This document shows positions 1-44,821 of a stretch of DNA of 44,821 nt, one piece after another (the stretch's first letter is position 1; every line of letters begins with the position of its first letter). This stretch comes from a virus, in IMG/VR virus record IMGVR_UViG_3300005471_000027, positions 1 through 44,821 of that record, one strand, 5' to 3'. The translations under genes were made by a program, and so were the position numbers. The notes under the pieces are model-generated. The model was not told the origin of the DNA, did not search any database, and saw nothing but the letters and a program-made list of their open reading frames with translations.

Positions 1-53
1 AGGGTGACTTCCCACTGCCTTTGCATAAGTTGTGCTTGATTTTTGCTTTTCAT
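1..53 (-). CDS. Partial coiled-coil/membrane protein, second copy (N-terminus only)
   Basis: This is the first 17 codons of a gene that runs off the left edge. The bases are identical to the start of the complete gene at 43986-44528, so this is a second copy of that coiled-coil protein with a C-terminal membrane anchor. It belongs to a duplicated module together with the antisense mini-ORF at 104-190 and the structural gene ending at 187. The rest of the gene is outside the window. Confidence 0.7.
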   Translation of the reverse strand, partial: MKSKNQAQLMQRQWEVT

Positions 54-63
54 GTGTTATCTT
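36..63 (+). promoter_or_regulatory. Sigma70-like promoter for antisense mini-ORF
   Basis: TTGATT (36-41), a 16-base spacer and TATCTT (58-63). Transcription would start near 70, some 34 bases before the ATG at 104. It overlaps the start of the minus-strand coiled-coil gene and is conserved in the other copy at 44511-44538. Confidence 0.55.
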
Positions 64-103
64 CGCGCTGCCGCATCGTTGTACCCGGTAAAGGAGTACA
101 GCT

Positions 104-190
104 ATGCGCTATCTCAAGCTTGCCAGCTTCACGTTCATCCTCGCCCTCGGCGTGACCCTTACCATCCTCGTGCTCTGGGCTGGTCGCTAA
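104..190 (+). CDS. Mini membrane protein (28 aa), antisense to late genes
   Basis: ATG preceded by AAAGGAG seven bases upstream. The product is MRYLKLASF... followed by one hydrophobic helix (about residues 7-25), so a single-pass membrane miniprotein. It has its own promoter and lies opposite to the surrounding minus-strand structural genes; its stop overlaps the end of the 187-687 gene by four bases. An equivalent but different mini membrane ORF lies at the same place in the other module copy (44579-44680). The function is unknown; a moron or lysis-related peptide is possible. Confidence 0.6.
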   Translation: MRYLKLASFTFILALGVTLTILVLWAGR

Positions 191-687
191 ATCCCAAACA
201 TGATCAATTGTCCGTTCACCGCCGCTCCCTGCGAGCCATTGATCGAAACGGTATCGATGAACGTGTCACAATGCCAGAACCAGTTGGCGTGCAGCGTCGT
301 CTGCGCTGATACGCTATTGTCAGCACCGGCGTTGAGTGCGGAAATTTGCTGCACCGTCTGCGCAACACTGGCCTTGAGCAGTTGGAACGGCCCACCCATG
401 TTGCTGTTCCATCCCCTACATGACACCGTGAATGGCACGGGCATCGCTAACGTCTGAGCAGGCGCGCTCCCATTGCGGAAGTTCACGAGCTGCACGATCA
501 CTAGCTTGAAATTGCCCTGAAGCACTTGATAGAGCGTGGCCGTGCCCGAGGTAGAGCCGCTAATGGCGACACCGCCCGTGGTGCCTTCGGCCTGGTTGAT
601 CCACGCTTCTAAATTATTAAAGAATGCCGCCGCTAGAGCAGGCGCGCCGCCATTCACGAATAAACCGGTATTGACATAGCCAGGCAT
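187..687 (-). CDS. Tail fibre/baseplate structural protein (166 aa)
   Basis: The N-terminus (residues 10-33, containing GGAPALAAAFFNNLEAWI) resembles the short PAL-x-A-x-x-x-N-x-x-E segment that opens many phage tail or receptor-binding proteins. The rest is Ser/Thr/Gly/Ala rich with little charge, as in beta-rich fibre domains. It starts at an ATG with TAGGAGG. It is the last gene of the spike/baseplate run in this direction. The exact role is inferred from position and composition. Confidence 0.6.
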   Translation of the reverse strand: MPGYVNTGLFVNGGAPALAAAFFNNLEAWINQAEGTTGGVAISGSTSGTATLYQVLQGNFKLVIVQLVNFRNGSAPAQTLAMPVPFTVSCRGWNSNMGGPFQLLKASVAQTVQQISALNAGADNSVSAQTTLHANWFWHCDTFIDTVSINGSQGAAVNGQLIMFGI

Positions 688-698
688 GGGTATTCCTC

Positions 699-1082
699 CT
701 ATATGGTTTCGTCTAACGGAAACGTGATACTTTCCAGATTGGTCTTGGTATGGCTATAGAGCCCACGGCACAGCATGACCCCGCTATCCTTTGTCCCGCT
801 CGCATTCCCGCCGAAAAAGGCCACTTCAGCAATGACCACGCCAACCGCATCACCCGGCGCAACATAGAGCGAGATAATCACCTCACCGGGGTTTGTTCCA
901 TTGGTGTAGCTTGATATTTTCTTGCGGAACACTTCGGCTTGCAGTTTGGTGTCACTCACGGTCGGGGCCGTGTTCCCTGTTCCCAATGCCGCATAGGTGA
1001 CCTTGCAACTCGCCGCCCCTTTCGATGCATCGCGATACATATTGTGACCAGCGTTCGTGAGCGTGTAGGTTATGGTTGGCAT
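699..1082 (-). CDS. Tail fibre/collar-like protein (127 aa)
   Basis: Contains a VTYAALGTGNTAP...LQAEVFRK...EVAFFGG...LYSHTKTNLESITF pattern. This resembles the N-terminal domains of phage tail-collar and side-fibre proteins, in which an aLGtG turn is followed by an E-x-F-R-K strand and a final HTK element. The start ATG is preceded by AAGGAGGTGAT, an almost full-length match to the 16S rRNA tail, so expression is likely high. It sits between the large baseplate protein and the 166-aa fibre gene. Confidence 0.6.
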   Translation of the reverse strand: MPTITYTLTNAGHNMYRDASKGAASCKVTYAALGTGNTAPTVSDTKLQAEVFRKKISSYTNGTNPGEVIISLYVAPGDAVGVVIAEVAFFGGNASGTKDSGVMLCRGLYSHTKTNLESITFPLDETI

Positions 1083-1096
1083 AAAACATCACCTCC

Positions 1097-2692
1097 TTAG
1101 CATGGGAATACAGTTACATCAGGGAAAAGACTCGTACTCGGGATAGGGCAGGCAAAGACCGTGGCAGAGCCGGTGACGGTCGGTGAGAACGTGATGCTTC
1201 CCGATACTGCGATCACTATCGATTGCCCCGTGCCCACATTGATGCTATTGGTTGGCGCTTGCTGCTTCAGGAGCTTGCTGAAGAAGTCCACCCAAGTAAT
1301 ATCAAATGGCCCAAGCACCGCTGTGACCGTGTACCAGATATTGAATGCGTCCAGCGTATCGGCAGCCGACACGTTCTCTATCAGCATCTGTGCGTTGTAG
1401 AGGGCATAATCAGGCAAGGGGACCGTCACGAGTTGCCCTTGCTGGAATCCCGTTTGCAACGTCTGAAAGACAAGCTGGCTGCCTTGTTGCGCGTAGAGGG
1501 TGAGCAGTTGGCCTGTCTTGGCCAGGCCGTTCGCAAGGCTCGTGATGTTGTTATCGGTTGCTACCATCTCCACAATGCCCGTTGAGCCGTCTAGCGCCTG
1601 CTCGTAGTTGATCTGTGCATTGTTCTGATCGACGATGGTCGTTGGATACTGCCCCGTGTAGACGACTTTGAGCAGGTCGATCGGGGCGTTTGGCCCGCGC
1701 AACTTTGTGCCGCTGCTATCCTGGCTGATGATCGGGTCACCTTGCGCCCAATACCACTGAGAGCCACTTGTCCCCTTGATCCCCACCGATTGCGCGACAT
1801 AGCCTGCGCCATTGAGGTTGATGGAGATGGTTGGAGCAGATGCGAGCGCGTAACCCATCGTAAATGCTGTCTTCTGCCCATCACCGACTTGTATCTCGGT
1901 CTGCGTCACCGTCTGCGTCATGCCCCCAAGCAGATACTGCGTATTGCCGTAGGCCGGATTAGCGCGAGTCACATAGGGCGGGTTGTACTTGTGATCAATC
2001 TGCGTCCCGTCTACGAGCACGCTGTTGACGACTGCCGTGTAGGGCACAAACCACAGCTTTTTGAACTGGTCGATCTGCCAGTAGTAGAGCACGCCTGCCA
2101 CTGAAGCGACTTTCACCAACTCGTCGAACGCCTGTGCTACTGTGCAGTAGACAAACGTAGCCGTGGGCAGGATACCAGTATTCTCTGTTGGATAGAGGGT
2201 GAGCGATGGGAAGACCGTCGTATTGGGGAAGAGGTCGGTGATGGCCGTACTATCGTAAATCTGCCCGATAGTGACACCTTCGGCGGCAAGGATGTTGGTA
2301 TAGATGTCGTTGACGATGAAGCCATAGGACTTGCCGGTGTACGATGCTGCCACCACGCGCTTGTCTGCGAGGAAGTGCTGATCGACGCAGGTGATGGTAT
2401 GCTCGAGCACAGGTTGGAAGCCCGGCTTTGTCTCCTTCGGGCTTGAGATGTAGCCGGAGAAGGCAAGTACGCCTCTTTTGTCGTAGATCGACACCTGCTG
2501 GTACTGCTGAAAGTGCGTGCTGGTATCGGTCTTGACCACAAACGAGGCCGTCGAGCGTTTGCCGATGGTGCTGTTGATGGTGAGCGAGCCCGCGACGACG
2601 AACTGTGGCACGCCGCCAATGAACACAGAGATCGTGCCATCGGTGCCATAGAGGCTTGCGCCATAGGGGCTTACTCCGTACACTACTGGCAT
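1097..2692 (-). CDS. Baseplate hub/tail-associated protein (531 aa)
   Basis: A long protein beginning with a Tyr/Gly-rich motif (VYGVSPYGASLYGTDG). An early segment, roughly residues 20-110, reads like the first beta domain of gp27/gpD-type baseplate hubs (FVVKTDTSTHFQQYQQVSIYD, then FSGYISS). The C-terminus is Ser/Thr/Val rich. It lies downstream of the tape measure and beta-helix spike, where siphoviruses place hub and distal tail genes. The ATG has GGAGGAG. No lysozyme or peptidase motif was seen. The hub role is inferred from position and these short motifs. Confidence 0.55.
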   Translation of the reverse strand: MPVVYGVSPYGASLYGTDGTISVFIGGVPQFVVAGSLTINSTIGKRSTASFVVKTDTSTHFQQYQQVSIYDKRGVLAFSGYISSPKETKPGFQPVLEHTITCVDQHFLADKRVVAASYTGKSYGFIVNDIYTNILAAEGVTIGQIYDSTAITDLFPNTTVFPSLTLYPTENTGILPTATFVYCTVAQAFDELVKVASVAGVLYYWQIDQFKKLWFVPYTAVVNSVLVDGTQIDHKYNPPYVTRANPAYGNTQYLLGGMTQTVTQTEIQVGDGQKTAFTMGYALASAPTISINLNGAGYVAQSVGIKGTSGSQWYWAQGDPIISQDSSGTKLRGPNAPIDLLKVVYTGQYPTTIVDQNNAQINYEQALDGSTGIVEMVATDNNITSLANGLAKTGQLLTLYAQQGSQLVFQTLQTGFQQGQLVTVPLPDYALYNAQMLIENVSAADTLDAFNIWYTVTAVLGPFDITWVDFFSKLLKQQAPTNSINVGTGQSIVIAVSGSITFSPTVTGSATVFACPIPSTSLFPDVTVFPC

Positions 2693-2711
2693 ATCAACTC
2701 CTCCTGCTCAT

Positions 2712-4190
2712 CTAATGCCGATCCTTGTTCATTGTGGGCGCGACTGAGTAGGTCACGGTCACTGCTTCGCCTGGTTCCAGATTGACATTGCAGTTCGTGG
2801 TTGTGAAGAGCGTAATGCTATTTTTTGCGACGGCGCTCACCGTGCCGCCACTGATATACACTGTTTCCGGTGTCCCTCCTGCGGTATAGGTGAACGGTGA
2901 AGCAGTGACGGTGATAGCCGCCGCCCCTTGCGGGTTGTAGCCAGGGTTGGAACGCGCTGCCGCTGGCGTTCCGTTGAAGGTATTGACTCCATTGGCGCCG
3001 CTGAATTTGCAATTGAATACCCATGTCCCCGTTGAGTTCGCATTGATCGCTTGCGCAACCTGGCCTGTGCCCGTTCCTTGCGGGGTATTGAAGAGGCAAT
3101 TCGTGATCAGGAGACTTCCGGTATTTGTCTGAGAGAGATCATAATTGCCCGCGCCTGCTGTTTGTCCATTGCCGATGAATGAGCACCCATCAAAGGTGAC
3201 CTGACCGGCACCGGAATTGACGACTCCATGTGTTGCATTCTTGCTGAAGTGGCATCCCTGGAAAATGAGATCGCTGCCGAACGTGATAGAAACCCCTGGC
3301 GCGCCTCCCTGGATGAGCATATTGCTAAAGCTCATATTGGAGCAGGAGCCACTCGCGCCGGTTTCGATGAGGATGGTTGGTTTCGTTCCGGGCGTAGTAC
3401 CTACATCACAGTTGCTTATGTAGGAGAATGAAGAGCCTTTCATGTGAATGACGTTCCCGGTCCCCGCCGAAACGACATAGCCTTCAAGATTGGTTGCGGT
3501 GATGTCCCACACATTCTCAAAGAGGAAGCAATCCCCCACCTGACACTGGTCCGCATTGCAGTTCACTAGATAGGCACCCATCGCGTTGATCGTGGCGGTT
3601 CCCAGGAAGTAGAAGCCATTGGCACACTGTTCGGTGTACACATCATTCAAGCGTGGGAAGAAGCTGCTACCGGAAGCGGTGTTCTCTATCTTCACACCCC
3701 AACCATTGATGTAGTTGAGTCTGACATGCTCTATAATCCAGTTATTGGCGTGGGAGAGGTGAATACCGTTGCAGGCAGGGTTGCTTGAGTAGGTTGTGCT
3801 ATTCCCTGCAATGGTGAGATTGTGTATCTCACCGTCATCCACGTTCGTCGCAATGATCACATCCGTGCCAACAAAGGTGGGACTGATCAAAAGTATGCAA
3901 GCAGCCTGTTGCACGCCCATCAGCGTTACTTTGCTTGCGGTGATGTTCAAAGGCGATGAGATTTTATAGGTGCCAGGAGGAATGAGAACGGCGCCGCCTG
4001 CCGTGAGAGCCGCTTGAAGGGCCGTGGTGTCGTCGGTTGTGCCGTCCCCCTTTGCGCCGTATGCCGGGTCTTTGACGTTCACGAACAGGTTCTTGATTGA
4101 CCCATCGGCGTTGTGGGCCACGCTCAAGAAATCGTTGAGGACGGCGCCCCAGGTGTTGCTGTCGGCTCCTACGGTTGGCAATCGTGACAT
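2712..4190 (-). CDS. Pectate-lyase-like beta-helix tail spike (492 aa)
   Basis: Residues 1-35 (LPTVGADSNTWGAVLNDFLSVAHNADGS) are an N-terminal segment found on many phage fibre and spike proteins. Then VKDPAYGAKGDGTTDDTTALQAAL is the classic start of the Pectate_lyase_3/glycosyl hydrolase 28-like beta-helix. Residues 100-400 show repeating N-x-x-F/I-x-x-C/N rungs rich in Asn, Gly and aromatics. A short beta tail follows. Such spikes bind and often cut host surface polysaccharide; catalytic residues cannot be assigned here. ATG with GGAGGAAG, immediately downstream of the tape measure gene. Confidence 0.85.
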   Translation of the reverse strand: MSRLPTVGADSNTWGAVLNDFLSVAHNADGSIKNLFVNVKDPAYGAKGDGTTDDTTALQAALTAGGAVLIPPGTYKISSPLNITASKVTLMGVQQAACILLISPTFVGTDVIIATNVDDGEIHNLTIAGNSTTYSSNPACNGIHLSHANNWIIEHVRLNYINGWGVKIENTASGSSFFPRLNDVYTEQCANGFYFLGTATINAMGAYLVNCNADQCQVGDCFLFENVWDITATNLEGYVVSAGTGNVIHMKGSSFSYISNCDVGTTPGTKPTILIETGASGSCSNMSFSNMLIQGGAPGVSITFGSDLIFQGCHFSKNATHGVVNSGAGQVTFDGCSFIGNGQTAGAGNYDLSQTNTGSLLITNCLFNTPQGTGTGQVAQAINANSTGTWVFNCKFSGANGVNTFNGTPAAARSNPGYNPQGAAAITVTASPFTYTAGGTPETVYISGGTVSAVAKNSITLFTTTNCNVNLEPGEAVTVTYSVAPTMNKDRH

Positions 4191-4202
4191 GTGGCTTCCT
4201 CC

Positions 4203-6635
4203 TTAGAATTTAGCGCCTGTCGCATCACGTATAGCGGCTACGAAGTCCGGCAGCGCCGCCTGGGCCAGTTGGCGGCCATTGACGACGAACTGAATCACCA
4301 CGGGCCGCCCTGAAGTGCTGCCGCCGCCTACCTGGGACATTGGATACACACCGGCGCCTGTCGGCAGATTCATCAAATGTGGCCCTACCACGAGTTCAGC
4401 TTGACCTCCCTCACCGACCAGGGAAGCACCACCAGGGGCATAGTTTGTGCCTGAAGCGTAGTGGTGAACCGTAGCAGATGAACCAGCATTGGCGCCGCCA
4501 ACATTGATGTTCACAGATCCCTCAATGGGATGGTCGAGGATATAGTTCGCGACGTCGTCCCAATAGCCTTTGGCTAAACTATCCATATTTTGGAAGTCAC
4601 CGATCACGTTGTCATGGAGTTGTTGAACCAGGCTAGAAGCCGTAGACTCTGTGACGGAAAAGTCGCGCACGACCTGCTGCTCCATATTGAGCGCTGATCC
4701 TGCCACATGGGCAGCCATATTCGACGCGGCGTCTGCGGCTGCGTTATACATCCCTTGCGCGCTGTTCGCGACTGCGTTTCTCATCTGGGCCGCGCGCATC
4801 GACGCGGTATTGGTCATCTCCGTTATGTGCTCCGACACGCCTGATTGCATGTTCGCGACAGAGAGCTGCACGCTGGCCGAGGCACTCGCCACACTGCCGG
4901 CAATCGTCACCCCCCAGGCTTGCTTGGTGAGGGTGCCCAGGCCGCTGAACACGTCCCCGATGCGTTTGCTGATGGTGTCTATAGCCGTACCATTGCCACT
5001 ATACGCGCCTGCAAACGTCGATGTCGCCTTGCCCGCCACGTCGAACGCATTGTGCACAATCGTGCCCATATTTGAGAAGCCCTGCCCGATTTCGACGCCG
5101 CGCTGGTGCACGGAGGATTGCACCGCTTCCATGATGTGATCCCAGTTCATCGCCACATAGCCAGCGCCAACAATGGCTGCGGCAGCCAGCGCAAACACGC
5201 CAATCAGGCCAAACGCTGCCGCATTGGTCGCCCACAGGACAGGGATCAGATCCTTGAGGAAGGAGATCGTCCCGATGATGCCGTTCATGAACTTCGTCAA
5301 TTCGACCGCCGCAAAGGCGATGCCCAGCGCAATCAAGGCGCCGCGCAGGATTGTCCCGGTCGCGCCTGCGTCCTGAAAAGCACCGGCGATGTTGCCGATA
5401 ACGCTGGCAGTTGTCCCGATCACATTCCCAAGGGTGGACAGCCCTGTGCTTATGGCAGAGAGCACCGTGGCCTCGCGCCCCGACTTCACGAACCAATCGT
5501 CGAACCGGCCAATCAGCGGCGTGACGTTATCCAGCATGGCCTTGAGCGCGGGCAGCAACACATTCCCTGCATCAATGCCCAGCTTCTGTAAAGCCGCATT
5601 CGCCTGCCCGATCTTGAAGTTGAAGGTGTCCTGGATGGCAGCCCAGCCCAGGATCGAGTTGCCCGCCTCTTTCGTCTTGCCGGTGATAGCCGCGACATCA
5701 GCCTCGTAGGTTTTCAGTTGGGGGCCAGAGAGTTCAAGCAAGGCGAGAAGCTGCTTATTGCCGCCTGCGATGGCCTTCAGCGCCTCGTTGTACGCGGTAG
5801 ACCCAGCCGGGAACTTCTTGCCTAAGTCATCGGTGATCATCTGGATCGCGCCCGGCAGTGACTGGCTCATTGCATCAGACACCTGTTGCGTCGTGAGTCC
5901 AATACTTGCGAGTGCCTTGGTGCCGGCAACGGTAGGTGCTTCCAGGGCTAAGATGATCTGCCGCAAGTGGGTAGCGGCCGAGGTGGCGTCATCGCCCTGC
6001 GCGGTCATGACGGCCAAACCGGCGGCGATGTCGGTGAGGGAGATGTGGAATTTTGCGGCTACCGGCAGCACATTGGGGATGCCCTCTGCGAATTGTTGAA
6101 AGGTCATGACGCCGAGACCGACCGCCGCCGTCATGATATTTGTGGCCCCGGCCGCCGTAATCGCCGTCCCCTTGTACGTGTCCAGGATAAAGACTAGCGC
6201 TTTCGCTGTCTCGGTGACGCTGGCATTCTCAGCGCGGGCAGCCTCTGCCGCCATGCGTAAGACGTTCAGGCCATCGGCACCATGATGACCACCAGATTCC
6301 ACGATGTACATAGCGTCGGCCAGTTCTTGCGCGCCGGTGCCGACCTGCACCGACATGTCCAGGATGCCCTGACCGACCATCTTGAGCTTGCCTTGCTGCT
6401 CACCCGCCGTCGTGTACAGTTTGGTGATGGACTGCTCGAAATCGCCTGCCATCATGGCAGCTTTCGCACCCAACGCCACAAAGGCAGCACCGGCAAGCGC
6501 GGTTCCACCAACCGCAAGCCCCGCGAGCTTCGCGCCCGCGCTGTCTGCCGACTCACCGACGCGTGCGAGCTTGAGCGCTCCCTCGTCGGCGCCGCGTATG
6601 GTGACGATGCCTAGTAGTTCTGCCGCTGAAATCAC
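4203..6635 (-). CDS. Tail tape measure protein (810 aa)
   Basis: Sets tail length and is ejected during infection. The N-terminal 350 residues match the TP901/phi13 tape-measure style: Ala-rich helices, LYTTAGEQQGKLKMVGQGILDMSVQVGTGAQELADAMYIVESGG, then repeats about conditioning and screening the membrane. Hydrophobic segments occupy about residues 395-500, and a Ser/Ala-rich helical region follows. At roughly 1.5 angstrom per residue the tail would be near 120 nm. The start is GTG, with AGGAGA ten bases upstream, seven bases after the frameshifted chaperone stop. Confidence 0.92.
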   Translation of the reverse strand: MISAAELLGIVTIRGADEGALKLARVGESADSAGAKLAGLAVGGTALAGAAFVALGAKAAMMAGDFEQSITKLYTTAGEQQGKLKMVGQGILDMSVQVGTGAQELADAMYIVESGGHHGADGLNVLRMAAEAARAENASVTETAKALVFILDTYKGTAITAAGATNIMTAAVGLGVMTFQQFAEGIPNVLPVAAKFHISLTDIAAGLAVMTAQGDDATSAATHLRQIILALEAPTVAGTKALASIGLTTQQVSDAMSQSLPGAIQMITDDLGKKFPAGSTAYNEALKAIAGGNKQLLALLELSGPQLKTYEADVAAITGKTKEAGNSILGWAAIQDTFNFKIGQANAALQKLGIDAGNVLLPALKAMLDNVTPLIGRFDDWFVKSGREATVLSAISTGLSTLGNVIGTTASVIGNIAGAFQDAGATGTILRGALIALGIAFAAVELTKFMNGIIGTISFLKDLIPVLWATNAAAFGLIGVFALAAAAIVGAGYVAMNWDHIMEAVQSSVHQRGVEIGQGFSNMGTIVHNAFDVAGKATSTFAGAYSGNGTAIDTISKRIGDVFSGLGTLTKQAWGVTIAGSVASASASVQLSVANMQSGVSEHITEMTNTASMRAAQMRNAVANSAQGMYNAAADAASNMAAHVAGSALNMEQQVVRDFSVTESTASSLVQQLHDNVIGDFQNMDSLAKGYWDDVANYILDHPIEGSVNINVGGANAGSSATVHHYASGTNYAPGGASLVGEGGQAELVVGPHLMNLPTGAGVYPMSQVGGGSTSGRPVVIQFVVNGRQLAQAALPDFVAAIRDATGAKF

Positions 6636-6641
6636 TGTGAC

Positions 6642-6872
6642 CTATCTCCTATGCGCCTCTAGGATCTTTGCCGCGGCTGCCTCGGCATTTATGAACATGA
6701 TGGCCCGATCTCTCCACCAGATTGACTGTTCCAGCAGTTCCCACGGCGCGACCCCGTAGTATTGCGCCGCTTTCACCAGGGTGTAATCCTCAGGACAGGC
6801 GCCCATCTTGCCACCCATTGCGAGCCAACGCCCCAGATTTACTTGTTCCCATTCATCTGAGGCGCTTGCAGG
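6642..6872 (-). CDS. Tail assembly chaperone, -1 frameshift extension (T part)
   Basis: Seventy-six codons without a proper start of their own, in the -1 frame relative to the upstream chaperone. If ribosomes slip at CCCAAAC (6872-6878), the 105 residues decoded upstream are fused to PASASDEWEQVNLGRW..., ending in ...AKILEAHRR, for a 181-aa G-T-like protein. The W-x-x-x-x-L-G-R-W-x-A motif and the Ala-rich helical end are typical of T-type extensions, which recruit the tape measure to tail-tube subunits. It stops seven bases before the tape measure start. Confidence 0.8.
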   Translation of the reverse strand, partial: PASASDEWEQVNLGRWLAMGGKMGACPEDYTLVKAAQYYGVAPWELLEQSIWWRDRAIMFINAEAAAAKILEAHRR

Positions 6873-7186
6873 TTTGGGCGCATGTCTTCTCCAAGGGCTT
6901 GCGCGATTTGCCGCATGAATGGGATGCCAAATTCGTCAATGCGTTCAATCGGGAACATCACGGGCGGATCCACGGTATCGTCTATGATGTCCCAGGATTT
7001 GATGAGAGTCGGGAAATACTCTTTATCCGTGACCTCTCCTGCCTGGGCTCTCGCTAGCAGCTCTTGTGTGAATTTGTTGGGATAATAGACAAGGTTGATC
7101 GTGACATCATCATTGTCCTCATCGCCCTTGATCACAAGCTTGACCTTTGCCGTTTTCGCGGCAATCTGTCTGAATGTAACTGGCAT
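6839..7186 (-). CDS. Tail assembly chaperone (G-like, 115 aa)
   Basis: A short acidic protein between tail tube and tape measure, the fixed position of lambda gpG-type tail chaperones. Residues 1-60 form a beta-rich start (VKLVIKGDEDNDDVTINLVYYPNKF) followed by helices. The ATG has AAAGGAG. The slippery heptamer CCCAAAC lies at codons 103-105, ten codons before the stop, and the -1 frame stays open into the T segment at 6642-6872. Both the short and the fused form are expected. Confidence 0.85.
   Translation of the reverse strand: MPVTFRQIAAKTAKVKLVIKGDEDNDDVTINLVYYPNKFTQELLARAQAGEVTDKEYFPTLIKSWDIIDDTVDPPVMFPIERIDEFGIPFMRQIAQALGEDMRPNLQAPQMNGNK
6872..6878 (-). promoter_or_regulatory. Programmed -1 ribosomal frameshift site CCCAAAC
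   Basis: On the minus strand the zero frame reads CGC CCA AAC CTG, so the heptamer C-CCA-AAC has the canonical X-XXY-YYZ form. Slipping by -1 joins the 115-aa chaperone to an open frame of 76 codons. Position, frame and gene order all match the tail-chaperone frameshift known from many siphoviruses. Confidence 0.82.
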
Positions 7187-7195
7187 AAAGCTCCT

Positions 7196-8482
7196 TTAGA
7201 GTGCTGTCAACAAATTCGTGACGGTGACCCGCTGCGCATTTCCCCACGTGGCATCCTCAACGATGGTGAACTCCCACTCTTCGGCAAACACGCCATGGTC
7301 ATCCTTGAACGGGTTTGGCTTGCTCACCTTGACCGCCATATCGTGCTGGTAGATGTTATAGGCTTGCGCCACGCTGGAGACGGTTGGTGTGCCGCCTGAT
7401 AAGCTGACGTTTGTTACAATGACTGGCGACATATCCGAGGCCAGCGCACCCGAGAAGGTGAATGTGTATGGCCCGCCTGCGCCGCCTGTCACCGTACAGT
7501 TGGCGCCGACCGTCGAAAGCAACTGAAATGCTGTGTTGACTGTCGCTGAGGTCAACGCGGCGCTATAGGCGATGTTGGCCGTGGTTTGACCCTTATAGCC
7601 CAGCGTAAAGTTCCCGGCTGTGGCGCCGCCGCCAATCGTGACGGTCTGCAAGTTGTCGATGATGAGCCCTTGCGCCTGGATGCGTAAGAACTGCGTCGAG
7701 CCGGTTTGCAGGCTGGTGAGCGGGGTCATGCCCGTCGCGTCTGCTTCCATCAGTACCTTGATGACGCAGCCCGGATTGAGGTCAACGTGCGACGTCCAGC
7801 CAAGCGTGGCGCGGTTGAACGGGAAGAATGGGCCGTAGATGCCGGTAAAGGCATAGTCCAGGTTGAGCACCTTCATGAGCTGCGTCGTGCCCAGCGCGGC
7901 TGATGTGGGGTCAAGGTAGATGTTGAGATGCTTGCCAGCCATAGGGGCGAGCGCGATGGTGGTCGGGCTGCCTGTCATGGTGACGCCATCTACCAGCGGT
8001 TGAGCCAGGAGCTTGCTTCCAATGGTGATACCGGTCTGACGATCACCTTTGAAGCTGTACTCGGTGAAGAGGCTATAACTGGCCTTGCGTGCCCGGTTTG
8101 CATCGCCTTGCTCGATGGAGTACGTCTGCGGCACGATGGAGCCGGTGAGCGGCGGGACATATATCCAGTCCTTAGCAACGGTACTAGCGCCATGCGCGAC
8201 GGGTGAGACGCTTCCCATTGCACCCGCTAAGAGATAGATGATGCAGTTGTAGTCCAGGTAGCCGCCAACCGTGCCTTCGACCCATTCCGAGTTCTCTATT
8301 TGCGCCGAGGGGTATTTGCGCCCGGTCGGCTCGTACATCTTCACATCAGCCATCGGCCCCCACTGGATATCGAAGCATTGTATGAGCTTATTGGCCGGAA
8401 CATTCGTGCCAAGGGCGGAAGTCGACTCAGCGCCGAACTGGAGCCGCTGGTTGATGGTGGTAATTTCCTGGGTCCATGCCAT
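7196..8482 (-). CDS. Major tail tube protein with extra beta domain (428 aa)
   Basis: Lies between the tail-terminator gene and the chaperone, where the tail tube protein is found. The N-terminal 270 residues and the last 55 form the presumed tube fold. Residues about 278-372 look like an inserted or appended beta-sandwich domain (NFTLGYKGQTTANIAY..., then GGPYTFTFSGALA), a module I know as a recurring domain of viral and bacterial surface proteins. Such domains decorate the outside of tails. ATG with AGGAG. Confidence 0.78.
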   Translation of the reverse strand: MAWTQEITTINQRLQFGAESTSALGTNVPANKLIQCFDIQWGPMADVKMYEPTGRKYPSAQIENSEWVEGTVGGYLDYNCIIYLLAGAMGSVSPVAHGASTVAKDWIYVPPLTGSIVPQTYSIEQGDANRARKASYSLFTEYSFKGDRQTGITIGSKLLAQPLVDGVTMTGSPTTIALAPMAGKHLNIYLDPTSAALGTTQLMKVLNLDYAFTGIYGPFFPFNRATLGWTSHVDLNPGCVIKVLMEADATGMTPLTSLQTGSTQFLRIQAQGLIIDNLQTVTIGGGATAGNFTLGYKGQTTANIAYSAALTSATVNTAFQLLSTVGANCTVTGGAGGPYTFTFSGALASDMSPVIVTNVSLSGGTPTVSSVAQAYNIYQHDMAVKVSKPNPFKDDHGVFAEEWEFTIVEDATWGNAQRVTVTNLLTAL

Positions 8483-8601
8483 GGGTTTCTCCTATCATCC
8501 CCTGCTCAACCAACCGGCTATCCTGGTGGAGGCTAGCGTCCCCAGGAAACTCCAGTTGTTTCCTAGCTTATTGCCGATTGGCTGAGTACGAGATACGAAA
8601 G

Positions 8602-9030
8602 TTAACTTCCTTGTAGATCTATGCGATAGAGCCCTCCAAGGCTCGTCCATTGGACACCATTTATAGGTTGAGGGTCGTCAAGTGCGATTGACCCATCGCG
8701 GTAGCACTCAAGCACGCCGCCGCCGCCTGGTAAAGCCGTTGGCCTGACGCTCTTGAACAGTGCATCGATGCGGTCAGCGATAATCACCATCGCGGCATAG
8801 GTGCTTGTCGGCCCCACGGCTTTGATTTGCATGAGCAGACTTGCCCACAACCGCACCTTATTCATCGTCAAGATGTCGGTGTCGGCTTGCTTTCCGTAGC
8901 TTACAAATGGCGGTACAGTCCCTATATCAGCGAGTCCTAGCCACAGGCCGCCCGTAGCCGCCGCCATGAGCGCGCTATCGGCTCGCATGGTGCTATTGAT
9001 CCATTGGAACGCTTGTGCTGTCTCAGACAT
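8602..9030 (-). CDS. Tail terminator/completion protein (142 aa)
   Basis: A small mixed alpha/beta protein ending in VQWTSLGGLYRIDLQGS, like the closing strand of minor tail/tail-terminator proteins. It follows the HK97 gp10-like gene and precedes the tail tube, the usual terminator position. Its ATG overlaps the stop of the preceding gene (TAATG). The 119 bases between it and the tail tube gene hold no ORF I can support. Confidence 0.65.
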   Translation of the reverse strand: MSETAQAFQWINSTMRADSALMAAATGGLWLGLADIGTVPPFVSYGKQADTDILTMNKVRLWASLLMQIKAVGPTSTYAAMVIIADRIDALFKSVRPTALPGGGGVLECYRDGSIALDDPQPINGVQWTSLGGLYRIDLQGS

Positions 9031-9446
9031 TACAATCCCTCAAGCAGTAACTTCTCAAACTTTGCAGCCTCTTCAGGAAAGTGCTGCGCCCCCAGCGCCA
9101 GCGCCTCGTCCCAGAATGGTTGGGCGCCCATGAAGCGTGTCCCATAATTCACATAGCCGCCGTAATTGGCAGCCACGCCCACCACGCTATCATCAGGGCC
9201 ATCAGGCGCTTTGGGCGGCAGATAGTACGAGTCGCCGGGTGGCTCGCCTGCCCGCCCGTAGGTACTGCCATATTTGGGCGTATCGGAATACACGCTACCC
9301 GCCAGAAAGCCCGTCTTCCAGGGCGCATCGGCCCCCGCCACCGCCTCAATAAAGACCGCGGTATCGCTTGAGATGGTCTGACATGCAGGCCGCAATGCCC
9401 GCGCGAGAGCCGGGAACAGATTATAGATCACTCCCGTCAGTGCCAT
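9030..9446 (-). CDS. HK97 gp10-like head-tail/tail completion protein (138 aa)
   Basis: The motif YGGYVNYGTRFMGAQPFWDEALALG (about residues 94-119) is the hallmark Y-x-x-x-V-E/N-x-G-T-x-x-M-x-A-x-P-F-x-x-x-A of HK97 gp10-type proteins, which act at the head-tail junction or in tail completion. ATG with TAGGAGG. Its neighbours, the stopper-like and terminator-like genes, agree with this. Confidence 0.8.
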   Translation of the reverse strand: MALTGVIYNLFPALARALRPACQTISSDTAVFIEAVAGADAPWKTGFLAGSVYSDTPKYGSTYGRAGEPPGDSYYLPPKAPDGPDDSVVGVAANYGGYVNYGTRFMGAQPFWDEALALGAQHFPEEAAKFEKLLLEGL

Positions 9447-9455
9447 AGCGCCCTC

Positions 9456-9818
9456 CTAGCTAATCGTCACGATCAACACTTCATCCGTGAATGTGTAGCT
9501 CTCAGCCGATTGGATACCGTAGGCTTTCCAGTTTTTGCCGGCATACACGATCTGATCACCCTCGCGAATGTCTGTTGTTGGCATAAAGCGCAAGAGCAGC
9601 GCGAGTTGCGAGCCGATGATACCCGCATAGGCTTGCAGCAGCGTCGCACTTGGCTTGATGACATTGACCTGGGCTGTGCCAACGGTGACAGGAACCCCCA
9701 CATCATGCCCGTAGCTATCAAGCACTGGCGGTGATGGAGGCCGCTGCACCGTGACCGTCACATCAAGCGAACCTGCAACCGTTGCAGCCATATCTGCTTT
9801 CTCGCGCGCAGGAAGCAT
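9456..9818 (-). CDS. Head closure/stopper-like protein (120 aa)
   Basis: The segment REGDQIVYAGKNWKAYGIQSAES (about residues 84-106) resembles the conserved core of head-closure (SPP1 gp16-like) proteins, where a D-x-I-x-x-x-G-x-x-W/Y-x-V hairpin is typical. It starts at an ATG with AAAGGA, three bases after the stop of the previous small gene. The position between connector and gp10-like genes supports the call. Confidence 0.65.
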   Translation of the reverse strand: MLPAREKADMAATVAGSLDVTVTVQRPPSPPVLDSYGHDVGVPVTVGTAQVNVIKPSATLLQAYAGIIGSQLALLLRFMPTTDIREGDQIVYAGKNWKAYGIQSAESYTFTDEVLIVTIS

Positions 9819-9821
9819 CGG

Positions 9822-10103
9822 CTATTCCTTTACCGGCTCCGGCCAGTGCCATGTGCCAACCGCGCCGCCTTCATCGTGCGAGACAGGAGAGGCAAAAACC
9901 CCGGGACCTCGCAGCGTCACCGCCTCATCATCGAAGATTTCCACAATGGCCGCATCCAAATGCGCGCCTGGTTTGCGTTCGTCTCCGAGATGGGAATAGT
10001 CATCGAGCACATAATGCACGCCCTGGCCCAGCACAGGTGGCTTACTTGCCACAGCAGGCGCTTCTGCTACAGGAGCCGCTTCGGTTACAACTTCATCAGC
10101 CAT
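9822..10103 (-). CDS. Small acidic protein of the head-tail region (93 aa)
   Basis: Ala/Val/Pro-rich acidic N-terminus (residues 1-25), then a likely small beta domain with VHYVLDDYSHLG and FDDEAVTLRGPG. ATG with AAAGGA. It sits between the connector and the head-closure gene, so a minor capsid or connector accessory role is likely. No family recognised. Confidence 0.6.
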   Translation of the reverse strand: MADEVVTEAAPVAEAPAVASKPPVLGQGVHYVLDDYSHLGDERKPGAHLDAAIVEIFDDEAVTLRGPGVFASPVSHDEGGAVGTWHWPEPVKE

Positions 10104-10136
10104 GATGTATTGTCCTTTCGTTTTGTCATTCGTTCG

Positions 10137-10766
10137 TTATCTCCAGGGGGCCTCAAGCTCAGGCCGGAGATCGGTCCGTACCATCTTGGCAATCTTGGGT
10201 TTGGCCTGTTTGCGGTAGTAGTCGGCCATCTTCAGCTTGCCCGCCATCAACTGCGAGCGCTTGAATGATTGCCCATCTGAGCTAAAGTCATAGGCTCCCG
10301 CAAGTGTCGCGGCCCAGAAGTCCAGCAAGTTAGCAGCCGCTGAATACACATCGTAGACCTTGCCCGTGGCAAAGACCGGTGGCAGTTGACCCGGTGTCGT
10401 ACCGGTAGTGAACACGCTTGCCTCAAACTGCCAGTGCGCGCCGTTATCGAGCAGCAGTTCAGTGGATACCGGGGTGAGCACTTTCCAGAATGCGGTGCCC
10501 AGCAGCCCTTGCAACACTACGTCGGCCTCCCAGTAGCCATGCTTGCTGTAGTAGTCGGCAAAGATGAAGGCTGCAATATTGTTCGTGCTGGCGGTATTCA
10601 CAATGCTTGCAAATGGTTCAAGCGGCTCGTAGCCGATATCATCGCGACTTGCGTCGAGCCGATCTTGAATTTGCTGGTCGGTGAACTGCTGATTTGCGCC
10701 CGCCGGGTCCGCTATCATGGTTCTCGTCAGGGCTATCAGGTCGCTCATCGTGTTTCTGACTGCCAT
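10137..10766 (-). CDS. Head-tail connector/adaptor protein (209 aa)
   Basis: The N-terminal region DLIALTRTMIADPAGANQQFTDQQIQDRLDASRDDI is characteristic of connector proteins with an F-x-D-x-x-I-x-x-x-L-D helix. A helical C-terminus ends in basic residues (KRSQLMAGKLKMADYYRKQAKPK). ATG with GAGGGAG. It follows the coat and decoration genes, as expected for the ring bound under the portal. Confidence 0.7.
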   Translation of the reverse strand: MAVRNTMSDLIALTRTMIADPAGANQQFTDQQIQDRLDASRDDIGYEPLEPFASIVNTASTNNIAAFIFADYYSKHGYWEADVVLQGLLGTAFWKVLTPVSTELLLDNGAHWQFEASVFTTGTTPGQLPPVFATGKVYDVYSAAANLLDFWAATLAGAYDFSSDGQSFKRSQLMAGKLKMADYYRKQAKPKIAKMVRTDLRPELEAPWR

Positions 10767-10875
10767 CGTTCTCCCTCGGGTCTGCTACTTCATGGCCACC
10801 TTCCGCTAGTAGGCGTGTGATGTGAATCGGGTCGACAACGCACACCACATTGCCGTTAGGATGCCGTATCCACAC
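10639..10875 (-). CDS. Small head-region protein, GTG start, overlaps connector (78 aa)
   Basis: The first 35 residues (WIRHPNGNVVCVVDPIHITRLLAEGGHEV) look like the short proteins often found between coat and connector genes, with an R-H-P-x-G turn and an A-x-x-L-x-x-G-G-x-x-V ending. The last 40 codons overlap the connector gene in another frame, so the C-terminus is compositionally odd. The start is GTG, three bases after the previous stop, with no clear ribosome binding site; coupling to the upstream gene is likely. Confidence 0.5.
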   Translation of the reverse strand: MWIRHPNGNVVCVVDPIHITRLLAEGGHEVADPRENDGSQKHDERPDSPDENHDSGPGGRKSAVHRPANSRSARRKSR

Positions 10876-10878
10876 GGC

Positions 10879-11277
10879 TTAGAACCGTGCCGGCACAATC
10901 ACCGCCCAGATTAGCCCTGTCATCGATGCCGCAAAGTCCACACTGATAGAGCCGTCTGACTGGACAAACCGCGCTGAGTCAAACGGCCCGATAAAGGCCG
11001 TGCCCGTCGATGCGGTCAGGTTCCCAGAGGTGAAGTCACCCAACCCGCCGCGAAATGCGGGCGGGTTGCTTGTGCCTGCGCGCACGATCACCGTCTTGGT
11101 ACCGGCAAAGGTGTTTGTGACATACAGCAGAAGCTGCTCAGCGTCAGGTGACGCAGGAATGGCGTTCGATGGCAGCGCAATGGTCATGCCGTTAGCCGCG
11201 TCAATCGCGGTCCCAGCATTGTTGAGCACCGCGCCGTTAGGTGAAAGTGTCGTAAGTGGTAAGTTCGTTCGTGCCAC
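10879..11277 (-). CDS. Putative capsid decoration protein (132 aa)
   Basis: A low-charge Ala/Thr/Asn-rich protein beginning ARTNLPLTTLSPNGAVLNNAGTAIDAANG, with beta-prone segments and an LLLYVTNTFAGTKTVIVRAG strand pair. It is immediately downstream of the coat gene, the usual place for head decoration proteins. The start is GTG with AAAGGAG eight bases upstream. Function is inferred from position and composition. Confidence 0.6.
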   Translation of the reverse strand: MARTNLPLTTLSPNGAVLNNAGTAIDAANGMTIALPSNAIPASPDAEQLLLYVTNTFAGTKTVIVRAGTSNPPAFRGGLGDFTSGNLTASTGTAFIGPFDSARFVQSDGSISVDFAASMTGLIWAVIVPARF

Positions 11278-11301
11278 GTTCGTTGCTCCTTTCTCAGGTA
11301 T

Positions 11302-12219
11302 TTATGGATGGGTGAATGTGGCAGCAACAGCGGCCTGTGGACGGACGGTCTTCGCGCCATAGAGCGTCAAGCCTTTGACCGCATCACCGAAACGCAGAGG
11401 CGGGCGGTACGCTTCCGTCTTTGTCAGCCCTATCGCTTTGGTATAGGCCATCGTATGGCTTGCCAGCACGATATCAACACACCCGGCTGTACCAACTGTG
11501 CCAGAAATGTGTGGAGCGTTCACGCTCTCGTACACATCCATGCCCAGAATACGACCACGGTAGGCATCGTTTGAGAGGCCCTGCGCAGCATCAAGCGCAG
11601 CATTCGTAATTTGGGCGTTGGCTTCTGATGTATTAAAGGAGGTGAAACGTGGGTCCATCAGTAGCAGTGTCGTAATCCACGGAGGGATCACACACCAGCG
11701 CCCAATCTTGGGTACTTTCTGCTCTGAGAGGCGCTGTGACACCTGGACGAGCTGGTCATAGGCGGTGCCGGTTGTACCTGCGGATGCACCCACGGCTGTA
11801 TAGACAGGATAGGCAGGCGTCCCTGAAATCTGCGTGGCGGCATCGACGTAGAACCCCGCGAGGTAGTTGTCAATCTGCAACGCAAGATCGTAGGCAGCCC
11901 AGGACATGGCCTCAGTCATGACCTTAGGATGGTTTTGCGCCATATCCACATCGTCCACGATGAAGTTGTAGTATTTCGCCTGTGAGATCACCAGCGAGGT
12001 CTGCGCATCGGTCAGTGATTGAGGCGCTGCAAGATCGGTGTCTTTACTATAGCTGGAGACGGTGATATCACCGATGGCGTTGATACGCACGGTGTCACCC
12101 ATGCTGTTGATCAGGCCCTCGTAGTTGTCGTTGAATAGGTTGCCAAAGACAAGGTTGGCCCGCAGGGCAGGCAGCAACGTATCTGCCCACAAAATGGGAT
12201 TAAACTCATTTAGAGACAT
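11302..12219 (-). CDS. Major capsid (coat) protein, P22 gp5-like (305 aa)
   Basis: The N-terminus (SLNEFNPILWADTLLPALRANLVFGNLFNDNYEGL), then GDTVRINAIGDITVSSYSKDTDL, IDDVDMAQ-type (DDVDMAQ) and the closing AYRPPLRFGDAVKGLTLYGAKTVRP fit the P22 coat-protein family, an HK97-fold shell protein. Length is within the shorter end of the family. It follows the scaffold gene and precedes the decoration and connector genes. ATG with AGAGAGAAAG. Confidence 0.85.
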   Translation of the reverse strand: MSLNEFNPILWADTLLPALRANLVFGNLFNDNYEGLINSMGDTVRINAIGDITVSSYSKDTDLAAPQSLTDAQTSLVISQAKYYNFIVDDVDMAQNHPKVMTEAMSWAAYDLALQIDNYLAGFYVDAATQISGTPAYPVYTAVGASAGTTGTAYDQLVQVSQRLSEQKVPKIGRWCVIPPWITTLLLMDPRFTSFNTSEANAQITNAALDAAQGLSNDAYRGRILGMDVYESVNAPHISGTVGTAGCVDIVLASHTMAYTKAIGLTKTEAYRPPLRFGDAVKGLTLYGAKTVRPQAAVAATFTHP

Positions 12220-12271
12220 GTCTTTCTCTCTTCTATCATCTCGACCGTAGAGGAAAGATGATTATGTGGTT

Positions 12272-12925
12272 TTAGTAGCGCGGTGGCGGGTTCTTAGCAA
12301 TGAATAGCTGGATTTCTGGCCGTCGCGCCTCGTATTGCTCTCGGGTCATCTTCGTGATGACCTCCCAAGACAGGGCTCCTTGCCCACTCGTCTGCGCACG
12401 TGATGGATTGGTTGCGCCGCCTGCCGTCTGTGCTGTTTTGCCTGCCAGGTATGGTTTGTTCTTCAGCAGATCTTTGAGCAGGGCATCGGCATTGCTCGGT
12501 GTGCCATCGCCGTCGTACTCCAGTGCATCCCAGTCGATGAGTTGCGCCGCTGCATCCGGGTCGATAATGCCGAGCTTGCTGGCAATCCGTTCTACCTCGT
12601 AGCGCACGACCCGCTCTGTCAAAGCGGCTGTATCGCTATCATACTTGGATTGCAGGTCGGTGGCTTGCTTCTGCCAGCGTTCCGTCTCGGTGAGCTTCTC
12701 CGCGTCCAGCTTTGCCTTGAGTTCGTCGAACTCTTTGGCTTTGCTTTCTGCGAATTTCAGCCGATCACGCATAGCACGCGCTTCTGAGCGCAACTTGCGA
12801 GCTTCTTCTAAGGAAATGGGTTCGGTATCCGTCGCCGCCTGGGCATTGGATGAGGTAGCCGCCTGGGCTGTATCAGCGTTCGCCGCCTGGGCGTCTGCCG
12901 ATGAGGAATTATCGTTCTCTCCCAT
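12272..12925 (-). CDS. Capsid scaffolding protein (217 aa)
   Basis: The acidic, Ala/Gln-rich N-terminus contains three imperfect AQAA repeats (encoded by repeated gcc-gcc-tgg-gc runs). A charged coiled coil covers residues 38-100 (EEARKLRSEARAMRDRLKFAESKAKEFDELKAKL), and the C-terminus is a small basic domain. This architecture and its place between portal and coat are those of internal scaffolds. AAAGGA lies 11 bases before the ATG. Confidence 0.82.
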   Translation of the reverse strand: MGENDNSSSADAQAANADTAQAATSSNAQAATDTEPISLEEARKLRSEARAMRDRLKFAESKAKEFDELKAKLDAEKLTETERWQKQATDLQSKYDSDTAALTERVVRYEVERIASKLGIIDPDAAAQLIDWDALEYDGDGTPSNADALLKDLLKNKPYLAGKTAQTAGGATNPSRAQTSGQGALSWEVITKMTREQYEARRPEIQLFIAKNPPPRY

Positions 12926-12926
12926 A

Positions 12927-12955
12927 AGTATAGTCGTCCTTTGTACTCATGTCAA
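12927..12955 (-). promoter_or_regulatory. Candidate promoter before the scaffold gene
   Basis: Minus strand TTGACA (12950-12955), 17-base spacer, TATACT (12927-12932). The fit to sigma70 is excellent, but the -10 touches the scaffold ATG, so the transcript would begin inside that gene's start codon region. It may serve a leaderless or downstream message, or be fortuitous. Confidence 0.4.
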
Positions 12956-13030
12956 GATGACGATTCATCCTGACTGTATAATCTTCTACTTATACATGCA
13001 AAAAGCGCGCCGCAAATACCCGTTCTACCG

Positions 13031-13072
13031 GTGAAACTGTGCCGATAATCTGAATTATCGGCACAGTTTCAC
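13031..13072. terminator. 19-bp perfect inverted repeat between portal and capsid modules
   Basis: Arms 13031-13049 and 13054-13072, both reading GTGAAACTGTGCCGATAAT outward, with a four-base loop CTGA. It overlaps the last codons of the 56-aa gene. There is no T-run on either side, so it is more likely an RNA stability/processing hairpin, an attenuator or a protein-binding palindrome than a classic terminator. Confidence 0.55.
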
Positions 13073-13239
13073 TTGCCATGATAGTGTGGTCCTCCTGGGG
13101 CAGCCCCTTTGCGCCTGGCAATCATGCCAATCACCGCCTGTGGCACGCCCTTGGCTTTGAGTTGGGCTGCGCGCCCGCCATGCCCGAGCTTGTTGGACTT
13201 GCCGCGAAACTTGCCGGTCTTCTTCGTATCAGTCGCCAT
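13069..13239 (-). CDS. Small basic protein (56 aa)
   Basis: ATG with AGGAGGG. The product is Lys/Gly/Arg rich (MATDTKKTGKFRGKSNK..., ARRKGAAPGGPHYHGK) and carries an LKAKGVPQAVIGMI helix. It lies between portal and scaffold genes. It may bind DNA or be a minor head component; no family assigned. Its stop is inside the perfect inverted repeat at 13031-13072. Confidence 0.7.
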   Translation of the reverse strand: MATDTKKTGKFRGKSNKLGHGGRAAQLKAKGVPQAVIGMIARRKGAAPGGPHYHGK

Positions 13240-13256
13240 GAGTATTGCCCTCCTTG

Positions 13257-14669
13257 TTACCTACCGAAAAATGGTGACTCCTGTTGCTGCTGCTGTCCTG
13301 GCTGTATGCCCTGAACCGCCATTTGTTGCTGCTGCTGTTCAAGCTTTTGCTGATCTTCCTTCGCCTTGTTTTTCGCCTCTTCGTCAGCGTCAAAGCCCGC
13401 GCGTGCCATGAGTGTGGCATCTGAGACGCCAATCGTTGACCATATTTGCGCCGTTTGCGCGGCAAGCAGGTCATCCACCGGTAGCAGATTCTGCCACTCG
13501 ATCTTCACCTTGTACTTCTCATAGGCTGCCACGCTCAACCTGCCGGCCAGCACGAGTGCCGCGCGTGACACAGCACGAATGAGCTTGCCATACAAACGCT
13601 GCTTGAGGATGGTCTTCTCGATGAGCGGTTGAAACAAGAGTTCTAACGCCACGCCTGAGATATTGCCTCGTGGCAGGGTCGTTTCTCGCCCGAGTGCCAC
13701 GCCTGGCACACGTGAGCGTTCGTCCATGTCGGAGCGCAGGTCAGCGGCAAAGTTGCGCGAGGAGGCGAGGTCGCTATGCATCTCCAGGTTGTACATTTTG
13801 CCATTCTCTGCTTCGATCACGATCACCTCGTTCACAGCCACACTGAGCTGTGACGCCTTGAAGCCAGAGCCCACCGTCTTGGGGTGCGCATGCCACCGGA
13901 TGATAGCCTGTGTGTTGGTCTGCGTGAAGTTCAATGCCTTATTCATGCCGATGAGATCAGCGGTCAGGTCGGAGATGCCCCACGGGTCATTTGGATTGGG
14001 CAGGTTCTTATTGGTGAAGATGGGCGGGAACGGCCACGGCCAGTCCTCTGAACCGACAAGTTCCCAGCGGTCATTCTGGCTACGCTTGATGTAGTCCGTG
14101 ATGGTCCAGGTGTCCTCAAGGTCATCCTCACCCGTTGCGGTGAGATCACTGTTCGGGTCCACACGCGCGATGATCTGCCGCTTCTGTATGTCGCCCTCGC
14201 TATACTCGATGATATAGGCGACATGTGTCTCGCAATCGTTGGGGAGTGTCACCATACGCACAAGTTGTGGGTCCATCACCACGATACGCGGGGCCGCCAT
14301 CTCGCCTTGTGCTGGAATGAGCTTGACGAAGTTCTGTCGGCACACACCGCCATTCATCGCCATCTCGGTAAGGAGCGTCATCTTGTCGTCGTCATCGCCC
14401 CACAGTTCGTCGAGGAAGTCCTGATCTGCTGCGATGAGCTTGAGTGTTTGACCGAACAGGAATGAGACGCCTTTATCCACAACGGGCCCGCAGCGGTTCG
14501 TGATCACATTGAGATCGGGCTGGTCACGCTCTACTTTCAATGGCGGTGTGAACTCGCCACGGTAGGCTTTCCAGGCGGCTTTCATCTGCTCTTTACGCTC
14601 GATGTCCTCTTGCGGGGTTGGCGCTTGGGCGAGCGTCTTGGGCTGGTATTGTTGTGCGTAGGTGATCAT
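13257..14669 (-). CDS. Portal protein, SPP1 gp6-like (470 aa)
   Basis: Forms the dodecameric DNA channel at the capsid vertex. Recognisable elements are the N-terminal AWKAYRGEFTPPL...NVITNRCGPVVDKGVSFLFG, the central LTADLIGMNKALNFTQTNTQAI helix, DERSRVPGVALGRE and GVALELLFQPLIEKTILKQRLYG (crown/clip helices), and a Gln-rich tail (residues 440-465). Length agrees with the family. It follows the large terminase with one small gene between. Confidence 0.88.
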   Translation of the reverse strand: MITYAQQYQPKTLAQAPTPQEDIERKEQMKAAWKAYRGEFTPPLKVERDQPDLNVITNRCGPVVDKGVSFLFGQTLKLIAADQDFLDELWGDDDDKMTLLTEMAMNGGVCRQNFVKLIPAQGEMAAPRIVVMDPQLVRMVTLPNDCETHVAYIIEYSEGDIQKRQIIARVDPNSDLTATGEDDLEDTWTITDYIKRSQNDRWELVGSEDWPWPFPPIFTNKNLPNPNDPWGISDLTADLIGMNKALNFTQTNTQAIIRWHAHPKTVGSGFKASQLSVAVNEVIVIEAENGKMYNLEMHSDLASSRNFAADLRSDMDERSRVPGVALGRETTLPRGNISGVALELLFQPLIEKTILKQRLYGKLIRAVSRAALVLAGRLSVAAYEKYKVKIEWQNLLPVDDLLAAQTAQIWSTIGVSDATLMARAGFDADEEAKNKAKEDQQKLEQQQQQMAVQGIQPGQQQQQESPFFGR

Positions 14670-14672
14670 GGC

Positions 14673-14912
14673 TTACCAACTCTTCCATTGTTCAATTTCT
14701 TTTGGGCTGGCGGCGATGAGTTGCTTCTCGACCCAATCTGAGAGGCACTTCAATGAACAGCACAACGTCGGCTCTTTGCCATTCTGCCACTTGCCTTTCG
14801 AGACAATATACCAATCGTCAGGCATGGCATCATTGGAATGTTGAAAGAGCAACGTCGGGTCAAGTAGATGCTCTTTACAGCACACATCACAACGGAATCC
14901 GTTTATTCTCAT
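14673..14912 (-). CDS. Small Cys-rich protein (79 aa)
   Basis: Has two Cys pairs, CDVCC near the start and CCSLKC near residue 55, suggesting a treble-clef or ribbon zinc site, with W/L-rich ends. The ATG at 14912 is chosen because GGAGGT is four bases upstream; it directly follows the large terminase stop. A TTG four codons earlier is less likely. It is placed between terminase and portal, where small HNH-like or adaptor proteins are common, but no HNH residues were seen. Confidence 0.7.
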   Translation of the reverse strand: MRINGFRCDVCCKEHLLDPTLLFQHSNDAMPDDWYIVSKGKWQNGKEPTLCCSLKCLSDWVEKQLIAASPKEIEQWKSW

Positions 14913-14914
14913 GC

Positions 14915-16279
14915 TCACCTCCAAATGTCTCGATAATACGTCACGCCCGAGGGCTGTAGATCGAAGCGCGCGACCATGTAGCGGTCAGTATCCATCCCGT
15001 GATCGTTCTCTTTGACCGGCTCCTCTTTGACGCCCGTGGGTGTTTGCTTCCACACGTAGCTCTCAGGTTCTTCAATCGTGCAGGTCGGTTTCTTCTGCCG
15101 TGCCAGGTCTGGATCACGTTCTACCAGCGCATCACGGAAATGCATCAGGCGCGGCTTGCCGTCACCTGCGGCGCGATAGCGAGCAGCCGTTGCCTGAATG
15201 CCATCGCTCACGGTCTTGTGCGCTGCTGTGGTCATGAGCCCCGAATGCCGTTCAAACGTGGCGCGGTCCTCGGCGTCGTGGTCACAGATAACTTCCCGTG
15301 GCAACGGGTCGCCGTCTTTCTCTCCCCAGCGTGAGAGTTCCTTGATCTGCTTCGTGTGGTCTTCGACGAGGCGTTTGGTATAGTAGATTTCACGATAGCA
15401 GTAGAGTCGCCCGTCATCGTCGCGCGCATACCACTTGCAGCAGAACGGGTTGGTATAGCCGAAGTCGACGCACAGGTAGCGCGGCCACTCCTTCGGGACA
15501 GGGAAGCGGTCAATCACGTTGCGCGCTCTATCCCATGAGTCCTCGTACACCGTGCCTTCTGCTGCTACCCACAAACCTAGCCTATAGCGGGCATAGCGCA
15601 CACCAGTGAGGCCCTCAAGGATGCCGAAGATGTACTCGCGGCCCTCTTCGGTCCAGTCTTGTGTAGCAGCGTTCCAGTAGCGCGGATTGTCTTCGTGGCG
15701 CGAGAGCAAGCGTGTCGTGCGGCCCTCGTTCATGCGCTGATTGAGCCAGTGCGTTGGCGCATCGGGGTTCACATCCATAATGAGCTGACGGTACGGCACT
15801 TCAGGGCTATAGGTGCGTGGACGCAGGCGCATGCGCACAAACTCTGCGTCCTCCTGCTCGCACTCCGTGGCCTCGTTGATGTAGCCCCAATCGAACTCGG
15901 AGGAAAGCACTTTCTCCGGCTTGTCTAAGCCATTGACAATCATCTCGGAGCCGTTGGGATAGCGATAAGCGGCTGGTTCAGCCTTTGAGCCACCGAACCA
16001 GCGGATATCGGTACGATTGTGCAGGATGTTCTCACGGTAGGTCACCAACGCCGAACCTGCGAGCGCAACGTTGGTTTTCCTAGTGACCAATGCACGACTG
16101 CCAGGGTAGCGCGAAAGGAGCACGTGAATCTTGTAGAGTGCTGCGACAGTTTTGCCTGTGCCTGCCGGGCCATCAAGACACGCCTCGCGATCACGACACC
16201 AGCCGAGCGCCAAGTTGTTGCCACGTAGCTCGGGTGCAGCGATGCGGCGTTCGGTTGGGCGTGTGGCGAGTGTGGTCAT
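14915..16279 (-). CDS. terL: Large terminase subunit (454 aa)
   Basis: Packages DNA and cuts genome ends. The ATPase has Walker A GPAGTGKT at residues 37-44 and Walker B with the catalytic Glu at about 129-141 (FDWGYINEATECE). The RNase H-like nuclease has VDFGYTNPF (about 270-279), CDHDAEDR (about 332-339) and NDHGMDTDRYMVARFD (about 425-440). The ATG at 16279 overlaps the preceding stop (ATGA) and has GAGAGGAAG. Length is typical. Confidence 0.95.
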   Translation of the reverse strand: MTTLATRPTERRIAAPELRGNNLALGWCRDREACLDGPAGTGKTVAALYKIHVLLSRYPGSRALVTRKTNVALAGSALVTYRENILHNRTDIRWFGGSKAEPAAYRYPNGSEMIVNGLDKPEKVLSSEFDWGYINEATECEQEDAEFVRMRLRPRTYSPEVPYRQLIMDVNPDAPTHWLNQRMNEGRTTRLLSRHEDNPRYWNAATQDWTEEGREYIFGILEGLTGVRYARYRLGLWVAAEGTVYEDSWDRARNVIDRFPVPKEWPRYLCVDFGYTNPFCCKWYARDDDGRLYCYREIYYTKRLVEDHTKQIKELSRWGEKDGDPLPREVICDHDAEDRATFERHSGLMTTAAHKTVSDGIQATAARYRAAGDGKPRLMHFRDALVERDPDLARQKKPTCTIEEPESYVWKQTPTGVKEEPVKENDHGMDTDRYMVARFDLQPSGVTYYRDIWR

Positions 16280-16494
16280 GGCTTCCTCTCTACCCACTTT
16301 TTGAGAGCATCATCGTAGCCTGCCCTACGTACTAAGCGGTATACGGCTTGCTTCATTTCCTCCGTTGTCAGCGTGCATTGCTCAGGCGGGTATACCGTGA
16401 TACGCGGATAGTCAGGAGTATAGGGATACTCCCGCTCAACCGTGAGGCGCATACCAGTTTGCTCATCGGTGTATTCTTCTAGCTCTGCGCTCAT
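16276..16494 (-). CDS. Small protein between terminase subunits (72 aa)
   Basis: An acidic start (SAELEEYTDEQTG), a Tyr/Pro-rich beta middle (REYPYTPDYPRITVYPPEQ) and a helix ending KKWVERKP. It overlaps both neighbours by ATGA and has GGAGGG upstream, so it is translated with the terminase genes. No family recognised. Confidence 0.7.
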   Translation of the reverse strand: MSAELEEYTDEQTGMRLTVEREYPYTPDYPRITVYPPEQCTLTTEEMKQAVYRLVRRAGYDDALKKWVERKP

Positions 16495-16943
16495 TCTTTC
16501 GGGCCCTCCAAGTAATTGAGAGGTACTTCCTGGATGATGATGCTCGGCCCTGGCATGTCATCTGTCTTCACATCAAGACCCATCAGTTCGGAGATACGCT
16601 TGCTATAGTTGGCGACACGATCAGCGGCCCAGTGCCAGTTCGGGTCTTTCTCATCCAAGGCAACCTTGTAGGACCGTGCCTGTATCTGTTGGAGCATGTA
16701 GAGCTGCTGGTCCCGTAGTTCTTTGACATCGTGTGTGATGCAGCGGCCCAATTCGCGCATGACGGCATGGTGCGCTGCGCCGCGTGATTGATAGCCCGAT
16801 TGCGCTGCCACCTCATCCCAGTTGAAGCCCTGCAACTTGAGCCTGAGCGCCGTCTGCACCCGTTGCGCTGCATTGACATCCCGCGTGGTTGTACCTCTAA
16901 CGTTGTCATGCTTGCCTTTGCGCGATGGATAGTTGACGCTCAT
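16491..16943 (-). CDS. terS: Small terminase subunit-like protein (150 aa)
   Basis: Residues 27-62 carry a helix-turn-helix (ALRLKLQGFNWDEVAAQSGYQSRGAAHHAVMREL), followed by a helical oligomerisation region and ...RVANYSKRISELMGLD, a phrase typical of small terminase subunits. A short C-terminal tail (SIIIQEVPLNYLEG) may contact the large subunit. ATGA overlaps on both sides put it in one unit with the large subunit. Confidence 0.8.
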   Translation of the reverse strand: MSVNYPSRKGKHDNVRGTTTRDVNAAQRVQTALRLKLQGFNWDEVAAQSGYQSRGAAHHAVMRELGRCITHDVKELRDQQLYMLQQIQARSYKVALDEKDPNWHWAADRVANYSKRISELMGLDVKTDDMPGPSIIIQEVPLNYLEGPKE

Positions 16944-17206
16944 TCGTCACCTCGCACATGTCGAAAGCGGGCGAGGTCGGGATGGTCGCGCCAAAACGCC
17001 TCGTCCTCAGCATCGCTCATTTCCTCGCCAAAGGGCACATAGTTGCGCTTGCGTGCGCGCTCCACGCCCTCGTCGAGCGATGCGTGTGGGTTGACCGTGC
17101 GCTTGTAGGGCACATGACCGAGCGGCGTGGCGATGCTCTCAGGCGTGCGTGTGAGATGTGGGCGTTTGCGAGCCTTGCTACTCAAGAGGCGCAAGAGATG
17201 GATCAT
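16940..17206 (-). CDS. Small basic/acidic protein upstream of terminase (88 aa)
   Basis: A basic N-terminal half (LLRLLSSKARKRPHLTRTPE) and an acidic end (DAEDEAFWRDHPDLARF). The ATG at 17206 overlaps the previous stop (ATGA) and has GGAGGT nine bases upstream; an upstream start at 17236 is weaker. No family recognised. Confidence 0.65.
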   Translation of the reverse strand: MIHLLRLLSSKARKRPHLTRTPESIATPLGHVPYKRTVNPHASLDEGVERARKRNYVPFGEEMSDAEDEAFWRDHPDLARFRHVRGDE

Positions 17207-17874
17207 ACTTGTGTAACCTCCATCTTTTCTACCCAATCAAGAAATTGTGGCATTGGCTCTCCTAATACGATGTTATCCTTATAGCTCCATCGCTTAAGAA
17301 AGAGACCTGTAGTCTGATACACATCCCAATCCACAGCAAGAAATGTAGCCCAAGAGCCATCAAGATCACGTGACTCTTTCTCCCAAACTCCTGTGGAGTT
17401 ATAGGCTACGCGGTGAAAGCGATGTGAAGCAAAAGTCTTAACTGCCCAGGGGATTAGTTCATGAGTATAGGCTACTGCGACAGAAAGCAAGCTAGTGCGC
17501 TGCTCGTTCATATATGCTTGCACTGTGATATGTGGATAGAGATAACCCTCATGACGGTGAGCAAGTTGCCAAAGTCGTTTGGGGATTTCGGTATCTCTCT
17601 TACTGCTTCGCGATTTGCGAAGAGTAAATGTATGCCAATCTCTATCTCCCCACTGTATCCTTGAAGCGATGCCACGCATCACGCACTTCTCAAGTCGTTT
17701 CTGAAAACCATCAATACCCGCGTACATATCAAGATCTTGAGTTAGTAAGGTTCCAGCTGCACTTTCGACTGGATAATAATCTCCGCCTCCTAGCCAATCG
17801 CTGATAGCAGGCCACACGAAGCGCGGCATATCAATGGCACTTTTGCTTAAATTGGCCTCAACTGCTGCTCTCAT
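17203..17874 (-). CDS. Nuclease-like protein of unknown role (223 aa)
   Basis: A central block, about residues 45-115 (DLDMYAGIDGF...GIASRIQWGDRDWHTFTLRKSR...TEIPKRLWQLAH...YPHITVQAY), recalls phage proteins that I associate, from memory, with restriction-endonuclease-like folds: an acidic residue, GIASRIQ and T-F-T-x-R-K. This is inference, not proof of nuclease activity. The ATG overlaps the methyltransferase stop (ATGA) and has GAGGTAAGG. It could be a partner for the Bet annealase encoded upstream. Confidence 0.6.
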   Translation of the reverse strand: MRAAVEANLSKSAIDMPRFVWPAISDWLGGGDYYPVESAAGTLLTQDLDMYAGIDGFQKRLEKCVMRGIASRIQWGDRDWHTFTLRKSRSSKRDTEIPKRLWQLAHRHEGYLYPHITVQAYMNEQRTSLLSVAVAYTHELIPWAVKTFASHRFHRVAYNSTGVWEKESRDLDGSWATFLAVDWDVYQTTGLFLKRWSYKDNIVLGEPMPQFLDWVEKMEVTQV

Positions 17875-19001
17875 TGCCTTACCTCACATCCCCTCTGCTC
17901 TGCTATCTGTAGCATGTCCTCTGAGCAATCGCACCCATAAGCCTCACGCCCTAAGCGATGAGCTGCAAGTAAGAATGTGCCAGTGCCAGTAAAGCAATCA
18001 ATCACTCTATCCCCTGGCTTCGTGCTATGCCTGATAAGCCGCTCTGCTAACTCATCGGGCTTTTGCCATGCATGATAGCGGTTACCTACACGTCCATCAG
18101 GGGCATTGATTTCTTGTGCACTAAACTGCTCGTTCATGATGGGACAATCAAGCGGAGGTGCTTCCTCTCCAACAAAGTAGAGGATTGCTTGCCAGTTCTG
18201 CTTATAACCATAGAGCGGTGATGGGCCTAGGGTATTGCGGTAACTCCACACAAGCACTTGCTGTACAGGCATACACGCCTGTACATTAAGATAGGCTTGC
18301 AGTTCTTGAGGATAAGCGCCAATACAGACATAGGCACGGCCTGTTCTCTTGACCTTTGAGAGAGCAAGAGGGAGCCATGCATTAGCAAATGAAGTGATAT
18401 CATCTATGTCAGTAGCGTAAGGGGGATCGGTAATCAGGAGATCACACATCTCCTGCTGTGGAAGCCAAACCTCCCAGGATGCAAGAGTGATAAGTGGCTT
18501 AGTAGGGGCCGCTTGCGCTTCTGCATCCCGCTCTGCTTTCTTGTCTTCAAGGTCTCGCTGTTTTGCCAGTTTGAGGACACTCGCCTGGGTTAATTCTTTG
18601 CGCTTGTCCTTTGCTTCTGCAATGTGCTGCTCGAATGTCTCTTCTGGCAAGTCATCTATAGTCTGGCAACGTGACGACTCATTTTTCGTGATGCCGATGT
18701 CTTCAAGCTTAGGCGGGAGTGCGGTCCCATGATGGGACCGCACTCCATATTGCTTTCCTAGTCCCTTCGCCCCTTCATTCTTCGGCATTTCTTTCAGCAG
18801 TTCACCCATAGCACGCTCACAGCGCAGGATAGCCTCTGCCGCGTTGTGCCGATCATCAAAAAGCCAACCATGCTTTTTTCCATACTCAAGAAGAGCTTCG
18901 ACTTTATCTCTGATCTCTTTTAACTCTTGGATAGAGCGAGCGGTTGCAATATCTCGTTTTAGCTGATCCAAGTTCACTACAGAACGCTCTACAGTTGTCA
19001 A
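17871..19001 (-). CDS. ParB-like N-terminus plus DNA methyltransferase (376 aa)
   Basis: The C-terminal half is a beta-class adenine/N4-cytosine methyltransferase: DPPY at residues 192-195, HAWQKPDEL at about 310-318 and the AdoMet motif DCFTGTGTFLLAA at about 335-347. The N-terminal 165 residues are helical and charged (ParB-adaptor-like) and contain an ITKNESSRCQTI element. The start is TTG with AAGGAGG seven bases upstream, overlapping the previous stop. It probably marks phage DNA against restriction. Codons 86-96 contain a 31-bp perfect palindrome. Confidence 0.85.
   Translation of the reverse strand: MTTVERSVVNLDQLKRDIATARSIQELKEIRDKVEALLEYGKKHGWLFDDRHNAAEAILRCERAMGELLKEMPKNEGAKGLGKQYGVRSHHGTALPPKLEDIGITKNESSRCQTIDDLPEETFEQHIAEAKDKRKELTQASVLKLAKQRDLEDKKAERDAEAQAAPTKPLITLASWEVWLPQQEMCDLLITDPPYATDIDDITSFANAWLPLALSKVKRTGRAYVCIGAYPQELQAYLNVQACMPVQQVLVWSYRNTLGPSPLYGYKQNWQAILYFVGEEAPPLDCPIMNEQFSAQEINAPDGRVGNRYHAWQKPDELAERLIRHSTKPGDRVIDCFTGTGTFLLAAHRLGREAYGCDCSEDMLQIAEQRGCEVRQ
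18716..18746. repeat. 15-bp perfect palindrome with 1-base centre inside methyltransferase gene
   Basis: Arms 18716-18730 (GGAGTGCGGTCCCAT) and 18732-18746 are perfect inverted copies around a single G. It is in the linker between the ParB-like and catalytic parts of the methyltransferase. It could be a protein-binding site or an RNA hairpin. Confidence 0.9.
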
Positions 19002-19219
19002 GGTAATTCCTCCTTGGGCTCACATTTGTCATGCTGTGCCACGAAAGAAATGAGTTGCCGGTTCATCTCGTGCAGGCCGAACTGGAAGTAGTCAATCAGG
19101 AGGGAGCCGCCACACCACGAGCAATGGATATGCACGTCTGGATGTTTGCGCCAATCGTCGAACCAGAATTGGTGCCGTGCCATCCCTAGCTTCACACGTT
19201 GTTCTAGCGTTTGTGCCAT
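18998..19219 (-). CDS. Small CxxC protein (73 aa)
   Basis: Contains HCSWCGG around residue 33 and a late Cys, so one zinc-knuckle half-site, with aromatic-rich flanks (HQFWFDDWRKH). ATG with GAGGTGAC. Its stop overlaps the TTG of the methyltransferase gene. No family recognised. Confidence 0.7.
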   Translation of the reverse strand: MAQTLEQRVKLGMARHQFWFDDWRKHPDVHIHCSWCGGSLLIDYFQFGLHEMNRQLISFVAQHDKCEPKEELP

Positions 19220-19227
19220 GTGTCACC

Positions 19228-19350
19228 TCAGTGAGCGAACAGCCACACGTAGGCGCCGCTATAGCCTAGCAGGATAGCAGCAGCTGCGAGCAGGGTGGTT
19301 TTGTGCCACGGTGGGAGCTGCCTCCAGGTGCCCTGCATGTCGATGTCCAT
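19228..19350 (-). CDS. Mini membrane protein (40 aa)
   Basis: ATG with AAGGAGG eight bases upstream. The sequence MDIDMQGTWRQLPPWHK is followed by one hydrophobic helix (residues 19-38). It is the first ORF after the strong terminator at 19379-19412, so it may be the first gene of the late transcript. Function unknown. Confidence 0.65.
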   Translation of the reverse strand: MDIDMQGTWRQLPPWHKTTLLAAAAILLGYSGAYVWLFAH

Positions 19351-19378
19351 GTGTGCCTCCTTGCTGGCGTCGAGCAAC

Positions 19379-19412
19379 AAAAAACGCCCCTGATCTTCTC
19401 AGATCAAGAGCG
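19379..19412 (-). terminator. Rho-independent terminator (minus strand) before late genes
   Basis: The minus strand forms a 12-bp stem (19401-19412 with 19385-19396, two G-U pairs) around a four-base loop, followed by TTTTTT (19384-19379). It lies 29 bases before the next ATG, in the leader of the late gene run. An antitermination or attenuation point is likely. Confidence 0.85.
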
Positions 19413-19764
19413 CCTGCATGGGCCGAAGGCCCGCGTTATCAGCACTTAGGATGGAAGCTGAGCCTCTTGTGTACCCTCCCCTGACATGCAGCATAGGGAT
19501 AGTCACTGCATGCCCTCATCGCCTATCCTGCGAAACGGGCCATTGTCAAGAGGCTCTCATAGCCTGCTCCCCTGGCTAGTCACTGTCAATAAAAATTGGG
19601 GTAGGGAGGCTGGCCCTGCATGATCAACAGGGCGTTTCCGCTAAAGCGCGCCGCGGCGTTCTGACTAGATCATCCCTGAACTACAGCCTCTATGTATGTC
19701 CCTGACGGGACGCTTGCTGCTGGCCTATATTTATTCCAGCCGACCAGCGGGCTTGGCTGGGGTA
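19413..19764 (-). ncRNA. Candidate structured RNA/leader, gene-free
   Basis: No ORF with a ribosome binding site was found in this stretch. It is rich in inverted repeats: GAGCCTCTTG/CAAGAGGCTC (19460-19469 with 19547-19556), CATGCAG/CTGCATG inside it, GGGCC-GAA-GGCCC (19420-19432), GCCCTG/CAGGGC near 19633, and GTCCC-TGAC-GGGAC near 19702-19715. It ends in the terminator at 19379-19412. Two TTGACA hexamers on the minus strand lack convincing -10 boxes. It could be an independent RNA, or a long structured leader. Confidence 0.5.
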
Positions 19765-19989
19765 TCATGCGCTTTTCTTCTTCTTGCTTATGACGTTGGC
19801 GGTGTGCTCAAATTCCGTGATGTTGCCGCCAAATATCTTGAGCAGCAAGCGACCATTGCCACCGGCTATCTCCTTGATAAAGCCGATGAGTCTACTGATC
19901 ATGCCGACGTCTTCCGTGTGGACATTCTCAAAATGCTTGAGTTGCCCAACACAGACGGCTGGAATTTCACCTGTGTCGCAAGCATACAT
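19765..19989 (-). CDS. Small hypothetical protein (74 aa)
   Basis: Starts MYACDTGEIPAVCVGQLKHFE and ends with a Lys-rich tail (ISKKKKSA); the middle is an amphipathic helix (MISRLIGFIKEIAGGNGRLLLKIFG). The ATG has an AGGTGA-type site. The overlapping plus-strand 200-codon frame looks like its shadow. It is the last ORF before the gene-free structured region. Confidence 0.6.
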   Translation of the reverse strand: MYACDTGEIPAVCVGQLKHFENVHTEDVGMISRLIGFIKEIAGGNGRLLLKIFGGNITEFEHTANVISKKKKSA

Positions 19990-20081
19990 GGGTCACCTAC
20001 AAGAAGAAAGGTCTATGGGAGTAGTATAGCCTACAAAATGACCGCTTGCAAGATGTGGTACACTAAAGGTTCAAATCCGTG

Positions 20082-20156
20082 CTATTTTCCACACTTACGA
20101 CATGTTGAACGGGTATCGGGGTTATGTTCCCCACATTCACATACCCAACTATTCAT
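20082..20156 (-). CDS. Mini zinc-ribbon protein (24 aa)
   Basis: ATG with AAAGGAG six bases upstream. The product MNSWVCECGEHNPDTRSTCRKCGK carries a complete C-x-C-G...C-x-x-C-G zinc ribbon and nothing else. It follows the 36-aa Cys protein (20186-20296). RanBP2- or rubredoxin-type knuckles of this size can bind RNA or protein. Too short for homology-based confidence, but the site and motif are both good. Confidence 0.6.
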   Translation of the reverse strand: MNSWVCECGEHNPDTRSTCRKCGK

Positions 20157-20185
20157 CTTGAACTCCTTTCCTGTGGCTCAGCAAG

Positions 20186-20296
20186 TCACGATACGACGCC
20201 TTCGGCCTGTGCTGTGCGGCACTGCCTGCAAGTCCAACCGCCCTCGTGCTCTGAATCCCAACAATACTCGTCTCCAATCGGTATTTGCTGTTCCAT
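20186..20296 (-). CDS. Mini Cys protein (36 aa)
   Basis: ATG with AAAGGA. The product contains YCWDSEHEGGWTCRQCRTAQ, with three Cys and one His that could hold zinc. It is 29 bases upstream of the 24-aa zinc-ribbon gene in the same direction. Confidence 0.55.
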   Translation of the reverse strand: MEQQIPIGDEYCWDSEHEGGWTCRQCRTAQAEGVVS

Positions 20297-20337
20297 AGGT
20301 CATCCTTTCTAGTCTTGAGTAACCCGCCATATAAGTG

Positions 20338-20541
20338 CTATCGTTTTCTCTTTACTTTGAACCGCTTGCCGATGCGCTCCACTTGCCGCCAGTGTGGCTC
20401 GCATGCGTAGAAGTGGTAATACACGCCATCGATCTTGCGCGTCACCGCGGGCTCAGGATCGTCTGGTACTTCCCCGCATACTTCGCACACAGGCACGGGA
20501 ATAAGCGTCCCTGATGGTAAGGGCATCCATTGTGTTGTCAT
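20338..20541 (-). CDS. Small zinc-finger-like protein (67 aa)
   Basis: Has CEVCGEV (residues 19-25) and YACEPHW (residues 49-55), giving a C-x-x-C...C-x-x-H site, and a basic tail (RIGKRFKVKRKR) suited to nucleic acid binding. Its ATG overlaps the stop of the cytosine methyltransferase gene. Confidence 0.7.
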   Translation of the reverse strand: MTTQWMPLPSGTLIPVPVCEVCGEVPDDPEPAVTRKIDGVYYHFYACEPHWRQVERIGKRFKVKRKR

Positions 20542-21074
20542 CTGTTCGCCTCAAAAAACGCCTGTGCGAAGCCTGGCGGGGTGATAGCACGTTTCGCAGG
20601 GCTTCTTACGTTGGTATGCATCTTGCTTCCTAGCACTGGAGGTACAGGATTTCGCGCCGGTATGTTGAACTTTCCCCACAAGCACGTATGTTTCGTGTAG
20701 GGATCGCCATACTCGTAAGGGTCAAACGTCCAGCGCGGTTTTCCGAGGTAGTAGCCCAACTTCCCTACGGGGTTCTCCAGGCACCAGAAAACAGGATTAG
20801 AGATAGCTACGATACGCAAGCAGGCATCAACAACAGAAAGCGCCTGGAGTATCTCATCCTGACTTCTTTGCACCCAGGCGCCTGCATTTGAAAAGACGGT
20901 GCAAGGTGGTGCACAAAGCACGCCATATACGTTTTCAGGAGGGAAGTAAACGCGCACATCTCGTATCGGCAAGGTGACTAACTCCACATCATAGCCAGCC
21001 TCCACATAAGGCTGGCTCCAGGAGCCGCTACCCCCGCATAAATCCAGGATGATTTTTGTCTCATTGAACATCAT
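20538..21074 (-). CDS. Cytosine-C5 methyltransferase-like protein (178 aa)
   Basis: The AdoMet motif LDLCGGSGSWSQPYVEAGYDV is at residues 10-30. APPCTVFS at 55-62 holds the catalytic Cys in a PPC motif, and LENPVG at 99-104 replaces the usual ENV. The end TPPGFAQAFFEANR is typical of short phage Dcm-like enzymes. At 178 residues it lacks a large target-recognition domain. ATG with GAGGG. With the ParB-like methyltransferase nearby it could protect phage DNA or make a modified base. Confidence 0.75.
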   Translation of the reverse strand: MMFNETKIILDLCGGSGSWSQPYVEAGYDVELVTLPIRDVRVYFPPENVYGVLCAPPCTVFSNAGAWVQRSQDEILQALSVVDACLRIVAISNPVFWCLENPVGKLGYYLGKPRWTFDPYEYGDPYTKHTCLWGKFNIPARNPVPPVLGSKMHTNVRSPAKRAITPPGFAQAFFEANR

Positions 21075-21108
21075 TTCTATACCCTCAGCAATCGCTCATA
21101 CATCTGTT

Positions 21109-21993
21109 CTAGGCCGCAGGCTGCTCGTTGCCAGCCTTAGTGGCGCGCTCGACCTCAATTTGCCGGGCCATCTCCCCCATTTCGTCGAGCGTCATGGTCC
21201 AGTCTTGCTTGCTTTGCGGCCTGCCGGTGATTGCCGAGGCCATGGCGTAAAACGCGGCAGGCGCCATGCGGGTCCACATGCCCTTCTGCTCGCCACGCTC
21301 AAAAAGCTCACCGCGGGTGATTGCTACGGTGTCCTTTGCCGGAAACGCTGGCGTGCCGTCTCCGTTCGTCAGGTGCTCAGTGCCTGGATGGGCTGATGCC
21401 TTTTCAGGAGAGCTTGGAACCTCGCTTACTTCGATCACCTCATTGTCAGCTTGTGCCATCTCTTCACGGGTGTAGAAGCCGCTCGTCTCAGCAGGGAAAG
21501 CGCGGCGCAGCGCCAGACTCTCAGCGCACTTGGCCAGCATGAGATCGGGCATCTTTGCCCACAGGCCGTACACCTGATTGTCCTTGCCCGTCTGCACATA
21601 GCTGGAATACTTGGCAACAGCAAACAGGGGCTCTTTGAAATCAGAACGAATGACGCCCACCTTTGCAGCCAGAGGAGGCTTATTGGATAACCACACCTCT
21701 TTCCACTGCATATCCTCGTCACACCACAGCGGCCCGACCTGACCGGCATACTTGCCTGAGCGCTCGGCCAGGAGGCGCATACCGTCAATGCTCACCTGGA
21801 TCGTCATCTTGTTGCCGCCCACCTGCTTGTCATAGCGAGAAATCGCATAGATTTGACGCGCTATCGGGTCCAGGCCCGTCTGCTTGCAACGCTCGATAAA
21901 CATATCGAATTCGTCTTTTGTTACGGATGGAGCAATCGTGCGCTGTATCAGGCTAATGCGCTCAGGGCTCCAGGTCTGTAGTTCAGTGCTCAT
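21109..21993 (-). CDS. bet: Single-strand annealing protein, Bet/RecT family (294 aa)
   Basis: Pairs complementary single strands in phage recombination. The N-terminal core is a clear match in style to phage recombination protein Bet: FIERCKQTGLDPIARQIYAISRYD, IQVSIDGMRLLAERSGKYAGQ, LMLAKCAESLALRRAFP, then TSGFYTREEM. The last 90 residues are low in conservation. The ATG at 21993 has GAAAGAGG; the upstream extension in this frame lies in the 47-aa gene. No exonuclease partner is obvious beside it. Confidence 0.88.
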   Translation of the reverse strand: MSTELQTWSPERISLIQRTIAPSVTKDEFDMFIERCKQTGLDPIARQIYAISRYDKQVGGNKMTIQVSIDGMRLLAERSGKYAGQVGPLWCDEDMQWKEVWLSNKPPLAAKVGVIRSDFKEPLFAVAKYSSYVQTGKDNQVYGLWAKMPDLMLAKCAESLALRRAFPAETSGFYTREEMAQADNEVIEVSEVPSSPEKASAHPGTEHLTNGDGTPAFPAKDTVAITRGELFERGEQKGMWTRMAPAAFYAMASAITGRPQSKQDWTMTLDEMGEMARQIEVERATKAGNEQPAA

Positions 21994-22126
21994 TATATAC
22001 CTCTTTCTGGTTTGCTTCCCGCTCCACATACGGCGGTACGGCTTGCAACTCGTCCCAGGCTGCTTGCAGGGCTGCCTGCTCGTCGGCAATGTCGCACTCG
22101 CTGGCGATCAAATCTTGTACGTTCAT
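21983..22126 (-). CDS. Small acidic protein before bet (47 aa)
   Basis: ATG with AAAGGAG. The product MNVQDLIASECDIADEQAALQAAWDELQ... is acidic and helical. Its end overlaps the bet start by 11 bases, suggesting coupled translation. No family recognised. Confidence 0.6.
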   Translation of the reverse strand: MNVQDLIASECDIADEQAALQAAWDELQAVPPYVEREANQKEVYNEH

Positions 22127-22170
22127 CTCTCGCTCCTTTGCTGGCAGGGTGATCCTGCCAGCGTGTATGA

Positions 22171-22392
22171 TTAGGCGTCACTCAGTAGCGGGGCTTGCTC
22201 GTCTATCCAAGTCATGAGCGCCTTGTATGCTTCTGGCTCATACTTTGCGAAAATCTCAAGGTAGTTTTCAGTACCGCCAAAGTCGATCACAACACAAGGA
22301 CTGTCGTAGTTCAACCCGCCTTGAGAGTTGTGGTACATCGTCCGCACATTGTCCAGATTGACGACTCTTTTTCCGATCCGTTTGAAGTTCAT
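22171..22392 (-). CDS. Small hypothetical protein (73 aa)
   Basis: MNFKRIGKRVVNLDNVRTMYHN... has a small beta-barrel look (VVIDFGGTENYLEIF) and a C-terminal helix. The ATG at 22392 has GAGGAGAG. A TTG start at 22458 would add 22 residues (LDGEAEQWRLLLREEFEE) that resemble the start of the next gene up, so the longer form cannot be excluded. Confidence 0.65.
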   Translation of the reverse strand: MNFKRIGKRVVNLDNVRTMYHNSQGGLNYDSPCVVIDFGGTENYLEIFAKYEPEAYKALMTWIDEQAPLLSDA

Positions 22393-22468
22393 GTTGTTGC
22401 TCTCCTCAAATTCCTCTCTCAGGAGAAGCCGCCATTGTTCGGCCTCTCCGTCTAACAATCGCTGCCCG

Positions 22469-22747
22469 TTAGAAATCGTTGCTCAGCCACGGCGCGTCAT
22501 CCGTAGGGAATTCCAGGCACCGTTCGTCCTCGGGCTTGGCGGCTCTGGTGTACGCCTCGTCGAACTCGGCCATGCATGGGCAGGTGGGATCGCTGCAATA
22601 TGGGTGTGAATCAGTATGGATCAGCTCATCTTCGCATACGATGACGATCGGTAAGCCATTGTGTAGATACATTTCTCTGAACTCCTCTCCGAGCAGGAAG
22701 CTCAACGCCTCCTGCTCGTCTCTGTATAATCGCTCCCAGGCGTCCAT
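22469..22747 (-). CDS. Small acidic Cys-containing protein (92 aa)
   Basis: Contains HPYCSDPTCPCM (residues 48-59), a compact His/Cys cluster, in an acidic protein. Its ATG overlaps the stop of the SWIM-like gene (TAATG). The first 25 residues (ERLYRDEQEALSFLLGEEFRE) resemble the possible N-terminal extension of the following gene. Confidence 0.65.
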   Translation of the reverse strand: MDAWERLYRDEQEALSFLLGEEFREMYLHNGLPIVIVCEDELIHTDSHPYCSDPTCPCMAEFDEAYTRAAKPEDERCLEFPTDDAPWLSNDF

Positions 22748-23031
22748 TATGCGCCTATCGCCAGCTCGTAGTTCAAGTACGCCGACCGGGCCTCGTCACG
22801 CGCCCGTTGCTCGCGGCGGCTGTCCAGGTGGCGATCAACTGCCAGGCGATGACCGCAATCGTAGCCGCGCTGCGCGCCCTTGCAATCGCATTTGACGCTG
22901 TACAGTTTGTTGCTGACGTAGACTCTGTGCAGCAAGCCCGGCTCACTCAGTGACGAAACTTCGCAGTAGCCGCAGCCCGCAGCGCTCAAATGTTCGGTGA
23001 TCGCTAGGGTTTGAATTTGATCGAGTGTCAT
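22747..23031 (-). CDS. Small SWIM-type zinc-finger protein (94 aa)
   Basis: Residues 48-62 read CDCKGAQRGYDCGH, the C-x-C-x(n)-C-x-H arrangement of SWIM zinc fingers, which bind DNA or proteins. A basic helix follows (RHLDSRREQRARDEARSAY). ATG with AAAGGA. It is the first gene of the leftward operon, reading from the consensus promoter at 23141-23169. A plus-strand small RNA candidate covers its leader. Confidence 0.7.
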   Translation of the reverse strand: MTLDQIQTLAITEHLSAAGCGYCEVSSLSEPGLLHRVYVSNKLYSVKCDCKGAQRGYDCGHRLAVDRHLDSRREQRARDEARSAYLNYELAIGA

Positions 23032-23039
23032 GGTACAAT
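23011..23039 (+). promoter_or_regulatory. Promoter for plus-strand small RNA
   Basis: TTGAAT (23011-23016), 17-base spacer, TACAAT (23034-23039). It points right, away from the minus gene it overlaps, and would start RNA near 23046, just ahead of a hairpin and a strong terminator. Confidence 0.5.
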
Positions 23040-23045
23040 TCCTTT

Positions 23046-23120
23046 CACTTGTTCGGTACGCCGCTCTTCACATCTCTGCAGGCGTCCGATCTACCGCGAG
23101 GGCTTCGGCTCTCGCTTTTT
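23046..23120 (+). ncRNA. Candidate 75-base small RNA antisense to left-operon leader
   Basis: Between the promoter at 23011-23039 and a terminator ending at 23120 lie two hairpins and no ORF. Hairpin 1 pairs CGG-t-ACGCC (23054-23062) with GGCGTCCG (23081-23088). Hairpin 2 is the terminator. It is complementary to the untranslated leader of the leftward operon, recalling antisense immunity RNAs such as that of phage P4. Confidence 0.5.
23096..23120 (+). terminator. Rho-independent terminator, UUCG loop
   Basis: Plus strand GCGAGGGC, loop TTCG, GCTCTCGC (8-bp stem with one G-U), followed by TTTTT and GTTTG. No plus-strand protein gene lies upstream, so it must end a short RNA or shield the promoter region. 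Confidence 0.8.
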
Positions 23121-23140
23121 GTTTGTCATCCTCTGTTATT

Positions 23141-23169
23141 ATTATAACATATCTGTCCTGTCCTGTCAA
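23141..23169 (-). promoter_or_regulatory. Consensus promoter of leftward operon
   Basis: Minus strand TTGACA (23164-23169), 17-base spacer, TATAAT (23141-23146): a full match to sigma70 consensus. It drives the operon starting at 23031. GGACA/TGACA boxes overlap the spacer and -35. Confidence 0.85.
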
Positions 23170-23197
23170 GTCATTTCATGTCAGTTTTTGACTGCAC

Positions 23198-23226
23198 TTG
23201 ACAATTCAAAATATTAATGCTATTAT
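23198..23226 (+). promoter_or_regulatory. Promoter of rightward regulator gene
   Basis: TTGACA (23198-23203), 17-base spacer, TATTAT (23221-23226), 42 bases before the HTH gene start. It is divergent from the leftward promoter, with the two -35 boxes 28 bases apart and several TGTCA/TGACA motifs between and around them (for example 23179-23183, 23229-23233 and 23249-23253). Confidence 0.8.
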
Positions 23227-23267
23227 TATGACAGTAGAAACCATTAAATGACAATGAGGAGGTAAAT

Positions 23268-23525
23268 ATGGCCGAAGATACAGCTATGACTTTAGAGGAT
23301 GTCGCTAAACGCCTGCATGTGAGTGAGCGCACGGTTGTGAGGCTGGTCGTCGAGCGCAAAGAACTCAAAGGGTATAAGGTTGGGCGATCCTGGAGATTTG
23401 AGCCCTCGGACGTTGAAGATTATATTGAGCGTCAACGCCGGAAAGCAGCAGGCAACCTCGTTGCGCCCGCTCTCTCGTTGAAGCAGAAGCCCTGGCTCGC
23501 CGGGGAAGACAAGAAAGAAGGATAG
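23268..23525 (+). CDS. Excisionase/MerR-like helix-turn-helix regulator (85 aa)
   Basis: Residues 7-55 (MTLEDVAKRLHVSERTVVRLVVERKELKGYKVGRSWRFEPSDVEDYIERQRRK) are a textbook HTH_17/excisionase winged-helix domain, a DNA-binding family. A short polar tail follows. ATG with GAGGAGG. It is the first gene after the divergent promoters, so a switch regulator or excisionase for the integrase nearby is likely. Confidence 0.85.
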   Translation: MAEDTAMTLEDVAKRLHVSERTVVRLVVERKELKGYKVGRSWRFEPSDVEDYIERQRRKAAGNLVAPALSLKQKPWLAGEDKKEG

Positions 23526-23527
23526 AA

Positions 23528-23824
23528 ATGGGATTGTATCAACAACCACATTATCAGCCACAACCGCCGCCACAACAACCGCTGTCAACGTATCAAGAGA
23601 AAAACTACGTAACGAATGCAGTCGTGGTTATGCTGCTCTACCTGGTGCTCTACATACCGGGGCTGATTGCGAATGTGGCGTATCTCGCAGATGCACTCAA
23701 CACAAAGCAGCGTGTAGGCCATAACCCCCAGGGTTTAGGCTGCCTACAGGCGCTGCTTCTGTTGCAGGTTATCCCATGTATTATTGCTGTTATACTGATC
23801 GTGTCAGCGGCAGCAAGCCACTAG
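23528..23824 (+). CDS. Small membrane protein with Pro/Gln-rich N-terminus (98 aa)
   Basis: Residues 1-25 are Pro/Gln/Tyr rich; helices at about 29-55 and 72-95 are hydrophobic, with a polar loop between (NTKQRVGHNPQGLG). It starts two bases after the HTH stop region, in the same unit. It could be a lysogenic membrane protein; no family assigned. Confidence 0.65.
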   Translation: MGLYQQPHYQPQPPPQQPLSTYQEKNYVTNAVVVMLLYLVLYIPGLIANVAYLADALNTKQRVGHNPQGLGCLQALLLLQVIPCIIAVILIVSAAASH

Positions 23825-23841
23825 AGAGAAAGGACCACATC

Positions 23842-23970
23842 ATGAATCAACAACTACAGTACGCGTATCAGCCGCTCCCCTGGTGGTGCCAGCTCGGTTG
23901 GCAACTCGCCATCATGGCAGTGGTAGACGTGGCCGTGACGCTGCTGCTGCACGTCATCCCTGCTCTATAA
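23842..23970 (+). CDS. Mini membrane protein (42 aa)
   Basis: ATG at 23842 with AGAAAGGA. A Gln/Tyr/Pro/Trp-rich start (NQQLQYAYQPLPWWCQ) and one hydrophobic helix (residues 20-41). The start resembles that of the preceding membrane protein, suggesting shared topology. Confidence 0.6.
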   Translation: MNQQLQYAYQPLPWWCQLGWQLAIMAVVDVAVTLLLHVIPAL

Positions 23971-24000
23971 GAGACGCGCGAGAGTGGAGATTGTAAAAAT

Positions 24001-24294
24001 ATGAACTACTTTGAGCAGATCGAAGCCATGCATCAGCAGGTGAGAGAGTTTGTGGAGCACGCTGAACCTGACTACAAGGTGGCAGAGATTGAGGCATGTT
24101 TTACGACAAGTTATAAGCCGACGCTAGCCAGCAAGGGAGAAGTTCTCCCACGCCGGGATTTTATTCTCACTGAGGTCAATGCGCATTTTCGCGTCAATGC
24201 GCACTACATCAACAGGATACTCGAATGCAAGGTGTATGTCATGCCTGATGGGAAGCTCTATCTGGCCGATCAGGTAATACATCGATTTATATGA
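24001..24294 (+). CDS. Hypothetical protein before integrase (97 aa)
   Basis: A mixed alpha/beta soluble protein (YFEQIEAMHQQVREFVEH..., VYVMPDGKLYLADQ). It ends 14 bases from the convergent end of the integrase gene. It has a weak ribosome binding site (GGAG, ten bases upstream). No family recognised. Confidence 0.6.
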   Translation: MNYFEQIEAMHQQVREFVEHAEPDYKVAEIEACFTTSYKPTLASKGEVLPRRDFILTEVNAHFRVNAHYINRILECKVYVMPDGKLYLADQVIHRFI

Positions 24295-24308
24295 GCCACT
24301 ACGACTAG

Positions 24309-25316
24309 CTACAGCCCGCCGAACTTGCCCATGAGCAGCGCAGCCCCTGCATCGCCTGTCGTCTGCATGGCACGAGCGTACCGATATGTCAAGTCGAGCG
24401 ATGAATGCCGGAGTGTTTCTTTCAGTGAGAAGATGCTTTCACCGCCGTCGAGCCTATGTTTTGCGCTCGTGTGCCGCCAGATGTGGACGTTACGCTTGTG
24501 TTTCTCGATGCCAGCCAGCTCTGCATATTCTTTTGCCAGGCGCAGGATCGAGCCATCACAGAGGCGCTTGTAGGGATCGATAGGAGAGCCGCCGCCTTTG
24601 GGATTGGGCACAGCTATGAAGATCGGGTCATCTGCTGCAATGGTAGCCATGCGCCCCGATGCCTTGAGATAGAGCACGATGGCGTCATAGGCAGGCGCAG
24701 GCAGTTCGGCAGCATCCATCTGTCCACCTTTGCCCTTGCCTGCCCAGTGATAGAGGTAGCCAGGTCTGCTCCCCTGCTCGTCGCTGATCGTGCCATATTC
24801 GATATCGCCCCACAAGAGGTTCGCAATCTCGGAGAGCCTGCGCGCCGTGAGGAAATAGGTCAGGAAAAGCGCTCGATCCCGCAGCCCGCGCAGGGTGTCA
24901 CGTGGGATGACCGCAAAGAAACGGAGCACCTCTTCTTCTGTGAGATAGCGCGGCCTGACCTCTATCTTCATCGCGTGCAAGCCCTCTGCCGGGTTCTCGC
25001 CCTGATAGAGCTTGTAGGGCTGCCCGTAGCCGTCGTAGACAGTGTAGTGGGTCGCAAACTTGTAGAAGCCGCGCACGACGTTCAGGCGATAGTTGCGCGT
25101 GTTGTGAGACGGTGGTGTGCCAGCAGGTGTGGACATGGCGATGAAGTCGATCACGTCCTCTCGCGTGCAGTGCTCAGGGGATTTGGCAAAGTGCTTGAAG
25201 AACCGCTGCAAGATGCCGCTGTAATCCCTGATGGTGTGCGCGCTGCCCGAATGGGCGTAAAAAACATCCTTGAGATAAGCAGCGATACAGCGCTCCCAGA
25301 GCAGGCTCAGACCCAT
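24309..25316 (-). CDS. int: Tyrosine recombinase/integrase (335 aa)
   Basis: Catalyses phage integration and excision. N-terminal SAM-like core-binding domain (about residues 5-90), catalytic domain with Arg at 160 (TARRLSEIANLLW), Lys in GKGKGG, H-x-x-R at 278-281 (HIWRHTSAKH), His at 304 (LRHSSLDLT) and the nucleophilic Tyr at about 313 (YRYAR). The ATG at 25316 with GAGGG is chosen over an upstream extension of 47 residues that looks non-coding. Length fits the XerD-like family. Confidence 0.9.
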   Translation of the reverse strand: MGLSLLWERCIAAYLKDVFYAHSGSAHTIRDYSGILQRFFKHFAKSPEHCTREDVIDFIAMSTPAGTPPSHNTRNYRLNVVRGFYKFATHYTVYDGYGQPYKLYQGENPAEGLHAMKIEVRPRYLTEEEVLRFFAVIPRDTLRGLRDRALFLTYFLTARRLSEIANLLWGDIEYGTISDEQGSRPGYLYHWAGKGKGGQMDAAELPAPAYDAIVLYLKASGRMATIAADDPIFIAVPNPKGGGSPIDPYKRLCDGSILRLAKEYAELAGIEKHKRNVHIWRHTSAKHRLDGGESIFSLKETLRHSSLDLTYRYARAMQTTGDAGAALLMGKFGGL

Positions 25317-25579
25317 GCAGCACCCTCGATGGCGGAAACGTAGGCTATAATAGATCAAGGGACGGTGTACCGGGAAGATTACAGAGGGAGCATCACTGTG
25401 GACGATGTTTATACTCCAAGCATACACGAAAATAATCACAATATGGAAGTGACACATGTTCTACTGACCACACTTTCTACCTGAATTTGATGCATCGTAC
25501 GCAGACGCGAGTGAGAGTGTAGATCATCACGGCAGTAGCGTCAAGGGAAAAGTCGCCTGGTGATGCAATTGTAATCTTT

Positions 25580-25616
25580 CCCTACATTGCCGCTACAATG
25601 CCAACACATTGTGAAC
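25580..25616. promoter_or_regulatory. Palindromic operator-like boxes between integrase and XRE genes
   Basis: CATTG-ccgcta-CAATG (25585-25600) and CACATTGTG (25605-25613) are short inverted repeats in the 454-base gap between the divergent integrase and XRE genes. The rest of the gap holds no ORF I support; the phage attachment site may be in it but cannot be defined. Confidence 0.4.
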
Positions 25617-25684
25617 CGAAATGTGAGGAAAAATGACAATTCTTTCATTTTCTCAGGTTCATCTCAGGAAGCACTCAGAAATGC

Positions 25685-25713
25685 TTGACAGTCCCGTAAG
25701 GATATGTTATCTT
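25685..25713 (+). promoter_or_regulatory. Promoter of XRE regulator
   Basis: TTGACA (25685-25690), 17-base spacer, TATCTT (25708-25713). The start of RNA would be near 25720, about 50 bases before the ATG at 25771. Confidence 0.7.
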
Positions 25714-25770
25714 TCTATTGCCGGTTATTGGCAGTCACATGTAGTTACAACTAGTAAGAGGCTAAAGATC

Positions 25771-26028
25771 ATGATCGTTGAGGCTAAAGAATTGGCAGTA
25801 AGGAAACTGGCAGACGCGAGAGCTGAATGCCGTGTTTCTCAAGAGAAGCTCGCAAAGGAAGCCAGAGTTTCTAAGCCAGTCGTTGTCAGGGCTGAGAATG
25901 GCTTCACTGTCACCAGGATCAGCGCTCATGCTATCCTTAAGGCTCTCAATAAATTCCGCACAGAGTACGGCTTGGAACCCATCGACTTCTACGATTTAGA
26001 CTGGAAGCTACAAGGGGAAGAGCCATAA
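25771..26028 (+). CDS. XRE-family DNA-binding regulator (85 aa)
   Basis: Residues 12-45 contain the XRE helix-turn-helix (ADARAECRVSQEKLAKEARVSKPVVVRAENG), and the whole is the size of a Cro/CI-type repressor. It lies divergent to the integrase, as lysogeny repressors often do. The ATG at 25771 is favoured because the promoter TTGACA/TATCTT lies inside the longer frame that starts at 25633 (which does have GAGG). A consensus minus-strand promoter downstream could produce antisense RNA against it. Confidence 0.78.
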   Translation: MIVEAKELAVRKLADARAECRVSQEKLAKEARVSKPVVVRAENGFTVTRISAHAILKALNKFRTEYGLEPIDFYDLDWKLQGEEP

Positions 26029-26034
26029 AAAGAA

Positions 26035-26075
26035 GTAGCCGCTGTACATCCCAACAAGAAAGCAACAGCGACTAC
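26035..26075 (-). terminator. Hairpin with U-rich tail (minus strand)
   Basis: An 11-bp stem with one mismatch pairs 26035-26045 with 26065-26075. On the minus strand it is followed by TTCTTTTTATG. It could end the RNA from the promoter at 26152-26180, giving a transcript near 115 bases, though the loop is long (19 bases). Confidence 0.45.
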
Positions 26076-26151
26076 TCGGAATTGTACTAAGTGCTTCGGA
26101 GGCTTCATGGACATCGACTGTTCAGTTGCTACCCAACCCTTAGTTAGTGCA

Positions 26152-26180
26152 ATTATACTTAATATGTACTTGTTTGTCAA
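26152..26180 (-). promoter_or_regulatory. Consensus promoter reading toward the XRE gene
   Basis: Minus strand TTGACA (26175-26180), 17-base spacer, TATAAT (26152-26157), a full consensus match. RNA would start near 26145 and run antisense toward the XRE gene end. Confidence 0.75.
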
Positions 26181-26239
26181 GCCAAGCACAGCAACGTTGG
26201 ATGATTCATAGTATCCTTCTTGCACAACTAGAAATGCAA

Positions 26240-26269
26240 CTACACAATAGATAGTGTAGTCTCTATAAA
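26240..26269 (+). promoter_or_regulatory. Operator palindrome and -10 of early right operon
   Basis: CTACAC-aatagata-GTGTAG (26240-26259) sits just before TATAAA (26264-26269), and overlaps where the -35 would be. No good -35 is visible, so an activator or repressor binding at the palindrome is plausible. The first early gene starts at 26328. Confidence 0.45.
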
Positions 26270-26327
26270 AGATGTACCATTGTGTATCACGAATTTCCAG
26301 AGGTTATTGTAACACAAGGAGAGAGAA

Positions 26328-26549
26328 ATGGCAACTAGCGCAGTACCGCAACCCATCTACATATTCGCCCTCACGCATGACGAGATTATCGCCCTGGCCG
26401 GGGCGCTCGACCTCTTACGAGAAGCCTTGCTTGCTCAAATGCGCGTCACACTGAAGGCTGATGCACGTGATTTGACCACGATCAAGAACATCGAATCGAT
26501 TGCTGAGAAGCTGCCTGACGAAAAGTGGTTTGAGGAGTGGAAAGCATGA
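26328..26549 (+). CDS. Small helical protein, first of early operon (73 aa)
   Basis: ATG with AAGGAGAG. Helical and acidic/hydrophobic (HDEIIALAGALDLLREALLAQM...LPDEKWFEEWKA). Its stop overlaps the next start (ATGA). No family recognised. Confidence 0.7.
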   Translation: MATSAVPQPIYIFALTHDEIIALAGALDLLREALLAQMRVTLKADARDLTTIKNIESIAEKLPDEKWFEEWKA

Positions 26550-26662
26550 GTAAGATATGGGTTAAATGCTCCTGTTGCAATGGCACAGGCATGACACCGT
26601 GGCCTTACGAAAAGTGCTCTTGCTGCGATGGCAAGGGAGGCCACTACGAGGAGGACGCATGA
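26546..26662 (+). CDS. Mini DnaJ-type zinc-finger protein (38 aa)
   Basis: MSKIWVKCSCCNGTG and KCSCCDGKGG supply two C-x-x-C-x-G-x-G modules, one complete DnaJ-type zinc-binding pair and nothing else. ATGA overlaps on both sides embed it in the early operon. Stand-alone modules of this type occur as small phage proteins; the target is unknown. Confidence 0.7.
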   Translation: MSKIWVKCSCCNGTGMTPWPYEKCSCCDGKGGHYEEDA

Positions 26663-26880
26663 CCAGGCAGGTACAGCTAAGATGGGGCCATCGTGTGCGC
26701 GTGAACCATCCGCAGAGCTGGTATCACGGCGAAAAAGGTACGGTCATCGGTCAGGGCCGGTGGGGCTATCTGATCGTCGAGTTTATCAAGGATAGCAAGC
26801 CCTATAGGACGGAGATCTTGCGCGGCAGGTTGGAGCTGGTGCAGGAAGGCGAGGATGCACATGCTGAGCCGAGCCTTTAG
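26659..26880 (+). CDS. Small SH3/KOW-like protein (73 aa)
   Basis: Starts MTRQVQLRWGHRVRVNHPQSWYHGEKGTVIGQGRWGYLIVEF, the pattern of a KOW/SH3 barrel (basic strand, G-x-x-G-x-V turn). Such folds bind RNA or protein. The ATG overlaps the previous stop and has GAGGAGG. Assignment to KOW is by eye only. Confidence 0.6.
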   Translation: MTRQVQLRWGHRVRVNHPQSWYHGEKGTVIGQGRWGYLIVEFIKDSKPYRTEILRGRLELVQEGEDAHAEPSL

Positions 26881-26926
26881 TGCAGCATTGCACGGTTGTT
26901 TGGATCGAGCGACAGGAGAGATCACG

Positions 26927-27199
26927 ATGAGAGAACGAAAACCACTCACCAAAGAACTCGCTATCGAAACCTGGACACAAGTCCAGCACTTGATTGAAGT
27001 TGGCGCCTATGAGGAACGCAGCGCAGAGCACTACGAGACGGGTACCTGGCCGGAGGATGGCGTCGAGGAATCGGTCGTGGGTCTGGAAAATTGGGCAGCC
27101 CGGCAGGGGCTTGAGTTCGAATTCAACCACGATAACGGGAAATGGAGCTTAGTCGGCATTGAACAAGGGCACGATGATGTAGGAGGATATGATGCTTGA
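26927..27199 (+). CDS. Hypothetical protein (90 aa)
   Basis: An acidic alpha/beta protein (KPLTKELAIETWTQVQHLIEVGAYEERSAEHY...). The ATG at 26927 has AGGAGAG nine bases upstream; a start at 26855 would overlap the previous gene and add 24 residues of odd composition. No family recognised. Confidence 0.65.
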   Translation: MRERKPLTKELAIETWTQVQHLIEVGAYEERSAEHYETGTWPEDGVEESVVGLENWAARQGLEFEFNHDNGKWSLVGIEQGHDDVGGYDA

Positions 27200-27232
27200 T
27201 ATCCCTTCCGCTTGATGAACAGGAGGTACACA

Positions 27233-27520
27233 ATGGCAAAGAAAGCTGAGGATTGGATACACCGTGCCGCCGGCATGGCTGCGCAATTTGAGTCGATGGA
27301 TCACGGTCGAACGCTCTCAATCGACTTCACGACCATCTTAGGCCAGATCGGGGATATCTACATCGTGCAGATTGATGGCTCAGAGACAGACTATGGCGAG
27401 TATTGGTGGGCTCACACGGAATTTTTAGCCGTGTCAGGAACGGAAGAACACCCTACTGTGGATGATGCCACAGATGAGCAGGTGGCACAAGTCACAAAGG
27501 AGGTGCCACCGCAAAAATAA
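27233..27520 (+). CDS. Hypothetical protein (95 aa)
   Basis: ATG with AGGAGGT. Mixed alpha/beta, acidic C-terminus (TVDDATDEQVAQVTKEVPPQK). A short hairpin (CAGCCG-ctgcgaa-CGGCTG) follows its stop. No family recognised. Confidence 0.65.
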   Translation: MAKKAEDWIHRAAGMAAQFESMDHGRTLSIDFTTILGQIGDIYIVQIDGSETDYGEYWWAHTEFLAVSGTEEHPTVDDATDEQVAQVTKEVPPQK

Positions 27521-27561
27521 AACAGCCGCTGCGAACGGCTGCCTTACGAAAGGAATGAGAT

Positions 27562-27648
27562 ATGAGCTTTGTCTGCATTGTAGCACAACTTGGCTACATT
27601 TGCAATGTTGACTGCCGGGAGGCAGACATGGAAAGGAAGAACGTATGA
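27562..27648 (+). CDS. Mini Cys-containing ORF (28 aa)
   Basis: ATG with AAAGGAATG. The product MSFVCIVAQLGYICNVDC... is short and hydrophobic with three Cys. Its stop overlaps the next start (ATGA), so it may serve mainly as a coupling leader for the GIY-YIG gene. Confidence 0.4.
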   Translation: MSFVCIVAQLGYICNVDCREADMERKNV

Positions 27649-28028
27649 AACAACGCAATCCTGAAACCTATGCCATTTATGGCTTAACGGATCCTCGCGA
27701 TGCGTTTATCCGCTACATAGGTATCAGCAACAACGCCTATAGACGCTTTAGAGAGCATGTACAGCACCCTTACAGCCCTTCTCATAAGGATGAATGGATA
27801 AATGGGCTCTTAGAGCAGGGCATGCTGCCAGGGCTGGTTATCCTTGAAACCGTGCAAGGTGAACATGTGGCAAGAGAACGGGAGGAATACTGGATCAACT
27901 TTTATGGGCCTACTAGCATGTTACTCAACTGGAATCTCAATGAGCAACTTCGCAATGGCGGCACACGCATAGATAATCCTGAGATGGCAACCCTTGTACA
28001 AGAAGAGATAGAGAGGGGCCAGCAATGA
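27645..28028 (+). CDS. GIY-YIG-domain nuclease-like protein (127 aa)
   Basis: The motif YAIYGLTDPR...RYIGISNNAYRRFREHV (residues 9-39) is a GIY-YIG variant. The catalytic Arg/His region RRFREH and a Glu-containing helix (REREEYWINFYG, residues 75-86), with NWN near the end, complete the fold. It is a minimal nuclease domain without a DNA-targeting extension. Its stop overlaps the replication initiator start, so the two are co-translated; a resolving or homing nuclease are both possible. Confidence 0.7.
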   Translation: MKQRNPETYAIYGLTDPRDAFIRYIGISNNAYRRFREHVQHPYSPSHKDEWINGLLEQGMLPGLVILETVQGEHVAREREEYWINFYGPTSMLLNWNLNEQLRNGGTRIDNPEMATLVQEEIERGQQ

Positions 28029-29131
28029 GTGATGAAACCTTTGAGGGGTTCGTACCCCCAACGAAAAACTACTTCCCCATGCCTAATGAATGGATAGATA
28101 TTTGCGCTGAGATCACGAGCTGTGCAGAATTGAAAGTGATTCAGTACGTCTTGCGCCACACCTGGGGATACCGTGAATTCGGTATCTGCAAAACAATTAG
28201 CGTTGACGAGTTCCAACATGGACGCAAAAGGCAAGATGGCTCTCGGATGGATAAAGGTACAGGGCTTTCTAATCATAGCGTCATTGACGGATTGCGCGCT
28301 GCTGAAAAGCATGGCTATCTGATCTGTGAGGTCGATAACTCTGATCTAGCGCGTACCAAGAAGTCCTATGCGCTGAAGATGGCAAGTAGGGGTGAAGAAA
28401 GTTCACCCCCTGCAAAATCTTCACCCCCTGAAGAAAGTTCACCGGGTGAAGAAAGTACAGCCAGCTATGAAGAAAGTTCACAGCCAGGTGAAGAATCTTC
28501 ACCCCGATCAGAGAAAGACACTACTAGAAATACACCTAAGAAAGACACTGTAGAAAAACAAGAGAGTACGCCCGCTTCTCTCTCAGAATACAAACATCGT
28601 AAGGAGACGGACCCGGCACTGCCAGTGGTCAAGCCCTCAAAGCAAAAACCTATCGATCCTAGTCCTTCCCCTGCGGCTGACAAGCAATCTCCCAGTGCTA
28701 CCGGTCTCTCTAGTTCCTCTCCCGTTGCTTGTCAGGCCGCGTCAGGGCAGGATATGCCAGCGATGGCGCTCACGGCAAAGGATATCAAGAAGCAGAACGA
28801 GAAGCGGGCTAAGGACATCTGGATCATCATTGAGCGCGAACTGAAGACGAAGTTTACCAGGACGCAGCGCACGTCGGACTACAACACCAAAGGTATGGAG
28901 AACCTCATAGAGGATGAGGTGAGCGACGAGACGCTGACGACTGCGCTCAAGAAATTGCCGGCGTTCTACATCCCACAGTTCAACCTCAAGAAGTTTCATG
29001 AGATGATTCCGGGGTTGACCTCGACGCGCGATGCGCCACAACAGGGCACGCCTAAGCAGGATGTGATTATTCGTCCTGCTGGCACGGTCAGAAGTTTCAA
29101 CGGCATTGCCAAACGAGCGGCAGGCCAGTAA
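28025..29131 (+). CDS. Replication initiator, O-like, with iterons in the gene (368 aa)
   Basis: Residues 12-55 (KNYFPMPNEWIDICAEITSCAELKVIQYVLRHTWGYRE) and the helices up to 120 form a winged-helix domain typical of phage replication O/DnaD-like initiators. Residues 125-175 are a low-complexity Glu/Ser/Pro linker encoded by the iteron cluster at 28391-28503. The C-terminal 130 residues are basic and helical and may load the helicase encoded next. The start is ATG overlapping the GIY-YIG stop, with a GAGAGGGG site. Confidence 0.78.
   Translation: MSDETFEGFVPPTKNYFPMPNEWIDICAEITSCAELKVIQYVLRHTWGYREFGICKTISVDEFQHGRKRQDGSRMDKGTGLSNHSVIDGLRAAEKHGYLICEVDNSDLARTKKSYALKMASRGEESSPPAKSSPPEESSPGEESTASYEESSQPGEESSPRSEKDTTRNTPKKDTVEKQESTPASLSEYKHRKETDPALPVVKPSKQKPIDPSPSPAADKQSPSATGLSSSSPVACQAASGQDMPAMALTAKDIKKQNEKRAKDIWIIIERELKTKFTRTQRTSDYNTKGMENLIEDEVSDETLTTALKKLPAFYIPQFNLKKFHEMIPGLTSTRDAPQQGTPKQDVIIRPAGTVRSFNGIAKRAAGQ
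28391..28503. repeat. Iteron cluster, putative replication origin
   Basis: Six related elements with consensus GGTGAAGAAAGTTCACC: 28391-28407, 28412-28425 (partial), 28429-28443, 28445-28462, 28468-28481 and 28487-28503. The first and last are palindromic (the last is perfect, GGTGAAGA-A-TCTTCACC). The cluster lies within the initiator gene, the arrangement of ori-lambda in gene O. Confidence 0.78.
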
Positions 29132-29143
29132 AGGGAGCATGTC

Positions 29144-30511
29144 ATGCAAGAACGATCATTACCCGGCAGTCCAGAAGCTGAGCGCGGCCTGCTTGGCCTT
29201 CTTCTCTGGCATAATAGCACACTCACTGATGTTGCGCCGCTGCTCGATGCCGACGACTTCTGTGGAGAGGATCGCCGCGCTATCTATGTCGCCATGCTTG
29301 CCCAGGCAGAACGCCGGGAAGCCTACGACGCCTTGGCCATCAGTGAGGCATTGCTCAGGCGGGGCATCACCGACCTAGAAGGCAGAGATGCCTATGTGTA
29401 CCTGGACGCGCTGACAGACCGCGAGATGAACCTGATTAGCTTTGACCCGCCAGGTATCCGCGCTGAAACCTATGCAAAGGCCATCGCGCAGTATGCAGAG
29501 TCGCGCCGTCTCGTTGATGCTATCCAGCACATCGCGCCGCTTGCCTACAACAGTACAGAGAATGCGGTTGAGCAGGCAGAGGCATTGATCATGGCGGTGA
29601 GACGCCGCAGATCACGGCAGGATTTCACCTCCATTGGAGATTACATGCCTACCTACTTGAATCGCCTGGAAGGTCTGCAAGCCGATAAACAGATACGCGG
29701 CATTCCCACTGGCTTTGCAGACCTGGACAAAGTGATTTCGTTTGAGCGTGGCAATCTCTATATCCCGGCGGCGCGCCCAGGTGTGGGCAAGAGTGCGCTC
29801 ATTCAGAACTTTGCCTATAATGCGGCGCGCAAATACGGCAAGCACAGTGCCCTTTTCAGCCTGGAGATGAACTTCGATGATGTGATGGACCGCTTTATCT
29901 CGATCCATACCAAGCTCGATTCGCAACTACTCCGCAATGGGGAGGTAGCAGATGACGACTGGAAGCTATTAGTCGGAGATACGATGGACACCTTTGAGCA
30001 CCTGGGCATCTACATCAACCACACGCCCGGTATCACCATTGACACCCTGAAAAGCATGGCGCGGCGTGAGGTTGGCCGGCATACCATTGATATCCTCTTC
30101 GTGGACTACCTGCAACTGCTCAAGGCTGAGATCGGAGGGAAACGTATCACGCCGCGCGCTGAAGAGGTTGCCGAGATTGCGCGCCAACTCAAGGAGCTTG
30201 CCGGCGAACTCAACGTGCCCATTGTGGCCCCTGCTCAAATCAACCGCGAGATTGATCGACGGGCGGGCTCAAAGGTGGAGGGTGAAGACTACACCTACAA
30301 GATACCCATGCTTGCAGACTTGAGGGAATCGGGGGAATTGGAGCAGTCAGCCGACGTGGTGATATTCCTGGCACGCGCTGAGGAAAAAGAGGAATATGTG
30401 AAGCTGGATGTGGCGAAGCATCGCATGGGACCGATAGGTCAACTCGATTTGTACTTTGTCGGCAGTGAGACGCGGTTTTATAGCCTGGATGAGACGGCGG
30501 TGAACGCATGA
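29144..30511 (+). CDS. dnaB: Replicative DnaB-type helicase (455 aa)
   Basis: Unwinds DNA at the fork. N-terminal DnaB domain (SPEAERGLLGLLLWHNS, residues 9-25), linker, and RecA-like domain with Walker A RPGVGKSA (211-218), FSLEM (238-242), Walker B DILFVDYLQL (316-325) and the arginine-rich C-terminal region (LRESGELEQSADVVIFL). Length is standard. ATG with AAGGGAG, 12 bases after the initiator gene; the stop overlaps the next start. Confidence 0.95.
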   Translation: MQERSLPGSPEAERGLLGLLLWHNSTLTDVAPLLDADDFCGEDRRAIYVAMLAQAERREAYDALAISEALLRRGITDLEGRDAYVYLDALTDREMNLISFDPPGIRAETYAKAIAQYAESRRLVDAIQHIAPLAYNSTENAVEQAEALIMAVRRRRSRQDFTSIGDYMPTYLNRLEGLQADKQIRGIPTGFADLDKVISFERGNLYIPAARPGVGKSALIQNFAYNAARKYGKHSALFSLEMNFDDVMDRFISIHTKLDSQLLRNGEVADDDWKLLVGDTMDTFEHLGIYINHTPGITIDTLKSMARREVGRHTIDILFVDYLQLLKAEIGGKRITPRAEEVAEIARQLKELAGELNVPIVAPAQINREIDRRAGSKVEGEDYTYKIPMLADLRESGELEQSADVVIFLARAEEKEEYVKLDVAKHRMGPIGQLDLYFVGSETRFYSLDETAVNA

Positions 30512-30702
30512 GATACACGAAAGCCGACCTGCTCTCCTGGGCTAAGGCTCATCACTACCCGTACCTGATCCTGAGCGACACCGACCGTGTGCGGCATGGC
30601 GAGCTAGCATGGCGGCGGCTCTCACGCAACAAGGAGCGCAGGCTGCTCGCGTGGAAACGCATTGAGCGATGGCAAGAACTTTTAGCACAACAATCAGCAT
30701 AG
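30508..30702 (+). CDS. Small basic protein after helicase (64 aa)
   Basis: Rich in Arg, Trp and Leu (RRLSRNKERRLLAWKRIERWQELL), helical, coupled to the helicase by ATGA. No family recognised; a replication accessory is possible. Confidence 0.65.
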   Translation: MRYTKADLLSWAKAHHYPYLILSDTDRVRHGELAWRRLSRNKERRLLAWKRIERWQELLAQQSA

Positions 30703-30714
30703 GAGGGTACGAGT

Positions 30715-30915
30715 GTGGCAAAGAAAATGACTCCGCAAGAGATGTATGAGGCGTATCGTAACGTGTCCTGTAAGTTGAAGCAGAAGGGGGTATTGCCTGA
30801 GAAGCTAGAACTTCCCCCGGCGACCTGGGAAGAAGTAAGCGAAGAGGATAAAGCTAGATTTGCGCAGATGGCACTCAAGGCGAATAGCATCTCCGCAGAA
30901 TTTACGAGTGATTAG
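30715..30915 (+). CDS. Small hypothetical protein (66 aa)
   Basis: GTG start with AGGAGGG eight bases upstream. Lys/Glu-rich helices (KKMTPQEMYEAYRNVSCKLKQKG, EEDKARFAQMALKANS). No family recognised. Confidence 0.6.
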   Translation: MAKKMTPQEMYEAYRNVSCKLKQKGVLPEKLELPPATWEEVSEEDKARFAQMALKANSISAEFTSD

Positions 30916-30927
30916 GGAGGAACCACC

Positions 30928-31116
30928 ATGCCAAGAAATTATAGCCATGATCTACGCCCGGCAAAAGTAGAAGCCGAAACCGCGAGACTATGGCAACGTG
31001 CAGAGCGCACCAAACCCTGCGGCCATCGGCGCATCGTACTCAATTGCAAGCACTGCATCAAGTCCGCTCGATTCGAGAAGCAGGTCAACCAGCAATGGCA
31101 AAGGAGCGCATCGTGA
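30928..31116 (+). CDS. Small basic Cys/His protein (62 aa)
   Basis: Contains CGHRRIVLNCKHC (residues 31-43), a compact C-x-H...C-x-x-C zinc-site candidate, in an Arg/Lys-rich protein. ATG with GGGAGG. The stop overlaps the GTG of the next gene. Confidence 0.6.
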   Translation: MPRNYSHDLRPAKVEAETARLWQRAERTKPCGHRRIVLNCKHCIKSARFEKQVNQQWQRSAS

Positions 31117-31373
31117 AAGCTGATTTACGCGAGGCTTTGGGCAAAGCATTGCAGGAGTGTCGGCGTACCTGTTCAGGCAACTGGGAGCGGCCCTGGGCTG
31201 AGAAAGTAGAACCTGCACGCGAGATTGATCGGCAATGTGCTGAAGCCGTTACGAGAAAGTACCTCGAGATACTCGTTCCTGGCTATCTCATGCGGGTGCG
31301 ATGGGACGATGGACGTAAAATCACCGAAAAAGAGTTCTATCAACTCTTTGGACAGGAAAGGAGCGCGTCATGA
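31113..31373 (+). CDS. Small hypothetical protein (86 aa)
   Basis: GTG start overlapping the previous stop (GTGA), with AAAGGAG. Charged alpha/beta (VKADLREALGKALQECRRTCSGNWERPW..., YLMRVRWDDGRKITEKEFYQLFG). An ATG at 31095 in the same frame is a weaker start. No family recognised. Confidence 0.6.
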   Translation: MKADLREALGKALQECRRTCSGNWERPWAEKVEPAREIDRQCAEAVTRKYLEILVPGYLMRVRWDDGRKITEKEFYQLFGQERSAS

Positions 31374-31588
31374 AAGCTGAACAAGCCCTCGCCAACCTGC
31401 GAACCGCACACGAGAAGTTCGCAGGCGAGTTGATGATCCTGGAAGTCGCAACGCAGGCACACGAGCGCGGCCCGGCGTACAAGCGCCAGCAAGCCAACGC
31501 CTTCTACGCCGCCCTCGCCCTGCGCAAGCAGATCGACCTCGTGAGCGCGCGCTATGGCCTCAAGGGGGTAGAGGAGGTACAGATATGA
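31370..31588 (+). CDS. Small helical protein (72 aa)
   Basis: Coiled-coil-like helices (ALANLRTAHEKFAGELMILEVATQAHERG). ATGA overlaps on both sides. No family recognised. Confidence 0.6.
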   Translation: MKAEQALANLRTAHEKFAGELMILEVATQAHERGPAYKRQQANAFYAALALRKQIDLVSARYGLKGVEEVQI

Positions 31589-31806
31589 GCCGTGATGTCA
31601 TGATCAACATCGGCTGCACCGTCTTTACGCTGGCCTACATCGCACTGTGCCTCATCGTAGGCATCTTAGCCAGCCGACATGATAGCAGGCAGCCGCCACA
31701 GCCGAAAGATGAGCCAGCTAAGTTCAACGCCGAATACTACGAGCTGTACCAGACGGGCTTGTGGTTGTTGCTGCACGATGCGGAGGCACCGTATGATGAC
31801 CTCTAG
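31585..31806 (+). CDS. Small single-pass membrane protein (73 aa)
   Basis: One hydrophobic helix at about residues 7-29 (INIGCTVFTLAYIALCLIVGILA), then a polar tail ending in an acidic segment. ATGA overlap with the previous gene. Confidence 0.65.
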   Translation: MSRDVMINIGCTVFTLAYIALCLIVGILASRHDSRQPPQPKDEPAKFNAEYYELYQTGLWLLLHDAEAPYDDL

Positions 31807-31819
31807 ACAGGATGACGCG

Positions 31820-31924
31820 ATGAGAGGCGTTTCTGGGCGTTTTTTGAGGGGGTCGGTACAATCACTAGTCTCGCCCCGAAAAACCGTCAGAATCGCTAGC
31901 GCGAAGGCAATGCGGGCATTGTAG
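31820..31924 (+). CDS. Mini basic ORF (34 aa), doubtful
   Basis: ATG with AGGATG. The product is Arg/Ser rich (MRGVSGRFLRGSVQSLVSPRK...). The DNA contains a GCGTTTTTTG run, so the stretch could instead be a terminator-like spacer ahead of the lipoprotein gene. No strand of evidence decides between them. Confidence 0.35.
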   Translation: MRGVSGRFLRGSVQSLVSPRKTVRIASAKAMRAL

Positions 31925-31952
31925 ATTAGCATTTAGAAAGGAAATACTGAAA

Positions 31953-32369
31953 ATGAAACATCTTGCTTTTGTCGGGGTCTGCCTCCTGCTGTTTTTGCTT
32001 ACCGCCTGTGGCGATGTCGCTCATGGGAGCGAAGCCTTGCAGACGCGGCTCGCCGCGTCCGTCTGTGTTGATACGGGACTGACTGGCCCTGCCGAGCAGG
32101 AGAACACTTTATATTGCGCTACGAATACTCTAACAGGCATCACAGCAAACTGCTGCACGTCAACCTATCAGCAAGCTATACATCTTGCCCAACAGAAGCG
32201 CATCATCGTAGGCACGCCTGAATTCCTGACGCAAACAGTGGATTGGGCTGGTGTACCTGTAACGTTTGTGCGCTTCAACTCTGGGTTTTACGCGTGGCAC
32301 TACGACCCGTCAAACGGTATAGCCACCATTGAAGACTCGTATAATCATGTGGTCTATTCGGGAAGGTGA
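31953..32369 (+). CDS. Predicted lipoprotein (138 aa)
   Basis: Signal peptide MKHLAFVGVCLLLFLLTAC with lipobox LTAC at residues 16-19, then a mature domain containing five further Cys and an aromatic-rich end (VRFNSGFYAWHYDPSNG). ATG with AAAGGA. A secreted lipoprotein in an early phage operon suggests superinfection exclusion or a lysogenic-conversion role, but this is inference. Confidence 0.72.
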   Translation: MKHLAFVGVCLLLFLLTACGDVAHGSEALQTRLAASVCVDTGLTGPAEQENTLYCATNTLTGITANCCTSTYQQAIHLAQQKRIIVGTPEFLTQTVDWAGVPVTFVRFNSGFYAWHYDPSNGIATIEDSYNHVVYSGR

Positions 32370-32376
32370 GGAGAAC

Positions 32377-32589
32377 ATGGGCTTCATCGCATTTATCACC
32401 CCGGCGGTGCAGGTGCTCGCCTGGACAGTCTGGGGGCTCGCAGTCTTCATCGTGGTCAATGCCGTACTCGTGAGCAGCTTCAGGCAGGGGTGCCGCGTGT
32501 ACTTTGAGCACAAGCTCGGCTTCTTCCAGGCATTGCACAAGCAATCACAGGAGGATGCAGACGAGATAAGCGAAATGCTGTGGAAGTAG
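32377..32589 (+). CDS. Small membrane protein (70 aa)
   Basis: ATG at 32377 with GGAGAAC. One or two hydrophobic segments (residues 1-35), then a polar, acidic tail (QSQEDADEISEMLWK). Overlapping frame in the lipoprotein end ruled out as start. Confidence 0.6.
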   Translation: MGFIAFITPAVQVLAWTVWGLAVFIVVNAVLVSSFRQGCRVYFEHKLGFFQALHKQSQEDADEISEMLWK

Positions 32590-32685
32590 AAAGCCTAGCC
32601 TGTTGAAGGCAAGCTAGGCCAGACCCTATGTAGTGCGTACTAGAGCCTATCTGAATAACGGACAGGCGAAGTAATGGGGTAAAGT

Positions 32686-33321
32686 ATGGCGAACTATCGC
32701 AAATTTATCAAAGGCTCTGATAACCATGATAACCAGCAGAACGAGCAACTCAGCCACAATCGCATCGTGGTTGAAGGCGGATCAGCGGCGCTCGTGCTCG
32801 TGGTCTTCCTCTGCATCCTGGCAACGGCCAGCATTATTCTCATGGCTATCATCCACCTGGACTTACTCTCTACACTGGTTGTGGCGTCGTTCATTGGCTT
32901 CTTTGTCTGCGGCTGGGTTGTGCTGGTCGCGCTCACCATACGGCATGTGAGCGCCACGAGAACGGCGGTTGCTGTCGATAAGACTGTGCGCACACGAGCG
33001 CTCTTCGAGCAGGATGTGATCTACGCCAGCGAAGCCTATATCTTGTTTCGCGACACTGACGGTAAGTATCAATTCCGGGGCACGGTGCATGTCGATGAGC
33101 ACCGGCAATTCCTGCCGAAAGAGATTAGCCCGCCTGCACCGTCTGAAGCGATACTTACCTGCTTTGACCAGGGCATGAGTGGGCGCGCTATTGAGCGCTG
33201 GCTCAAGGATAGGGGAGATAAGAAGATTAGCTATAGAGAAATTGCCAAAACGCTCGACCTGTACCGGCCAGGTTGGAATACACGGACCACGATTGATGCA
33301 GATTCTACTGCTGAAGAGTGA
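32686..33321 (+). CDS. Two-helix membrane protein with C-terminal HTH-like region (211 aa)
   Basis: Hydrophobic helices at about 32-53 and 60-84, a basic/polar middle, then residues 150-200 (SEAILTCFDQGMSGRAIERWLKDRGDKKISYREIAKTLDLY) that read as a helix-turn-helix. This gives a membrane-anchored potential DNA-binding protein. The next large gene has the same plan. No close family recognised. The ribosome binding site is weak. Confidence 0.6.
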   Translation: MANYRKFIKGSDNHDNQQNEQLSHNRIVVEGGSAALVLVVFLCILATASIILMAIIHLDLLSTLVVASFIGFFVCGWVVLVALTIRHVSATRTAVAVDKTVRTRALFEQDVIYASEAYILFRDTDGKYQFRGTVHVDEHRQFLPKEISPPAPSEAILTCFDQGMSGRAIERWLKDRGDKKISYREIAKTLDLYRPGWNTRTTIDADSTAEE

Positions 33322-33347
33322 GACACCCGTGTTCCAAATGTGACAGA

Positions 33348-33382
33348 TTCCGTTACAAATGAGTTGTTACACTTCCGTTACA
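33348..33382. repeat. Direct repeats TTCCGTTACA
   Basis: Two perfect copies of TTCCGTTACA (33348-33357 and 33373-33382), 25 bases apart, with a third GTTACA between them, in the gap before the 47-aa gene. The helical spacing suggests a regulator-binding site. Confidence 0.55.
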
Positions 33383-33443
33383 CCGCATTTTTATAGATGC
33401 ATACCCCGAAGAGTGGGGGAGTGGGCAAGAAAGGATACACAGA

Positions 33444-33587
33444 ATGGACAGAGAGCCAACATATGGCGAGTTAATGGAAGACTTGCGGCTAGCTTGCGGC
33501 AGGCTCATGATAGCGCTCTTGCAAGAAGCAGTGAAGCTAGTAATATTGCCTCTCCGCTTCTTCCTGTGGCTGAATGGAGACGACTAA
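33444..33587 (+). CDS. Small helical/amphipathic protein (47 aa)
   Basis: ATG with AAAGGA. The product has an acidic start and a long hydrophobic helix (residues 15-43: CGRLMIALLQEAVKLVILPLRFFLWL), probably membrane-associated. It is three bases before the next gene. Confidence 0.6.
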   Translation: MDREPTYGELMEDLRLACGRLMIALLQEAVKLVILPLRFFLWLNGDD

Positions 33588-33590
33588 ATT

Positions 33591-34355
33591 ATGAAAAAGT
33601 TTGTTTCGCTCGAATGGTATGACTCATTCATTGAGTTTTTGTTCCGCTTTGTGGCAAAGACGAGCGAGCCGCTGCTGGCTGCTGGCTTGACCATCAGTGC
33701 CGCCGATTATCTCTCACATGGCGCGGTGATGGCCGGCCATCCTGCATTCGCGCTAGGATGGGCATGGGCTCAGGCACTCGCACTCGAATCATCAAGCGGG
33801 GTCGTCTTCGTGTATGCCTTGCAGGCGTTCAGACAAACCGATAAGGTGAAAGGCGCGATCTACCTGACGCTGGCCTTGATGCTGGCTATCGTAGGCGGTG
33901 GCATGCTGCTCTTGCAGGTCAATGCCGTGACCTCGGGTAGTGTAGAAAGCGCGGTTCCGGTGCTCAACGTCCTGCGCGTGATTGTCAGCATTGCGTATAT
34001 CTTCCTGCTGCGTGCGAAGAGCATACGCTTTTCCGACCTGGCAGACGTGTCAGCACAGCCAGCAATCGCACCCGAGACGATCAATGTGCTCGTTGAGAAG
34101 TTGGAGCACCTGACCGTCACCGTCAATCAGTTGACCAATCCCTCTATGCCAGCCCTGCCTGAGCATGCGGAAACAAGTGCCGCAAATGTTCAGCCGATTT
34201 ACCAGGGCAAATTTACGAGCAAAGAGCAGGAGATCGCCGCCATTCTTGCACGCATGCCCGGCGCAAGTGCCCAGGAGGTTGCACGAGAGGCTGCCTGTAG
34301 CGAGCGCACAGCGGAGAAATGGATCAAGCGGTTATCATCACAAAAGGAGGTATAA
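33591..34355 (+). CDS. Multi-pass membrane protein with C-terminal HTH (254 aa)
   Basis: About four hydrophobic helices in residues 20-145 (LLAAGLTISAADYLSHGAVMAG, YLTLALMLAIVGGGMLLLQV, VLRVIVSIAYIFLL), a Pro/Ala-rich linker with a LVEKLEHLTVTVNQL coiled coil, and a C-terminal helix-turn-helix at 210-248 (EIAAILARMPGASAQEVAREAACSERTAEKWIKRL). Layout recalls DUF2637-like/SpdA-like membrane proteins of plasmids and phages (from memory). A membrane-bound regulator is suggested. Confidence 0.65.
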   Translation: MKKFVSLEWYDSFIEFLFRFVAKTSEPLLAAGLTISAADYLSHGAVMAGHPAFALGWAWAQALALESSSGVVFVYALQAFRQTDKVKGAIYLTLALMLAIVGGGMLLLQVNAVTSGSVESAVPVLNVLRVIVSIAYIFLLRAKSIRFSDLADVSAQPAIAPETINVLVEKLEHLTVTVNQLTNPSMPALPEHAETSAANVQPIYQGKFTSKEQEIAAILARMPGASAQEVAREAACSERTAEKWIKRLSSQKEV

Positions 34356-34550
34356 ATGTTACTAGGAGATGTTAGAGTCACCCCCGATGATGTTGTGCAG
34401 TTGTACGACGTTGACGGCTCGGTGCAATGTGAACTCACGGTAGAGGATGCGCTCACTCTTTTAGACAAGCTGGTACTGCGCCAACACTTGCTTCACGAGC
34501 GCTACCGCCAGCAACTGGCAAAGGCAAAGGCAAAGGAGACAGACCAATGA
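34356..34550 (+). CDS. Small hypothetical protein (64 aa)
   Basis: ATG with AAAGGAGG. Acidic beta start (VRVTPDDVVQLYDVDGSVQCELTVEDALTLLDKL), then a Gln/Lys/Ala helix. Overlaps the next gene by ATGA. Confidence 0.6.
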   Translation: MLLGDVRVTPDDVVQLYDVDGSVQCELTVEDALTLLDKLVLRQHLLHERYRQQLAKAKAKETDQ

Positions 34551-35044
34551 TAGGCACAAATCATCATGAATCAGCACAGTTTGAACAGGAAGCTGAACTT
34601 CTAGCCATCCGTGAGGCGGCAAAGTCGCTGGGATTGGCATATCACGACCTCTATAGAGATATGCTCAGAGGGCGCATCCCTATACAGCGAATCAACGGCA
34701 TGTATCGCGTTACAAAAGCCGACCTTGATGCTTCCAGTAAGCATAAGCAGAGTGGTGATTGGTCATCTGTTGGCAAGAGTGCCGAACCTGAGAGTGCCAA
34801 AAATGACCTCTATGCTACTCCACTTCCATCAGCGCCATATCTTAGTGAGGTTGAGTTGCTGAATAAGCTCGTGAGCGCGGTTTTCACGCGACTCTCCCCG
34901 GTGCAGCCTGCGAACCTTACTGCATTGCAAGAAGTCACCCCGGCTATTCGTGTGTGGTTGGTATCTTTGCAGACGCCCGAAGGGGTCATGACCTGCCGTG
35001 TGATCTATGATGGAGAGTCGTTTTCAGTTGAGTCTGTTATCTAA
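34547..35044 (+). CDS. HTH protein with unknown C-terminal domain (165 aa)
   Basis: Residues 20-65 (LAIREAAKSLGLAYHDLYRDMLRGRIPIQRINGMYRVTKADLDA) are an excisionase-type HTH_17, in which DNA is recognised by helix 2. A Ser-rich linker and a C-terminal domain with an aromatic beta end follow. It may regulate the plus-strand late-early genes beside it. Confidence 0.7.
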   Translation: MIGTNHHESAQFEQEAELLAIREAAKSLGLAYHDLYRDMLRGRIPIQRINGMYRVTKADLDASSKHKQSGDWSSVGKSAEPESAKNDLYATPLPSAPYLSEVELLNKLVSAVFTRLSPVQPANLTALQEVTPAIRVWLVSLQTPEGVMTCRVIYDGESFSVESVI

Positions 35045-35055
35045 AGGAGGCATAC

Positions 35056-35502
35056 ATGATCCCACTCACCATCGCACTCATCGTGACAGGCGCGGCCTGC
35101 GCGGTATTCGCCATCATTGCCACCTTTGCCATTCAGGCCAACAACCGCTTAGAGCGAAGTCTGGAAGAGGCTCTCGCAGGCAAGGAACACCTGAAAGCTG
35201 AGAATGGTACGCTGCTACACAACGAGGCAGTCATGCAGGCACAAATCGACGGCCTCAAGGTGGCGCTGAAAGCCGAGGTAGAGAGATTGCAAAGGGAGAG
35301 CACGTTCAAGCAGAAGACCATCGATCACCTGAGCGTCAAGGTCGATGAGATCAGAGCACAGAACAGAGACCTGGAAGAGATCAATAGTGACCTACTAAAA
35401 GCCCAGGTTGCCATGCGTGCCCAGCTTGCAGAGCAGCGCAAAACCGTGCCCATCAAGCGCGTGCGCAAGACCGACACATCAGGAGGAGAGCAACAACCAT
35501 GA
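35056..35502 (+). CDS. N-terminal membrane anchor plus coiled coil (148 aa)
   Basis: Transmembrane helix at residues 4-26, then an uninterrupted coiled coil of about 100 residues (heptads from RLERSLEEALAGKEHL on) and a basic tail. Size and topology resemble inner-membrane spanins or chromosome-spanning rods, but it is in the early block, away from the endolysin. ATG with AAAGGAGG. Confidence 0.6.
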   Translation: MIPLTIALIVTGAACAVFAIIATFAIQANNRLERSLEEALAGKEHLKAENGTLLHNEAVMQAQIDGLKVALKAEVERLQRESTFKQKTIDHLSVKVDEIRAQNRDLEEINSDLLKAQVAMRAQLAEQRKTVPIKRVRKTDTSGGEQQP

Positions 35503-35969
35503 AACATGTGAATGTCAGTGCTGCCATTCGTACCGCCCTCTACTGGTTGCTTGACCGCTTGAAGCCGTCAGAGCAGCCATCTGAGCAGGAATTGATCGAG
35601 TATAGCAAGGAGCTGGCCCAGAGGCGCACACCGCGCTTGCTGCCTCCTCCACAGCCACAGCCGCCGAGTACCTACGAGCCGCCTGGGAAGACAACCGACC
35701 CGACGCAGCAGGTACATCACCTTGCGGAGACGGGGCGCATCGCCAGCATGATCCGTACGCAGAAGCTGCCCACGGTCAAGCTGCGTAAGACAACCCTGCA
35801 TTTCATGCCATCGACGGAAGAGGTGCAAGCCGATAGGTTCCTGCTCGACGTCGAACCGATAGAGCCTGAGCCTGAGTCAGCGCTAGACCAACTCGCCCAA
35901 CTTGCTGTAACGGATGTCAAGCTGAAGGCGGTTCGGGAGAAGCATGAGAGTAGAGGCAAGGCAAGCTGA
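35499..35969 (+). CDS. Hypothetical Pro-rich protein (156 aa)
   Basis: Amphipathic N-terminal helix (AAIRTALYWLLDRLK), a Pro/Gln-rich central segment (residues 48-68) and an acidic C-terminal half (LLDVEPIEPEPESALDQL). ATGA overlap with the coiled-coil gene suggests a joint function. Confidence 0.6.
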   Translation: MKHVNVSAAIRTALYWLLDRLKPSEQPSEQELIEYSKELAQRRTPRLLPPPQPQPPSTYEPPGKTTDPTQQVHHLAETGRIASMIRTQKLPTVKLRKTTLHFMPSTEEVQADRFLLDVEPIEPEPESALDQLAQLAVTDVKLKAVREKHESRGKAS

Positions 35970-36001
35970 TATCCATTTAGCGAGTTATGGAGAGAGACTA
36001 G

Positions 36002-36634
36002 ATGCCAAACCACATAGATGTCAACCTTTCGATTATAGGCAATGATCAAGACCTGGGAGCGTTTACCAGGCAGGCAAAAGGCAAAAGGAAACCAACGGGC
36101 GATCTTCCAGAATACCCCAATGGGTTGAAAAACTATAACTATGACCTTGCTACTAATCCAGCAAGCTCTGTTTTTGAGTTTGATCGACTCATTCCACTAC
36201 CGGAAAGCTATAGCCAGTTCCCATATTCATTGCATGGCTACAATCTGGAAGTAAGCACCTGGGGGATTAAATGGGGCGCATATGCACACAAGCCGCCAAA
36301 GTTTAGGGAGGGATGTGCAACCTACTGGTTTAGATGTGCATGGGAAGCCCCACGCATCTTTCTTGAAAAGGTAAGCAGGAATTGGCCTGATCTCTGGTTT
36401 GTCGTGAGCTATGGCGGTGAGGGTCCAGTACGAGGCAGGTTTGCGCTCCACAAAGGGGAATACCTTGATAACGTTGCCAGTATCGGGTATGCATTCGATG
36501 AGGATGAGGCAGATGAAGAGATGTGTGATGCATGGGTAGACGCCTATCGAAACGCACATGAAGCGTACACAAAGCACATTCTGTTTATGCATATCCTGGA
36601 GCAAGCAGAGTTAGAGCAAGAAGCCGCTGGCTAA
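36002..36634 (+). CDS. Api92-like ferredoxin-fold protein (210 aa)
   Basis: PNHIDVNLSIIGNDQDLGAF, then SVFEFDRLIPLPESY, WGIKWGAYA, FRCAWEAPRIFLEKVSRNWPDLWFVVSYGGEGPVRGRFAL follow the conserved order of the phage/plasmid Api92-like (YubB) family: N-terminal strand, I-P-x-P, W-G-x-K-W, W-x-x-P and Y-x-x-E. The molecular role of this family is not settled. ATG with GGAGAGAG. It is the last plus gene before the bidirectional terminator. Confidence 0.8.
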   Translation: MPNHIDVNLSIIGNDQDLGAFTRQAKGKRKPTGDLPEYPNGLKNYNYDLATNPASSVFEFDRLIPLPESYSQFPYSLHGYNLEVSTWGIKWGAYAHKPPKFREGCATYWFRCAWEAPRIFLEKVSRNWPDLWFVVSYGGEGPVRGRFALHKGEYLDNVASIGYAFDEDEADEEMCDAWVDAYRNAHEAYTKHILFMHILEQAELEQEAAG

Positions 36635-36653
36635 CTACCAGCGGCTTCTTGCT
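36615..36653. terminator. Bidirectional hairpin terminator
   Basis: A 16-bp perfect stem (36615-36630 with 36638-36653) and 7-base loop at the end of the plus early operon, three bases before the end of the minus late operon. The core stem AAGAAGCCGCTGG/CCAGCGGCTTCTT gives an A/U-flanked hairpin in both directions, without a long separate U-run. Confidence 0.7.
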
Positions 36654-36655
36654 GC

Positions 36656-36745
36656 TCAGCGCATGACGAGCACGACGGCGGCGAGCACGAGCACGGCCCC
36701 GACCACGAGCGCGATAAGCAATGCACGGCGGGTGTAGTGCGTCAT
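36656..36745 (-). CDS. Mini membrane protein (29 aa)
   Basis: The product MTHYTRRALLIALVVGAVLVLAAVVLVMR is a basic start and a single hydrophobic helix. The ATG overlaps the stop of the previous minus gene (ATGA). It is the last gene of the minus block and could be a holin/antiholin-like peptide. Confidence 0.6.
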   Translation of the reverse strand: MTHYTRRALLIALVVGAVLVLAAVVLVMR

Positions 36746-37017
36746 GGCTGTGTCTCGCTTTCAGCCCACTTGCGGATGATGGGCAGGATATGCGCTACCT
36801 CGTCCCGGTCAGATTGCTTCTCTTGCTCTGATAGCTGTTCATAGGGAGTGTCGGCCTGCATCTTCCAGCGCGCTACGAGTGAGCGTGGGATATAGTAGCG
36901 TTCATATCCTGCCCCATCTTCAACAACCGAGCATTTGCTAAACAGGTACTGCATCCACCTGGCCCACGAAGCGTGCTCCTTGTCGGCTAATTGCTCGATG
37001 AGTTCTTGCTCTGTCAT
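36742..37017 (-). CDS. RyR-like/phage 'EHxSWARW' protein (91 aa)
   Basis: Contains EHASWARWMQYLFSKC (residues 14-29) and TPYEQLSEQEKQSDRDEVAHIL (57-78), a pattern seen in a widespread small phage/bacterial family related, I think, to the RyR domain (W-x-x-W and L-x-E-x-E-K-x-S-D-R). The role is unknown. It overlaps the neighbouring membrane gene by ATGA. Confidence 0.65.
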   Translation of the reverse strand: MTEQELIEQLADKEHASWARWMQYLFSKCSVVEDGAGYERYYIPRSLVARWKMQADTPYEQLSEQEKQSDRDEVAHILPIIRKWAESETQP

Positions 37018-37448
37018 GGCTGCATCTGCACCGGCGGCGTCACGGCTGGCATCTGGGCTGTGTTGAACGCCGCCATCGATGTATTTGGGTCAATGGGCGA
37101 TGGTGGTATAGGCGCCTGGATCGTTTGTCCAGGTTGTAGCTTGAGTTCGGACAGTGGAACCTGACCGACAGGTGGCTGTACGGGAGCCGCTGGCTGCTGA
37201 GCCTGAGCCACTACCGCAGGCAACACTCCCAGCACCTGCGAGGTGAGCGTTTGCAGTTGTGCCTGTTGTGCTGGTGAGGGCGCTTTGAGGGCGAGATTGC
37301 CGCCAAAGAGGGCGAGGGCGAAGGTGATCATGAGGGTGAGATCGGTAAAGCTGATCTTGCCAGCCCACATGAGCAGCCCCGCTGCAATGACCAGCAGGCC
37401 GGCGAGCACGATTGCGCCGATTTCTGTGAGTGGATTGTTGTTCGACAT
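37014..37448 (-). CDS. Holin-like membrane protein with Pro/Gln-rich tail (144 aa)
   Basis: Two hydrophobic helices (residues 9-30 and 34-52), then a tail of about 90 residues rich in Pro, Gln and Ala. It is next to the amidase gene across a plus-strand gene. The two-helix hairpin plus endolysin neighbour suggests a holin, but the tail is long for one. ATG with AGGAGG, where the same bases serve as -10 box of a plus promoter. Confidence 0.6.
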   Translation of the reverse strand: MSNNNPLTEIGAIVLAGLLVIAAGLLMWAGKISFTDLTLMITFALALFGGNLALKAPSPAQQAQLQTLTSQVLGVLPAVVAQAQQPAAPVQPPVGQVPLSELKLQPGQTIQAPIPPSPIDPNTSMAAFNTAQMPAVTPPVQMQP

Positions 37449-37456
37449 GCTATAAT
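37449..37456 (+). promoter_or_regulatory. Extended -10 promoter of moron-like gene
   Basis: TGCTATAAT (37448-37456) is an extended -10 box. Predicted RNA start coincides with the ATG at 37463, implying a leaderless message. The same bases, read on the minus strand, are the AGGAGG ribosome site of the opposite gene. An identical element TGCTATAATCCTCCT precedes the paralogous gene at 42766. Confidence 0.5.
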
Positions 37457-37462
37457 CCTCCT

Positions 37463-37729
37463 ATGAATGAGAACGAACGAAACGAACATTTCAAAGAATT
37501 TGCTAAGTTGCTCTGGGATGAATTGCGTGAGGCCAATGGGGGCGGCTATATCGATGTGGATGCCACTGACGATGGAATTGACCCAACCAATTACCGGCTC
37601 CTCATCGCTCAGCGTGCCTATGATCTGGCCTACCATGTCATTGAGAATGCTGGCAACATTGATCTGATACCCGTCACTGCTGACGCCGTTGCTACCATTC
37701 CAGACCTCACCGAGTGGCCTCCTAGCTAA
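37463..37729 (+). CDS. Moron-like protein, paralogue 1 (88 aa)
   Basis: An acidic helical protein (NENERNEHFKEFAKLLWDELREANG...), with LLIAQRAYDLAYHVIENAG and an end PDLTEWPPS that match the protein at 42766-43056 (LLAQRAYDLAIYCF, PDIDQWPDPY). It is a plus-strand single gene set between minus late genes, has its own extended -10 promoter, and overlaps the amidase end by 8 bases. Such genes are typical morons expressed from the prophage. Function unknown. Confidence 0.7.
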   Translation: MNENERNEHFKEFAKLLWDELREANGGGYIDVDATDDGIDPTNYRLLIAQRAYDLAYHVIENAGNIDLIPVTADAVATIPDLTEWPPS

Positions 37730-38774
37730 AAGTAGCCGATGTGATAAAGGTTTCCAGGTCAGCTACTTTCGCGCCTGCAGCTTGCAGGAACGCTTTGACC
37801 TTTACCGGATCGATGCCTTGTATGGTAGGCACAGGAGCCGTTGCCTTCGCCAGGTCTGCTTTCAGTTGCGCGATTTGCGCGTCTAACGCTCCGATTTGCG
37901 CGGCTTTGAGTTGCACTTGTTGCCGGCAAAAGGCTAGCTCCCGCACACCCCATTCAACGAATACGCCCCTTGCTGCGGTATACCCGAGCATCGTCCAGTT
38001 GAAAAGCTGCTGGCTTCCCCCGCCTAAACTCGGATTGGATGATTCGAGCAAAGACGTGCCGAACTCAGCGGCTAAAGGGACGTTGCCTGGATCCCAGTTG
38101 TGCGCAAGCACATAGTCACGAAAGCCATGCACGACCTTGACGCCGTTGGGCGCGGTCAGTGTCGTGCCGTCGTCATGCCATCCGGCGGGCACTCCCATAG
38201 TTGTTGTACCTCCTTGTAAGTAGGTGAATAATTCCTGCCACGGGTAATTGCCTGGACAGTGCGCACGGTTGATCGGGTCAATGTCCATATGTCCAATGAT
38301 GCCGCCTAGTCCGTCGTTTGTAGCACGTCGCTTCGGGATATTGTGGCGTTCACAGATATGCTGAATGAGCCTGAAACTTGCAGCTTTTTGTGCATCGGTC
38401 AATGGTGTGCTATTATCGCTCGCCGGATCTACGTGCTCCAAAGAAACAGACATGGTATTGAGGTTTGTAGCGCCGCCGCCTCCTACATGCAACGGATTGT
38501 ATTGTGTCAAAAATGACGCAAAACCATCCTCTACGCAACAATTCCCTGCAGCGCCGTCTTTCTCCAGGACGGCCTGCACGACCGCGCCGTCCTGGCCCAC
38601 GATATAGTGGGTCGAGGCTTTATTCGGGTCGTTGGCAAAGAACGTAGCAATGTTTTGTGCGCTGCCTCCTGATGCTGTCTTGTGGATCACTAAAAACGTA
38701 TGATCATTTTGATCGATGAACGTCCTATTCTCGTCCACGAGCATAAGGATTGCCCCGGGTTCATCTGGTCCCAT
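37722..38774 (-). CDS. Endolysin: N-acetylmuramoyl-L-alanine amidase, PGRP type (350 aa)
   Basis: Cuts the amide bond of peptidoglycan. Zinc ligands His31 (FLVIHKTAS), His162 (GIIGHMDIDP) and Cys173 (NRAHCPGNYPW), and catalytic-area Glu113 (VSLEHVD), fit the Amidase_2 fold in residues 20-190. The C-terminal half has a low-complexity linker and a coiled coil (LKAAQIGALDAQIAQLKADLAK), which may bind the wall. ATG with AAAGGAG. Confidence 0.9.
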   Translation of the reverse strand: MGPDEPGAILMLVDENRTFIDQNDHTFLVIHKTASGGSAQNIATFFANDPNKASTHYIVGQDGAVVQAVLEKDGAAGNCCVEDGFASFLTQYNPLHVGGGGATNLNTMSVSLEHVDPASDNSTPLTDAQKAASFRLIQHICERHNIPKRRATNDGLGGIIGHMDIDPINRAHCPGNYPWQELFTYLQGGTTTMGVPAGWHDDGTTLTAPNGVKVVHGFRDYVLAHNWDPGNVPLAAEFGTSLLESSNPSLGGGSQQLFNWTMLGYTAARGVFVEWGVRELAFCRQQVQLKAAQIGALDAQIAQLKADLAKATAPVPTIQGIDPVKVKAFLQAAGAKVADLETFITSATFS

Positions 38775-38932
38775 GCGATTTCTCCTTTCTCAGCCGTAGC
38801 CAGCACTCCAGATTGAGCAAGAACAGTTTCACTCGAATCAGCATGTTGCCTCCTTACCAGCACGCACACGAGCGTGCCTAAAAACACGAGAGCGGAAAGC
38901 CCGCTCCATAGGGCAGCGTACAAGAATATCAT
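38690..38932 (-). CDS. Small membrane protein before endolysin (80 aa)
   Basis: One hydrophobic helix (residues 1-26: IFLYAALWSGLSALVFLGTLVCVLV), RR, then a polar tail. ATG with AAAGGAG. Its last 85 bases overlap the amidase gene in another frame. A 27-aa ORF with a strong ribosome site starts within it. Pinholin or antiholin possible. Confidence 0.5.
   Translation of the reverse strand: MIFLYAALWSGLSALVFLGTLVCVLVRRQHADSSETVLAQSGVLATAEKGEIAWDQMNPGQSLCSWTRIGRSSIKMIIRF
38761..38844 (-). CDS. Nested mini ORF before endolysin (27 aa)
   Basis: ATG with TAAGGAGG five bases upstream, inside the 80-aa membrane gene in another frame. The product MLIRVKLFLLNLECWLRLRKEK is basic and amphipathic. Its end overlaps the amidase start (ATG...TGA) by 14 bases, so it may be a translational leader for the endolysin. 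Confidence 0.4.
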   Translation of the reverse strand: MLIRVKLFLLNLECWLRLRKEKSHGTR

Positions 38933-38933
38933 G

Positions 38934-38961
38934 TTGTCTCCTTTCTATGCTATGCTATACT
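38934..38961 (+). promoter_or_regulatory. Promoter for plus-strand structured RNA
   Basis: TTGTCT (38934-38939), 16-base spacer, extended -10 TGcTATACT (38953-38961). RNA would start near 38968, eight bases before the stem at 38976. Confidence 0.5.
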
Positions 38962-38967
38962 TTTCCT

Positions 38968-39063
38968 TAGCGGGAATGCCTCTGGTGCCAGGACCGTGGG
39001 TACTCCTATGAGTAGTAGCGTCAGTGAAGCGTACGTTACCACTGAAAGCAGCCAGAGGCATAC
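38968..39063 (+). ncRNA. Candidate structured RNA with closing stem and two inner hairpins
   Basis: A 10-bp stem ATGCCTCTGG (38976-38985) / CCAGAGGCAT (39052-39061) closes a region with inner hairpins TACTC-ctat-GAGTA (39001-39014) and TCAGTG...CACTGA (39021-39026 with 39040-39045). The stretch between the minus genes at 38932 and 39071 holds no supported ORF. It could act on either strand: as a plus RNA from the promoter at 38934-38961 or as structure in the late minus mRNA. Confidence 0.5.
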
Positions 39064-39070
39064 TCACCAC

Positions 39071-39409
39071 TCAAGGCTCAGAGATGACGCTCAAAAGTTG
39101 ACTATCCATCGCAACCGGGCCTGTGCCGAGCGTTACCACCGGGTAGGCTTTGTACAGGCCAGCCTTGCCCAACGGATTGGTGCTCAGCAGGTCAGCCGCC
39201 GATGGCGTGAAGTCGGCCAGGCCACCCGCCGCGTTGGTGATCGTCCATGCGCCTGTACAGATATATAACGAATAGTTATTGTTGACATCCTCTAAGTGCA
39301 TGGCGATTGAGCCATTGGCTACACCTGCCAGCGAAAACACTCCTGAATCAGTGGTGAATGTGTGATGGCTCGTCCTGCCGTCTCCGCTTGTGATCGGACT
39401 CCAGCTCAT
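39071..39409 (-). CDS. Baseplate/fibre protein, BppU-like N-terminal type (112 aa)
   Basis: A beta-rich protein with the pattern DGRTSHHTFTTDSG, VNNNYSLYICTGAWTITNAAGGLADFTPSAAD, KAGLYKAYPVVTLGTGP, as in the N-terminal domain of BppU-like baseplate upper proteins: a D-x-x-N/T block, A-D-F-x-x-S-A-x-D and a final YPVV strand. ATG with GGAGG. It neighbours the repeat-bearing fibre. Confidence 0.6.
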   Translation of the reverse strand: MSWSPITSGDGRTSHHTFTTDSGVFSLAGVANGSIAMHLEDVNNNYSLYICTGAWTITNAAGGLADFTPSAADLLSTNPLGKAGLYKAYPVVTLGTGPVAMDSQLLSVISEP

Positions 39410-39412
39410 AAG

Positions 39413-41128
39413 TTACCTCCTCGTTGTCCATTTTGCTTTATCGTCTCTGCTATCCCAGGTGGCCTGCTCGTCGCGGCTGTCCCATCCGGCTAGGCCGTCG
39501 CGTGTTTTCCATGTAGCCTTGCTGTCTCGCGTGAGCCAGGTTGCTTTGCCGTCGCGTGTGAGCCATACCGCGTCACTAGGCGCGATGAGCACGAACCTGC
39601 ACGCAATATCCTTTGTCCTCAGTGTCCCTACCCCGGCCAGCACAAAGCGCACGGCGATGTCCCTGAGCTGATTTGCACTCATAAGAGAAAATCGTGTTTT
39701 GATGTCCTTGAGTTGGTTGGCTGATTTGAGCAAAAACCGGCTCGCTACGTCCCTCGCCTGGTTCGCACTTCTGACACGAAACCTCGTTGCCACGTCTTTT
39801 AGCTGATCAGCAGATTTGAGAGGGAATCTGGTTTTGACATCCCTTGCCTGATCAGCACTCTTGATACGAAATCGTGACGTAATGTCCTTGATACGCTGTG
39901 AAGCAGAGGCCAGAATAAACCTCGTCGCCACATCTTTTAATTGATCGGCACTTTTCAACTTCAGGCGTGTCTGGATATCGCGCAACTGGTTCGCACTTCT
40001 GAGCAAAAATCTTGAGGTGATATCCTTAAGCTGATCAGCACTGCGGATCCTAAAACGGGTACTTGTATCTTTCGCCTGATCAGCACTGCGGATTCTAAAT
40101 CTGGCCTGGACATCCTTTAATTGATCAGCACTTCTGACACGAAATCTTGAGGCGACATCCCTTGCTTGATCAGCACTTTTGACCCTGAACCTCGTCGCTG
40201 TGTCCCGTATGCTCTGCTGAGCCAATCTAAAGCGCGTCTTGATGTCCCTCACCGATTGCGTGCCACCAACCAGGATAAAGCGCGTGCTGATATCCTTGAG
40301 CGCGTTTGCCGACATCAGGCGGAAGCGCGTGGTGATGTTCAGTGCGTAGTTACTGAGCAGGCTTGTGAGTGAACGCCGCACGTAGCGCGGGATGTTCGTC
40401 GGGCTTGTTGGCCTGACAAACGTAGCGGTGATGGCCCTGTCTACCCACGCGGGTAACGGGACACTCGGGTAGGGCTTGAAAATCCTGCCAGTGATGGCGC
40501 GCAACGTCCACCTGGGCTGACTGAGCGGCTCTGATGGTAACGTGTCGTCTACACTGAACGAGTCAAACTGGCAGACATTGGTCGATGTTGTCGGGGTGCC
40601 AAGAACCCCGAAGAAGCCGGGTGTGGTGATGCCGCTATCGGTGGCCGTCATCATCCAGTTAGCGGGTTCGGGTGTTCCATCAGCCCACGCTTTCGCTAAG
40701 AGCAGATTGCCCTGGATGCGAAAGCGCATCCAATAGAACGGCCCGACCGAGTAGGTGAAGCTGACAGCGGTGCCGACCGTCGTGAACGTGGCCGCCAGGT
40801 CGCGCCTGAAGGTGATCGTCTGACTGGTATTCCCCACAACACAGGAATAGAAGTTGTTGCTATCCAGGAAGCGGAGCGAGATACCAGCGAGATCGGTCAG
40901 GGTGGACACATTGAAGCGTACCAACCCCTCTGCATCGACAGGCTGGCGCGTCCCAAGCACCATGACGTTGGTGGTCGAGTTCACAAAGGTGACCCGACCC
41001 TCGTTAGCAGTCACGTCAAGGGTAGAAACGCCCCGCTGTTGTGACCATACTTGCCCATCAGTGGCAGTTCCCCAACTGCCACTCGCTACGTTTGGTCGCT
41101 GAAAGGTATCTCGGCCTATGATTGCCAC
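39413..41128 (-). CDS. Repeat-bearing fibre protein (571 aa)
   Basis: Residues 1-200 read as a concanavalin/LamG-like jelly roll (DTFQRPNVASGSWGTATDGQVWS...). Residues 264-515 hold 17 units of a 15-residue repeat (consensus D-[IV]-x-[TS]-R-F-R-[LI]-[RK]-S-A-[DN]-Q-[LA]-[KR]), three of them with one- or two-residue insertions. Residues 522-571 hold six 10-residue units (W-x-[TS]-R-D-[GSD]-x-A-T). No family recognised for the repeats. GTG start with AAGGGG. A fibre shaft with jelly-roll head is likely. Confidence 0.75.
   Translation of the reverse strand: MAIIGRDTFQRPNVASGSWGTATDGQVWSQQRGVSTLDVTANEGRVTFVNSTTNVMVLGTRQPVDAEGLVRFNVSTLTDLAGISLRFLDSNNFYSCVVGNTSQTITFRRDLAATFTTVGTAVSFTYSVGPFYWMRFRIQGNLLLAKAWADGTPEPANWMMTATDSGITTPGFFGVLGTPTTSTNVCQFDSFSVDDTLPSEPLSQPRWTLRAITGRIFKPYPSVPLPAWVDRAITATFVRPTSPTNIPRYVRRSLTSLLSNYALNITTRFRLMSANALKDISTRFILVGGTQSVRDIKTRFRLAQQSIRDTATRFRVKSADQARDVASRFRVRSADQLKDVQARFRIRSADQAKDTSTRFRIRSADQLKDITSRFLLRSANQLRDIQTRLKLKSADQLKDVATRFILASASQRIKDITSRFRIKSADQARDVKTRFPLKSADQLKDVATRFRVRSANQARDVASRFLLKSANQLKDIKTRFSLMSANQLRDIAVRFVLAGVGTLRTKDIACRFVLIAPSDAVWLTRDGKATWLTRDSKATWKTRDGLAGWDSRDEQATWDSRDDKAKWTTRR
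39416..39565 (-). repeat. 30-bp tandem repeats (six units) in fibre gene end
   Basis: Encodes W-L-T-R-D-G-K-A-T-type decapeptides: WLTRDGKAT, WLTRDSKAT, WKTRDGLAG, WDSRDEQAT, WDSRDDKAK, WTTRR. Similar at amino acid and base level. Confidence 0.85.
39584..40339 (-). repeat. 45-bp tandem repeats (17 units) in fibre gene
   Basis: Encodes the 15-residue units of the fibre shaft, for example DVASRFRVRSADQLK. Bases are repeated too (variants of ctgatcagcact). Units 2, 10 and 16 carry insertions, and unit 3 is one residue short. Confidence 0.9.
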
Positions 41129-41148
41129 GATCTACCCCTTATAGCTGG

Positions 41149-41484
41149 CTATACCCCCACAAGCTCCCCAAAGACCCCCGTGGCACTAGAGCCAGTGACT
41201 ACTGCCTGTATCTGAATATTCGGCTCAATGATCGGCCCATCGGTAGAGCCTAGACCGTACACAAACCGCGCAATCGTCCCTATGGTTACTGCATGCGCTG
41301 TACCTACTAATGCCCAGTTAGAGCCATCAGTGCTTACTCTTGGCTGTACCGTTAGCGTACCGCCGCCGCCTTGCCTGACGAGCAATACCCAGGTACGTTC
41401 GCCACCGTTCGCAACCGTTGCTGAGTTCGTCGTCCCAACGGTGAGAGTCGCATTTGAGACGATCATAATATCAATATAGGCCAT
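41149..41484 (-). CDS. Small beta-rich structural protein (111 aa)
   Basis: Low-charge Thr/Gly/Val-rich protein (VSNATLTVGTTNSATVANGGERTWVLLVRQGGGGTLTVQPRVSTDGSNW), like phage decoration or baseplate-upper domains. ATG with AGGAGG. It precedes the fibre gene. No family assigned. Confidence 0.65.
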   Translation of the reverse strand: MAYIDIMIVSNATLTVGTTNSATVANGGERTWVLLVRQGGGGTLTVQPRVSTDGSNWALVGTAHAVTIGTIARFVYGLGSTDGPIIEPNIQIQAVVTGSSATGVFGELVGV

Positions 41485-41507
41485 CTACTGTAACCTCCTA
41501 AGCTCTG

Positions 41508-42179
41508 CTATTCCTCCGTCCATTCGACGCTGATATCAAACAGCCAGCCAGCGACGACCGCAATCCCGTTCAGGTTGATCGCAAACACCTGGGCTACACC
41601 TCGCAGCGTTGGCGGTTGTGCTGGCCTCATGCCAAAGTCTTCGATGTAGGGCATACCCACCGGGAAGTCAGTCGCCGTCTGCGGCGTGAGCAAGAGCGTT
41701 GTCCTGAAGTTGCGTATCACGCCGACAAGCGTGCCTGTAGTTGGCGGGACGGTATAAGCCAGCACCGTAGCTGTACCCGCCGCGTTGTTGCTATCATGTG
41801 GAACAATCGTAGGCGCGGTACTGGTGCCTGCTGTATCTGCCGTTGACCGCTTCACGAATGCGATGGGGATCACGGCCTGCGTTGCTAGGGTCGTCGAGCC
41901 TGAGATGGTGACGCGTGTTACTTTGATGAGCTTCGTCGCGCTTCCGGTCAGGGTAAAGATGTCGGTCGGGGCTGTGGTAATGGGTGCCAGGCCGAGAATA
42001 GAAGCGGAATACGTCGCCTTTGAGCCACCAGCCTCTTCTACACGAACCGGCGCAGAGTCGTTGCTAGATGCATCCGTAAAGAGCGTGCCGCCTTGCAGCG
42101 CCTTGAAGCCGACGCCCGGCACGTAGACGCAGCCGATAGGGATATTATTGCTATCAGCCGGAGTTGAAGAAAATGCCAA
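41508..42179 (-). CDS. Structural protein (223 aa)
   Basis: Low-charge, Thr/Ala-rich beta protein (IFTLTGSATKLIKVTRVTISGSTTLATQAVIPIAFVKRST...). TTG start with AAGGAG eight bases upstream; the first ATG is too far in. The strand-rich body with ITVV-type segments suggests a capsid or tail decoration domain. Confidence 0.65.
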   Translation of the reverse strand: MAFSSTPADSNNIPIGCVYVPGVGFKALQGGTLFTDASSNDSAPVRVEEAGGSKATYSASILGLAPITTAPTDIFTLTGSATKLIKVTRVTISGSTTLATQAVIPIAFVKRSTADTAGTSTAPTIVPHDSNNAAGTATVLAYTVPPTTGTLVGVIRNFRTTLLLTPQTATDFPVGMPYIEDFGMRPAQPPTLRGVAQVFAINLNGIAVVAGWLFDISVEWTEE

Positions 42180-42219
42180 TGATTTGCTCCTTCTGTCTCA
42201 CGACAGTAGTATTCGTGAA

Positions 42220-42732
42220 CTATAATCGAAACCCTTGCACGTGAAGTCCGAGCGCGCCTATCGGCGTCACGGTATCGCGCCACCCGCCGAAGTGGTAAAT
42301 CGTTGATTTGTAGGCCACGAGGTTCGGCTCCCCTGGTTTGGGCTTGTAATCCCAGATGAAGCATTCACACCTACCGCTCACCTTGTCGATCACACGCCCA
42401 ATCACCTGATATTCCAGGCTGTTGCCGCCCGCCCCGATCATGTCCAGGCTTTTCGTCTTGAACTGAAACGGCTCCATGCCGTCTGCTATCTCAAGCGTGG
42501 CTGTCCTGCCGTCAGGGCAATGCAGCCGTATCTCCTTGACGCGGTGGATATCGCCTGTGCTCACGATGTCATCACCCCAATCAAGCTGTCGCACACCTGC
42601 TTGCCCTTTGCGCATAGTTGGTATCATGTGATGCTCCGACCACTCACGACCCGATGTGAGCAGCACCGACCAGTACGAGAGCTGCGGGTCTATCATGTTG
42701 GCTACGGCTACAAGTGAACTGGTGAAGCTCAT
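42220..42732 (-). CDS. Hypothetical protein (170 aa)
   Basis: More charged than its structural neighbours, with IRLHCPDGRTATLEIADGMEPFQFKTKSLD and SGRCECFIWDYKPKPG. ATG with AGGAGG. Its ribosome site coincides with a plus-strand extended -10 box. No family recognised. Confidence 0.6.
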   Translation of the reverse strand: MSFTSSLVAVANMIDPQLSYWSVLLTSGREWSEHHMIPTMRKGQAGVRQLDWGDDIVSTGDIHRVKEIRLHCPDGRTATLEIADGMEPFQFKTKSLDMIGAGGNSLEYQVIGRVIDKVSGRCECFIWDYKPKPGEPNLVAYKSTIYHFGGWRDTVTPIGALGLHVQGFRL

Positions 42733-42734
42733 AT

Positions 42735-42742
42735 GCTATAAT
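42735..42742 (+). promoter_or_regulatory. Extended -10 promoter of moron-like gene 2
   Basis: TGCTATAAT (42734-42742), same as upstream of the paralogous gene at 37463. RNA would start near 42749, leaving a 17-base leader that contains AAAGGATGG before the ATG at 42766. Confidence 0.5.
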
Positions 42743-42765
42743 CCTCCTAAAAAGGATGGTGAACG

Positions 42766-43056
42766 ATGAGTAACGAACGAGACACCCACTTCCAAGGCTT
42801 TGCTGAATCGCACTATCTTGAATTGAGTGACCTTTTTGCCCACATGTATGCTTGCCAGATAACGGGCGACTATTCTGGCGCTGATCATGCTCGATATGCA
42901 ATTAAACAACTCCTCGCCCAACGTGCCTACGACCTGGCGATATACTGTTTTGTATCTGTCCCTGACGAGAAACAATCTGAGTATGGTGATCCCCCTGATT
43001 GCGTCAAGCATGTCCCTGACATTGACCAATGGCCCGACCCCTACACGAACGAATAG
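42766..43056 (+). CDS. Moron-like protein, paralogue 2 (96 aa)
   Basis: Shares the order N-E-R...HF.GFAE, LLAQRAYDLAIYCF and VPDIDQWPDP with the 88-aa protein at 37463-37729; the middle differs. Plus-strand single gene between minus structural genes with its own promoter and AAAGGA site. It overlaps the end of the next minus gene by 16 bases. Function unknown. Confidence 0.72.
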   Translation: MSNERDTHFQGFAESHYLELSDLFAHMYACQITGDYSGADHARYAIKQLLAQRAYDLAIYCFVSVPDEKQSEYGDPPDCVKHVPDIDQWPDPYTNE

Positions 43057-43772
43057 GTGAACGTTATAACTGGAGTTAAGGTTCCTAAAGACATATTCGG
43101 GCCCGTGAAGAGCGCAATCACGAAGAAAATCTTGCCCGCTGTGGTCGCTGCTGGTGTACGTCTGTGGGTTATATATTGTATGACCCCCTGGCATGACTGC
43201 CAGTTTGCGAGCCACGCAGCCGCGCCCGGTGAGACTGAGCCAGCCGTGCCCGATGTCACCGTAACCGTGCCAGTCGTACCAGCAGCAGGGTCGGCTGTTT
43301 GATCATCTCCGTACTCGTTCATTTTCAAGTAGGAAGTGCTTGATGTATCGGTAGCGTGCCCATTGACGATAGGGCTACCTGATAGCGCCCCTGGTTGTGT
43401 GCCAGCGACAGGGGCCGCGTGCGTGTTATCGCCGTAGGCCGTGAGCGTTGGCGCCGCTGCATACGTGCCCAAGTTATCATAATCAATACAGGCCATCTTA
43501 GCCCTGGCATTGGTGCCCGTGTAGGCAGGAATAATCACGCCGGTCGTGTCGGCGGTGAAGTACCAGAGCTCTGGCACTGCCGCCGTGGCTCCTGGGCGTG
43601 AGAATTGCGGCCAGGATGCGGAGGCTGTACCTGCCGCGCCAGCACCTGTGGCAGCCCACCGTATTTCATTGGCGCCTGCTGAACCTCCAAAGGTGATGGT
43701 ATTCCAGACGGCTGCGGCAGCATCGGTCGCTGCACTGTTCCACTGGCTTCTTATGGTGGTGAAGTCACTCGT
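43041..43772 (-). CDS. Structural protein without canonical start codon (243 aa)
   Basis: A GTG at 43577 gives 178 residues, but the frame stays open and protein-like for 65 more codons (SDFTTIRSQWNSAATDAAAAVWNTITFGGSAGANEIRWAATGAG...). No ATG, GTG or TTG lies in that stretch. AAAGGGA sits seven bases before an ACG (43770-43772), the best start candidate. Thr/Ala/Gly-rich beta protein of the fibre region (EVRWAATGAG, LWYFTADTTGVIIP). Confidence 0.6.
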   Translation of the reverse strand, partial: TSDFTTIRSQWNSAATDAAAAVWNTITFGGSAGANEIRWAATGAGAAGTASASWPQFSRPGATAAVPELWYFTADTTGVIIPAYTGTNARAKMACIDYDNLGTYAAAPTLTAYGDNTHAAPVAGTQPGALSGSPIVNGHATDTSSTSYLKMNEYGDDQTADPAAGTTGTVTVTSGTAGSVSPGAAAWLANWQSCQGVIQYITHRRTPAATTAGKIFFVIALFTGPNMSLGTLTPVITFTYSFV

Positions 43773-43782
43773 CGTTTTATCC

Positions 43783-43797
43783 CTTTCCGCTTTTCAA
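43783..43797 (-). other. Short hairpin before the non-canonical start
   Basis: CCGCTT-GAA-AAGCGG lies a few bases after the stop of the holin-like gene and just ahead of the AAAGGGA site. It may shield or present the ribosome site. Confidence 0.4.
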
Positions 43798-43801
43798 GCG
43801 G

Positions 43802-43972
43802 CTAGACTCCCAGCAGCGTGAGTATGATCACGATGAGTGCCAGGAGTGCTACAAGTCCATAGATCACCGCGCGCGCAATTGAGCGTCCTAGCGCCGCACT
43901 GATGGCGAGATCAGCCGAACGCACTAAGATGAACAGCAGCGCCACGGCTGCAAGGCTGAATAAAATGTGCAT
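43802..43972 (-). CDS. Two-helix holin-like membrane protein (56 aa)
   Basis: ATG at 43972 with AAAGGAAG. Helices at about residues 3-18 and 34-55 (YGLVALLALIVIILTLLG), with a polar turn between containing GRSIAR. Size and topology fit class II holins, though the amidase lies 5 kb away. Confidence 0.6.
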   Translation of the reverse strand: MHILFSLAAVALLFILVRSADLAISAALGRSIARAVIYGLVALLALIVIILTLLGV

Positions 43973-43985
43973 AAGAACTTCCTTT

Positions 43986-44528
43986 CTATTTAAGAAAATG
44001 TAAGACGATAGCAAGCGTGCTGGATATCAGGATAGAGACCATAAAGAGCACAATGCCGGCGACCGCGATAAACGTCGTTGACAGCTCCTTTGCGCCCGCG
44101 GACTTCCCGCCTGTTTCGCTGCGGGACTCGCGCAAGCCGCGGATGTCATCGACGATCGTCTTCTGGTCACGGTCGGCCCGCTCGCGCAGCGCGTCAAGGT
44201 CACGCGCGGTGGTTTCCCGCAGCAACGAGGCACTACTTGCAATCTGCGTGGCCAGCGCATCGAACTGTGCCCGCGTGGTGACGGCCAGCGCCTCCAGCTT
44301 CTCATTCGTGGCGAACTCCGCCCGCTGGGTGCCCAGTTGCGCGCGTATCTCGTTCATGCCCTCCAGGCGGATACCCAGCGCGTTAGCCGCCTTGTCGCTC
44401 TCCGTCTGCATGGCCTTCATGCGTGCTTCGTACAGGCGGTCGCGCTCATCGAGCACGCGCTCCAGGAACTCGCGCAGGGTGACTTCCCACTGCCTTTGCA
44501 TAAGTTGTGCTTGATTTTTGCTTTTCAT
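43986..44528 (-). CDS. Coiled-coil protein with C-terminal membrane anchor (180 aa)
   Basis: A long helical coiled coil (about residues 15-140: REFLERVLDERDRLYEARMKAMQ...) followed by a transmembrane helix near 150-178 (FIAVAGIVLFMVSILISSTLAIVLHFL). Topology is tail-anchored, like o-spanin or superinfection-type proteins. A second copy begins at the left window edge. Ribosome site is weak. Confidence 0.65.
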   Translation of the reverse strand: MKSKNQAQLMQRQWEVTLREFLERVLDERDRLYEARMKAMQTESDKAANALGIRLEGMNEIRAQLGTQRAEFATNEKLEALAVTTRAQFDALATQIASSASLLRETTARDLDALRERADRDQKTIVDDIRGLRESRSETGGKSAGAKELSTTFIAVAGIVLFMVSILISSTLAIVLHFLK

Positions 44529-44581
44529 GTGTTATCTTCGTGCTGCCGCATCGTTGTACCCGATAAAGGAGTACAGCTATG
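44476..44581. repeat. Near-identical repeat, copy A
   Basis: Matches 1-106 in 104 of 106 bases (differences at 44541 T/C and 44563 A/G). It includes the N-terminus of the coiled-coil gene, a plus-strand promoter and ribosome site. Confidence 0.95.
44511..44538 (+). promoter_or_regulatory. Promoter for antisense mini-ORF, copy A
   Basis: TTGATT (44511-44516), 16-base spacer, TATCTT (44533-44538), as at 36-63. Confidence 0.55.
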
Positions 44582-44680
44582 TTTCGCTTCATCTTTCGCA
44601 ATCTGCGTGGCCTTGCATTCTTCGCGGTCATGCTGCTCTTCCTCGCGATTGCGCTCTCCATCTTCTTCCTGCCGCACTAA
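44579..44680 (+). CDS. Mini membrane protein, copy A (33 aa)
   Basis: ATG with AAAGGAG. The product has FRFIFRNLRGLAFFAVMLL and one long hydrophobic helix, basic N-terminus. Upstream DNA is the same as for the 28-aa ORF at 104-190, but the coding parts are different. Confidence 0.6.
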   Translation: MFRFIFRNLRGLAFFAVMLLFLAIALSIFFLPH

Positions 44681-44821
44681 GGAGTGAACCTGATAGCGAG
44701 CGCATTCCAGGAGATGGCGCTTTGCGCATCAATATCTACCGTGGTGCTCGTCGTATTCTTATAGACGGCAGGCTGTGTGAGCGCGCCATAGCTACCGGCA
44801 TACTGCACAATCACGATATCA
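44677..44821 (-). CDS. Structural protein, C-terminal part only
   Basis: The last 47 codons of a minus gene that runs off the right edge: ...DIVIVQYAGSYGALTQPAVYKNTTSTTVDIDAQSAISWNALAIRFTP, a beta-rich end typical of phage fibre/decoration proteins. Its stop overlaps the mini-ORF end by four bases, just as 187-687 overlaps 104-190. Confidence 0.6.
   Translation of the reverse strand, partial: DIVIVQYAGSYGALTQPAVYKNTTSTTVDIDAQSAISWNALAIRFTP

Follow-up and report, generated by a model that had tools for sequence, protein, structure and literature searches.

The late genes in a group of uncultured soil phages are preceded by a conserved 74-nt RNA element, in which an intrinsic terminator shares one of its arms with a predicted alternative helix. 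The element is real, conserved and cis-acting, and very probably serves the late operon as a conditional terminator. We estimate the probability at about 0.7 that it operates as a terminator/antiterminator switch in the leader RNA, which would control the entry of the polymerase into the late operon.

Only for a rather small number of phages is it understood how the late genes are controlled, and in most of these cases the agents are Q-like proteins, phage sigma factors or polymerases. If our reading is true, a competing-helix switch heading the late operon would represent a different solution, used by uncultured soil phages, and the element probably decides whether the late genes switch on. 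The 74-nt sequence can be tested directly, and the factor that would bind its highly conserved face is worth searching for. The first-pass annotation of this DNA had recognised no known RNA family, and Rfam indeed yielded no match, either at the gathering threshold or at E-values up to 5. The element would thus constitute a new RNA family, with a kind of logic that is already known.

Position and distribution of the element

The window, by which we mean the whole stretch of 44,821 nt analysed (IMG/VR virus record IMGVR_UViG_3300005471_000027), had been described as containing a gene-free, hairpin-rich region of 390 bases that ends in a strong terminator. The minus strand of 19351-19764 contains no supported ORF, and the region is not translated throughout in the relatives. 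A terminator scan found both the hairpin and the T run (19384-19379), and the 10-bp long-range stem is present exactly as annotated. The next ATG (19350) lies close by, 28 nt past the T run, as had been noted to within one base, but it opens an ORF of 40 amino acids rather than a terminase gene. The late run, with the capsid and tail genes of the phage, had been supposed to begin with the terminase. Two small genes come first instead, then one for a methyltransferase and two unknown ones, and the terminase genes are reached about 2.4 kb beyond this ATG. The order of the run is the 40-aa ORF, a 73-aa ORF, a DNA methyltransferase, two matchless ORFs, the likely TerS, a small ORF, TerL, portal and scaffold. 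A perfect 14-bp inverted repeat, GGAGTGCGGTCCCATGATGGGACCGCACTCC, lies at 18716-18746 inside the methyltransferase gene (17871-19001), and in one relative a second tRNA (Asn; L002:9015-9089) is located inside the start of the late run. The same strand encodes RecT, a second methyltransferase and small ORFs ahead of the site, which thus marks the border between the recombination genes and the late run.

Table 1. Features of the leader region and the late genes in the window, with the evidence for each
Feature	Position	Strand	Evidence
Promoter-like site (predicted), TTGCAA-17 nt-TATACT	20023-20051	-	Sequence scan
Leader gene, 74 aa	19765-19989	-	Homologues in six phages, each preceding the element
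tRNA-like cloverleaf, acceptor GAGGCTG/CAGCCTC, D-type and T-type arms	19606-19690	-	Fold
Accessory 5′ module, 134 nt	19449-19582	-	Shared with L002 and L085 at 97% identity; no copy in the other five relatives
Conserved 74-nt element, a proposed switch (antiterminator and terminator)	19375-19448	-	Covariance-model matches in eight phages
P0 5′ strand, AAGUGCUGAU (antiterminator strand)	19438-19447	-	Pairs with 19408-19419; three two-sided compensatory pairs
P1 hairpin, GGGCC-UUC-GGCCC	19420-19432	-	Compensatory changes in relatives
P0 3′ strand, AUGCAGGCGCUC; some bases bulged; partly shared with the terminator 5′ arm	19408-19419	-	Covariation and partition function of growing transcripts
Terminator hairpin, GGCGCUCUUGAUCU / AGAUCAGGGGCGUU, then T run to 19379	19383-19414	-	Stem kept in 8/8 phages despite many sequence changes
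ORF of 40 aa that opens the late run; preceded by GGAGG; a single hydrophobic stretch	19228-19350	-	Kept in L002, L083 and L085
Terminase small subunit, TerS (likely)	16491-16943	-	Position and helix-turn-helix match
Terminase large subunit, TerL	14915-16297	-	PHROG/Pfam and homologues

The source is an uncultured soil phage group, and the window record has no cultured close relative. A terminase-based search identified L002, whose TerL is 93% identical, and searches with the small genes and with sequence patterns added L083, L085, L086, L095 and L098. Nucleotide and protein searches of cultured phages, plasmids and E. coli returned chance matches or none. Four matches from a genome-wide pattern scan were also judged to be chance, two of them in Bradyrhizobium loci that form a different perfect hairpin and the others without the flanks and terminator. 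When viral contigs were scanned with looser patterns, most matches fell in coding sequence, and the best of the last scan, L190, lies within an ORF. Actinobacterial phages have the nearest terminases (about 44-50%), a resemblance that does not in itself assign a host.

A covariance model, R1, was built from seven phages and used to scan 86 sources, mostly terminase relatives, comprising 1.1 Mb. Beyond its own seven, a single weak match was accepted, in the distant L006 (7468-7541; 18 bits, E 0.38), which reaches an E-value of 0.0086 when scored within its own record. We accepted L006 as a member because the match is on the right strand, about 2.5 kb upstream of the terminase gene, has a strong terminator, and is preceded by a leader gene, a tRNA and a structured stretch. 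The other terminase relatives among the 86 sources gave no R1 match, and many of their contigs end too early upstream. A second candidate, G003:27600, was dropped as it lacks a terminator, and the view that L083 lacks the element was rejected, since a diverged form with a longer P1 is present there. The carriers therefore number eight: the window, six phages with the same 74-aa leader gene, and L006. In all eight, a small leader gene precedes the element and the late genes or operon follow it; both sequence and fold reveal an intrinsic terminator hairpin with a U run upstream of the late genes.

The last 70 nt fold far beyond shuffled sequences (z -3.9; 0/200 shuffles), whereas the whole 395 nt exhibit a modest excess of structure (minus strand, z -2.0; plus strand, z -1.5). 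The position of the last 74 nt is constant across the family and the upstream sequence is mosaic. The proposal of a structured phage RNA thus holds for a terminator-ended RNA heading the late genes, but not for a single RNA of 390 bases, as the family-wide conservation covers the last 74 nt only and the 5′ parts have been exchanged from phage to phage. Several pieces make up the mosaic of the larger 390-nt region, and those on its 5′ side may be independent RNA or cargo.

Competing helices in the leader RNA

The element has the layout UAAGUGCUGAU-NN(N)-GC-GGGCC-UUC-GGCCC-AUGCAGGCGCU, followed by the terminator. In its conserved first 40 nt, the helix P0, formed by AAGUGCUGAU and AUGCAGGCGCU(U) with bulged bases, encloses the hairpin P1. 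Compensatory changes were present in the alignment of the homologues, and they lie in the last 74 nt of the region. On alignment A6, which holds eight sequences and was fitted to the covariance model, 90% of the P0 cells are paired, with three two-sided changes, a result matched by 1/500 shuffles; sliding the register of the partner strand left only 20-58% paired. The two-sided changes are G-C to A-U and A-U to U-A in L006, and C-G to U-A in L083, and one U-G to C-G change occurs in addition. P0 and P1 together have five two-sided pairs (0/500 shuffles), of which P1 contributes two; its changes are C-G to G-C and G-C to G-U in L095 and L098, and G-C to A-U in L006. The P0 core varies in only two of the eight sequences, L083 and L006, the former with one C-C mismatch, and a plain, unfitted alignment without L006 retained a single two-sided change, reached by 70/500 shuffles. 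Taken alone, P0-P1 does not reach significance by folding energy (z about -1.7 in the window, near 0 in L006 and L083). All eight sequences restore the pairing of the terminator stem, even L083 and L006, in which the arm in common with P0 differs. These comparisons, of moderate depth, indicate that an alternative helix overlapping and excluding the terminator is kept by covariation. The flanks of P0 and P1 are conserved beyond the needs of pairing, which would suit a putative binding site; a conserved protein site before a plain terminator is a less probable reading of the same data.

P0 and the terminator are mutually exclusive, since the terminator 5′ arm begins within the 3′ strand of P0. 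By partition functions of growing transcripts, up to a length of about 60 nt the shared arm belongs to P0 with a probability of 90-100%; by about 64-66 nt, at the beginning of the U run, the probability that it belongs to the terminator is 94-100%. The calculation ignored the polymerase footprint and covered five sequences (the window, L086, L095, L098 and L006), all of which behaved alike. The calculated timing is that of a switch, in which the antiterminator would form first and be displaced at the last moment unless stabilised.

We therefore envisage the following course of events. The transcript would begin at the TATACT promoter, at about 20020, and would pass through the 74-aa leader gene and then the accessory pieces before reaching the element. 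As the RNA emerges, P0 would close around P1. If P0 were unheld, the terminator 3′ arm would displace it as the U run forms, and transcription would stop at about 19379. If a factor occupied P0-P1, the terminator 5′ arm would be sequestered and the polymerase would run into the late genes. The proposed factor would be a phage or host protein, a small ligand being less likely, and the 74-aa leader protein is an attractive candidate. A more elaborate version, an autogenous switch in which this upstream-encoded protein binds P0-P1 in place of a Q-type polymerase-bound factor and the tRNA and 134-nt module serve as an add-on sensor or timer, is speculative and in our judgement rather unlikely.

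The leader gene and the variable sequences before the element

The putative promoter recurs in the relatives. A TATACT (or TATAGT) box stands at the same place before the leader gene in L002, L085, L083, L086 and L098, that is, where the contig of the relative reaches far enough, and L006 carries a promoter-like site of the form TTGACA-18-TATAGT. Upstream of its leader gene, L098 also contains repeated promoter- and terminator-like stretches (TGCTATACTAC, GTTGATGGTTTAC and CGTTTGCTTCATG) in gene-poor sequence at 6668-6790 and 7030-7150 on the minus strand.

The homologues of the 74-aa leader protein are 68-77% identical, with invariant C4, C13, H19 and H24, and most members bear a lysine-rich tail. 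The protein has no match in Pfam or PHROG, and its assignment to the DUF2292 domain was discarded for want of a match. An AlphaFold model was of low confidence (pLDDT 54), too poor for a structure search. The kinship of the L006 leader protein with this family is unconvincing (hhalign probability 3%).

Between the leader gene and the element, the window contains a tRNA-like cloverleaf with a 7-bp acceptor; its D loop has 16 nt and its T loop 9 nt, and 6 nt of the one can pair with 6 nt of the other (AUGAUC with GAUCAU). Both ARAGORN and the tRNA covariance model rejected it and no tRNA was found in the window; the cloverleaf is degenerate and not recognisable as a tRNA. At its place, L002 and L085 carry a true tRNA-Met, directly upstream of the 134-nt module. 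In L006, a tRNA at the detection border (7071-7166; 28.9 bits), with about 33 extra nt in the anticodon arm, lies directly upstream of a 300-nt structured stretch (z -2.9) and the switch.

The 134-nt module contains the 10-bp stem (19547-19556/19460-19469) and a possible H-type pseudoknot (19523-19528/19497-19502 with 19506-19513/19484-19491). Its folding energy is not significant (z -0.7), and the variation among the three phages that carry it is too small for a pairing test. Its 97% identity, against 72-89% for most neighbouring genes where these are aligned among the window, L002 and L085, suggests either recent exchange or strong constraint. In the other relatives, its place is taken by an extra ORF (L095, L098), by tens of nt (L086) or by a few nt (L083). 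A pairing of the module stem with the terminator arm, seen in the window and L085, was dismissed, as it is not kept in L002.

Alternative explanations and known systems

The element could instead be a constitutive intrinsic terminator of a leader or early transcript, overridden by a polymerase-bound factor of the lambda Q, phage 21 Q or Xp10 P7 type, with the conserved 40 nt as a loading or pause site. Such an arrangement agrees with a strong terminator at the early/late border and with the few varying sequences behind P0, and protein antiterminators are the best-known late-gene solution (PMC7171158, PMC6624301). However, it does not predict that P0 covaries with a strand overlapping the terminator, and the window proteins scanned, which included part of the small ORFs, gave no PHROG match to Q, although Q-like proteins are often unrecognisable; we consider it unlikely. 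Attenuation controlled by the ribosome, in which translation ending before P0 or crossing it picks the fold, would accord with the stop codon found 3-4 nt before the element in L083 and L098, and with a weak GTG frame through P0 in the window, L085 and L002. Yet the distance from the upstream stop varies, being tens of nt in L086 and L095, and with a tRNA and module intervening in three phages, and the frame is not kept family-wide, which leaves this mode of control very improbable. The inverted repeats, some 3 kb from the terminase genes, could also be taken for a DNA site of the cos/pac, attachment or centromere-like kind. We give this hardly any credence, as the changes preserve RNA pairing, G-U pairs included, the element is strand-specific and terminator-ended, and the 5′ part rich in inverted repeats is absent from most relatives.

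The conservation of the 134-nt module raises the question of whether module and element together form a stable small RNA acting in trans beside a tRNA, as GOLLD and ROOL do, the element providing the 3′ end and terminator. The identity of the module relative to its flanking genes is in keeping with this, as are the structured stretch in L006 and the tRNA-Met directly upstream in two phages, since GOLLD env-38 was likewise identified downstream of a Met-tRNA (PMC12286853). Against it, GOLLD, ROOL and all other non-tRNA families of Rfam gave no match, and five of the eight phages lack the 5′ module, with other sequence, ORFs or nothing in its stead, while the 3′ element stays. A trans-acting RNA thus seems distinctly unlikely. 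The terminator/antiterminator switch remains our preferred reading, and the view of the first-pass annotation that late transcription may be controlled here is borne out as likely by the covariation at a terminator-ended element before the late genes.

By its logic, the element would be closest to the RAT sequences recognised by BglG, SacY and LicT, in which the 3′ side of a bulged hairpin overlaps the 5′ foot of a terminator, the two folds are exclusive, and the bound protein favours the hairpin (PMC9981650, PMC3369936). This likeness is one of competing hairpins rather than of sequence scoring, and here the target is a phage late operon instead of a sugar operon. No BglG/SacY-type (CAT/PRD) protein or sugar PTS gene was found among the window proteins scanned against PHROGs and Pfam, and the host could encode such a protein. 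The put sites of HK022, two stem-loops behind the early promoters, bind the polymerase and act on distant terminators (PMC9378689). Like putL and putR, the element belongs to a phage leader, has a length of about 70 nt and would take part in antitermination, but it comprises one bulged stem with an inner hairpin, has its own competing terminator and lies more than 500 nt behind the presumed promoter.

With the PR′-Q-tR′ arrangement of lambda, as with phage 21 Q and Xp10 P7, the region shares a terminator between the promoter and the late genes that is presumably overridden late. Lambda Q loads on the polymerase at a pause via a DNA element (PMC7171158). The lambda late terminator, offered earlier as an analogy, fails as a model of the mechanism, because the RNA here carries a helix competing with the terminator, which lambda tR′/Q does not need. 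The opposition of antiterminator and terminator also recalls the two-hairpin antiterminators of ANTAR proteins, T-boxes and metabolite riboswitches, whereas here P0 encloses only one small hairpin; the Rfam covariance models of T-boxes and riboswitches gave no match. As with GOLLD and ROOL, a phage RNA near tRNA genes combines a conserved 3′ part with a variable 5′ part, but the element is far smaller and its conserved part is centred on a terminator. The element was assigned to none of these families, and would work like an attenuator/antiterminator switch.
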